From the NCBI GenBank assembly GCA_001829185.1, contig MIAR01000050.1, positions 1 through 38,313 on the forward strand: a DNA stretch of 38,313 bases. The letters are read 5' to 3'. This DNA comes from Spirochaetes bacterium GWB1_60_80 (lineage in GTDB: Bacteria > Spirochaetota > Spirochaetia > Treponematales > UBA12059). Shown here piece by piece: positions 1-38,313 of the stretch. The notes under the pieces were generated by a model. It searched no databases. It had not been told where the DNA came from and saw only the letters and a list, made by a program, of their open reading frames with translations. The position numbers and the translations under genes were made by a program. Position 1 is the first letter of the stretch. Each line of letters opens with the position of its first letter.

Positions 1-3000
1 GCTGGTGCCGCCGTTGCCGAAGGTCAAGGCATTGCTGTCGAACAGGGTTACGTCGTTGGCGCTGACGATACGCACTTCGCCGCCGAAGTTGTTGCCGGCA
101 TTGGCGAGCGTCAAGTTATTGGCAACGTCAACCGCCAGGCTTGTACTGCCATTGACGACGATGGCCTGGCCGCCGTCAGCGAAGGCGATGGGCGTAACGC
201 TGCCCACTACCCAGTTGTTGAGGACAGTCAACGGACTGACCAAGGTGCCCCCCCGCTGCAAGGTCAGGTTATAGAAGCGGTCGGCCGCCTTGGTAGTGAT
301 AGCCGGGTTGGCAGCGCTCAGCTGGATGGCCGAGGTACCGACGGAGGTGGCGTTCCAGGTGACATTGGCAGCCGACGAATCCCAATTACCGGCGATGGTA
401 TGGGTAAAAGCGCCGGCCCGGAAGTCGCCGGAAGTCAGGATCAGCTGGTTGGTAACCGTGATATTTTCATTAGCGGTCACCGTGGTGGCTGCGGTCGACT
501 TAGCCAGCTCCAGTTGATAGAATCCGTAGCCGGCCCCGGGATGGTTAATGCTGGCAATCGTAGCGCCATCCAGGCGCAGCGTGGACGTACCTGCGGTGAA
601 ACCGGTTAGCGATAGGTTGCGGCCGACGCGGATGAGTGGCGTACCGACGGCGGTAGCGTCCAGGCTGCCCCCGCCGGTCAGGTCGCGGGCCACGATGACG
701 GTCTCGCCGCCGCCGGTGGCCAGGCTGCCGGTCAATGTCAGGTCATTGGTGACTTCCAGGGCGCGCGCGTTGGTCAACAGCGTGGAAGACACCGTCAGAT
801 TGGTGACCAGGAGGGCCGTCTGCAGGGTCTTCGTCGCCGTACTGACCGTGACCGCACCCAAGTTTTGCAGGCTGTTGCCGCCGGTATTCAAGTCTGTCAA
901 ATCGCCGGCAACGCCGGTGGCGCCGCCCAGGACCAGACTGATGTTGGCATTGGCGTAATCGCCGCCATCCTGGATAGTCAAGTGGCGACGTACGTTCAGG
1001 GTCAAGACGGCTAGAGCGGACAGACTGCCCGTCGACAGGATGGTCAAATCCAGCATGGTCAGGTTTCCGGCTAGCTGGGCCACTGCGCCGAAAGACAGGG
1101 CCTTACTATTGAAGGCCAAGGTACCGGCCGAATGGTCGAGATTGCCGTTGATGGTCAGAGTACCGCCCAGGCTAGTATTATCCCAGGCCATGGCGCCATT
1201 ACTGACGCTGAGCGAGGCCAGGCTCTGGGCGCTGCCGCCGTTGTCGCCGGCCTGGGTAAAGCTGCCGGCACTGATGGTGGTAGCCCCGGCCGCAAAAGCG
1301 CCGGTGCCAACGGTCACAGCGCCGGTACCGCTGAGCCCGAAGCTGGCCGCGCCGCCGGCGTAGCTGGAGCCGTCGGCCAGGACCAGGCTGCCGGCCGAGA
1401 CGGTAGCCGATCCAGTCACCGACAGCTGGTAGGTGTTCGGCACGGTCAGCGTGCCGCCGTTGACTGCCAGGCTGGTGCTGACGGTCAGGTTAGCCGCCTG
1501 CGTCAGGCCGCCAAGCGTCACGGTCAGGGTGTTGCTGACGGTGGTGGCGTCGTTTACCGTCAAGATGCCGCCGCCCTTGTTGACCGTCAGGTTGTACAGG
1601 CTCTGCGCGTTGCTGGTTAAAGCCTGCGCCGCGCCGCCCGTGAAACTGATGGTGGAATTGGCTGGGCTGCCCAGCGTTCCGAGAACCAGGTTGCCGCCGC
1701 TCTGGGTGAATATCCGCCCGTTGATGTTCAGCGTGCCGCCGCCGGTAAAGTCGGCCGTGGCGGCCGCCGTCGCGCCGCCGGCGCCTAGGCTCAGCGTGCC
1801 GACGCCCGAGATGCCGCCGGTCAGGGTGATGAGGCCTATGCCGGTGATGCTGCCGGAATTGGCCAGGCTGCCCGTGTAGCTCTGCGTGCCACTGGCGGCC
1901 GTGGTAATGCTGCCAGCGTTGCTGTTGGCGCCGGCGCCTGAAACCGTCAAGTTGGAGCCGGTGACCTGCAGGCTGCCGTAATTGGCCAGCTGTCCGGTGA
2001 TTGCCACCGCTCCAGACGAAGTAATATTTCCATTACCGGCCGCCGTCTTGGCCAGGCTGCCACCCAGCGTGATGCCGCCTGAGCCGACGCTGATAGCGCC
2101 GGTGCTGGTGGCGTCCATGGTCAGGTTGCCCGTGACGCGCAGTGTGCCGGTGCTGCTCAAGGTCAAGGTGGACGATGAACCGACCCAAGCCAGGCTGCCC
2201 GTGATGTCCACCACGTTGCCGGCCGTGCCGGCCGAACTTACGCTGCCGGAGCCATTGAGGGTCAGGCCGCCAGAGCTGACCGTCAGCGTGCCGGTGGCCA
2301 GGCTGACGGCCGCGTCGCCGTTGAGCGCCAGGGCGTTGCCCACGGTCAAGGCGGCCGTGCCGGCGCCGGTCACCGCGCCGCCGGCATTGATGGTCAAGCC
2401 GCCGGTGGTGGCCAAGACGCCGCCGGTGGCGACGGTCAGCGGCGCCGCCAGCGTGGCGCTGGCCACCCGCAGGTTATTGCCAGCCACGTCCAGCGAGCCG
2501 GCCGTCAGGCTAAGCACGTTGGCGTCGGTGGCCGCGCCGGCCCCGGTCAGCGTGATAGTGCCGGCAAGCGCCAGGTCGTACAGGGCAATACTGCCGATGC
2601 TCAGGTCGCTGATGCCGCTTTGGCGCACGATGGAGGCACCGCCGGTCGTGCCGCCGCCGGCGGAGGTAAAGGTAACGTTACCGGCCACGCTCAGGTCGGC
2701 CGAGCCCAGATTGCTAATCGTGGCGCCGCCGGACATGGACAGCGCCGAGAGGCCGGTCAGCACCTTGGCCCCCAGATTGACCGTGCCCGCCGTCTGCGTC
2801 AGCGCGCCGCCGAAGCTCATGGCGCCCGCCCCCAGCGTGTAACTGCCGCCGCTGACATTGAGCGAGGCCAGGCTCTGGGCATTGCCGCCATTGTCGCCGG
2901 CCTGGGTAAAGCTGCCGGCACTGATAGTGGTAGCCCCGGCCGCAAAAGCGCCGGTGCCAACGGTCACAGCGCCGGTACCGCTGAGCCCGAAGCTGGCCGC

Positions 3001-6000
3001 GCCGCCGGCATAGCTGGAGCCGTCGGCCAGGACCAGGCTGCCGGCCGAGACGGTAGCCGATCCAGTCACCGACAGCTGGTAGGTGTTCGGCACGGTCAGC
3101 GTGCCGCCGTTGACTGCCAGGCTGGTGCTGACGGTCAGGTTAGCCGCCTGCGTCAGGCCGCCAAGCGTCACGGTCAGGGTGTTGCTGACGGTGATCGGGA
3201 CATTGACCGACAGTGTGCCGGCCTTGTTCACGGACAGGCCGTAGAAATTGCCGCTGCCGACAGCCGTTATAGCCTGGGCAGCGCCACCATTGAACAGCAC
3301 GGCGCCGCCATTGGGGTTTAGAGTGCCGGCAACTGAAAAATCACCGCCCGCGGCGGTCTGCCCGCCGGAAGCCGTCAGGTCGGTGACGGCAAGATTGCCG
3401 GCTACCGTAATGTTCTGGCTACTGCCAACCAGGGCCGCCGCGCTCAGGCTACCGTTGACTGTGGTCGATCCGGCCGCCTTTGCGCTCAGCGTCAGGCTAC
3501 CGGAGCCAAGGGCTACCGATGTGATGCTATCATCACCGTCGCCGCTCATGGACAGGCTGGATGCTACCGACGTCACGGCGCCCAAAGCAGCGCTACCGCT
3601 GCCGGTGCCGATGCTGGAATCCGAAGCGACAGTCAGCGCGCCAAGAGTTATTGAATTGTTACTTGCCGCCAGATTGCCATACAATGTGGCAGTGCCCACG
3701 GTGTAATCTAGCAGGCCGGTCAGGTTGAAGGTATTGCCGGCGACGGACCCAAAGGACAAGCCGCCAGAATGAGTCAGGAAGGCGCCGGCCGTGACGGCCA
3801 TGGTGCCCGGCTCAGCGGTCGGCAGCAGGACCAGGCCGCCGGCGCCATTGACCGTGCCCTGGAAAACAAGCGCTAGCGTCTGCAGCGTCAGAAACACGGC
3901 TGGATCGATGGTCACCGTACTCTCGAAAGTAATGCTGTCCGGATCGGTAATGGTGGTATTCACCGTGTAGGTGGCTGGGCTGGAAATGACCGTGGTATTG
4001 CCGCTCATCGTGTAGCTGGCGGCCGAGAAGGTGGCCATGCCGGCGCCACTGACCGAGAAGCCGGTGGGCGGATTACTGTTGCCGATCAAGGCGCTGAAAT
4101 CCTTGGATCCAACGGCATTGACCGTCAAATGATACGGCCCGTTGACGGTGGCGAGGATTTCGAAAATCACTGATCCGGCGCTGACTGACAAGTCGGAAGT
4201 CAAGGTTATCGGACCGGTAAAGCGCAGGGTTCCGGTGCCGGCGTTGAGGCTGCCGCCCAGGCTGCCGCCAGGATGGCTCAAGCCGCCGCCAGCGGCCAGC
4301 AGGCTGCCTTGAATGTCCAACGTACCGTCAACCGTAATGGTCTGCGCGCCGATATCTAGGCTGGCACCGGCTGTTACCGACAGGTTGCGCACCGCTATCG
4401 GGCCAGCCAGCAACGGATAGTCGCCACTGCCCACCACCGGCACCACCACGTCGACCGTAGCGGCGTCCGGCACGCCATTAGGCGTCCAGTTGGCCGCCGT
4501 CGCCCAACCCGTCCCGGCCGTCCCGTTCCAGACATAGGTCGCGTATTGGCTGGCTATGGTTATAAATTTGTCATCGCTAGCGGCGGCTACCGCCGAACCG
4601 TCCCAGGACAAGCCCAAAGCGCCGCTGGAAACGGCATACGGACCGTCGAGGCGCAGACCGCTGATGGTCGTGGTGCCGACCGCGAAAGCGCCGGTGATAT
4701 CTATTGCCGCCACCCGGTCGCCATTTGCGTAAGCCACGTCAAAGCTGCCGACATTGGCGCCGCTCAGGGTAACCGTCAAGACCGTGTTATCGAAAACCGC
4801 CTCCAGCCCGGCCGGTAGGATCAGGCGCAGATCGTTGGTGCTGTCGAAGTCGGCGCTTACCAGGTCGGTGATCACGATATTCGACAAATTTTGCGGTGGC
4901 ACGGCGTTTTCGACGAAGCTGGTATTAGCCAAGCTGGAAAGAGTCGGGAGCGGATTGGCCAGCACGTTCAGTACGCCGCTGCCATTGGCTAAGGCGTTTA
5001 GCAAATCAGTGCTGCCGCCGGTGGTGTCGGTCAGGAGGGTTATGGAAATGGTATTAGGATTGGCGTCGCGTATCTCAATCTGGGCGGCGCCGGAGCTGTC
5101 GGTGGTCACCAGACAGGGATTAGCCTGTGGTGCGCCGGCGACATAGATCACACCAGTCCCCGTCCCGCTCAAGCCAACCTGGATCGCCACCGTCTGATTG
5201 ACCGGATCGCCGCCGGCCGACAGCACTTGCAGCGCGTAGAAGGCGCCCGTCGACGGCGGCACCGTCTGCGGCGTCGGGCTAATGCCGATGTGGTCGGCCA
5301 GCGGCGCGTCGTTATATTCCTTGGCATAGACACGAAAGGGGTTATCCACGGCGGGGGCGGCGCCAGTGCCGTCGCTAAACCAGAATTCGGCGACGTTGAG
5401 GTTGTCTCCCACGCCGCTATTCTGCTCCACGATGCTCAGGCGCCAAGTACCGCTGTCGCTGCCGGCAATGGAATAGACGACGCTGGCGGCATCGGCATAA
5501 GCGGTCTTGTTGGTCGAATCGCCCGAAGCCGGCGGGACGCTGGGCACGGACTGGACGGCGGCATCGCGATTCCAGGCGGTCAAGGCGCCGGCCCCGTCCA
5601 TATCCCAGTTATAGTAGACGATGTTCCCGGTCTGCCCGTCCGGGATAAAGGGATACAGGTTCCAGGTCTCAAAGCTGGCCTCACTGAAGCTGACCGGCCA
5701 GGCGTAGGCGAAAGACCGAATCGAACTGATTCCAGTCGGAGTGCCGCCGGAACTGAAGGAGGCATCAAGCTGAAAGCCGTTCTTGATCCAGCCGGTATCG
5801 CTGGAAACAAGCACCACCACCTTGAAATAATATTTATTACCGATCCGCTCGCCTTGGGCCGGCGACACGCCGGGAAAATAGACCCAGCCGAGGTTACTGC
5901 CGATATTGGCGGTGGTGTAGCGTGCCAATTCACTGCCGGCAAAGGGCGTGCCGCCCTGAGTCGCGTAGTCGATAGTGCGGGACGTGGCGTCCGACAGGGC

Positions 6001-6351
6001 TCCATTACCGCCAAACAGATAAAAGGCGGTTTGAGGATTGGCGACAGCCAGGCCATATAGGCTGCTGTCGGAACGTGAATCGCCCGGATCGGCCGTTTCA
6101 CTGACAAAATTCATATCGGGGTCATTGATGGCAAAATAGATGGTTTGGGTAACGCTGTCCGGTACCTCAAAAAAGACGACCACATAGTCATCCAAGGTGC
6201 CGGCCGCGCGGTTGTTGGCGGCCGACAGGTAGTTGGCGTCGCCTTCCGGAATCCGGCTTTGGGCGGCAACCCCGGCCGCAAGGGCTAAAAGCAGGACGAC
6301 GATGCTGAATTGACGCAGGGACGGTCGTTGATAAGTATGGTTGATGCGCAT
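1..6351 (-). CDS. Giant exported beta-repeat surface protein, C-terminus beyond the window
   Basis: The reverse strand reads open without a stop from an ATG at 6351 to base 1, giving 2117 codons and no C-terminus. A GAGGA ribosome site precedes the ATG. The N-terminus is a signal peptide (basic start, hydrophobic stretch, cleavage near AAGVAA/QS, residue ~30), so the protein is exported. Residues ~30-600 are a non-repetitive, aromatic-containing head. From ~606 (YVWNGTAGTGWATAANW) to the edge it is almost entirely Gly/Ala/Ser/Thr/Val/Leu repeats of the type LTVSTSLAVNGGTLTV, as in filamentous-haemagglutinin or autotransporter beta-helices. A marker motif FY(N/G)L(T/S)-x-N/Q-K/R-x-GTL recurs near residues 1036, 1585 and 2026. 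Adhesin or surface-layer function is inference. A beta-barrel or anchoring domain would lie outside the window. Antisense frames are also open because the codons are GC-rich, but they show no domain. Confidence 0.9.
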   Translation of the reverse strand, partial: MRINHTYQRPSLRQFSIVVLLLALAAGVAAQSRIPEGDANYLSAANNRAAGTLDDYVVVFFEVPDSVTQTIYFAINDPDMNFVSETADPGDSRSDSSLYGLAVANPQTAFYLFGGNGALSDATSRTIDYATQGGTPFAGSELARYTTANIGSNLGWVYFPGVSPAQGERIGNKYYFKVVVLVSSDTGWIKNGFQLDASFSSGGTPTGISSIRSFAYAWPVSFSEASFETWNLYPFIPDGQTGNIVYYNWDMDGAGALTAWNRDAAVQSVPSVPPASGDSTNKTAYADAASVVYSIAGSDSGTWRLSIVEQNSGVGDNLNVAEFWFSDGTGAAPAVDNPFRVYAKEYNDAPLADHIGISPTPQTVPPSTGAFYALQVLSAGGDPVNQTVAIQVGLSGTGTGVIYVAGAPQANPCLVTTDSSGAAQIEIRDANPNTISITLLTDTTGGSTDLLNALANGSGVLNVLANPLPTLSSLANTSFVENAVPPQNLSNIVITDLVSADFDSTNDLRLILPAGLEAVFDNTVLTVTLSGANVGSFDVAYANGDRVAAIDITGAFAVGTTTISGLRLDGPYAVSSGALGLSWDGSAVAAASDDKFITIASQYATYVWNGTAGTGWATAANWTPNGVPDAATVDVVVPVVGSGDYPLLAGPIAVRNLSVTAGASLDIGAQTITVDGTLDIQGSLLAAGGGLSHPGGSLGGSLNAGTGTLRFTGPITLTSDLSVSAGSVIFEILATVNGPYHLTVNAVGSKDFSALIGNSNPPTGFSVSGAGMATFSAASYTMSGNTTVISSPATYTVNTTITDPDSITFESTVTIDPAVFLTLQTLALVFQGTVNGAGGLVLLPTAEPGTMAVTAGAFLTHSGGLSFGSVAGNTFNLTGLLDYTVGTATLYGNLAASNNSITLGALTVASDSSIGTGSGSAALGAVTSVASSLSMSGDGDDSITSVALGSGSLTLSAKAAGSTTVNGSLSAAALVGSSQNITVAGNLAVTDLTASGGQTAAGGDFSVAGTLNPNGGAVLFNGGAAQAITAVGSGNFYGLSVNKAGTLSVNVPITVSNTLTVTLGGLTQAANLTVSTSLAVNGGTLTVPNTYQLSVTGSATVSAGSLVLADGSSYAGGAASFGLSGTGAVTVGTGAFAAGATTISAGSFTQAGDNGGNAQSLASLNVSGGSYTLGAGAMSFGGALTQTAGTVNLGAKVLTGLSALSMSGGATISNLGSADLSVAGNVTFTSAGGGTTGGASIVRQSGISDLSIGSIALYDLALAGTITLTGAGAATDANVLSLTAGSLDVAGNNLRVASATLAAPLTVATGGVLATTGGLTINAGGAVTGAGTAALTVGNALALNGDAAVSLATGTLTVSSGGLTLNGSGSVSSAGTAGNVVDITGSLAWVGSSSTLTLSSTGTLRVTGNLTMDATSTGAISVGSGGITLGGSLAKTAAGNGNITSSGAVAITGQLANYGSLQVTGSNLTVSGAGANSNAGSITTAASGTQSYTGSLANSGSITGIGLITLTGGISGVGTLSLGAGGATAAATADFTGGGTLNINGRIFTQSGGNLVLGTLGSPANSTISFTGGAAQALTSNAQSLYNLTVNKGGGILTVNDATTVSNTLTVTLGGLTQAANLTVSTSLAVNGGTLTVPNTYQLSVTGSATVSAGSLVLADGSSYAGGAASFGLSGTGAVTVGTGAFAAGATTISAGSFTQAGDNGGSAQSLASLSVSNGAMAWDNTSLGGTLTINGNLDHSAGTLAFNSKALSFGAVAQLAGNLTMLDLTILSTGSLSALAVLTLNVRRHLTIQDGGDYANANISLVLGGATGVAGDLTDLNTGGNSLQNLGAVTVSTATKTLQTALLVTNLTVSSTLLTNARALEVTNDLTLTGSLATGGGETVIVARDLTGGGSLDATAVGTPLIRVGRNLSLTGFTAGTSTLRLDGATIASINHPGAGYGFYQLELAKSTAATTVTANENITVTNQLILTSGDFRAGAFTHTIAGNWDSSAANVTWNATSVGTSAIQLSAANPAITTKAADRFYNLTLQRGGTLVSPLTVLNNWVVGSVTPIAFADGGQAIVVNGSTSLAVDVANNLTLANAGNNFGGEVRIVSANDVTLFDSNALTFGNGGTS
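1209..1543 (-). repeat. 335-bp in-frame internal duplication, copy B
   Basis: This segment matches 2859-3193 base for base except at 1231, 1232, 1240, 1276 and 1360, about 98.5% identity. The offset is exactly 1650 bp (550 codons), so the frame is kept. It encodes residues ~1604-1715 of the surface protein. Sequence on both sides diverges at once, which suggests recent duplication or gene conversion. Confidence 0.92.
2859..3193 (-). repeat. 335-bp in-frame internal duplication, copy A
   Basis: This is the partner of 1209-1543 and encodes residues ~1054-1165. The flanking repeats of the same protein are only loosely similar to each other, so near-identity over just this stretch stands out. 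Confidence 0.92.
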
Positions 6352-6406
6352 TTTTCCTCGTAAACTGTTGGCTGGCCACGGATAATCCCGAGAAACCCAC
6401 AATCAT

Positions 6407-6435
6407 ACTATAACGCAGTCCTGCCAATACCTCAA
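6407..6435 (-). promoter_or_regulatory. Sigma70-type promoter of the giant surface protein
   Basis: On the reverse strand, -35 TTGAGG (6435-6430) is followed after 17 bp by -10 TATAGT (6412-6407). Transcription would start near 6400, about 50 nt before the ATG. It is back to back with the GH3 promoter and the two -35 boxes are about 30 bp apart. Confidence 0.7.
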
Positions 6436-6463
6436 CCGCAAAGCGACCCGCTACTCAGCCGAT

Positions 6464-6492
6464 TTGACAGAGCAGCCCTGTCGGGGTATGCT
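6464..6492 (+). promoter_or_regulatory. Sigma70-type promoter of the GH3 gene
   Basis: A perfect -35 TTGACA (6464-6469), a 17-bp spacer and -10 TATGCT (6487-6492) predict a start near 6498-6500, about 60 nt upstream of the GH3 ATG. Confidence 0.75.
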
Positions 6493-6496
6493 GCCC

Positions 6497-6522
6497 TAGC
6501 AGGCTTTTTCAACAGCCTGCTA
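6497..6522 (+). other. Stem-loop at the 5' end of the GH3 transcript
   Basis: TAGCAGGCT (6497-6505) pairs perfectly with AGCCTGCTA (6514-6522) across an 8-nt loop. It starts at about the predicted +1, so it could protect the 5' end or act as an early attenuator. No T-run follows on the + strand. Confidence 0.6.
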
Positions 6523-6558
6523 CAGCCGCCCCGCAGCGGGTTGGCAGGGAGCCGCCGC

Positions 6559-9057
6559 ATGGAACACCTACAAACCATCCACGCCCTCAGCCTGGCCGAA
6601 AAGGCCGCCTTGGTCTCCGGCGACGGCTTCTGGCACACCAAGGCCCTCGCCCGCCTCGGCATTCCAGCCATCGAGCTGACTGACGGGCCGCACGGCCTGC
6701 GCAAAATGGCCGATATGTACGGCGAGAACACCTTCGCCCGGCCGCTGGTCACTACCGCTTACCCCACCGCCGCCTTGTCGGCCTGCGGCTTCGACCCGGA
6801 ACTGCTGCGGGCCATGGGCCAGGCCCTGGCCGAGGAATGCCGCGAGCACGGCGTGGCCATCCTGCTGGGGCCGGGCGCCAACCTCAAGCGCTCGCCGCTC
6901 TGCGGCCGCAACTTCGAGTACTTCTCGGAGGACCCGCTATTGTCCGCCGCCCTGGCCACGGCCTGGATCCAGGGCCTGCAGTCCGGCGGCGTCGGCGCTT
7001 CGCTCAAGCACTTCGCCCTGAACAACCAGGAACGCCGCCGCATGACCATCGACGTTATCGTGGAAAGCCGCGCCCTGCGCGAGCTGTACCTGGCCAGCTT
7101 CGAAACCGCGGTCCGCGACGGCCAACCGGCCTCGGTGATGTGCGCCTACAACCAGGTGAATGGTACTCCCTGCTCGGAACACTCTTTCCTGATAAACCAG
7201 GTACTGCGCCGCGAGTGGGCTTTTGGGGGCTTCGTGGTCACCGACTGGGGCGCCAACCGCGACCGCGTCCGTGGCCTCTTGGCCGGCATCGACCTGGAAA
7301 TGCCCGAAGGCGGCAGTGCGACCACCGGCCGCATCATCGCCGCGGTCGAGACCGGCCAGCTAAGCGAAACCGTCCTCGACGCCAGTGTCGACCGCCTACT
7401 CTCAGCCGTCCTGGCCTACGCCAAGCCCGCGACCCCGCCGCCCTCCCCGTCGGCCACCCCAGGCACGCCGGCCGCCCGACTGGCCCGCGACCAGCTGGCC
7501 CGCCGCATCGCCGTCGAGTCGACCGTGCTGCTAAAGAACGAAAACCGCATCCTGCCACTCGATCCGACGCGGCCGGTCACGGTCATCGGCGGCCTGGCCG
7601 CCACGCCGCGCTACCAGGGCGCCGGCAGCTCCTTCCTGGCGCCGGCCAACCCGCAGTCCTTCCTGGATGGCCTGGAGGCCGCCCGCATCGTCTACCACTA
7701 CGCCGCCGGCTACCCAACCAACGATGACGCCGCCGACCCCTTCCTGGCCGCCGAAGCCGTCGCCCTGGCGCAGGTAGCCGCCGCCGCCGGCGAAACCATC
7801 GTCTACTACCTCGGCCTGACCGACCAGTACGAATCAGAAGGCTTCGACCGTACCCACCTGCAGCTACCGGCCAACCAGACTGCCCTCCTAGCGCAGATCG
7901 CCGCCGCCACCCGACCCGTCACCGGCGCCGCCAACAGCGACAAGGCTCCGCCAGCCATCATCGCCGTCTTTGTCGGCGGCGCGCCGGTGGAAACGCCCTG
8001 GCTGGACTCGGTCCAGGCCCTATTAGCCGGCTACCTGGGCGGCCAAGCCTCCGGCGCCGCCCAGGCTGACCTGCTGTTCGGCTTCGCCAATCCCAGCGGC
8101 CGCCTGGCCGAAACCTGGCCGCTGCGGCTGGAAGACACGCCCGGCCACGGCAACTTTCCCGGCAGCGACCATCAAGTACTCTACAAGGAAGGCCTCTTCA
8201 TCGGCTACCGCTATTACGCCAGCGCCGGCCGGGTGGTACGCTTCGCCTTCGGCCACGGCCTGTCGTACAGCGACTTCCGCTTCGAACGCCTGGAGTTGTC
8301 AGCCGACACGCTACCAACCAGCGGCGAACTCCAGGCCACGGTTAGCGTCCGCAACGCCGGAGAGCGCGCCGGCCAGGCTGTAGTCCAAGTCTACGTCTCG
8401 TACGACGACTCGGCCATCGAGCGCCCAACCCTGGCCCTGGCCGGCTTCGCCAAAGGCTGGCTGGAGCCTAGCGCCAGCGCCAGCCTGAGCGTCACTGTTT
8501 CTCCGCTGGCCCTGCGCCACTGGGACGAATCAGCCGGGCGCTTCTGTCTGGAAAGCGGCCGGGTGACCATCAAGGCCGGCGCCTCTTCGGCCGACCTGCC
8601 GCTGGCCCAGAGCCTCAACGTCCCGGGCGACGGCCCAGCCTCAGCCAGCCTGCGCGCCGCCCCCCGCCTTAACCTACGCCAGCCGCCGGCCGCCCTGAGC
8701 GACGCCGACTTCGCCGCCCGCCTGGGCCGGCCCCTGCCACCGCCACCCAGTGGCCTGTACAACGGCGAATCGACCCTGGCCGACGTTAGCCGCCGCTCCG
8801 GCCTAGCTGCCCTAGTGCAGCGCATCATCGTCAAAACAATAGTCGAAGGTTCAGGCGCCGCCGCCGACAGCCCCAACAGCCGCATGATGCGCAAGATGGC
8901 CCGCGAAATGCCGCTGACCCGCTTTATCGCCTTATCCGGCGGACTGTTCAATGAGCGGATGGTGCAAGCCTTGGTGGATCTAGGCAACCGACGCCGGTGG
9001 CGCGGCTTTTTCGGCTTAATCGGAGCGCTGTTGACCATGCGGCGCCGACGCCGTTGA
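6559..9057 (+). CDS. Glycoside hydrolase family 3 beta-glycosidase, cytoplasmic
   Basis: This 832-aa enzyme releases terminal beta-linked sugars from oligosaccharides or glycosides. GH3 hallmarks appear in order: TDGPHG near the start, substrate-binding KHF followed by a conserved NNQE, CAYNQVNG, and the nucleophile in GFVVTDWGA (Asp229). A GH3 C-terminal domain with KNE follows, then an Fn3-like domain (VSVRNAGERAGQAVVQVYV). A C-terminal extension of ~130 residues ends in an Arg-rich tail. There is no signal peptide, so it acts on imported sugars. I chose ATG 6559 because AGGGAG lies 8-14 nt upstream; a TTG at 6541 would add six residues but lacks a ribosome site. The 3' end overlaps the convergent gene by 42 bp. 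The exact substrate cannot be told; beta-glucosides are the usual guess. Confidence 0.92.
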   Translation: MEHLQTIHALSLAEKAALVSGDGFWHTKALARLGIPAIELTDGPHGLRKMADMYGENTFARPLVTTAYPTAALSACGFDPELLRAMGQALAEECREHGVAILLGPGANLKRSPLCGRNFEYFSEDPLLSAALATAWIQGLQSGGVGASLKHFALNNQERRRMTIDVIVESRALRELYLASFETAVRDGQPASVMCAYNQVNGTPCSEHSFLINQVLRREWAFGGFVVTDWGANRDRVRGLLAGIDLEMPEGGSATTGRIIAAVETGQLSETVLDASVDRLLSAVLAYAKPATPPPSPSATPGTPAARLARDQLARRIAVESTVLLKNENRILPLDPTRPVTVIGGLAATPRYQGAGSSFLAPANPQSFLDGLEAARIVYHYAAGYPTNDDAADPFLAAEAVALAQVAAAAGETIVYYLGLTDQYESEGFDRTHLQLPANQTALLAQIAAATRPVTGAANSDKAPPAIIAVFVGGAPVETPWLDSVQALLAGYLGGQASGAAQADLLFGFANPSGRLAETWPLRLEDTPGHGNFPGSDHQVLYKEGLFIGYRYYASAGRVVRFAFGHGLSYSDFRFERLELSADTLPTSGELQATVSVRNAGERAGQAVVQVYVSYDDSAIERPTLALAGFAKGWLEPSASASLSVTVSPLALRHWDESAGRFCLESGRVTIKAGASSADLPLAQSLNVPGDGPASASLRAAPRLNLRQPPAALSDADFAARLGRPLPPPPSGLYNGESTLADVSRRSGLAALVQRIIVKTIVEGSGAAADSPNSRMMRKMAREMPLTRFIALSGGLFNERMVQALVDLGNRRRWRGFFGLIGALLTMRRRRR

Positions 9058-9570
9058 CGCCAGCGAGCGCCGGTAGTACTCGCCATCCGGCGTCAGCTCG
9101 GCAAAGCGCTTGCCGGCCGCGTCCAGGATGGCAGCGACCGTCTCTCGCGGCACCTGCCAGAACGACAGTTTCAGGTAACCGGTCCCAATCAGCCGACAGT
9201 CCCAGTTAAAGCCGCCAACGCCCGAATAGCTGGCCTGGTGCGCCACCACCTCAAGACTGCTCCAGGAATCGCGAATACTCTGCTCATAGGCAAAGTGCAG
9301 CCTCGCTGCCCCGGACCCCAGTTCGAGCCGCCCTTCAAGGCCGCCCATCGCGTCGGAGTCGGACGAAACCGCCACCACCTGCGCCTCGACGCCGCCAAGC
9401 AGGCGGAAACAGTCCAATAGTAAGCCGCAGACGGCGCGCAAGGCCAGATTAGGAATCGCGTCCGCCAGGACTGGCGCTTCCAGTGGCAGCGCATCCCGGA
9501 TGACGCGGCACTCCCAAGTGGCGGCCACCAGGTCGTCGGCCGACTCATCGCGCAACGCTGGAGCGCCCAT
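9016..9570 (-). CDS. Unknown 184-aa protein coupled to the diguanylate cyclase
   Basis: I do not recognise this protein. It is soluble, with no signal peptide or membrane segment, and has an acidic/hydrophobic first half, a Trp-rich middle (SWSSLEVVAHQ, FNWDC) and a polar C-terminus. Its ATG overlaps the stop of the upstream GGDEF gene by one base (TGATG), which implies translational coupling. It may therefore serve as a partner or accessory of that enzyme. Its 3' end runs 42 bp into the 3' end of the convergent GH3 gene, so the two transcripts would be antisense there. Confidence 0.72.
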   Translation of the reverse strand: MGAPALRDESADDLVAATWECRVIRDALPLEAPVLADAIPNLALRAVCGLLLDCFRLLGGVEAQVVAVSSDSDAMGGLEGRLELGSGAARLHFAYEQSIRDSWSSLEVVAHQASYSGVGGFNWDCRLIGTGYLKLSFWQVPRETVAAILDAAGKRFAELTPDGEYYRRSLASTASAPHGQQRSD

Positions 9571-11717
9571 CAGCGTCTCGGCGCGGGCTGCGGCCCGTGC
9601 TTGGCGTTGTACATGGCCTGATCGGCCAGCCTAACCAGCGACGAGGCGTCGGCCGCGTCGTCCGGAAAAATGGCAAAACCCACCGAAATGCCCACCGCCA
9701 GACGCCCCTCGGGCACGGCAAACGGTTCCCGAAACACCGCCCCAATCTTGCCCGCCAGCGCCTTGGCCGAATCACGATCCTTGATTCCGCCAGCAAGCGC
9801 AATAAATTCATCACCACCTACCCGCGCCACTAAGTCGCCGGAACGGAAAAGCCGGCTCAAGCGCTCCGCGGCCAGCACCAGAATGCGGTCGCCGGTATCG
9901 TGGCCGTAACGGTCGTTGACCGGCTTAAAGCCATCCAAGTCCATGTACAGCAGCACGACCTTAGTGCCGTTCATCCCGGCCAGACCAATGGTTTGCTCCA
10001 ATATCCTGCCCAACAACAGCCGGTTGGGCAGACCGGTCAGCGCGTCGTGCTCGGCCAACCAGGAAGACTTAACAGCCACCTGCTCAAGCGCCTGCTTCTC
10101 GTTGACGATGCGCCGGCTAAAGCCCTCCACCTTTGCCATGATCTTGGCATTCTCGATGGCGATGGCGGCGTACGACGAAACCGCCTCCAACATTTCCACC
10201 GTCTCCCGGCTGTACGCCGCCGTCTGGGTGCATTGGATAGTCAATAACCCAGTGACAATTTCCTCACGAAGCATCGGGATAAATACCATCGTCTGCTGGA
10301 CGGACTGCCCGTGATGGTTAATCATCGAACTAGCGCCTAACAGCTGTCTGGCCTCGTCGGCACTGGCCAGATAGATCGTCTCGCGCCGGCGGACGCAGAG
10401 GGCGGCCAGGCTGGACTCATCGTTCATGTAAATGGTCAGACCCGGCTTGATGACCCCATCGGCCACGATCATCGGAAAGTCGATGGTCTGCATGGCGTCG
10501 CTGTAGACGCCAATACCCAGGCTACCCAGCGGAATGGACGGCTTGAGCTCTTGCCACATGCGGCTCAGGATGTCGGCTGGCTCCAGCGTAGAAGTGAGTG
10601 CCTTGCCAATACGACCAATAATGCGTAAGTTGGCGTTAATGGCTTCCAGCTGCTGTCGTTTCTCACGCTCGGCAACCGCCTCCTGCTTGATCTTGTCCAG
10701 CCGGAAAGCCGTTTCTAGCGACGCGATCTGCCGGGTGGAATCCTCGCGATACCAGACGCGGGTAGCCTCCACCGAGCGGCACATGTCCAAGTAAGCTTCC
10801 TCAAAACGACCAGCGGAGTACTTGGCCTGCGCGCGACCCTCCAAGGCTGGACCCAGCCGCAGCTTAAAGTCCTGAGCCTCAATGCGAGCAATGGCCGCGT
10901 CAAATTCACGAATAGCCGTAGGGTAGTCTTCAAGGCGACCATACGCCCGGGCTATGGTCAACTGGGCGTCGGCGGCATCCTCCGGAAAACCCTCGGCATT
11001 GCCGGCTGCCAGCGCCTCTCCAGCCAACTGCAAAGCACCTTGGTAATCGCCGCGCAGCAAAGCGATGTCGGCCAGTCGCTTTAAGTCGATTAATTCATGT
11101 TTACGAAAACCAATCCGAGCCGCCAAAGCGCGCGACTGGCGGGTCACCGCCTCCGCGCGGTCAATCTGTCCATCGATGAACAGACATTCCCCCAGATTGT
11201 TCAAAAAAGAACTGGTAAACACCTCGTCGCCCAGTTGCTCACTGATCGTCATCGCCTCATCGAGAAAGGCCAAAGCATCCTTGCCATGCTCCTTGCGTTG
11301 GGCAATCTGGCTTAGATTGATGAGGAAGTGGCCGGTCTCCTTAAGTAAGCCCAGGTGGCGAGCCTTGGCCAACCCCGCCTCGTACTCCTCCAGCGCCTCG
11401 GTCAAGGACCCCAGCTGAAAAAAGAGGGCACCGAAGGCGTTGTGGAATTTGACCGACAGCGCCTCCAAATCGTGGGCCAGGCAGAGTGCATGACCCTGTT
11501 CAAAAAAGCGTGTCGCGGCGGCGAATTCCCCCCGGTTAATCTCCGAAAAACCGGCGATATAGCGCGACAAGGCCTGGTAATGATAGTCAGCGGCGGCCCC
11601 GGCCAGCTTGTAGAGGCGTTCGGCCAGGGCGATAGCCTCCTTCGGCCGCCCGCCCGACAGCTGGTAGGCTTCCAAGTAGAGCCGCTTGCCTTCTTCAGGT
11701 GTATAGTCTTTCCCCAT
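9570..11717 (-). CDS. TPR-GAF-GGDEF diguanylate cyclase, cytoplasmic
   Basis: This 715-aa protein makes cyclic di-GMP from two GTP. Residues ~1-340 are TPR-like helical repeats (alternating Ala/Leu/Tyr pairs such as LNNLGECLFIDGQIDRAEA). A coiled linker leads to a GAF-like sensor at ~360-530 and a second helix leads to the GGDEF domain at ~555-715. The catalytic GGDEF is intact at 634-638, and the substrate loop DLDGFKPVNDRYGHDTGD is present. RxxD (RSGD), five residues before GGDEF, forms the inhibitory I-site, so product inhibition is likely. There is no EAL domain and no membrane segment. The ATG follows GAGG. The protein is probably activated by a ligand at GAF or by a partner on the TPRs; the signal is unknown. 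The coupled downstream gene is a candidate partner. Confidence 0.92.
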   Translation of the reverse strand: MGKDYTPEEGKRLYLEAYQLSGGRPKEAIALAERLYKLAGAAADYHYQALSRYIAGFSEINRGEFAAATRFFEQGHALCLAHDLEALSVKFHNAFGALFFQLGSLTEALEEYEAGLAKARHLGLLKETGHFLINLSQIAQRKEHGKDALAFLDEAMTISEQLGDEVFTSSFLNNLGECLFIDGQIDRAEAVTRQSRALAARIGFRKHELIDLKRLADIALLRGDYQGALQLAGEALAAGNAEGFPEDAADAQLTIARAYGRLEDYPTAIREFDAAIARIEAQDFKLRLGPALEGRAQAKYSAGRFEEAYLDMCRSVEATRVWYREDSTRQIASLETAFRLDKIKQEAVAEREKRQQLEAINANLRIIGRIGKALTSTLEPADILSRMWQELKPSIPLGSLGIGVYSDAMQTIDFPMIVADGVIKPGLTIYMNDESSLAALCVRRRETIYLASADEARQLLGASSMINHHGQSVQQTMVFIPMLREEIVTGLLTIQCTQTAAYSRETVEMLEAVSSYAAIAIENAKIMAKVEGFSRRIVNEKQALEQVAVKSSWLAEHDALTGLPNRLLLGRILEQTIGLAGMNGTKVVLLYMDLDGFKPVNDRYGHDTGDRILVLAAERLSRLFRSGDLVARVGGDEFIALAGGIKDRDSAKALAGKIGAVFREPFAVPEGRLAVGISVGFAIFPDDAADASSLVRLADQAMYNAKHGPQPAPRR

Positions 11718-11858
11718 GCCTCAAGACTACCCCAAAACGGCGGGTTATGCAAATCCAGGGCGACTGCTATATCTTCCTGATTCCACTTTTTTCATAGTGG
11801 GAACACCTAGACCAGTGATCTAAAACAAACCGATGCAACCAAAGCGCCAAGCGTTGAC

Positions 11859-13568
11859 TCAGCTGTCGGCGCAGCTTTCGCTTTCATTAATCTTAAATAA
11901 GCGGGTTTCGGCGTCGACCTGGTCAATCAACTCACGGTTGTGCTGGGACAATTGGTTGACAGCCTGAACCGCCTTGTCGATTTCGTGAATACCACCCGTC
12001 ATCTCGGTAATGCCTTCTTCGGCCACCCGGGCAAAATCATCCATCTTTTCGACCGAGTTAGTGATATCACTCACTGCCACCATATTGTTACGGGCCGATT
12101 CGTCAACTTCCTTGGTTAAGGTTTTAAGCTGTTCCAGAGCGGCTGACAATTCTGCTTCAAGCTGTTTTTCCTCGGTAATCGAGGCTTCAGTTTTAGAAGC
12201 CAGACTGACCGCTTCGGTTATTAGGTTGCCAATGGTGGCAAAACTATTCTGCATGTTATCCGAAGTAGCCACCATATCCTTCATGGCATTGGAAATACTG
12301 GTAAGAGCTGTTTCGGTATTGCTGGCCTGCACCGAACTGTCTTCAGCCAAGCGGCGAATCTCGTCAGCCACTACGCCGAAGCCCTTACCGGCATCACCTG
12401 CGTGGGCGGCTTCAATAGCGGCATTCATGGCCAACAAGTTGGTCTGCGCGGCAATCGCGCCGATTACCGTGGCCGTTTCGATCAGGGCATCGGAGTGGCC
12501 CGACACTACGGCAATCGAGGCCACTGAGCTTTCTAAGTCGGCCCGGCCGCTATCACCGGCCTTGGACAACTGGGTATAGGTGGCCATGGCGGCCTGGGCG
12601 TTGCTGTTCATTTGCAGAATTTGCTGAGCCATCCTCTCGACGGCTTTAGCGGCGCGCTGTACCGTGGCGCTCTGCCGTTCCACCACGTCGCGCTGGGCGC
12701 TGGTGGCAGAATTAATGGTAGTGGCTTTTTGCTTAACTCCAGCGACAATCTGGTAGAGAGTAGCAATCTGACGCTTGATACCTTCCATGTTAGCGCCAAT
12801 TTCGGTCGAAGCGCTGGCGGTTTCGGCGCTATTGGCCGCCAACTCCTGGCTGTCGTCGGTGAGCTGCTGAACAATCCGGCGCAGCGTCATGATCATGGCT
12901 GTTAAACTCAGCCGGAATTTGTTGACATTATTAGCGACTTCGCTAATTTCATCGTGTGAAGTTACCGGCACTTCGGTACACAGATCGCCTTCGCTGGTCG
13001 ACAGCTTAGCCAAAAACTGGTTAACCACCGCCAAAGGCCGAATCACAATTATCTCGGTAATTAAAACCAAAACAACCGCCATCACCACCAGTAGCACCAC
13101 TAACTGCAAAACCGATTGCCGCAAACGGGAACGCAGCTGCTGTTCAATCAAGGCACTTTTTGGATAGAGCCGCACCGAACCAATCAAACTATCGCCGCGC
13201 CGCACTTCATAAACCTGCCAGTCCAGCGTCTCCAGCTGCTCGTCGCCAGCCAAACCGTCATCGAGCTGATTGGCAAAAATGCGCTCGCCATCATCATAGA
13301 CCTGCAAAGCCCAGGTGATACCTTCGGCCATTTCGGAAGCTAGAATACTACGCGCCGAATCTTCGGCGATGCGCCAAAGCGGTTCAACACAATTAAGCGC
13401 CAAGCGCTCCCCCATCACTTGCCACCGAGTGGTAAAATCGGCCCGCACTTCTCCAGCGCTGCTCCTGTACTGCCAGAAGCCGGTAGCTGCCATCGACACC
13501 GCCAGAGCCAATATTCCAATGAATAAAAATTTAAAACGCAACGACGAACGGCGTGCTAATCTTGCCAT
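11859..13568 (-). CDS. Methyl-accepting chemotaxis protein
   Basis: This 569-aa transmembrane chemoreceptor controls CheA. TM1 is at ~12-32, a short periplasmic sensor lies at ~33-145, and TM2 ([20 protein letters not shown]) is at ~150-172, followed by HAMP and a long coiled-coil signalling domain. The hairpin tip is canonical: [19 protein letters not shown], then [16 protein letters not shown]. The C-terminus (SESCADS) lacks the NWETF-type CheR tether. The small periplasmic region suggests a simple ligand domain rather than a full dCache module. The ATG follows GGAGG. No che genes are nearby. A solute-binding protein is divergent across 430 bp; cooperation between the two is speculation. 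Confidence 0.93.
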
Positions 13569-13595
13569 GCAACCTCCACTATCTATTTCCAGGCG

Positions 13596-13610
13596 ACGAT
13601 TAATAATCGT
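13596..13610. promoter_or_regulatory. 15-bp perfect dyad overlapping the MCP -10 box
   Basis: ACGATTAATAATCGT has 7-bp arms around a single central base. Its right edge covers the MCP -10 hexamer and the rest covers the likely start site. This is the geometry of a repressor operator. No regulator gene is adjacent. Confidence 0.5.
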
Positions 13611-13635
13611 AGGAAAACAGCCCGGCTATAGTCAA
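13606..13635 (-). promoter_or_regulatory. Probable MCP promoter
   Basis: Reverse strand -35 TTGACT (13635-13630), 18-bp spacer, -10 TACGAT (13611-13606). No sigma28 (TAAA-N15-GCCGATAA) motif is visible, although many chemoreceptor genes use one. Confidence 0.55.
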
Positions 13636-13735
13636 TTAGGCTATCGAATTAAAACTCTAATCGACCCCAGCGCAAAATGCAAGGCCTCCAGCCGATTATA
13701 GCTATCGCTAACAAAACAGTGTGGAGTCGAGGCAA

Positions 13736-13805
13736 AGCAGGCCGAGGCATTACGCCGTCAAGGGATTTCCTGCTGCGTGATCGTCGCATCACCAAGGCCT
13801 GACGG
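13736..13805. other. Structured intergenic segment without a gene
   Basis: In the 430-bp gap between the MCP and solute-binding protein genes I find no coding region. This part can fold as nested or overlapping stems: AGCAGG/CCTGCT (13736-13741, 13769-13774), CCGTCA/TGACGG (13755-13760, 13800-13805) and GTGAT/ATCAC (13777-13781, 13788-13792). It may be a decayed gene end or an RNA; I cannot match it to a known family. Confidence 0.3.
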
Positions 13806-13940
13806 TACTTCCTCCCTATCGTGGACAGTCTGCTAGGGTACGGGCAATGGCCAATTCGGTCAGTATGAAGTAGCAGGATTGGATCGGAAAACTCACCCTG
13901 GCAAGACTAGAACTTAAGAAATCTAAATTATCTAATGGCC

Positions 13941-13969
13941 TTGCAATATAGGGACTTATAGCCTACTTT
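13941..13969 (+). promoter_or_regulatory. Weak candidate promoter for the solute-binding protein
   Basis: TTGCAA (13941-13946), 17 bp, TACTTT (13964-13969) in an AT-rich stretch, about 30 nt before the ATG. The -10 match is poor. Confidence 0.3.
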
Positions 13970-13998
13970 TATATCTAGAACCAACCAGGAGGTGCGTC

Positions 13999-14748
13999 AT
14001 GCGCAAGTTTTTCATTTTATTACTGGCGATTAGTTTATTGTCAGTCGGGTTAAGCGCCCAAACCTTTCGGGTAGTCGCCACCGAATGGCCGCCCTACACT
14101 ACCATGCAGGGTCAACAGCCAGCCGGTTTGGCTATCGAAATCTTGGACGCTGTACTTAAATCAATGGGGATTACCCCGGTTTTCGAATTCGTCCCCTGGG
14201 AACGGGCGGAGCGGATGGTGCGCGAAGGTTCAGCCGAAGCCATCGTTTCATTATCCTTCAATGAAAGCCGAACGGCTTTTCTCTATTACCCGCAAACCCC
14301 ATTACACGCTTCACGTTATGTATTCTTCGCAAACAGAAGCCGGACAGGCCTTAGCTACACGAATTACACCGAGCTGGCCGCCTATACCTTCGGTTTAACG
14401 CGCGGCTATTCCTACACCGCCGATTTTTTGAGTTTTGTTAACGACAGAGCTAAAAGCCAATCGGTTGACGACGATGCCACCGGCTTCCGCATGCTCAACG
14501 CCAATCGTATCGACCTGATGCCCTGCGATCAAGCCAACGGCATCGCCCTTTTGCGCAGCCTAGGACTCTACAATAATATTGTAATGGTACCCGGCCCGCC
14601 ACTAACATCGCGCAACTACTTTGTCGGCTTTTCTAAAACCTCAGCCTGGCTAAATATAAGCACCCTGGCTGGCCGCTTCGATACAGCGCTCTTAGCCTTT
14701 CAGCAAACCCCGGCTTACCGCGCAATCATCGACAAGTACGAAAAGTAA
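13999..14748 (+). CDS. Family 3 extracellular solute-binding protein
   Basis: This 249-aa periplasmic protein resembles amino-acid ABC transporter receptors (SBP_bac_3). A signal peptide covers residues 1-20 (ends GLSA/QT). The mature protein begins FRVVATEWPPYT, followed by GLAIEILDAVLKSMG and FEFVPWERAERMVREGSAEA, the typical first lobe of the family. ATG 13999 follows a near-perfect AGGAGGT site. No ABC permease or ATPase is adjacent, so it is an orphan. It could feed a distant transporter or present ligand to a receptor such as the divergent MCP. Polar amino acids are the usual ligand but specificity cannot be read. Its stop codon lies within the A-run that serves as the T-tract of the convergent terminator. 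Confidence 0.87.
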   Translation: MRKFFILLLAISLLSVGLSAQTFRVVATEWPPYTTMQGQQPAGLAIEILDAVLKSMGITPVFEFVPWERAERMVREGSAEAIVSLSFNESRTAFLYYPQTPLHASRYVFFANRSRTGLSYTNYTELAAYTFGLTRGYSYTADFLSFVNDRAKSQSVDDDATGFRMLNANRIDLMPCDQANGIALLRSLGLYNNIVMVPGPPLTSRNYFVGFSKTSAWLNISTLAGRFDTALLAFQQTPAYRAIIDKYEK

Positions 14749-14792
14749 AAAATGACTAGCGGACAGCACGGCGCAACGTTGTGACTGTCCGC
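14747..14792 (-). terminator. Rho-independent terminator of the Fic gene
   Basis: Reverse strand: GCGGACAG (14792-14785) pairs with CTGTCCGC (14766-14759), with an extra CAC/GTG inside the loop, followed after six bases by six Ts (14752-14747). The T-run overlaps the stop codon of the convergent solute-binding protein gene. Confidence 0.6.
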
Positions 14793-14840
14793 CAATCGTT
14801 TATAGCCCCCTCCCCTCGACCAAACTGACTTGACCGTTGC

Positions 14841-16016
14841 CTATATTTCGCCGCGGATGGGCAAGAAGCCCAAGCGATCCAGCTGCCGCAACACCATGCG
14901 CAGGAGCGGGCTATCATTGATGCCCAGCATGTATTTTCGCTCCGCTTCCGGCGCATTCACCAGCAACTTTCGGTCTTTCAAATCCTTGATGATCCGCGAG
15001 GTCTGCACCGTTCCCACGCCAAGAGCCAGATCGCTGTTCTTGATTTGCGGTATTGTCAGCGTGGCTAGCAAGGCTAATCGTTCCTTGTCTGTCAGACCAT
15101 TTTTCTGGAAAAGCTCATTGATGGCCGGCTCCAAGACCTGCTTGCCGAGCCAAGTAAAGCCAAGCAGTTGATTGACCTTGTCCAGCTCGGTTTTCAAGCC
15201 AGTGAGCACATAGCGGCACCAGGCCAGCAGATCAGTATCGCTGCCTTGGTCGGCCTGAGCCAATTGTTCGTAATAGATAGTACGATCCGAACAAAACACG
15301 GCGGTCGGGTTGATTAGGCGGGCAACCGGAGCCGTACTGCCCACCCTGAAGCCGGTTTTCAGGAGTAGAGCATAGGTCAACAGCCGGACGGTTCGCCCGT
15401 TTCCATTGGCAAAAGGATGTATCCAGGCAAAGCGGTGGTGGACCAAGGCTATCTTGATCAGGTCATACTTCCCCGCATCCGCCTTGGCCAGGAAAGCCAG
15501 CAGCTCATCCATCAAACCAGGCACCGCCGCCGGCTCAGGCGGCCGATGCGCTGCCCCGCTGATCCGAACTGGCGCAGTGCGATAGTTACCCGGCGTAGCA
15601 TCGCCCTCCCCATTTATCGACAAAGAAACCGTAACTCGGCGATGCAGCTCCCTAACCAGGCGATGATCGATGCGGAATTGCTCTGGATTGCTGGCCCAGA
15701 CGGAGTCCAGCCACGCCAGGGCCTGTTCAATGTTTAGGACTTCCTGTATCGATTCGGACGGCTTTGGGCCGACCAGGGATTGGTCTACCCACTCCGCCAG
15801 GGTGGTGCGGTTGCCTTCAATTCGGGCCGATCCAAGGCTTTCAAGAATATGAAACAAGCGTTTCAACTGGAAAAAGAGATGGGGCGGCGTGGTTCCACCT
15901 AGGATGTATTTCCTTTGATGATCCAGTTCTAGGATCAAGTCCATCAGAGGGTCATCGAAATCCGGCCGCACCAACCGCAAGGCGCAAGAACCAGGACTGG
16001 ACACATTTGCCTCCAA
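14841..16016 (-). CDS. Fic family protein with N-terminal inhibitory motif
   Basis: This 391-aa Fic protein probably transfers AMP or another nucleotide to hydroxyl side chains. The core motif HPFANGNGRTVR starts at His200. Position 5 is Asn instead of the usual metal-binding Asp/Glu. An inhibitory-helix motif (S/T)xxxE(G/N) is present as SARIEGN at 63-69, which makes it class II (intramolecular inhibition). The N-terminal extension and C-terminal winged-helix-like part (~300-391) match the common DNA-binding-type Fic proteins. ATG 16016 follows TTGGAGG. It stands alone, with its own promoter and terminator and no antitoxin partner. Target and activity are not inferable; the Asn substitution occurs in some family members, so it is not proof of inactivity. 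Confidence 0.88.
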   Translation of the reverse strand: MEANVSSPGSCALRLVRPDFDDPLMDLILELDHQRKYILGGTTPPHLFFQLKRLFHILESLGSARIEGNRTTLAEWVDQSLVGPKPSESIQEVLNIEQALAWLDSVWASNPEQFRIDHRLVRELHRRVTVSLSINGEGDATPGNYRTAPVRISGAAHRPPEPAAVPGLMDELLAFLAKADAGKYDLIKIALVHHRFAWIHPFANGNGRTVRLLTYALLLKTGFRVGSTAPVARLINPTAVFCSDRTIYYEQLAQADQGSDTDLLAWCRYVLTGLKTELDKVNQLLGFTWLGKQVLEPAINELFQKNGLTDKERLALLATLTIPQIKNSDLALGVGTVQTSRIIKDLKDRKLLVNAPEAERKYMLGINDSPLLRMVLRQLDRLGFLPIRGEI

Positions 16017-16048
16017 CTAACAGCACGATCTATCTTGTCTCTTATGTT

Positions 16049-16077
16049 ATTCTATTTTATGTATATAATAAAGTCAA
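16049..16077 (-). promoter_or_regulatory. Sigma70-type promoter of the Fic gene
   Basis: Reverse strand -35 TTGACT (16077-16072), 17-bp AT-rich spacer, -10 TAGAAT (16054-16049): five of six in both boxes. The start would be near 16042, giving a ~26-nt leader. Confidence 0.72.
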
Positions 16078-16201
16078 TGAAATACCTTTCTATGATCTAT
16101 CATCGACAGCATGTAAAATATATCATCAGTCACCTGCCAACAGTATGCTCGCTGATCTTGTTGCCTGCCGCTTTCTCGTTTTTCTTGCCTGGCCGCAACC
16201 T

Positions 16202-16217
16202 GCAGGGGTAGGACTCG
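16202..16217 (-). repeat. 16-bp copy of the 3' end of the initiator tRNA gene
   Basis: GCAGGGGTAGGACTCG is identical to 16501-16516, the T-arm and acceptor 3' strand of tRNA-fMet, in the same orientation and 299 bp further along on the tRNA's 3' side. Placement and orientation are as expected for the far attachment-site copy of an element once integrated at the tRNA 3' end. No integrase is visible. Confidence 0.55.
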
Positions 16218-16245
16218 CCCTCCTGGCTCAGGCCTCCGGACGCCT

Positions 16246-16291
16246 CCACTCGCTGCCGCGCGCACACGGGCTCTGCCCGTGAGACGAGTGG
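16246..16291. other. Compound hairpin
   Basis: Outer arms CCACTCG/CGAGTGG (16246-16252, 16285-16291) enclose a tight inner hairpin CACGGGC-TCT-GCCCGTG (16265-16281). No T-run follows on either side. It lies in the ~480-bp gene-free zone between the Fic gene and the tRNA. Function is unknown. Confidence 0.4.
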
Positions 16292-16433
16292 AATAGATAG
16301 TAGTAGCCGATATCGCGGCTGGCGTCAGCCTTGCGCGCTCTTCCTCCCGTTGGGACGCTCATTGCATTCGCTACTTCGTAAGGGATTGGTATTATTGGTC
16401 GCCATCACGACCTGCGAAACGGCGCTCGCTACA

Positions 16434-16454
16434 GTTCGAGTCCTACTCCCGCTA
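16434..16454 (+). repeat. tRNA 3'-end-like fragment in inverted orientation
   Basis: GTTCGAGTCCTACTCCCGCT reads on the + strand like a T-loop plus acceptor strand and differs from the fMet gene 3' end at only two positions. No matching 5' half of a tRNA exists upstream, so it is a fragment and not a gene. Confidence 0.5.
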
Positions 16455-16459
16455 ATTAC

Positions 16460-16497
16460 AAAGAGACAGCCGTTCCTGATGGAACGGCTGTCTCTTT
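16460..16497 (-). terminator. Perfect 17-bp hairpin terminator of the tRNA gene
   Basis: AAAGAGACAGCCGTTCC (16460-16476) pairs without mismatch with 16481-16497 across the loop TGAT. The arm ends in CTCTTT in both directions, so it can work bidirectionally. It starts one base beyond the tRNA discriminator. Confidence 0.85.
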
Positions 16498-16498
16498 T

Positions 16499-16571
16499 TA
16501 GCAGGGGTAGGACTCGAACCTACGACCTCCGGGTTATGAGCCCGACGAGCTGCCAACTGCTCTACCCTGCG
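16499..16571 (-). tRNA. Initiator tRNA-fMet (CAT)
   Basis: The 73-nt reverse-strand gene folds as a cloverleaf: acceptor GCAGGG/CCCTGC, D-arm GAGC/GCTC, anticodon loop CTCATAA, T-arm GTAGG-TTCGAGT-CCTAC. Three features mark the initiator form: an unpaired first position (C1 opposite T72), three consecutive G:C pairs in the anticodon stem (GGG/CCC), and A11:U24 in the D-stem. CCA is not encoded, so it must be added. It has its own promoter and terminator. Confidence 0.93.
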
Positions 16572-16584
16572 TCGTGTTGAGTAG

Positions 16585-16613
16585 AATCTACAGTATATGT
16601 AAACAAATGTCAA
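16585..16613 (-). promoter_or_regulatory. Promoter of the initiator tRNA gene
   Basis: Reverse strand: perfect -35 TTGACA (16613-16608), 17 bp, -10 TAGATT (16590-16585). The predicted start is only a few bases before the mature 5' end. Confidence 0.78.
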
Positions 16614-16618
16614 GCGCT

Positions 16619-16666
16619 GCACTAATTCTGTTGGGATATTAGTCGCACTAATTCTGTTGGGATATT
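16619..16666. repeat. 22-bp direct repeat upstream of the tRNA promoter
   Basis: GCACTAATTCTGTTGGGATA plus TT occurs identically at 16619-16640 and 16645-16666, period 26 bp. It sits just upstream of the tRNA -35 box. It could be a regulator-binding pair or part of a mobile-element end. Confidence 0.75.
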
Positions 16667-16714
16667 CATCAAGAAAACGCATTCTGTCTACCTGAAAAGC
16701 GCCAGAGCATCGAT

Positions 16715-17095
16715 TCAAGCCATCATCTTATCCAATATTTTCTTGAGTTCCGCAAATACAAAGGGCTTGGGCAGCGCGCCGTCAAAGAGGGGGACATTAG
16801 CGAGGCGGCTGATATCGGCGCCGGTTACCACGATGATGCGTACTGGGCGGATGGCTACAGCGCCGACTGTCGGGTCGATCGGGTCGGAAATACCACGAAT
16901 CGCCTCGGCAACGACCTGCCCGTTCATATCCGGCATGTTCAAGTCCAACAGCACCACATCGTAGCGGGCGGCCTTGCAGGCGGCGATAGCTTGGCTGCCG
17001 TTTTCTGCTGTATCGGCCAACCAGCCCAAGCGCGCCACCATCCGCGACAGCAGTTCACGGTTGTACATGTCATCATCAACGATCAGGGCTATCAA
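16715..17095 (-). CDS. Single-domain CheY-like response regulator
   Basis: This 126-aa receiver domain has no output domain. Key residues are the acidic pair in VDDDMYN, phospho-acceptor Asp51 (LLDLNMPDMNG), Thr in VVTGAD and Lys in LPKPF. Its start overlaps the 3' end of the hybrid kinase gene by 20 bp, so the two are co-translated. It is likely the final receiver or a phosphate sink of that kinase. It is the last gene of the leftward run; the tRNA beyond it has its own promoter and no terminator is visible between them. Confidence 0.92.
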   Translation of the reverse strand: MIALIVDDDMYNRELLSRMVARLGWLADTAENGSQAIAACKAARYDVVLLDLNMPDMNGQVVAEAIRGISDPIDPTVGAVAIRPVRIIVVTGADISRLANVPLFDGALPKPFVFAELKKILDKMMA

Positions 17096-19769
17096 AGCCA
17101 GTACCTCCGTAGGGCATTATGGCGATCAAGGAATCCTTGATGCGCTGGATGATGGCGATGAGCGCCGCTCCGTCCTCGCGAGGGTAGTGCTCCAGGAAAA
17201 GGGCCAGCAACTTGGCGGCTCGTTGTCCCTGCAACCGGTCGAGGATGGCTGCCAGGCGCGAGACCTCGCCCTGGACATCGACCCGCCGCTTGGTAGCGTC
17301 GACGCCAATCAGTAACTCGACCAAGAGGCTGGCTATACGAGTGGCCTTGATGCATAGCGCTTGCAGAGCGTCGCGCTCAAAGCCGTCCAGTAACGCGCGG
17401 TCGTAGCTGATTAGCAAACTGTCGACGACCTGGCTGCCCAGCTGCTTGATGTCCACCGGCTTGCCATGCATGGCGGTAAACGGGCCATCGGCCGGCTGCT
17501 CGAAAACCACGCCGGCAGTATCGAAGGCTGACATGCCAAACAGTGGCATCTGTGGCGAGTACTTGGTGCCCTTGTAGGCCCGAATGGTTTTAGCTAGGTC
17601 GACCCCGGAATAGCCCGGCATGTAGATATCCAGCACGGCGACATCAATAAAATGCCTATCCAGAATTTGTAGCGCCTCAAGGGCGCTGACTGCCGTGAAG
17701 ACCGAAAAGCCGGCATTTTCCATCAGGGTGCGCATGTATTCGAGATTTACTTCGTTATCATCGACCAGCAGTACGCGGCAGAGGGCGGCGCTAGGCGCAC
17801 GCGGACTTAGTTTCGGGACGCCGACCGGCACCAGCAGGCTAAAGCAGGAGCCGTTCTCGTCGCTGCTTTCCATGCGCAATTCGCCGCCCAGCACTCGTAC
17901 CAGGTTCCTGGCCAAGGCCAAGCCGATGCCGGCGCCACGCGGCTGAGGACGGGCGCCGAGATTGTTGTGGCTAAAGGGGATAAACAGGAAATCCTGGTCG
18001 GCCTGTTGGATACCCGGCCCGGAATCGCTGACCAACAGTTTGAGATGCGGGATGTTGCCGGCCTGCTCGTCAATCGAGGCTGCCAAGCTGACAAAGCCGC
18101 GCTCCGTAAACTTGATGGCGTTGTCGAGGAGGGCGGACAATGCCTTGCTCAGCCGGTCGGTGTCTGTCTCGATGATACTGGCTGCCGCCACCGTGGCCTC
18201 AAAGCGGAGCCCCTTGAGGCGGGTCTTGTCGCGGAAAGGCAGACAGACCGAATCGACGAAGGATTGCAGCGGCATGGCGTTGTTGCGCATTTGGCTGTGG
18301 TCGCCTTCGGAGCGCACATAATCAAGGATGCCAGACAGTAGATCCACCAGAGATTCGGCATTCTCGATGATGACGCCGGTGCGCCGTGCCACCTGATCGG
18401 GATTCTCGGACAAGAGCTCGGCAGCCGCCAGGATGCTGGACACCGGCGTCTTGAGTTCGTGGGTCATGGCCGAGAGGAAGCGAGCCTTGGCGCTGGCGGC
18501 CTCGGCGGCCTGCTTGCGGGCGCTGCCCAGCAAGTCTTCCAGCTGCCGCTCCTGACTGATGTCGTCGGCGATGGCAATGGCGTGGGCGACGATGCCATCG
18601 GGTGTGCGCACTGGCGACAAGCGTAGTTCGACCAGCAGCTGACCGCCGCCGGACTTGGGCATCAGAACGCTTTCTTTGACCTCGAAGCCGTCCTGAATGA
18701 TCTTGCGGATGGCATTGGCCCGCTTGGGCAGGAAGGCGAACCAGGCGAACAAGCTTTTGCCTAAGAGGTCGGGCGGCGTGTAACCGGTCAGCTGGAAAAA
18801 CCAGGGATTGACGTATTCTACTTCGAAGGCGTGATTGACGATGAAAACCGACACCCGCAGCTGGTCCACCGCCTGATACAGCTTGCGAATCATGCTCTCG
18901 GCCTTGCGGCGCAGGCTGATGTCCCGGACTATGCCGACCGTTCCCCGGAAGCTGGCCAGCTCGGTATCGTAGGCTCCGGACGAAGCAATCTCGCCATACG
19001 AAATGACCTCGCCCAGCATGGCCTCGGCAGCGTCCTCGCCCGGGCGGACGTTGCGGTGCTTGAGGCGCAGCTCAAGATTCTGGGTGCGGCGCAGGCCGGA
19101 ACGGCGTTCGTTGAATAGTTGCGGGCTTTGGCCAGACCCGGTGGCGTGGCCGTTGAAATCGCCCAACAGGAGTTGCCGGTCAACATTGGCCGCATCGGCT
19201 TCGTAGAGCAAGACCGAGAAATGCCGGCCAATCAGGTCGGTCGCTGAATACCCCAACTGCCGTACCGAGCTGTTTATAAAGGTGATGATGCCGTTCTCGT
19301 CCAGCTCATAGACGATGTCCGGCAGCGCCTGGATCAGTTCTTCATAAGTACCGTGATAGTGCGACTGCACCCCGCCAGGTTGATCGGCAGCCAGGCCAGC
19401 CAAGAAGCCGCCCAAGGCGGCCAACGTGCCAAGCAAGTCTTGTCCAACCGACAGGATCCGCCAGCCGGTTGCTTCGAGGGCGGCGAGGGTTGCGGCATCG
19501 GGTTGAACGGTATCGATTAGCCAGGCGCGGTCGGTCAAGGACGGCCCTTCCAGCCAGCCAGCGCCATCGACGTTGGCCAGTACGTAGCCTGGTCTACCGT
19601 CCAGCGCTTCGGCCACAAGCTGCCGGCGGTCATCCAGGCCGAGCAGACTGAAACTATTGGCCCGTGATCTGACTTGAGCGCAGGCCGCCCCAAACAAGGC
19701 GGGTTCCGAACAAGCGATGAGGATTTGTCGTTTGGCTTTTGTTTCCGGCACAACCTCAACTATGTGCAT
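17076..19769 (-). CDS. Hybrid sensor histidine kinase (PAS-PAS-HisKA-HATPase-REC)
   Basis: This 897-aa cytoplasmic kinase has no membrane segments. Residues ~1-135 resemble a degenerate receiver-like N-terminus. PAS1 is at ~140-230 (ALPDIVYELDENGIITFINSS) and PAS2 at ~290-400 (VEYVNPWFFQLTGYTPPDLL). HisKA follows with phospho-His437 (MTHELKTPVSSIL), then HATPase with N-box NAIKFTE, DSGPGI and GAGIGLALA. A receiver has phospho-Asp714 (VLDIYMPGYSG). A helical C-terminus of ~100 residues resembles an Hpt-like bundle but shows no clear phospho-His. It starts 13 bp after malQ; no strong ribosome site is visible at ATG 19769, so a slightly later start is possible. The signal is unknown; PAS domains often bind flavin, haem or small metabolites. 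It probably phosphorylates the overlapping receiver gene downstream. Confidence 0.93.
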   Translation of the reverse strand: MHIVEVVPETKAKRQILIACSEPALFGAACAQVRSRANSFSLLGLDDRRQLVAEALDGRPGYVLANVDGAGWLEGPSLTDRAWLIDTVQPDAATLAALEATGWRILSVGQDLLGTLAALGGFLAGLAADQPGGVQSHYHGTYEELIQALPDIVYELDENGIITFINSSVRQLGYSATDLIGRHFSVLLYEADAANVDRQLLLGDFNGHATGSGQSPQLFNERRSGLRRTQNLELRLKHRNVRPGEDAAEAMLGEVISYGEIASSGAYDTELASFRGTVGIVRDISLRRKAESMIRKLYQAVDQLRVSVFIVNHAFEVEYVNPWFFQLTGYTPPDLLGKSLFAWFAFLPKRANAIRKIIQDGFEVKESVLMPKSGGGQLLVELRLSPVRTPDGIVAHAIAIADDISQERQLEDLLGSARKQAAEAASAKARFLSAMTHELKTPVSSILAAAELLSENPDQVARRTGVIIENAESLVDLLSGILDYVRSEGDHSQMRNNAMPLQSFVDSVCLPFRDKTRLKGLRFEATVAAASIIETDTDRLSKALSALLDNAIKFTERGFVSLAASIDEQAGNIPHLKLLVSDSGPGIQQADQDFLFIPFSHNNLGARPQPRGAGIGLALARNLVRVLGGELRMESSDENGSCFSLLVPVGVPKLSPRAPSAALCRVLLVDDNEVNLEYMRTLMENAGFSVFTAVSALEALQILDRHFIDVAVLDIYMPGYSGVDLAKTIRAYKGTKYSPQMPLFGMSAFDTAGVVFEQPADGPFTAMHGKPVDIKQLGSQVVDSLLISYDRALLDGFERDALQALCIKATRIASLLVELLIGVDATKRRVDVQGEVSRLAAILDRLQGQRAAKLLALFLEHYPREDGAALIAIIQRIKDSLIAIMPYGGTGFDSPDR

Positions 19770-19782
19770 TTAGGCCGACAAA

Positions 19783-21813
19783 TCAAGAGCGCCGGCTGAT
19801 TTGTTGTACTGAATCGAGAAAAGCCGGGTCAGCCGCCAGGGTTTCAACGCTCATCGGCATCCGCCAGGTCCAGTTGCTGGCCAGCTGGGTTCCAGGCACG
19901 TTGACGCGGTCATCGGCCGGATTAACCGAGCGGTAAGCCGGCAGCATATCGGTGTAATCCTGCAACTGGGCCATTAAAATAACCGCGGTCGTCCGGCTGA
20001 GTCGCTGCATGAGGCTAGCCTGAATAGCTGGTGTCAGATCCGCCGGCACCGGCGACAACTCGGGAAGCAAAACCCGTGCCAAATCCTCGCGGCCGTGTTC
20101 GGTTTCCCACCAGGCCCGGAAGGTACTGGTATCATGGACACTGAAGGCGCAGACCGACAAGGCCGGGTAGTCGGCTGGCGTGACAAACGGTGCGCCGGCC
20201 CGGTCGTAATGACGCGTCCAGCGCGGGATGCGCAGGCCCAGGATGCCGAGTTCCTGCAACACGGTCGGTACGCAGGGCGGGATAGCGCCCAGATCCTCGG
20301 CGCAAGGCAGCATAGTCGAGCTCTCGGTTAAAACCGACAAGATGCGGCGGCCTCGTTCGCCCCACAAGCCGTCGTTGGCCTGCATCTTGGCACGGAAGAG
20401 TCCTTCCAGGCGCTGTTTCTCCTCCCAGGACAGGGTTTGCCAGGAAGAGGCAGCGTAGAATCGGGCGGTGGGCACGAATTCGTCCGAACCGATGCGCAGT
20501 AGGCAGCGGTCGCGCCAGCCCTGTTTCAGGCCGTCCGTGACGGCCGACGGCAGCGCGCACGCCTCCAGGTCGCGGCTGCCGCGGATGGCCTGGTCAAACA
20601 AGTAGAGGTCCTCGTCGCCAATGCGGTGCAGCAAACTGCCGCTGGATCCGCCGGGCAAGCCAGTCGGCAGTTTCAGGTCGGCCGCGTACAGCCCAGCTGG
20701 CGCCAGGACGCTGCGCAGCCGCTCGCCAGCCAAGTGCGGCACCGATAGCCAGCGCAAGCGGTCATCGCTTAAACCAGCGGCGTTCAGCTCGGACCGGCTC
20801 AAGCTGTGGCCGGGAACGTAGTAACCAAGGTAGCCGTCGGTCTCGTATTCGCTCAATGCCCAGATGCGGAAGAAGCCGAGCACGTGGTCGATCCGGTACG
20901 ACGAATAGTAGGCGGCGGCGGCGCGCACCCGATCGCGCCAGAAGGCGTAATCGCTGCTAGCCAGCCTGTCCCAGTCATAGACCGGAAAGCCCCAGTTCTG
21001 GCCAAGGTCGGCCTGGCCTAGGTCAGCCTCACCCTCCGGCGGCGCGCCAGCCCGCAGGTGCATCAAGAACAGCTGGCGGTCGGCCCAGACGTCGGCCGAG
21101 TCGTCGTTCATCAGGATAGGCAGGTCCCCGAGCAAGCCCAGGCCCAGCTCCGCCAGGCCGCCGGACGCGGCCGTCAGCTGCTGATGGCAACGCAGCTGCA
21201 GCCAGGCGAAGAAGCGGTGCTCGCGCCCGGCCGCCGGGTCGTTCCAGAGGGCATCGATGGCCGCCCGGGTGGGATAGGTGTACTGCGTCCAGTCACGCCA
21301 GGAACGGTCGCCGTTACGCAGTTTGAGGCGCTTGTAGACGGCGTAGGTCCGCAACCAAGGCCGGGCCGCTACAAAAGCCGCTAGTTCCGGGTCGGTCGCT
21401 ATGGTGTCGGCGGCGATTTCGTAGATAACCTGCAAGGCCGCCAGCTTGGCGTCGTAGGCCGCGTAGTAGTCGTAGTAACGGCCGGCGGCGACGATTCTGA
21501 CAAAGGCGGCCAGCGTGGCCAAGGCCGACCGGCAGGCCGGGTTGGCCTGATGAGCCGCCGTTTCCGGCAAGTCGGCGACGCGCAGGTACAACGGATGCAG
21601 GGCAAAGGCCGACAAGGCGGCGTAGGGCGAACTCTGCCGACCGGAGTCGTTAAGGGGCAACACTTGCACCAGCTTGAGTCCGGCGGCCTTGGCCAGAGCG
21701 CCGAAGGGAACCAGGTCAGGATACTCGCCAACCGCCCAGCCGCCGGCCGTCCTAATACCGCCCAGAGGCACGGCTACGCCGGCCATCCGTTCCAGATGCT
21801 TCGCTGTATTCAT
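19783..21813 (-). CDS. malQ: 4-alpha-glucanotransferase (amylomaltase), GH77
   Basis: This 676-aa cytoplasmic enzyme transfers alpha-1,4-glucan segments between maltodextrins and releases glucose. GH77 landmarks are all present: the substrate-binding stretch SSPYAALSAFALHPLYL, GDLPILMNDDSADVW, nucleophile Asp309 in YRIDHVLGFFR, the acid/base Glu in LPCAEDLGAIPP, and a third Asp in SVHDTSTFR. I placed the start at ATG 21813, with GGAGG eight bases upstream, because the next 24 codons upstream do not resemble the family. It lies 84 bp after radA and 13 bp before the hybrid kinase. The operon position looks like shared transcription, not a shared pathway. With the GH3 enzyme it points to a saccharolytic lifestyle. 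Confidence 0.95.
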   Translation of the reverse strand: MNTAKHLERMAGVAVPLGGIRTAGGWAVGEYPDLVPFGALAKAAGLKLVQVLPLNDSGRQSSPYAALSAFALHPLYLRVADLPETAAHQANPACRSALATLAAFVRIVAAGRYYDYYAAYDAKLAALQVIYEIAADTIATDPELAAFVAARPWLRTYAVYKRLKLRNGDRSWRDWTQYTYPTRAAIDALWNDPAAGREHRFFAWLQLRCHQQLTAASGGLAELGLGLLGDLPILMNDDSADVWADRQLFLMHLRAGAPPEGEADLGQADLGQNWGFPVYDWDRLASSDYAFWRDRVRAAAAYYSSYRIDHVLGFFRIWALSEYETDGYLGYYVPGHSLSRSELNAAGLSDDRLRWLSVPHLAGERLRSVLAPAGLYAADLKLPTGLPGGSSGSLLHRIGDEDLYLFDQAIRGSRDLEACALPSAVTDGLKQGWRDRCLLRIGSDEFVPTARFYAASSWQTLSWEEKQRLEGLFRAKMQANDGLWGERGRRILSVLTESSTMLPCAEDLGAIPPCVPTVLQELGILGLRIPRWTRHYDRAGAPFVTPADYPALSVCAFSVHDTSTFRAWWETEHGREDLARVLLPELSPVPADLTPAIQASLMQRLSRTTAVILMAQLQDYTDMLPAYRSVNPADDRVNVPGTQLASNWTWRMPMSVETLAADPAFLDSVQQISRRS

Positions 21814-21897
21814 GATGCCTCCAAAGACCGGCCGACGCGGCAGCGCGAGCCAGGTCGGCCGCCGGCAGGCAGCCCGGCCCGCCACTCCATGATAGGC

Positions 21898-23268
21898 TTA
21901 TTTAAACAAACGCGCCAGCAATTCCTTGATGGAGGCCACCGCCTCCCAGTCGCCGCCGGCGCCATCCTTCTCGGCCGCCACTTCGGCTGGCCCCAAGACG
22001 CGCCCGAAACCCAGATTGCGCGCCGCCTTGACGCGCTGGCGCATCCGCCGCACCGGCCGCAGCTCGCCGGCCAGCGACAGTTCACCGGCCAAACAACTCT
22101 GCGCCGGCACGGCTAGCCCGGTGCGGGCCGAGTACAGGGCCACCGCCAGGGCGGCGTCGATGCCCGGCTCCAGCAGGCGCATGCCGCCGGCCACGTTAAC
22201 GTAAACGTCCTGATCCGAAAACTTCAGGCCAGCGTGCTTTTCCAGTACGGCCGCCACCCGCGACACCCGCGCCGCGTCGATGCGCTCGGAATAGACGCGC
22301 GACAAGCCAGCCTTGCTGGTCACCGTTAAGGCCTGGATCTCCACCAGCAGGCAGCGGGTGCCTTCCCAACTGGCCGCCACGGCCGTGCCAGCTGGCGCCG
22401 CGCCATCGCGCCGCACCAGAAAAATGCTGGACGGGTCGGACAGCTCCTGTAGGCCGGTTTCGCCCATGGCAAACAGGCCAATCTCGTCGGTGGAGCCGTA
22501 GCGATTCTTGCTGGAACGCAGGAAGCGGAAGTCGCTCTCGGTCTGCTCGAAAAGCAGCACCGCGTCGACGATGTGTTCGGCCGCCTTGGGACCGGCGATT
22601 AGCCCATCCTTAGTGACGTGCGCCACCAGGAAGCAAACCGAACCATGCTGACGCGCCCAATCGGACAATTCCATGGCGCAGTACTTGACCTGGTTGGCCG
22701 TACCGGGCACGGCGCCGGCATCGGCGCTGAGCATAGTTTGTAAGGAATCGACAATGAACAGGGCCGGTTTGAGGCGCTCCAGCACCAGCATGACTTCAGC
22801 CAGGTCGCCGGAGCAGAGAATTTCTAGGTCCGGCCGCTTCAGGCCCAGACGGTCGGCGCGCAGCCGCAGCTGGGCCGCGCCTTCCTCGCCGGAAACATAC
22901 AGCACCCGGCCCTTAACCTGGGCCCGCGCCGCCAGCTGCAAAAGCAGAGTACTCTTGCCGATACCCGGCTCGCCGCCCACCAGGACGCTGGACCCCGGCA
23001 TCAGGCCGCCGCCCAGCACCCGGTCCACCTCGGTCGACCCGGAAGGCACGCGGGCGGCCTCGGCCGGGTCGATGGCGGACAGGGGCAAGGATTGCCGATG
23101 CTGGCCGCCTTGACCAGTGGCGGCCGTAGTCGCCTTGCTTTCCCTGACGGCCAACAGGGTGTTCCACTCGCCGCAGGCCGGGCAGCGCCCCAGCCACTTG
23201 GCTTCCTGATGACCGCAGGCGCTGCACTCGTAAATCGTCCGATCGGCCTTGTTGCTCTTACCCGCCAT
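21898..23268 (-). CDS. radA: DNA repair protein RadA
   Basis: This 456-aa RecA-like helicase promotes branch migration in recombinational repair. Features in order: N-terminal zinc finger CSACG...CPACG (first ~40 residues), Walker A GGEPGIGKSTLLLQ, Walker B region (LFIVDSL), the RadA-specific KNRYG motif, and a Lon-protease-like C-terminal domain. I prefer ATG 23268 (MAGKSNK) because it matches the usual family start. A GTG at 23286 forms a GTGA overlap with the stop of the VWA lipoprotein gene and would add six residues; that overlap suggests translational coupling. Confidence 0.94.
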   Translation of the reverse strand: MAGKSNKADRTIYECSACGHQEAKWLGRCPACGEWNTLLAVRESKATTAATGQGGQHRQSLPLSAIDPAEAARVPSGSTEVDRVLGGGLMPGSSVLVGGEPGIGKSTLLLQLAARAQVKGRVLYVSGEEGAAQLRLRADRLGLKRPDLEILCSGDLAEVMLVLERLKPALFIVDSLQTMLSADAGAVPGTANQVKYCAMELSDWARQHGSVCFLVAHVTKDGLIAGPKAAEHIVDAVLLFEQTESDFRFLRSSKNRYGSTDEIGLFAMGETGLQELSDPSSIFLVRRDGAAPAGTAVAASWEGTRCLLVEIQALTVTSKAGLSRVYSERIDAARVSRVAAVLEKHAGLKFSDQDVYVNVAGGMRLLEPGIDAALAVALYSARTGLAVPAQSCLAGELSLAGELRPVRRMRQRVKAARNLGFGRVLGPAEVAAEKDGAGGDWEAVASIKELLARLFK

Positions 23269-23282
23269 GGAAACCCGCAGGC

Positions 23283-25244
23283 TCACAGGCCCAGCCGCGG
23301 GTCAATCACGGCGCGGGTCACGGCCAGCACTTCGGCCGTGGAGACGCGCACCAGGCGCAGGAACAGCTCGTACTTGTCGGCGCGGCGGTAGAGCTGGCCG
23401 GAGACCAGCACCTCGGCGCCGAGCATTTCGCCCACCCGGGCCACGGTCGATTCGTCGAACAGGCCGGACAGCTGCAGCTCCAGCTCGGCTAGGATGTTGC
23501 TCAGGTTGGCGCGTTCCACCAGGGTAAAGCGACGCACGCCAGTAGCGGTCTGCAGCAGGCGGGCGCTGAAGTACTCGGACGTCATGCCCAGGTTGGTGGC
23601 GCCGGGCGTGGCTTCCATGCCTACTATCGGCAGGACGGCGCAGGTCGTGGCCGAAGTGATATGGTAGCTGGAATAATCCAGCAGGTTGGACAGGGCCTCG
23701 GCGAAGAGGCTGTCCAGGGTCTCGTCGCGCGTCTCGCTGTCGATACTGTCGGCCGTGAACCAGTCGTTGTCGATAGTCGGCGGCGTGTCCGACAGCCAGG
23801 CCACTTCCTCGCGCACGAAGCGGATGATGATGGCTTCCAGCTTGTCGGTCTCGTAGTTGGCGCCGACGTGGTGGCTGACCGAACCCGCTTGGCCGCCGCC
23901 CGAGTCGCCCTGTTCGCCGTAGGTAAGAAAGATATAACGGGCATCGGTTAGCTGGGCCAGCTGGCGCAGCAAGTATTCGCCTTCCAGCGGCAGGCCGCCG
24001 GTGCCGATGGTGTAGAACTTGATGGCCCGCTCTCGGGCGTCGGCAGCGGCGGCGACGTAGGTATACTGGTCGCCGTAGTCAAGGTGCGAGTCGGCGTCGG
24101 TGACCACGAAGGCCAGCCGGATGCCGCCGGAGTTCCACTGCATACCGTTGACGGCCTCCTTGAGGGCCGACTGCAGGTCCTCCGGGCGGTCGCCGCCGCC
24201 GCCGACCGCCGCCGTCGCCAGGGCGGCCTGGAAGGCTTCCAGGTCGCTGGTAAACGGAGTCACGCGGGTGATGTACTCATCGCCACGGTCGCGGTACTGG
24301 ATCAGGCCAAAGCGCAGGGCCGGCGCCGGACGCATGGTCGACAGGTTATAATAAATGATCTCGATGGTAGCGCGCAGGCGCTCGATCTCGCGGCTCATCG
24401 ACCCGGTGGTGTCGAGGATGAACAGCACGTCTAGCGGCAGAGGCGCGGCCAGGCTGCGGGCGGCCGGCAAGCGGAGCTCTACCTGGCGCGGGCCGTCGCG
24501 CTCGATTACCAGGCTGGCGGAACGGCCGCCAACCGTGACCTCGGCCACGAAACGGGTCACCGAGCCCAGCTTGTCGTGCGGGATGATGGCCATCGGGTAG
24601 AAGCGGAAACCGCCGTTGGGGTAGGTCAGGCCGGTGGCCAGCTCCTCGGCGCGGGCGTCGCCGCTCTGACGGCCGGCCGCATAGATGCGCACCCGGGCGT
24701 TCGGCACAGCCTTGCCGCTACTGTCCAGCACTTGCAGGCTCAGGCGTTCCGATACGTCGAAGGGGAAGTGTGGCACGCCGCGATAAGTCTCCAGAAAATC
24801 GACGAAATAATTGAATTGGGCATTATCGTCCGAGAAGCCGGCCTGCAAACCGGAACTGGCGGGCGGCGTTCGCGCCGGCGCAGCGACCGAAGGCAGGCCG
24901 GGAGCGGTAGGCGAGACCGCAGGCGCAACCATAGTAGTACCCGCGGTAGCCCCGCCCATGCCAGCCGGCGGAATGGCGGCCGACGGCGTGTCGAGCGGCG
25001 CGGTGGCCCGGTCGGCTTCCTCGTCAGATTCGGCCACCTCGCTCCGCGCATTGAGTTCCGCGCTGGCGCCACCCTCTGCCGGGCTGCCATCATCAGCGGC
25101 CAAGCCAGTGGGACTGATGGAATCGGCCAACTCGCCGACCTCCGGCGCGCTGCCGCTGGACATGCAGCCGAAAAATACCAAGCTACCGACCAGAATGAAA
25201 AAAGCCGCCAGCAGCCAAGCTCGCGGTTCGATGGACTGTTTCAC
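23283..25244 (-). CDS. VWA-domain lipoprotein with C-terminal CsgG/FlgO-like domain
   Basis: This 653-aa envelope protein is not from a family I can name. A type II signal peptide ends in a loose lipobox (LVFFGC, Cys27). Residues ~28-130 are a low-complexity Ala/Pro/Ser linker and ~150-260 a beta-rich domain. A von Willebrand A domain spans ~270-470: MIDAS starts at Asp278 (ILDTTGSMS, the DxTxS variant), with later Thr and Asp in VVTDADSH. The C-terminal ~130 residues (VERANLSNILAELELQLSGL, then GAEVLVSGQLYRRADKYELF) resemble the CsgG/FlgO/TolB-N-like fold of outer-membrane lipoproteins. GTG 25244 has AAGGAGG upstream. Its stop overlaps the alternative radA start. Role unknown: protein binding at the envelope is the reasonable inference. 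Confidence 0.85.
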   Translation of the reverse strand: MKQSIEPRAWLLAAFFILVGSLVFFGCMSSGSAPEVGELADSISPTGLAADDGSPAEGGASAELNARSEVAESDEEADRATAPLDTPSAAIPPAGMGGATAGTTMVAPAVSPTAPGLPSVAAPARTPPASSGLQAGFSDDNAQFNYFVDFLETYRGVPHFPFDVSERLSLQVLDSSGKAVPNARVRIYAAGRQSGDARAEELATGLTYPNGGFRFYPMAIIPHDKLGSVTRFVAEVTVGGRSASLVIERDGPRQVELRLPAARSLAAPLPLDVLFILDTTGSMSREIERLRATIEIIYYNLSTMRPAPALRFGLIQYRDRGDEYITRVTPFTSDLEAFQAALATAAVGGGGDRPEDLQSALKEAVNGMQWNSGGIRLAFVVTDADSHLDYGDQYTYVAAAADARERAIKFYTIGTGGLPLEGEYLLRQLAQLTDARYIFLTYGEQGDSGGGQAGSVSHHVGANYETDKLEAIIIRFVREEVAWLSDTPPTIDNDWFTADSIDSETRDETLDSLFAEALSNLLDYSSYHITSATTCAVLPIVGMEATPGATNLGMTSEYFSARLLQTATGVRRFTLVERANLSNILAELELQLSGLFDESTVARVGEMLGAEVLVSGQLYRRADKYELFLRLVRVSTAEVLAVTRAVIDPRLGL

Positions 25245-25270
25245 GACAACCTCCTTGCGTAATCAGCCTT

Positions 25271-25276
25271 ATTATA
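25271..25276 (-). promoter_or_regulatory. -10 box for the VWA-radA-malQ-kinase run
   Basis: Reverse strand TATAAT lies 27 bp before the VWA GTG start, and AAGGAGG sits between them. No good -35 is found at 16-18 bp (a TTGCAG lies at 20 bp), so the promoter may need an activator. Confidence 0.45.
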
Positions 25277-25384
25277 CTCCATTTAAGCCAAACTTGCTGC
25301 AAAACCAATAAAAAGTCCAAACAGGTGACCAGGCGACCAGCCACCCGCTTGCCAGTCCCGGCCGTCCTGGTTTAGCATCAGGCC

Positions 25385-26632
25385 ATGAAGCAGGCAGCGT
25401 ACATCATCCTCAAGCCGGGGGCCGACAAGCGCCTCAAGGGCGGGCACCCGTGGATCTTCGACAACGAGATCAGTCATTGCGTCGGTTTACCGACGGCCGA
25501 GGAGACAGGCCTGCATGCCGGCCAACGCGTCCAGCTGTTCAGCACCGCCAAACAGTTCCTGGGCAGCGGCCTGGCTAGCCCGGCCTCGAAAATCCGCGTC
25601 CGCCGCTACAGCGCGCAGGACGAGGCCTTCTCGGCCGCCCTCATCCAGGAACGACTGGAAACAGCCTGGCGCCTGCGAAAAGCCCGCTACCAACTGGAGC
25701 TTGATAGCTGCCGCCTGGTCTTCGGCGAGGCCGACGGCCTGCCCGGCCTGATAGTCGACCTCTATACCGGCCGAAGCGCCACCGTCCCGACTAGCGGCGT
25801 CAGGCAGAGCTGGCTAGTCGTCCAACTACTCTTCGCCGGCCTGGAACCCTACCGGCAGCACATTCTGGACAGCCTGGAAAGCATCTGCCAACCCAGCGGC
25901 ATTTACGAACGCAGCGAAGCGGCGGTCCGCCAGCTAGAAGGCCTGCCGCCAGCCTCAGGTCCGCTACGGGGACAGACCCCGGACGAAATCATCATCCGCG
26001 AAAATGAGCTGGATTTTGGTGTCCACCTAACCAGCGGCCAAAAGACCGGCTGGTTCCTGGACCAGGCGCGCAATCGCGCCGCCGTCGCCGCCTGGGCCGT
26101 CGGCCAGTCGGTGCTGGACGTCTGCTGCAACGCTGGCGGCTTCAGCCTGTGCGCCGCCCGAGCCGGCGCCAAATCCGTGCTGGCGGTGGACGCCTCGGCC
26201 GATGCCCTAACGGCCGTCCAGGCCAACGCTACCCGCAACCAGCTAGCCGACCGCGTCCGCACCCTGCAGGCCGACGCCTTCGAAGCCCTGCGCACCCAAC
26301 AAGCCAGCGGCGAACGCTACGGCCTGATCATCGTCGACCCGCCGGCCTTCGCCAAGAACCACGCCGCCTTGGCCGGCGCCCGCCGCGGCTACCGCGACCT
26401 CAACCTGCAGGCCATCAAGTTGCTAGCCCCCGGCGGCGTCCTGGCCAGCTTCTCCTGTTCGCATTGGCTGGGCCGCGACCTGCTCCAAGAAGCCATCGAG
26501 GAGGCAGCCGTTGGCGCCGGCCGCCGCCTGCGCTACCTCGAGGAGCTGCAGCAAGCCCCGGACCACCCGATGATGTCCGGGTACCCGGAGAGTAGGTATC
26601 TGAAGGGATTTGTGGTACAGGCGGTGGAGTGA
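25385..26632 (+). CDS. rlmI: RlmI-type 23S rRNA (cytosine-5) methyltransferase
   Basis: This 415-aa S-adenosylmethionine-dependent methyltransferase belongs to the COG1092 family. The N-terminus is a PUA RNA-binding domain (GHPWIFDNEIS), followed by an EEHEC-like linker domain (SCRLVFGEADGLPGLIVD) and a class I Rossmann domain. SAM motif I is VLDVCCNAGGFSL, the acidic residue of motif II is VLAVDAS, and the catalytic-loop motif is DPPAFAK. The family modifies 23S rRNA (C1962 in E. coli); the exact site here is inferred. It is divergent from the VWA lipoprotein across 140 bp and ends 8 bp from the convergent small gene. The ribosome site is weak. Confidence 0.88.
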   Translation: MKQAAYIILKPGADKRLKGGHPWIFDNEISHCVGLPTAEETGLHAGQRVQLFSTAKQFLGSGLASPASKIRVRRYSAQDEAFSAALIQERLETAWRLRKARYQLELDSCRLVFGEADGLPGLIVDLYTGRSATVPTSGVRQSWLVVQLLFAGLEPYRQHILDSLESICQPSGIYERSEAAVRQLEGLPPASGPLRGQTPDEIIIRENELDFGVHLTSGQKTGWFLDQARNRAAVAAWAVGQSVLDVCCNAGGFSLCAARAGAKSVLAVDASADALTAVQANATRNQLADRVRTLQADAFEALRTQQASGERYGLIIVDPPAFAKNHAALAGARRGYRDLNLQAIKLLAPGGVLASFSCSHWLGRDLLQEAIEEAAVGAGRRLRYLEELQQAPDHPMMSGYPESRYLKGFVVQAVE

Positions 26633-26640
26633 GGGGGGGC

Positions 26641-26931
26641 CTACAGCACCATAGTCCGCTTAATGCTCTCAATATTAACGCCAAACAGGCGCTTGAATTC
26701 TTCTATAGTAGAAAGCTTCGTCCCGGCCGCCTGGTTGTAGTGGTCGGCGAAGGCCTGGAACTGCGCTTGGTCGTCGGTATACAGAATGGCAGTGAAGGCC
26801 GCCCGGAACAAGCCCTTGCGAGCTAAGTCCATGGCCGACAGTTTACGGTAGCGGGCCTTGGCCTTACCGTCGATCACGGCCAGCAAACCCTCATAGCCGA
26901 TTGTGAACATGGCGTCTTCCTTGGAAATCAT
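26641..26931 (-). CDS. Unknown 96-aa basic protein
   Basis: I do not recognise it. It is a soluble, Lys/Arg-rich protein with an ATG at 26931 preceded by GGAGG (spacing 8); a second in-frame Met lies at residue 8. No signal peptide, cysteines or membrane segments. It lies just beyond the terminator of the oxygen-defence operon and its likely promoter is inside that terminator, so it may be transcribed on its own. The middle (KAKARYRKLSAMDLARKGLF) is helical and basic; nucleic-acid binding is possible but unproven. Confidence 0.68.
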   Translation of the reverse strand: MISKEDAMFTIGYEGLLAVIDGKAKARYRKLSAMDLARKGLFRAAFTAILYTDDQAQFQAFADHYNQAAGTKLSTIEEFKRLFGVNIESIKRTMVL

Positions 26932-26949
26932 ACAGAGCCTCCATAAAAT

Positions 26950-27001
26950 GAAAAACCGCCTGCATGATAGCGCCCGGCGGCTAAACTATCAAGCGGCGGT
27001 T
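26950..27001 (-). terminator. Terminator of the rubrerythrin-SOR-rubredoxin operon
   Basis: Reverse strand: AACCGCC pairs with GGCGGTT and an inner TGATAG pairs with CTATCA; TTTTTC follows. It begins 25 bp after the rubredoxin stop. The same bases form a promoter (26964-26992). Confidence 0.75.
26964..26992 (-). promoter_or_regulatory. Promoter embedded in the terminator hairpin
   Basis: Reverse strand -35 TTGATA (26992-26987), 17 bp, -10 TATCAT (26969-26964): five of six in both boxes. The start would be near 26957 in the descending arm, 26 nt before the 96-aa gene. Both boxes lie in the arms that pair in the RNA hairpin. Confidence 0.6.
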
Positions 27002-27025
27002 CGTGGCGACCCGGTCAACCATTAA

Positions 27026-27184
27026 CTAGTCGGCGGGACTGAAGCTGTCCTTGCCGGCGCCGCACATCGGGCACACCCAATCCTCCGGCAGAGCCTCAAA
27101 GCTGGTCCCGGCTTTGATCTTGGCATCGGGGTCACCAACGGCCGGGTCATAAATGTAACCGCAGACATCGCACATATACTTCAT
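27026..27184 (-). CDS. Rubredoxin
   Basis: This 52-aa one-iron electron carrier has both Fe-binding loops: C5-x2-C8-G-Y and C38-x2-C41-G. The Tyr-Asp-Pro segment (YIYDPAVGD) and PEDWVCP are typical. ATG 27184 follows GAAGGAG. As third gene of the oxygen-defence operon it most likely donates electrons to superoxide reductase and rubrerythrin. A 107-bp gap with a hairpin and a short tandem repeat separates it from the superoxide reductase gene, and a terminator follows. Confidence 0.96.
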
Positions 27185-27222
27185 GTAGTCTCCTTCAGGG
27201 CGCGTCGCCCGAATTGGCGTAT

Positions 27223-27249
27223 GCCAGCCGGATTTACAACCCGGCTGGC
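27223..27249 (-). other. Intercistronic hairpin between SOR and rubredoxin
   Basis: GCCAGCCGG (27223-27231) and CCGGCTGGC (27241-27249) form a perfect 9-bp stem with a 9-nt loop. No T-run follows, so it is more likely an mRNA-stability or processing element than a terminator. Confidence 0.6.
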
Positions 27250-27265
27250 TCAGGTCGCCTTGTCA

Positions 27266-27309
27266 GCATCAGGAATGGGACGCCCATTGCATCAGGAATG
27301 GGACGCCCA
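27266..27309 (-). repeat. 23-bp tandem duplication spanning the SOR stop codon
   Basis: GCATCAGGAATGGGACGCCC plus A occurs at 27266-27286 and again at 27289-27309, period 23. The second copy includes the last codons and stop of the superoxide reductase gene. Each unit holds a small TGGG-ACG-CCCA hairpin. A related GGGACGCTCATTGCAT lies near 16360. Confidence 0.75.
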
Positions 27310-27669
27310 CAGACCGTGCAGGTTGCAGTACTCGCGGGCGGTCACCTTGCCGGCTGAAACGTTGAATTCAGCTTCCGGCTTGTCGCCAGGCTTCAGCATG
27401 GCCCGGTAGACCCGGCCATCGGCCATCAGTTCTATCCATTGTATGTAGTGCTTTTCTTCCATCGGGTGGGCCACGGCGCCGACGGTGACGCGCCAACCGT
27501 TGGCGATACGCTCGATAACCGGGACGTGCTTTTCCTTGGAGGCATCGACGGTATTTTCGGCCATCAGCTTCATCGGCTCGCCGCAGCAGACCAGCTCGCC
27601 GTCGCCAACATGCAGCAGCTCGACGATGTTCCCGCATTTTTCGCACTTGTAAACTTGGTTCAGTTCCAT
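27292..27669 (-). CDS. dfx: Superoxide reductase (desulfoferrodoxin, 2Fe type)
   Basis: This 125-aa protein reduces superoxide to hydrogen peroxide without releasing oxygen. The N-terminal desulforedoxin centre has four cysteines (C9, C12, C28, C29). The catalytic centre shows the Glu-Lys-His motif (E46-K47-H48 in KEKHVP), histidines in [12 protein letters not shown], and the Cys-His pair in [11 protein letters not shown] 27669 follows a GGAG site, 24 bp after rubrerythrin. The C-terminal tail (WASHS) lies in a tandemly duplicated 23-bp unit and may be recently altered. Peroxide formed here would be removed by rubrerythrin. Confidence 0.96.
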
Positions 27670-27693
27670 GGTTTTCTCCTTAGCGACGTTTGC

Positions 27694-28269
27694 TTACCAG
27701 TTTTCGCCGAGTAGTTCAAAATAAGCCTGAGGATGAGCGCAGGCCGGACACATTTTCGGGGCTTCCAAGGCTTCCATGAGGTAGCCGCAGTTCAAACAGC
27801 GCCATAGAGTGGCGGTTTCCTTCTTGAAGACCGACCCGTTTAAAATGGCCGCGCGCAGCCGTTCGTAGCGTTTGGCATGCTGCTTCTCGGCCACGGCAAT
27901 GGACTCGAAAATGGTGGCAATGGCGTCAAAGCCCTCGCTGCGGGCCACCTTGGCAAAATCCGGGTACATGTGCTGCCACTCGTAATTCTCGCCGCCGGCT
28001 GCCTCCAACAGGTTTTGCTCGGTGCTGCCCACTGGGCCGGCCGGATAAGTGCCGCTGATAGCAATCTCGCCGCCATCCATCAAGCTGAACAAGCGCTTGG
28101 CGTGTTCCTTTTCCTGATTGGCGGTTTCCTCGAAAATAGTGGCGATCTGGACCAAGCCTTCCTTCTTGGCGGCGCTGGCAAAGAAGGTATAGCGGTTGCG
28201 GGCCTGCGACTCGCCTGAAAACGCAGCCATCAGGTTTTTCTCGGTCTGCGTACCCTTGACACTCTTCAT
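27694..28269 (-). CDS. rbr: Rubrerythrin
   Basis: This 191-aa cytoplasmic peroxidase has an N-terminal four-helix diiron domain with the family's Glu-rich helices (AFSGESQARNRY, EETANQEKEHAKRLF, ESIAVAEKQHAKRYE) and a C-terminal rubredoxin-like site (CLNCG...CPAC). It reduces hydrogen peroxide using electrons from rubredoxin. It is the first gene of the rbr-dfx-rubredoxin operon. ATG 28269 follows AAGGAG. A ~95-nt leader separates it from the likely promoter. I looked for a PerR-type operator there and saw none convincing. Confidence 0.96.
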   Translation of the reverse strand: MKSVKGTQTEKNLMAAFSGESQARNRYTFFASAAKKEGLVQIATIFEETANQEKEHAKRLFSLMDGGEIAISGTYPAGPVGSTEQNLLEAAGGENYEWQHMYPDFAKVARSEGFDAIATIFESIAVAEKQHAKRYERLRAAILNGSVFKKETATLWRCLNCGYLMEALEAPKMCPACAHPQAYFELLGENW

Positions 28270-28372
28270 GGCGACTCCTTGTGCTGATTGTTATGCCGTG
28301 AAAACAGCCTTCAAGCCCAACGGACGTGAAGACAACCCGGCGCACGGATCGGTGAATGACCCATACCCGTCT

Positions 28373-28402
28373 AGTATAATAGAAAAAAACCGCGACGTGC
28401 AA
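28373..28402 (-). promoter_or_regulatory. Probable promoter of the oxygen-defence operon
   Basis: Reverse strand -35 TTGCAC (28402-28397), 18-bp spacer containing seven Ts, -10 TATACT (28378-28373). The 5' leader would be ~95 nt. Confidence 0.5.
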
Positions 28403-28528
28403 TTAAATTTGCGCTTATTTCCTGCCCTACTTGATCCGGTTTTTATGGCGACCCGGTACGCGGCCAACTCGTACCTCCGGTGGAACCGCCCGGCACTACG
28501 CCGGTATTACGGCCCCGAGGAGCACACC

Positions 28529-29236
28529 ATGGCCGCAAACCACACCTACCGCCTGACCATCAAGGAAAACCTGCCCCAGCCGGATATTCGGGAACGCCTG
28601 CGTGAGGCTGGCTCGCCGGCGGTCAGCGACCACGAATTGCTGGCCGCCATTCTTGGCACCGGCATCCGCGGCAAAGACGTGCGCAGTCTGGCCTCCGAGA
28701 TTCTGGCCGTCAATAATTTCAGCGCCGCCATCCCGTCGGTTAAAGACCTCATAAAAACCAGCGGCCTGGGCCACGCCGGCGCCTGCCGCATCATCGCCGC
28801 CCTGGAACTCGGCCGCCGCTTCTACGGCACCCGCGGCCGGCGCGTCCTCAATCCGCAGGACGCCTGGCAGCTGGTGCGCCACCATGCCGACTGCCGGCGC
28901 GAGCACTTCATCGGTTGCACCCTAAACGGCGCCCACGACCTGATCGCGGTACGGGTCATCACCACTGGTTTAATTAATAAAACGATCATCCACCCGCGCG
29001 AGGTCTTCGCCGATGCCGTGGCCGACCGGGCCTGCGCCATCCTGGTGGCGCACAACCACCCCAGCGGCCGCCTGGAAGCCTCCGTCGAGGACCTGGAAAT
29101 CACTAACCGCCTGCAGGAAGCCGGCGAGCTTTTGGGCATACCGCTGCTTGACCACCTGATTTTCTCCGAGCACAACTTCGTCAGCCTGGTGGAAGCGGGG
29201 GTAATCAAGAGGGGTGGTATATGTAACTCACCTTAA
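28529..29236 (+). CDS. radC: RadC family JAB/MPN-domain protein
   Basis: This 235-aa protein has an N-terminal helix-hairpin-helix-like part (~1-100, RERLREAGSPAVSDHELLAA) and a JAMM/MPN metalloprotease-like domain with HNHPSG...D (AHNHPSGRLEASVEDLE). Despite its name, a direct repair role for RadC is doubtful; relatives also occur on mobile elements. The frame is open further upstream to 28196, but ATG 28529 has GAGGAG at the right distance and matches the family start. It is divergent from rubrerythrin. Confidence 0.93.
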   Translation: MAANHTYRLTIKENLPQPDIRERLREAGSPAVSDHELLAAILGTGIRGKDVRSLASEILAVNNFSAAIPSVKDLIKTSGLGHAGACRIIAALELGRRFYGTRGRRVLNPQDAWQLVRHHADCRREHFIGCTLNGAHDLIAVRVITTGLINKTIIHPREVFADAVADRACAILVAHNHPSGRLEASVEDLEITNRLQEAGELLGIPLLDHLIFSEHNFVSLVEAGVIKRGGICNSP

Positions 29237-29254
29237 ATTAGTGCACGCGCACCG

Positions 29255-29283
29255 TTGACAATACATCCAGAAAGGTATAAATA
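29255..29283 (+). promoter_or_regulatory. Promoter in front of the decayed hicB
   Basis: A perfect TTGACA (29255-29260) is followed by an AT-rich -10 region: TAAATA at 17 bp, or the better TATAAA at 15 bp (29276-29281). The promoter seems to have outlived its gene. Confidence 0.5.
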
Positions 29284-29290
29284 TTTTGGC

Positions 29291-29702
29291 ATGTAATATT
29301 CATATCCAGCCGAGATTGCATGGAATGAAGCTAATAGGTATTCTCCATCGAGTTTCCCGACTTGCCAGGTTGCCTGACCTTAGGGAAAACCCGTGACGAA
29401 GTGCTTTTCATGGCCTGCGACGCTTTGTCGCTCTATCTAGAATCGCTCATCGAGCGCAAACTGCCGCTACCACTAGCAACTGACCGCCCGGGAACGGTTG
29501 TAATCAAACCGCGGCCTGGCGTCGCGTTTGCTTTATGGCTCCGCGCCAAACGCAAAGAATCCGGCATGACCCTGACCGATGCGACCGACAAGCTCGGCGT
29601 CAAATATCAGGTCTACCAGAAACTAGAAAACCCCGCCAACCCTACCCTCAAAACGCTCAAAAAGCGGAAAAGGTTTTCGGAACGGAGCTACTCACGGTGT
29701 AA
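29291..29702 (+). pseudogene. Decayed hicB-type antitoxin gene
   Basis: Joined across frames this reads as a full HicB antitoxin: YSYPAEIAWNEANRYS, then IEFPDLPGC and LTLGKTRDEVLFMACDALSL, then a helix-turn-helix (KYQVYQKLENP) ending AEKVFGTELLTV-stop. Three lesions break it. ATG 29291 is followed at once by TAA. The frame changes at 29345-29346 (two extra bases or one missing). A second shift falls in an A-run at 29659-29663 (five As where six restore the frame). The longest intact piece starts at TTG 29362 and ends with a foreign tail at 29733. No hicA toxin gene is adjacent. Sequencing error could explain the homopolymer shift, but three lesions together favour true decay. Confidence 0.8.
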
Positions 29703-29729
29703 TAACGCAGCGGCCGCTTCCCCAAGTCC

Positions 29730-30467
29730 CTAGTCGTCGATTCGCGTCCAGTCGATGGAATAGCCGATACGGGAGGCCACCGACTCCAGCAGCGCGTCAT
29801 CGTGGTGGCTAAGGCCCGCCTCCGCCATGCTGATAGCCGAACCAGCTTGGCTATACAGCCGGGCAGTGTGGTGGGCCGACTCCAGCAGCTCCTCGTTGCC
29901 GCCATTGGCGTCAATGGTCCGCACCGTACCGTTGCAGGCGCAGACGTAGGTCGAGGTCGCGTCCACCCAGACGCAGAACGAGGTCCCGCGCACGCCGGCC
30001 ACCGCCGTGGTGGTCTCAATGACGTAGCTATCCCGGCCGACCAGGTTTTCCAGCTTCTTGAGCACTGAACTCAGCCCGCCCTGCTCCAGCTGGATCAGCG
30101 CCACCGGCGCGCCAAAATCAAAGGCGGCCCGGGCGTTTTGGCCGACCGACAAGGCGTTGCCGCTGTTGAATACCAGGTCGCAGCGCGCTCCCGGACCGGT
30201 TTGGATGTTAAAGCGGGCGTTCAAGCGGTCACCCAGCTCCGGCGCTAGGCCGTCAATCCGCACCTCGCCCTGGATGTACACCACCTCAATGGTTCGGGTC
30301 GCCGCCGGACTGGCCGGCACCGTCAGCACGGGCATCGATTCGGGCGACGCAGGCGCGAGCGGCGCCGGTCGATTGCAGCCGGCCAGGGCCAGGCTGAGCA
30401 GTCCGGCAATAGCCAGACGGATGGAGAAAGCGCATCGGTTCAGGTTGATATCATGCCTCCTTGCCAA
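29730..30467 (-). CDS. FecR-domain lipoprotein
   Basis: This ~245-aa envelope lipoprotein has signal peptide RLAIAGLLSLALAGC with the lipid Cys in LAGC. A FecR domain follows at ~60-190: EVRIDGLAPELGDRLN, a QTGPGARCDLVF stretch, and TTAVAGVRGTSFCVWV. No FecI sigma factor or TonB receptor is nearby, so it is a stand-alone periplasmic FecR-domain protein, probably binding peptidoglycan, polysaccharide or a partner. The start is uncertain. AAGGAGG at 30464-30458 lies inside the frame opened by TTG 30467. The ATG next to it (30454) is out of frame and hits a stop after four codons. An in-frame CTG at 30443 would give a neat signal peptide. Confidence 0.82.
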   Translation of the reverse strand: MARRHDINLNRCAFSIRLAIAGLLSLALAGCNRPAPLAPASPESMPVLTVPASPAATRTIEVVYIQGEVRIDGLAPELGDRLNARFNIQTGPGARCDLVFNSGNALSVGQNARAAFDFGAPVALIQLEQGGLSSVLKKLENLVGRDSYVIETTTAVAGVRGTSFCVWVDATSTYVCACNGTVRTIDANGGNEELLESAHHTARLYSQAGSAISMAEAGLSHHDDALLESVASRIGYSIDWTRIDD

Positions 30468-30515
30468 ATCAGATTAAAACATACTGAAAAACTTGATAGA
30501 CTGCCATTCAAATTA

Positions 30516-30622
30516 ACCAGAATAGCGCCCTGAAGGTAGCTAAACTGCCAATCCGGCCTTCGCGACAACTGATATTTTAGACATTTTCGCTATACAAACC
30601 AAAATAACCGTGTTATTCTGGT
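30516..30622. other. Intergenic region with a long-range 9-bp inverted repeat
   Basis: ACCAGAATA (30516-30524) and TATTCTGGT (30614-30622) are perfect complements 89 bp apart, between the divergent FecR and nuclease genes (gap 30468-30690). Apart from a weak CTGATA-16-TATACA, I see no strong promoter. Confidence 0.35.
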
Positions 30623-30690
30623 AGTCCGCCTTTAATGAGTTTTACCAGTCTGGCTGGTGTACAGTCAGCTTGGACCTTTGAGGAGATAAC

Positions 30691-31911
30691 GTGCCGCAAT
30701 CCCGATTCGCCGGTTTCCGCCCCCTGACAACCATCCTCATCGGCCTGGCCCTGACCAGCCTGTTCCTGACTGGCTGTATCCCGGCCGTCGATCCGGCCCC
30801 CACCCCAACCACCTATAGCCTGACCTATATCGGCAACGGCCACAGCGCCGGCACCGTGCCGGTCGATACCACCGCCTACGAAAGCGAAGACCGGGCCACC
30901 CTGGCCGCCCCCGGCAGCCTGACCAAAAGCGGCTATGACTTCATCGGCTGGAACACCTCTGCCACCGGCGGCGCATCCACCCGCCTCTTGGCCGGCAGTT
31001 CCGTCCGCATCACCTTTCGCGACTTGACCTTCTACGCCGAGTGGCAGGCCGACGATCCGGTCGATCCAGTCGACCCGGTTGATCCGCCAGTCGACGGTAC
31101 CTTCACCGAAGACACCAGCAACCGCTTGTCGATGGCAATACGCGACTATTACCGCGCGGCCTATGGGCTGTCCGGCGCGGTACTGAAGGCTAAGTTGCAA
31201 CAGATAATTACAACGGGGCATACTCCTGGAACCTACACTGGCTTATGGACCATGTTCCAGACAACTGACGCCATTCCTTCCGGTGCCCACGCCGGCCAGG
31301 TCTGGGACATGTACTCCAGCACCAGCGCCGACGGCAGCACGGCCGCCTATTGGTTCACCTTCGGCACCAACCAGGATTCCGGATCCGGTACCACGGAAGG
31401 CCAGTACTACAACCGCGAGCATACCTGGCCCAACAGCACATTTGGTGGCGCATCCAACACCACGCCCTACGCCGACGGCCACTCCTTGACCCCAACAGAT
31501 AAGATTGTCAACAACTTGCGCAGCAATTACTCCTATGGCGAAGTTGTCGATGGTGCAGCCGAAAATACTTATACACAGAACCTTAGCTGCTTAGGCACCG
31601 CACGTCCTGGACTTGGCTACGGTGGTACGGTATTTGAGCCGATTGATATCTACAAGGGCGACCATGCCCGCATGCACTTCTACCAATCCTTGCGCTATTA
31701 TGGCAACAGCACATTCCTAACCTGCGCCTGGGCTGCGCCTGGCGCCAAGCTCCTGCCCTGGTACGACACTATGCTGCGCACCTGGGCCGCCAATGACCCG
31801 GTCTCGGCCAAGGAAATCGCCCGCAACAACGCCGTACAGGCTTACCAGCACAACCGCAATCCGTTCATCGATTACCCGATCCTGATCGAGCTCCTGGACC
31901 TGACCGAATAA
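30691..31911 (+). CDS. Secreted EndA-type nuclease lipoprotein with InlB-type repeat
   Basis: This 406-aa lipoprotein has a signal peptide ending LFLTGC. Residues ~40-117 form one InlB B-repeat/Flg_new module (YSLTYIGNGHSAGTVP ... LTFYAEW). An acidic-Pro linker (DPVDPVDPPVD) leads to an endonuclease I domain at ~145-406. Nuclease signs are REHTWPNS (catalytic-type His244), DGHSLTPTDKIVNNLRSNY and the C-terminal ARNNAVQAYQHNRNPFIDYP. It should degrade DNA non-specifically at the cell surface, for nutrition or to clear extracellular DNA. GTG 30691 follows GAGGAG. The next gene is a paralogue sharing only the linker and the nuclease domain. Confidence 0.88.
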   Translation: MPQSRFAGFRPLTTILIGLALTSLFLTGCIPAVDPAPTPTTYSLTYIGNGHSAGTVPVDTTAYESEDRATLAAPGSLTKSGYDFIGWNTSATGGASTRLLAGSSVRITFRDLTFYAEWQADDPVDPVDPVDPPVDGTFTEDTSNRLSMAIRDYYRAAYGLSGAVLKAKLQQIITTGHTPGTYTGLWTMFQTTDAIPSGAHAGQVWDMYSSTSADGSTAAYWFTFGTNQDSGSGTTEGQYYNREHTWPNSTFGGASNTTPYADGHSLTPTDKIVNNLRSNYSYGEVVDGAAENTYTQNLSCLGTARPGLGYGGTVFEPIDIYKGDHARMHFYQSLRYYGNSTFLTCAWAAPGAKLLPWYDTMLRTWAANDPVSAKEIARNNAVQAYQHNRNPFIDYPILIELLDLTE

Positions 31912-31929
31912 AAAAGTAGGCAGCGCGGC

Positions 31930-31947
31930 GGCGGGCACCAGCCCGCC
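31930..31947 (+). terminator. Possible terminator after the first nuclease gene
   Basis: GGCGGGC-ACCA-GCCCGCC forms a tight stem 18 bp after the stop, but only a broken AT stretch (AATTATTTATT) follows. The rest of the 348-bp gap up to 32260 holds AT-rich DNA and the next promoter. Confidence 0.4.
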
Positions 31948-32130
31948 ACCGCAATTATTTATTCACGCACGCCATCCGGAATGCGAGCCGGAGGTGTGTT
32001 TTTTTGGCACCGCGCGCCACGCCAGCCGGCAACGAGACAAATTACTTATTTTTGTCAATTAATATTACTTTATTAAGTTGCGGCCTGTGGTTTGTAACTG
32101 ATATTTCACTCATTTTGGAGCATTTTTCGC

Positions 32131-32158
32131 TTGCCAGCTGCCATGGAGGGTGTATGAT
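32131..32158 (+). promoter_or_regulatory. Promoter candidate of the second nuclease gene
   Basis: TTGCCA (32131-32136), 16 bp, TATGAT (32153-32158), leaving a ~95-nt leader before GTG 32260. Confidence 0.45.
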
Positions 32159-32259
32159 GTAGTACGGATGGGACATCAGCAGCATGTTTCCATCCTGGCC
32201 CAACCAGCCGACCGCGCCGGTACAGACTCGGTCAAATACCACCAACAGGGAGCACTCCC

Positions 32260-33594
32260 GTGAAAAAACTGTCAGTCTTGTCGTTCGCCGCCATTCTGCT
32301 ATTGGCGGCCTGTTCCAGTCCGCTGGCCTATGATCTGGCCGCCGAAAAAGCCGTAGGCCAAGCGCCGGAGAGCCGGGCCATCAGCCTGACCAGCGCCGAC
32401 GCCTTCGAGCAGGATGATACCCAGGCCACGGCCCGCCTGGTCGTTGCCGGAGGGACGGCGCTGGTCCAGGAACGCAACTTCTACGACGACGCCTACGACT
32501 GGCTGAAGTTCGACGCCATCGCCGGACACGTCTACGTTATTGAAACCTTTGTCGCCGGCAGCACCGACACCGTGCTTACCGTCTATGATGGCACCACCCA
32601 GAAGGCCACCAACGACGACAAGACCTCCAGCAACTACGGCTCCAAGATCACCTTCACCGCCGCCGCCACCCGCACCTACTCCATCAAGGTTTACTCCTAC
32701 GGTGGCACAAAGGGCAGCAACCTCGGTTACAACTTCTCCATTATAGACAACAACGCCACCCCGCCAGTGGATCCGGAAGATCCGCCGGTTGACCCACCCG
32801 TCGGCGGCACCTTCACCGAAAACCTGAGCCTGCCCCAAGCCGTGCGCGACTATTACCGCAGCGCCTATGGCCTGTCCGGCAACGCCCTCAAGGCCGAGCT
32901 GCAGCGCATCATCACCTCCAGCCATTCCGGCAAATCTTACACCGGACTATGGACCATGTACCGCACCACCGACGTGGCTCCTAACGGCAAGGTCTGGGAC
33001 ATGTACTCGGCTACCAACGCCACCGGCACCACCGCCGCCTACTGGTTTACCTTCGGCACCAACCAGGACTCCGGCTCCGGCTCAGTCGAAGGCCAGTACT
33101 ACAACCGCGAGCACACCTGGCCGAACAGCACCTTCGGCGGCACCGCCAACAGCTACGCCTACTCCGACGGCCACTCCATCACACCCACCGACAAGATCGT
33201 CAACAACCGCCGCTCCAACTATTCCTACGGCGAAGTCGGCACCGCCAGCTGGACCTCGCTGAATGGCAGCAAGCTGGGCAGCGCCCGCTCCGGACTCGGC
33301 TACACCGGCACCGTGTTTGAACCGGTCAGCTTCTACAAGGGCGACCATGCCCGCATGCACTTCTACCAGGCCGTGCGCTACTACAACAACGGCACCTTCG
33401 CCACCTGTGCCTGGTCCAACTCCGGCGCCAAGCTCAAGACCTGGTACGATGCCATGCTGCGCACCTGGGCTACCAATGACCCCGTCTCGGCCAAGGAAAT
33501 CGCCCGCAACAACGCCGTGCAGGCCTACCAGGGCAACCGCAACCCCTTCATCGACTACCCCTCACTCGTCAACCTCGTCAGTCTGACCGAGTAA
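32260..33594 (+). CDS. Secreted EndA-type nuclease lipoprotein with PPC-like domain
   Basis: This 444-aa paralogue of the preceding nuclease has lipobox LLLAAC. Residues ~45-165 form a beta-sandwich resembling the bacterial pre-peptidase C-terminal (PPC) domain (AFEQDDTQATARL ... YDDAYDWLKFDAIAGHVYVI ... TVLTVYDG). A DPEDPPVDPPV linker leads to the endonuclease I domain (~185-444) with REHTWPNS (His285), DGHSITPTDKIVNNRRSNY and NRNPFIDYP. The nuclease part is close to its neighbour over its whole length while the front domain is unrelated. GTG 32260 follows AGGGAG. A strong terminator follows. Extracellular DNA degradation is the likely role; the PPC-like part may bind polymer or aid secretion. 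Confidence 0.88.
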   Translation: MKKLSVLSFAAILLLAACSSPLAYDLAAEKAVGQAPESRAISLTSADAFEQDDTQATARLVVAGGTALVQERNFYDDAYDWLKFDAIAGHVYVIETFVAGSTDTVLTVYDGTTQKATNDDKTSSNYGSKITFTAAATRTYSIKVYSYGGTKGSNLGYNFSIIDNNATPPVDPEDPPVDPPVGGTFTENLSLPQAVRDYYRSAYGLSGNALKAELQRIITSSHSGKSYTGLWTMYRTTDVAPNGKVWDMYSATNATGTTAAYWFTFGTNQDSGSGSVEGQYYNREHTWPNSTFGGTANSYAYSDGHSITPTDKIVNNRRSNYSYGEVGTASWTSLNGSKLGSARSGLGYTGTVFEPVSFYKGDHARMHFYQAVRYYNNGTFATCAWSNSGAKLKTWYDAMLRTWATNDPVSAKEIARNNAVQAYQGNRNPFIDYPSLVNLVSLTE

Positions 33595-33619
33595 GCAAGT
33601 AATAATACAAGCGGACACG

Positions 33620-33667
33620 CCGCCGCGCCGCCTTACCGCAAGGTTAGGTAGCGCGGCGGTTCTTTTT
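33620..33667 (+). terminator. Strong rho-independent terminator of the second nuclease gene
   Basis: CCGCCGCGC (33620-33628) pairs with GCGCGGCGG (33651-33659), an inner ACC-GCAA-GGT hairpin lies in the loop, and TTCTTTTTT follows. Confidence 0.9.
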
Positions 33668-33707
33668 TGAGTGGGGGATAGTGCTTCAAAATGTGGAAAT
33701 CATCAGA

Positions 33708-33737
33708 TTGGCGGAGCGGCATCACATATGCTATATT
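33708..33737 (+). promoter_or_regulatory. Promoter of the DUF2442 gene
   Basis: TTGGCG (33708-33713), 18 bp, TATATT (33732-33737), 34 bp before the TTG start. Confidence 0.55.
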
Positions 33738-33770
33738 TATTACTGAAAAGTGCCTTTTGGAGGGAGAAGC

Positions 33771-34061
33771 TTGAGTCAAACCATTGGCATCGTCACTTCG
33801 GGGGTTGAAGTCGTCCAGATTACCCCGTTTGGTATTTGGATTGACGTATCCGGCAAAGAGTACTTTCTGGATTACGAGCAGTACCCCTGGTTCCGAAAGG
33901 CGGCCATCGGGGACATCTGGAATGTCCAGCTTGACCAGCACGGCAACCTGCACTGGCCAACTCTCGATATTGACCTGGAGATCGACTCTTTAATTAAACT
34001 AGAGCGCTACCGCTGGTGTATCGATAGCAAAAAGCCGCACTGCTACTGCTTTAGTAACTGA
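33771..34061 (+). CDS. DUF2442 family protein
   Basis: This 96-aa protein has the family pattern: ITPFGIWIDVSGKEYFLDYE, FRKAAIGDIWNVQL, then the central LHWPTLDIDLEIDSL. TTG 33771 is chosen as start because GGAGGGA lies at the right spacing; an upstream GTG at 33750 has none. DUF2442 genes are often paired with a DUF4160 gene, in what some consider a toxin-antitoxin-like unit, but no partner is seen here. A Cys/His-containing tail (KPHCYCFSN) is notable. Function unknown. Confidence 0.8.
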   Translation: MSQTIGIVTSGVEVVQITPFGIWIDVSGKEYFLDYEQYPWFRKAAIGDIWNVQLDQHGNLHWPTLDIDLEIDSLIKLERYRWCIDSKKPHCYCFSN

Positions 34062-34150
34062 CCCATTTCATGAGCCTAAGCGCTTTAAAAGTGGCGGAAT
34101 ATCGTGGCCTTGGACAATAAGCCAATTAAACCTCATTTCCTTTCCTGCAG

Positions 34151-35308
34151 TCAGAATTCAGTAACTGCTGACCAGCTATGGATAGCCAGGCCTTTCCAGC
34201 TCAACGACCTATCTCCAGCGTAAACAAGAGAACAATCGTCCGGCGTGGTGCCAGCGTACTTCATCCAGGTTTCCAGTCCAGCCGCATGCTCTGGGGCAAA
34301 TGATTTCCCGGACTTTATTTCCAAGGCGCAGAGTTTCAAGCCGTCTTCAAAGACAACATCGACTTCAGCACCAACGTTGTCGCGCCAGAAATAGATATCA
34401 GGATCCTGCCCCTTGTTCAGACGCGACTTCAGAATTTCCGATACGACGAAGGACTCAAAGATATGGCCTCGCAAGGGGTGAAGGAATAATTGCTCAGCGC
34501 TCTGCATCCCCAGTAGCCTGGAGGCCAAGCCGGTATCCGTGAAATACAGCTTGGGACTCTTGACCAGCCGCTTGCCAAAATTCCGGTGAAATGGCTGGAG
34601 TAAATAAATGATACCGCTTGCCTCGAGTACCGACAGCCAGGCCTTTGCCGTATTATGGGAAAGCCCGCAGTCCAGCGCCAGAGCGCTCAGGTTGAGCAGT
34701 TGGCCAATGCGCGAGGCGCACATCTTGACGAAAGTCTGAAACACACCAAGATCCTTGACGTTGAGGACGGAACGCACATCACGCTCGATATATGAAGCGA
34801 TATAATTCGTATACCAGTCATAAGCAGAAACCTGACGATCAAACAATGGCGGATAAAAACCGTTCAGAATCATGTCGAAAGGATCAGACTTCAGCCGACC
34901 AGCGGCTTGCAATTCAGAAATAGTAAATGGAAGCAAGCTCAGGAAGGCAGCCCTTCCAGCCAGCGACTCGGTGACTCCAGCCAGCATGCTGAATTGTTGT
35001 GAACCCGTCACCACAAAACGCCCGGGTGCCGGATTCAGGTCAACCGCCGTCTTTAAGTAGGCAAATAACTCCGGCACATACTGCGCCTCGTCAAGTATCA
35101 ACCCATCCTTGTAGCTATCCAGCAGTCCGCGCGGGTCCTCTCTAGCCAGCCGAGCCATATCCGGGTCTTCCAGCGACACATAGCTTTTTTCTGGGAAAGC
35201 CGCCCGAGCCAGCGTCGTCTTGCCGGATTGCCGAGGCCCGGTAATACACAGGACAGGAAAACCTTTACGGAGCCGCTGCAAGGTGGCTTCTGCTGCTCGG
35301 TTAATCAT
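34151..35308 (-). CDS. AAA ATPase with DUF4143 domain
   Basis: This 385-aa ATPase belongs to the common 'AAA_14-DUF4143' family. Walker A is GPRQSGKTTLARAAF, Walker B is GLILDEAQYVPEL and sensor 1 is VTGSQQF. The C-terminal DUF4143 domain (~200-385) includes the nuclease-like pattern GAEVDVVFEDG...LEIKSG (D...ExK). Function is unproven; genes of this family are scattered, often near mobile DNA. No ribosome site precedes ATG 35308, and the -10 box ends six bases before it, so the mRNA is probably leaderless. An 11-bp inverted repeat covers the promoter. Confidence 0.92.
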   Translation of the reverse strand: MINRAAEATLQRLRKGFPVLCITGPRQSGKTTLARAAFPEKSYVSLEDPDMARLAREDPRGLLDSYKDGLILDEAQYVPELFAYLKTAVDLNPAPGRFVVTGSQQFSMLAGVTESLAGRAAFLSLLPFTISELQAAGRLKSDPFDMILNGFYPPLFDRQVSAYDWYTNYIASYIERDVRSVLNVKDLGVFQTFVKMCASRIGQLLNLSALALDCGLSHNTAKAWLSVLEASGIIYLLQPFHRNFGKRLVKSPKLYFTDTGLASRLLGMQSAEQLFLHPLRGHIFESFVVSEILKSRLNKGQDPDIYFWRDNVGAEVDVVFEDGLKLCALEIKSGKSFAPEHAAGLETWMKYAGTTPDDCSLVYAGDRSLSWKGLAIHSWSAVTEF

Positions 35309-35314
35309 AGTATC

Positions 35315-35342
35315 AATATATCCACCTTTTACAAATTGTCAA
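35315..35342 (-). promoter_or_regulatory. Promoter giving a leaderless ATPase mRNA
   Basis: Reverse strand -35 TTGACA (35342-35337), 16 bp, -10 TATATT (35320-35315), then GATACT and the ATG. The expected start point is at or next to the A of ATG. Confidence 0.68.
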
Positions 35343-35362
35343 TGCCATTGCCAATTTGTAAA
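35328..35362. promoter_or_regulatory. 11-bp inverted repeat over the ATPase -35 box
   Basis: TTTACAAATTG (35328-35338) and CAATTTGTAAA (35352-35362) are perfect complements with a 13-bp spacer, a plausible operator. The left arm overlaps the -35 hexamer. Confidence 0.6.
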
Positions 35363-35375
35363 GAAAGCCTATTCC

Positions 35376-35864
35376 TCAATCCGCCAAGCCGACCAGAATA
35401 AAATGCAGCCAGCCGCTACCCAGGTCGGCCACCACCATCAGATCCGGCGGCACCGAGCGATCGTCCAGTAGGGAACGTGTACTCACTGCCTTGGCCAGCC
35501 ACAGTTCGCGTCGGTCCTTCAGGTAGGACGGTTCGGCAAACCAACCGGCAGCATCAACCGCCCGCTGGAACGAGAACCAGTTATCCTCAGCCATCCGGAA
35601 CAGGTTATAGGCAAAACCATACTGGGCTAACAGGCCGCTCTGGATGCGCTCCAGCCAGGCCGCGCCGATGGTCGTTACCACCGACTCGTCCCAGCCCAAT
35701 CGACCAACCTGATCCAGCAATTCCTGGCGCAGGCCATCGGAATGTTCTACCAAATCCGTCAGAAGGGTGGCCGGCAGCCAGCTATGAATCTCAAGTAGAG
35801 TATTGGACAGAAAGAGGTTTGTTTCCAGGCTGGCCTGCAGCTGGCTGATGGTCGGTTCGGTCAT
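35376..35864 (-). CDS. Unknown 162-aa protein
   Basis: I do not recognise it. It is a soluble protein with a leucine-rich helical first half (ETNLFLSNTLLEIHSWLPATL) and a Trp-rich second half (ENWFSFQRAVDAAGWF). No signal peptide or membrane segment. ATG 35864 follows GAGGA. It lies 67 bp upstream of the ATPase gene on the same strand, but that gene has its own promoter in the gap. GC-rich codons match the core genes. Confidence 0.68.
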   Translation of the reverse strand: MTEPTISQLQASLETNLFLSNTLLEIHSWLPATLLTDLVEHSDGLRQELLDQVGRLGWDESVVTTIGAAWLERIQSGLLAQYGFAYNLFRMAEDNWFSFQRAVDAAGWFAEPSYLKDRRELWLAKAVSTRSLLDDRSVPPDLMVVADLGSGWLHFILVGLAD

Positions 35865-35932
35865 GATTAATTCCTCGTAATGTCAGTATACGCTGAAGGC
35901 GGCTGGCTTGGTCAGTCCGCGACGCGTTAGGG

Positions 35933-36017
35933 CAATTATCGGGTGCCTATAATTGCGATTGTAGGGTGCATGCAATAACGGTAACTGGGTGCGTACAATA
36001 ACGGTAATTGAGTTGGC
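35933..36017. repeat. Degenerate 23-bp tandem repeats next to the IS66 element
   Basis: Two close units, CAATAACGGTAACTGGGTGC + GTA (from 35983) and CAATAACGGTAATTGAG, follow two weaker ones ending GGGTGCCTA and GGGTGCATG. They lie in a ~315-bp gene-free stretch (35865-36179). Multiple short end repeats of this kind resemble the ends of IS21-type elements, but no istA/istB is present. The remaining 36018-36179 is AT-richer and I see no gene in it. Confidence 0.55.
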
Positions 36018-36240
36018 GATAAGCTCCTTTGCGATTCCGTACGGGAATCACTTCTATGACCAATTTGTGATCCTCATAACGGCATCCATAATGCCCTCCT
36101 TCTTGATACTGATAATAATACTACGAATTGCCCCGATAAGTTCGTCTAAAGTTATAAGTATGGCCTTTCTTGTTTGTTCGTAACCGTCAATTCTTCCCAT
36201 CTTGACGTATAAGATAGACTCCAGCGCAGGAGGATTTATT

Positions 36241-36552
36241 ATGGTCACGAAAAAATTGACAGCTGCAGAATGGATGGAGCACTTGGCAACCCAGGCGAGC
36301 GGCGCGTGTTCGCAGGCCGCTTATTGCGCCAAGAACGAATTGAGCTTGAGTGCCTTCCGGTACTGGAAGAAACGCTGCGCCAATATTGCCAAGCAGAAGG
36401 ACCAAGAGCTCGTCGAGGTTGCACCGCAGTGGGTTACCGGCGTACACGATCTGTGCGCGATCAGTTTCCCGAATGGCTGCACGGTACGGCTTCGTACCGC
36501 CAACTCGATTGGCCTGATTTCTGCCTTGGCGAAAGAGTTCGGCCTGTCATGA
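36241..36552 (+). CDS. tnpA: IS66 accessory protein TnpA
   Basis: This 103-aa small IS66 ORF1 protein has a helix-turn-helix-like N-terminus (TAAEWMEHLATQASG, YCAKNELSLSAFRYWKKR) and a short C-terminal beta part. It is needed with TnpB for transposition in characterised IS66 elements. ATG 36241 follows AGGAGG. Its stop overlaps the tnpB start (ATGA). Confidence 0.86.
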   Translation: MVTKKLTAAEWMEHLATQASGACSQAAYCAKNELSLSAFRYWKKRCANIAKQKDQELVEVAPQWVTGVHDLCAISFPNGCTVRLRTANSIGLISALAKEFGLS

Positions 36553-36896
36553 TCATCAACTGGAAGGCTCTGCGGATTTTTGTGCGACCAGGCAGTACCG
36601 ATATGCGCAAGCAGATTAACGGCTTGGCCGCGATCGTCCAGGACAGCCTGCAGCTCGATCCATTGGACGGGAGCCTGTACCTGTTTCTCGGCAAGGACAA
36701 GCGGCGGCTCAAGATTCTGTACTGGGACTGCAACGGTTTTTGCATGTGGCAGAAGCGGCTGGAGAAAGACCGGTTCCCGTGGCCCAAAGACGGCGAGTCG
36801 GCGCGTGAGCTAACCGGGGACCAGTTGACCATGCTGCTGACCGGCATCGACTTTTGGAACGCCCACCAGACACTGTTTTTCGGCCGGGCCGGCTGA
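36549..36896 (+). CDS. tnpB: IS66 accessory protein TnpB
   Basis: This 115-aa protein shows the typical IS66 Orf2 pattern: FVRPGSTDMRKQINGL, LYLFLGKDKRRLKILYWD, then GFCMWQKRLEKDRFPWP. Its start is coupled to tnpA by a four-base ATGA overlap. Full length and apparently intact. Confidence 0.95.
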   Translation: MIINWKALRIFVRPGSTDMRKQINGLAAIVQDSLQLDPLDGSLYLFLGKDKRRLKILYWDCNGFCMWQKRLEKDRFPWPKDGESARELTGDQLTMLLTGIDFWNAHQTLFFGRAG

Positions 36897-36939
36897 TTTT
36901 GCTTGTCACAAGCTCGACATTCCGTGATACAATATTCGC

Positions 36940-38298
36940 ATGGCTAAGGCTATTGCGGTCAGCGAAAACGAGCGTCTCAGGGCGGAAAACGAGCGGCTGC
37001 ATGCGCGCATCGCCTTCCTGCAGGAACAACTGGCGCTGGCCTTTTTCAAGCGCTATGGGCGCTCTGCTGAATCATTCAAGGATCAGCCGGATCTGCCATT
37101 TGCCGACGAGCTTGAGGCCATCATCAACCAGCAGGACAAGGCCGAGCTCGAGACCATCACTTACGAACGCAAGAAGCCTGGTCGAAAAAGCTTGGCCGAG
37201 GAGTTGCCGCGCGAGCATCTGTATCATGACTTGAGCGAGGCCGAGAAGACCTGTGCCTGCGGCCAGCCTATGACCAAGATCGGCGAGGACGTTAGCGAGC
37301 GCCTGAACGTGGTGCCGGCCAAGGTTTGGGTGGAAGCGCATCATCATGCCAAGTATGCCTGCCCCCATTGCCAGGGCATCAATGACAGCGAGGCTAGTGC
37401 CGTCAAGCGCGCCGCTGGCGGGGAACCCCTGATCCCCGGCAGTATAGTCACCCCTGGTCTGGCCGCGTTCATCTGGACCAACAAGTTCTGCGATCACCTG
37501 CCGTTCTACCGTCAGGAGATATGCTTCGACCGCATTGGGGCTACAGTCTCGCGCCAGGATATGTCCAACTGGACCATCCGCTTGGCCGCCGACCTTGAGC
37601 CGCTGATCCAACGGCTTGAACAGCACATCCGTGCCGGGCCGGTCATCCAGATGGACGAGACGCCGGTGAAGGTACTCAAGCTCGATCGTACCGGCAAAGA
37701 CGGCACTGGCTACATGTGGCTGGCCCGCGGCGGGACGGAACAGCAACCGGCGGTGCGTTACCGTTTCGCGCCAGGCCGCGGCGCGGTACATGCCGCGACC
37801 TTCCTGGGCGACTATTCTGGCTTTGTGCAGACCGATGGCTATCAAGCTTACGACAGCCTGGCTGCCGCTGCGCGCTGGGTACATGTCGGCTGCTGGGCTC
37901 ATGCCCGCCGCAAATTCTACGAGGCAGAAAAGGTCGCGCATTCCGCCCTGCTGACCGAGGCTTTGTCGCGAATCAAAAAGCTGTATGCCTTGGAGTATGA
38001 AGCCCGCAAGCTGCCCGACGAACCAGGGGTCATCCAGGGCCGGCGCCGTGCTTTGCTGCAACCCTTTCTGGTTGATTTCAAGCAGTGGCTGGATGCAACT
38101 ATGACGCGCGTCCTGCCAGCGGGCAAGACGGGCGAAGCGTTTGCCTACACCATTGGCCAATGGGACAAGTTGCTGCGATTTTTTGATCACTACACCCTGA
38201 CACCGGATAACAACCGGGCCTTATGCTCAGGAATCCGTAATCCTCAGGATTCGGGCAAGTCATCAAGAAGCAACAAGATACTCCGCATGGTCGCCTGA
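36940..38298 (+). CDS. tnpC: IS66 transposase TnpC, truncated before the catalytic Glu
   Basis: The reading frame of 452 aa carries the IS66 domain order: N-terminal leucine-zipper-like coiled coil (ENERLRAENERLHARI), basic hinge, zinc-finger region (CACGQPM, CPHC), and the DDE core with Asp239 (QMDETPVKV) and Asp299 (TDGYQAYD). Homology stops after TPDNNRA at 38220. The family continues there with AEN-AIRP, which supplies the third catalytic residue. The last 26 codons are foreign. The enzyme should therefore be inactive. It starts 43 bp after tnpB. Confidence 0.9.
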   Translation: MAKAIAVSENERLRAENERLHARIAFLQEQLALAFFKRYGRSAESFKDQPDLPFADELEAIINQQDKAELETITYERKKPGRKSLAEELPREHLYHDLSEAEKTCACGQPMTKIGEDVSERLNVVPAKVWVEAHHHAKYACPHCQGINDSEASAVKRAAGGEPLIPGSIVTPGLAAFIWTNKFCDHLPFYRQEICFDRIGATVSRQDMSNWTIRLAADLEPLIQRLEQHIRAGPVIQMDETPVKVLKLDRTGKDGTGYMWLARGGTEQQPAVRYRFAPGRGAVHAATFLGDYSGFVQTDGYQAYDSLAAAARWVHVGCWAHARRKFYEAEKVAHSALLTEALSRIKKLYALEYEARKLPDEPGVIQGRRRALLQPFLVDFKQWLDATMTRVLPAGKTGEAFAYTIGQWDKLLRFFDHYTLTPDNNRALCSGIRNPQDSGKSSRSNKILRMVA

Positions 38299-38311
38299 AT
38301 CCTGAGGATAA
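38221..38311. repeat. Triple repeat at the junction that interrupts tnpC
   Basis: TTATGCTCAGGAATCCG (38221-38237) and TAATCCTCAGGATTCGGG (38238-38255) are tandem variants. An inverted copy, GCCTGAATCCTGAGGATAA, lies at 38293-38311. The first unit starts exactly where tnpC homology ends, as expected for the end of a second inserted element. The window stops two bases later. Confidence 0.6.
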
Positions 38312-38313
38312 TG

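Follow-up and report, generated by a model that had tools for sequence, protein, structure and literature searches.

Two adjacent predicted lipoprotein nucleases with different N-terminal modules in an uncultured spirochaete

Results

The window analyzed here is the whole 38,313-nucleotide stretch of contig MIAR01000050.1 (positions 1-38,313; assembly GCA_001829185.1) from Spirochaetes bacterium GWB1_60_80, an uncultured spirochaete (GTDB lineage Bacteria; Spirochaetota; Spirochaetia; Treponematales; UBA12059). It contains two intact, adjacent open reading frames, P1 and P2, that run in the same direction 348 bp apart, each with a GTG start and a purine-rich ribosome-binding site at the coordinates listed here together with the other features of the locus.

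30691..31911 (+): P1, predicted lipoprotein, InlB B-repeat plus Endonuclease I, 406 aa (ORF, Pfam)
30691..30777 (+): P1 signal peptide with lipobox LTGC, Cys29 (sequence reading, motif scan)
30814..31038 (+): P1 InlB B-repeat, or Listeria-Bacteroides repeat, PF09479 (Pfam, fold match 2Y5P)
31048..31095 (+): P1 acidic-proline linker, DPVDPVDPVDPPVD; DNA homology with P2 starts inside it, at 31075
31174..31878 (+): P1 Endonuclease_1 domain, PF04231 (Pfam, fold match Vvn/EndA)
31417..31422 (+): P1 E243-H244, counterparts of Vvn E79/H80 (invariant alignment columns)
31510-31512 (+): P1 N274, counterpart of Vvn N127 (invariant alignment column)
31912..32259 (no strand): spacer between P1 and P2, 348 bp (sequence)
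32131-32158: promoter-like site upstream of P2 (a 10/12 consensus match only)
32260..33594 (+): P2, predicted lipoprotein, PPC plus Endonuclease I, 444 aa (ORF, Pfam)
32260..32313 (+): P2 signal peptide with lipobox LAAC, Cys18 (sequence reading, motif scan)
32377..32751 (+): P2 PPC-like front module, Pfam core 32494-32697 (Pfam, fold match)
32755..32805 (+): P2 acidic-proline linker, TPPVDPEDPPVDPPVGG (DNA comparison)
32878..33561 (+): P2 Endonuclease_1 domain, PF04231 (Pfam, fold match)
33109..33114 (+): P2 E284-H285, counterparts of Vvn E79, H80 (alignment to 1OUP/2G7E)
33202-33204 (+): P2 N315, counterpart of Vvn N127 (alignment to 1OUP/2G7E)
33620..33668 (+): terminator-like inverted repeat, then a T run, 3' of P2 (by eye; absent from scan output)
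35376-35864 (-): orphan gene of about 160 aa, convergent with the nuclease (profile search, locus comparison)

Given the promoter-like site before P2 and the inverted repeat and T run after it, a P1-P2 operon is not required, and P2 is probably transcribed separately from its own promoter. P1 and P2 were the only Endonuclease I genes found in the genome, which is 3.6 Mb in size. Divergent from P1 lies the gene for a FecR-domain lipoprotein (window 29730-30467, minus strand) that is weakly similar to the leptospiral surface proteins Lsa33/LipL45. Between P2 and the 160-aa gene is an AAA/DUF4143 ATPase gene (window 34151-35308, minus strand), which matches the PADLOC candidate model PDC-S01 (1.9e-101) and has 81% identity to a gene of the same-genus genome G001; the end of the contig is occupied by IS66-type transposase genes (window 36202-38298, plus strand).

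Both nuclease domains fit the Endonuclease_1 profile closely, scoring 180 bits in P1 (residues 162-396, 6.7e-53) and 208 bits in P2 (residues 207-434, 1.8e-61) against a cut-off of 25 and covering profile positions 2-234 of 235. AlphaFold models of the two proteins have modest mean pLDDT values (70 and 67, with front parts of moderate confidence), and in both the back end resembles Vibrio EndA/Vvn when searched with Foldseek (2VND, 2G7E and 1OUP; E 1e-4 to 7e-7). The catalytic E/H/N residues are invariant across 20-21 aligned homologues; in Vvn these are E79, the metal ligand, H80, the general base, and N127, which have their roles in the His-Me finger (PMC5305256, PMC5758888). The lipoboxes of both proteins fit the motif [LVI][ASTVI][GAS]C in a motif scan, which makes P1 and P2 predicted bacterial lipoproteins. 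Apart from its lipid Cys, the mature part of P2 has one Cys, so that an intramolecular disulfide is impossible.

The two front parts belong to different families. That of P1 is a single Flg_new/InlB repeat (residues 42-116, 35.3 bits against a Pfam cut-off of 27), and its model matches the Listeria InlB B-repeat structure 2Y5P (Foldseek, TMt 0.74, E 0.013). The front of P2 aligns with PPC (PF04151) over residues 79-146 at 25.0 bits, 0.9 below the cut-off of 25.9, and modules of the P2 type exceed that cut-off in other proteins: 27.9 bits in a relative from genus g8, 35.8 in a clostripain protein, and 37.1 in a nuclease of the endonuclease/exonuclease/phosphatase (EEP) type. Its model, at moderate pLDDT, is an all-beta sandwich (residues 69-163) for which Foldseek returns the PPC/collagen-binding structures 3AFG, 3JQW and 5SV5. 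The initial annotation of this DNA had described adjacent lipoprotein genes sharing an EndA-type nuclease and an acidic-Pro linker, one with an InlB-type repeat and the other with a PPC-like domain; Pfam, the lipoboxes and the alignment bear out the shared parts, and the fold matches, with Pfam for the InlB repeat, bear out the fronts, which have different predicted folds, an InlB B-repeat and a PPC-type beta-sandwich, and are not homologous.

In the separate alignment of parts that the initial annotation had proposed, the nucleases of P1 and P2 are 72% identical across 271 residues (E = 4e-137; 74% in the comparison of nucleases below), whereas alignment of the front parts gives noise only. 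At the DNA level, homology is confined to 31075-31918 and 32785-33601, that is, to the linker, the nuclease and seven bases beyond the stop codon. At four-fold synonymous sites the two genes are 61% identical, where 57% would arise by chance, a saturation similar to that between genera; because the proteins have nevertheless remained 74% identical, both copies have been under purifying selection. One window of 30 codons near the C-terminus has 91% P1-P2 DNA identity, which is too short to support a claim of local gene conversion.

Endonuclease I is present in seven of 394 genomes of the order, and only in GWB1_60_80 do two such genes lie side by side; a search for the pair in related genomes, as had been proposed, thus found no P1-P2-type tandem in the other 393. 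G001, a genome of the same genus (95% complete), has neither the locus nor any Endonuclease I, so gain by transfer is possible. Two distant genomes, G475 and G479, contain another tandem Endonuclease I pair, the members of which are more distantly related. The relatives differ in what precedes the enzyme: the nuclease of G010 has an InlB repeat, that of G008 has PPC followed by InlB in one 516-aa protein, those of G016 and G013a have PPC, G013b has two Ig/FN3-like repeats (identified by eye), and in G071 the enzyme stands behind a linker only. In G010, G008, G016 and G013a, a homologue of the 160-aa gene lies downstream of the nuclease in convergent orientation, and on account of this common neighbor their nuclease loci are most likely orthologous to the P1/P2 locus. 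What separates the nuclease from the 160-aa gene is a zinc peptidase gene in g8 and the DUF4143 ATPase gene in the window.

Since fronts differ at single-gene loci, it is the locus itself that is prone to front turnover, independently of duplication. This is old, ordinary module shuffling, in which fronts were added, dropped or combined at one locus. The initial annotation had tied the exchange of fronts to the P1/P2 duplication, a connection that does not hold, as single-copy loci of relatives carry InlB, PPC, or PPC plus InlB. A nuclease fragment in G021 adds no independent evidence, because the whole 5816-base contig (L117, G021:C129) is 100% identical to contig C44 of G010; as the two genomes belong to different genera, the G021 contig is probably mis-binned.

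The relationships among the nucleases place P2 nearer to copies in another genus, g8, than to its neighbor. P2 and the g8 nucleases are 77-81% identical, more than P1 and P2 (74%), and P1 is about equally far from P2 and g8 (74-76%); P1 and P2 are both 68-70% identical to G010, and identities to more distant relatives are ~46-66%, so that the pair is closer than distant homologues are, as the initial annotation would have it. In the nuclease tree, P1 falls outside a group of P2 and g8 with support of 89/91. Forcing P1 and P2 to be sisters costs 5.2 log units (AU p = 0.18), and the topology with P1 outside is therefore favored but not proven. With support of 98/97, the PPC of P2 joins those of the g8 nucleases and not the clostripain and EEP PPCs, and is thus orthologous to the former. 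For InlB, the tree of the repeats from P1, G008 and G010 is weak and neither favors nor rejects a single clade; with ~79 residues and 41-56% identity, the repeats are too short and divergent to show whether all three stem from one insertion. A recent transfer of P2 between genera was also considered, as raw four-fold identity was 66% against 46-58% for core genes, but this excess vanished after subtraction of the chance identity at these GC-rich sites, and the transfer is rejected as unproven. Judged against chance, the P1-P2 value resembles that of P2-g8 and those of core genes from different genera; the duplication is old.

These comparisons bear on a simpler account, close to that of the initial annotation, in which a recent tandem duplication in this lineage was followed by replacement of one front at the linker. 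Several observations suit it: the genes are adjacent and in the same orientation, their DNA homology comprises linker and nuclease only, no other genome of the order has the pair, and the sister position is not rejected. The paralogy of the nucleases, the unrelated fronts and the switch point within the Asp-Pro linker do stand; the recent timing does not, given the saturated synonymous sites, and P2 is nearer in sequence to the copies of another genus, with which it has the PPC in common. We consider such a recent event unlikely. It is improbable, too, that a PPC-InlB-Endonuclease I ancestor was duplicated and that each copy then lost the complementary front. The G008 protein, with both modules at the same locus, and a sister relationship of P1 and P2 would be compatible with this partition, but P1, G010 and the other outgroups are without PPC, the best tree puts the gain of PPC after the split of P1, and one more loss is needed than in the history favored below. 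A separate horizontal arrival of P1 beside a resident P2 is similarly improbable, as its patchy distribution, the missing locus in G001 and a nuclease GC3 of 0.71 (below the 0.88 of the P2 nuclease and below most GC-rich neighbors) are set against a modest GC3 difference, a P1 front at 0.81, the equal distance of P1 from P2 and g8, and the finding of no closer donor.

The N-terminus of P2 recurs in front of other enzymes. The arrangement of signal peptide, lipobox, spacer, the sequence DAYEQDD and PPC also heads a clostripain (PF03415) in this genome and its relatives, and in this genome it heads an EEP (PF03372) protein as well; the EEP-type nuclease and the clostripain lipoprotein lie at G000:C45:72916 (L171) and G000:C15:19324 (L167). 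This N-terminus acts like a secretion-and-display cassette that can be set before different hydrolases. The PPC domains of collagenases bind substrate, and members of the PPC family serve secreted enzymes as substrate-binding add-ons (PMC6168687); by analogy, the binding of a matrix polymer would be the likeliest role here.

The 160-aa gene follows Endonuclease I closely within the order. Its profile finds the same seven of 394 genomes, always on the nuclease contig, of which at most six are independent, as G021 is possibly a mis-binned copy of G010. Homologues convergent with the nuclease lie at L013:6823-7302 (-), L012:5715-6209 (-) and L125:3215-3679 (+), and the gene is likewise convergent in G071, which belongs to another family. 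Endonuclease I carriers of the phylum outside the order, which are more distant, do not have it, and it is missing from the flanks of the Bacteroidota-type Endonuclease I loci examined. The protein has no match in Pfam, PADLOC, PDB or viral contigs and none above the cut-off in NCBIfam, and by eye it has no signal peptide. Within the order, the gene displays the strict co-occurrence and linkage of a nuclease-inhibitor pair (barstar/NuiA-like), and its product is a possible candidate for an inhibitor or maturation partner. More specifically, it might be a dedicated cytoplasmic inhibitor, or an export or maturation partner, of the disulfide-free Endonuclease I with P1 and P2 as its clients, a proposal we hold to be doubtful. 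Co-inheritance of neighbors is the dull alternative. In G010 and G071, moreover, the gene is co-directional with an upstream gene for a large secreted lipoprotein, which leaves room for a partner other than the nuclease. The Endonuclease I locus of G010 (L203:10330-14691) also includes a large secreted lipoprotein with DUF5018-like domains, with an EEP-type nuclease gene beyond, and is possibly an extracellular DNA-degradation cluster.

Discussion

We suggest, with a probability of roughly 60%, that P1 and P2 are ancient (near-)paralogues of a lipid-anchored Endonuclease I in which the catalytic domain persisted as N-terminal parts came and went. Both would be secreted, lipid-anchored nucleases that cut extracellular DNA or RNA non-specifically through the His-Me finger, presumably while exposed at the surface. 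The ancestral form was likely an InlB repeat followed by Endonuclease I; a complete cassette of signal peptide, lipobox and PPC would then have been joined to its N-terminal side in the lineage leading to P2 and g8, with InlB later kept in G008 and lost in P2, G016 and G013a. This is the simplest history that fits the data, although a second insertion of InlB, in G008, would take an equal number of steps. Among the genomes examined, both forms would have been retained side by side only in GWB1_60_80.

The initial annotation had seen in the two fronts a pair of anchoring or binding specificities. Anchoring is better assigned to the lipid at the lipobox Cys of both proteins than to the modules, and the fronts would instead bind or space the enzyme, with PPC as a binder of matrix or polymer. 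As read from their sequences, then, P1 and P2 are two lipid-anchored putative nucleases whose differing fronts are possibly substrate-binding.

The locus offers a natural series of InlB-nuclease, PPC-InlB-nuclease, PPC-nuclease and both kinds in tandem, and because the enzyme is nearly constant throughout, the contribution of InlB and PPC modules to a surface hydrolase becomes testable. In one spirochaete family, a single cassette has been reused before three unrelated hydrolases, namely clostripain, the EEP nuclease and Endonuclease I. The locus also points to an uncharacterized gene tied to Endonuclease I nucleases; if the doubtful role proposed above were true, the 160-aa proteins would form a nuclease-control family without a described relative.

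With Vibrio EndA/Dns, V. vulnificus Vvn and E. coli EndA (PF04231), the P1 and P2 nucleases have the fold, by Foldseek, and the E-H...N catalytic set in common, while sequence similarity to Vibrio EndA is weak (phmmer E ~2e-4). In contrast to that family, the nuclease here follows an additional module and forms the C-terminus of a predicted lipoprotein, and the mature part of P2, with its single non-lipid Cys, has no intramolecular disulfide. The closest large group among cellular proteins is the Bacteroidota-type secreted Endonuclease I (~50% identity), in most of the examined examples of which the nuclease stands at the N-terminal end of the reading frame, whereas in P1 and P2 it follows the front module. 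The front of P2 matches, in its predicted fold, the PPC/collagen-binding domain (PF04151), as in the ColG/ColH CBD and the Tk-SP C-domain; those domains are C-terminal, whereas the PPC of P2 is N-terminal, between the lipobox and the catalytic domain. The front of P1 is an InlB B-repeat (PF09479) by both Pfam score and fold, but where internalins have an array of such repeats, P1 has a single one, in a spirochaete predicted lipoprotein and fused to a nuclease.
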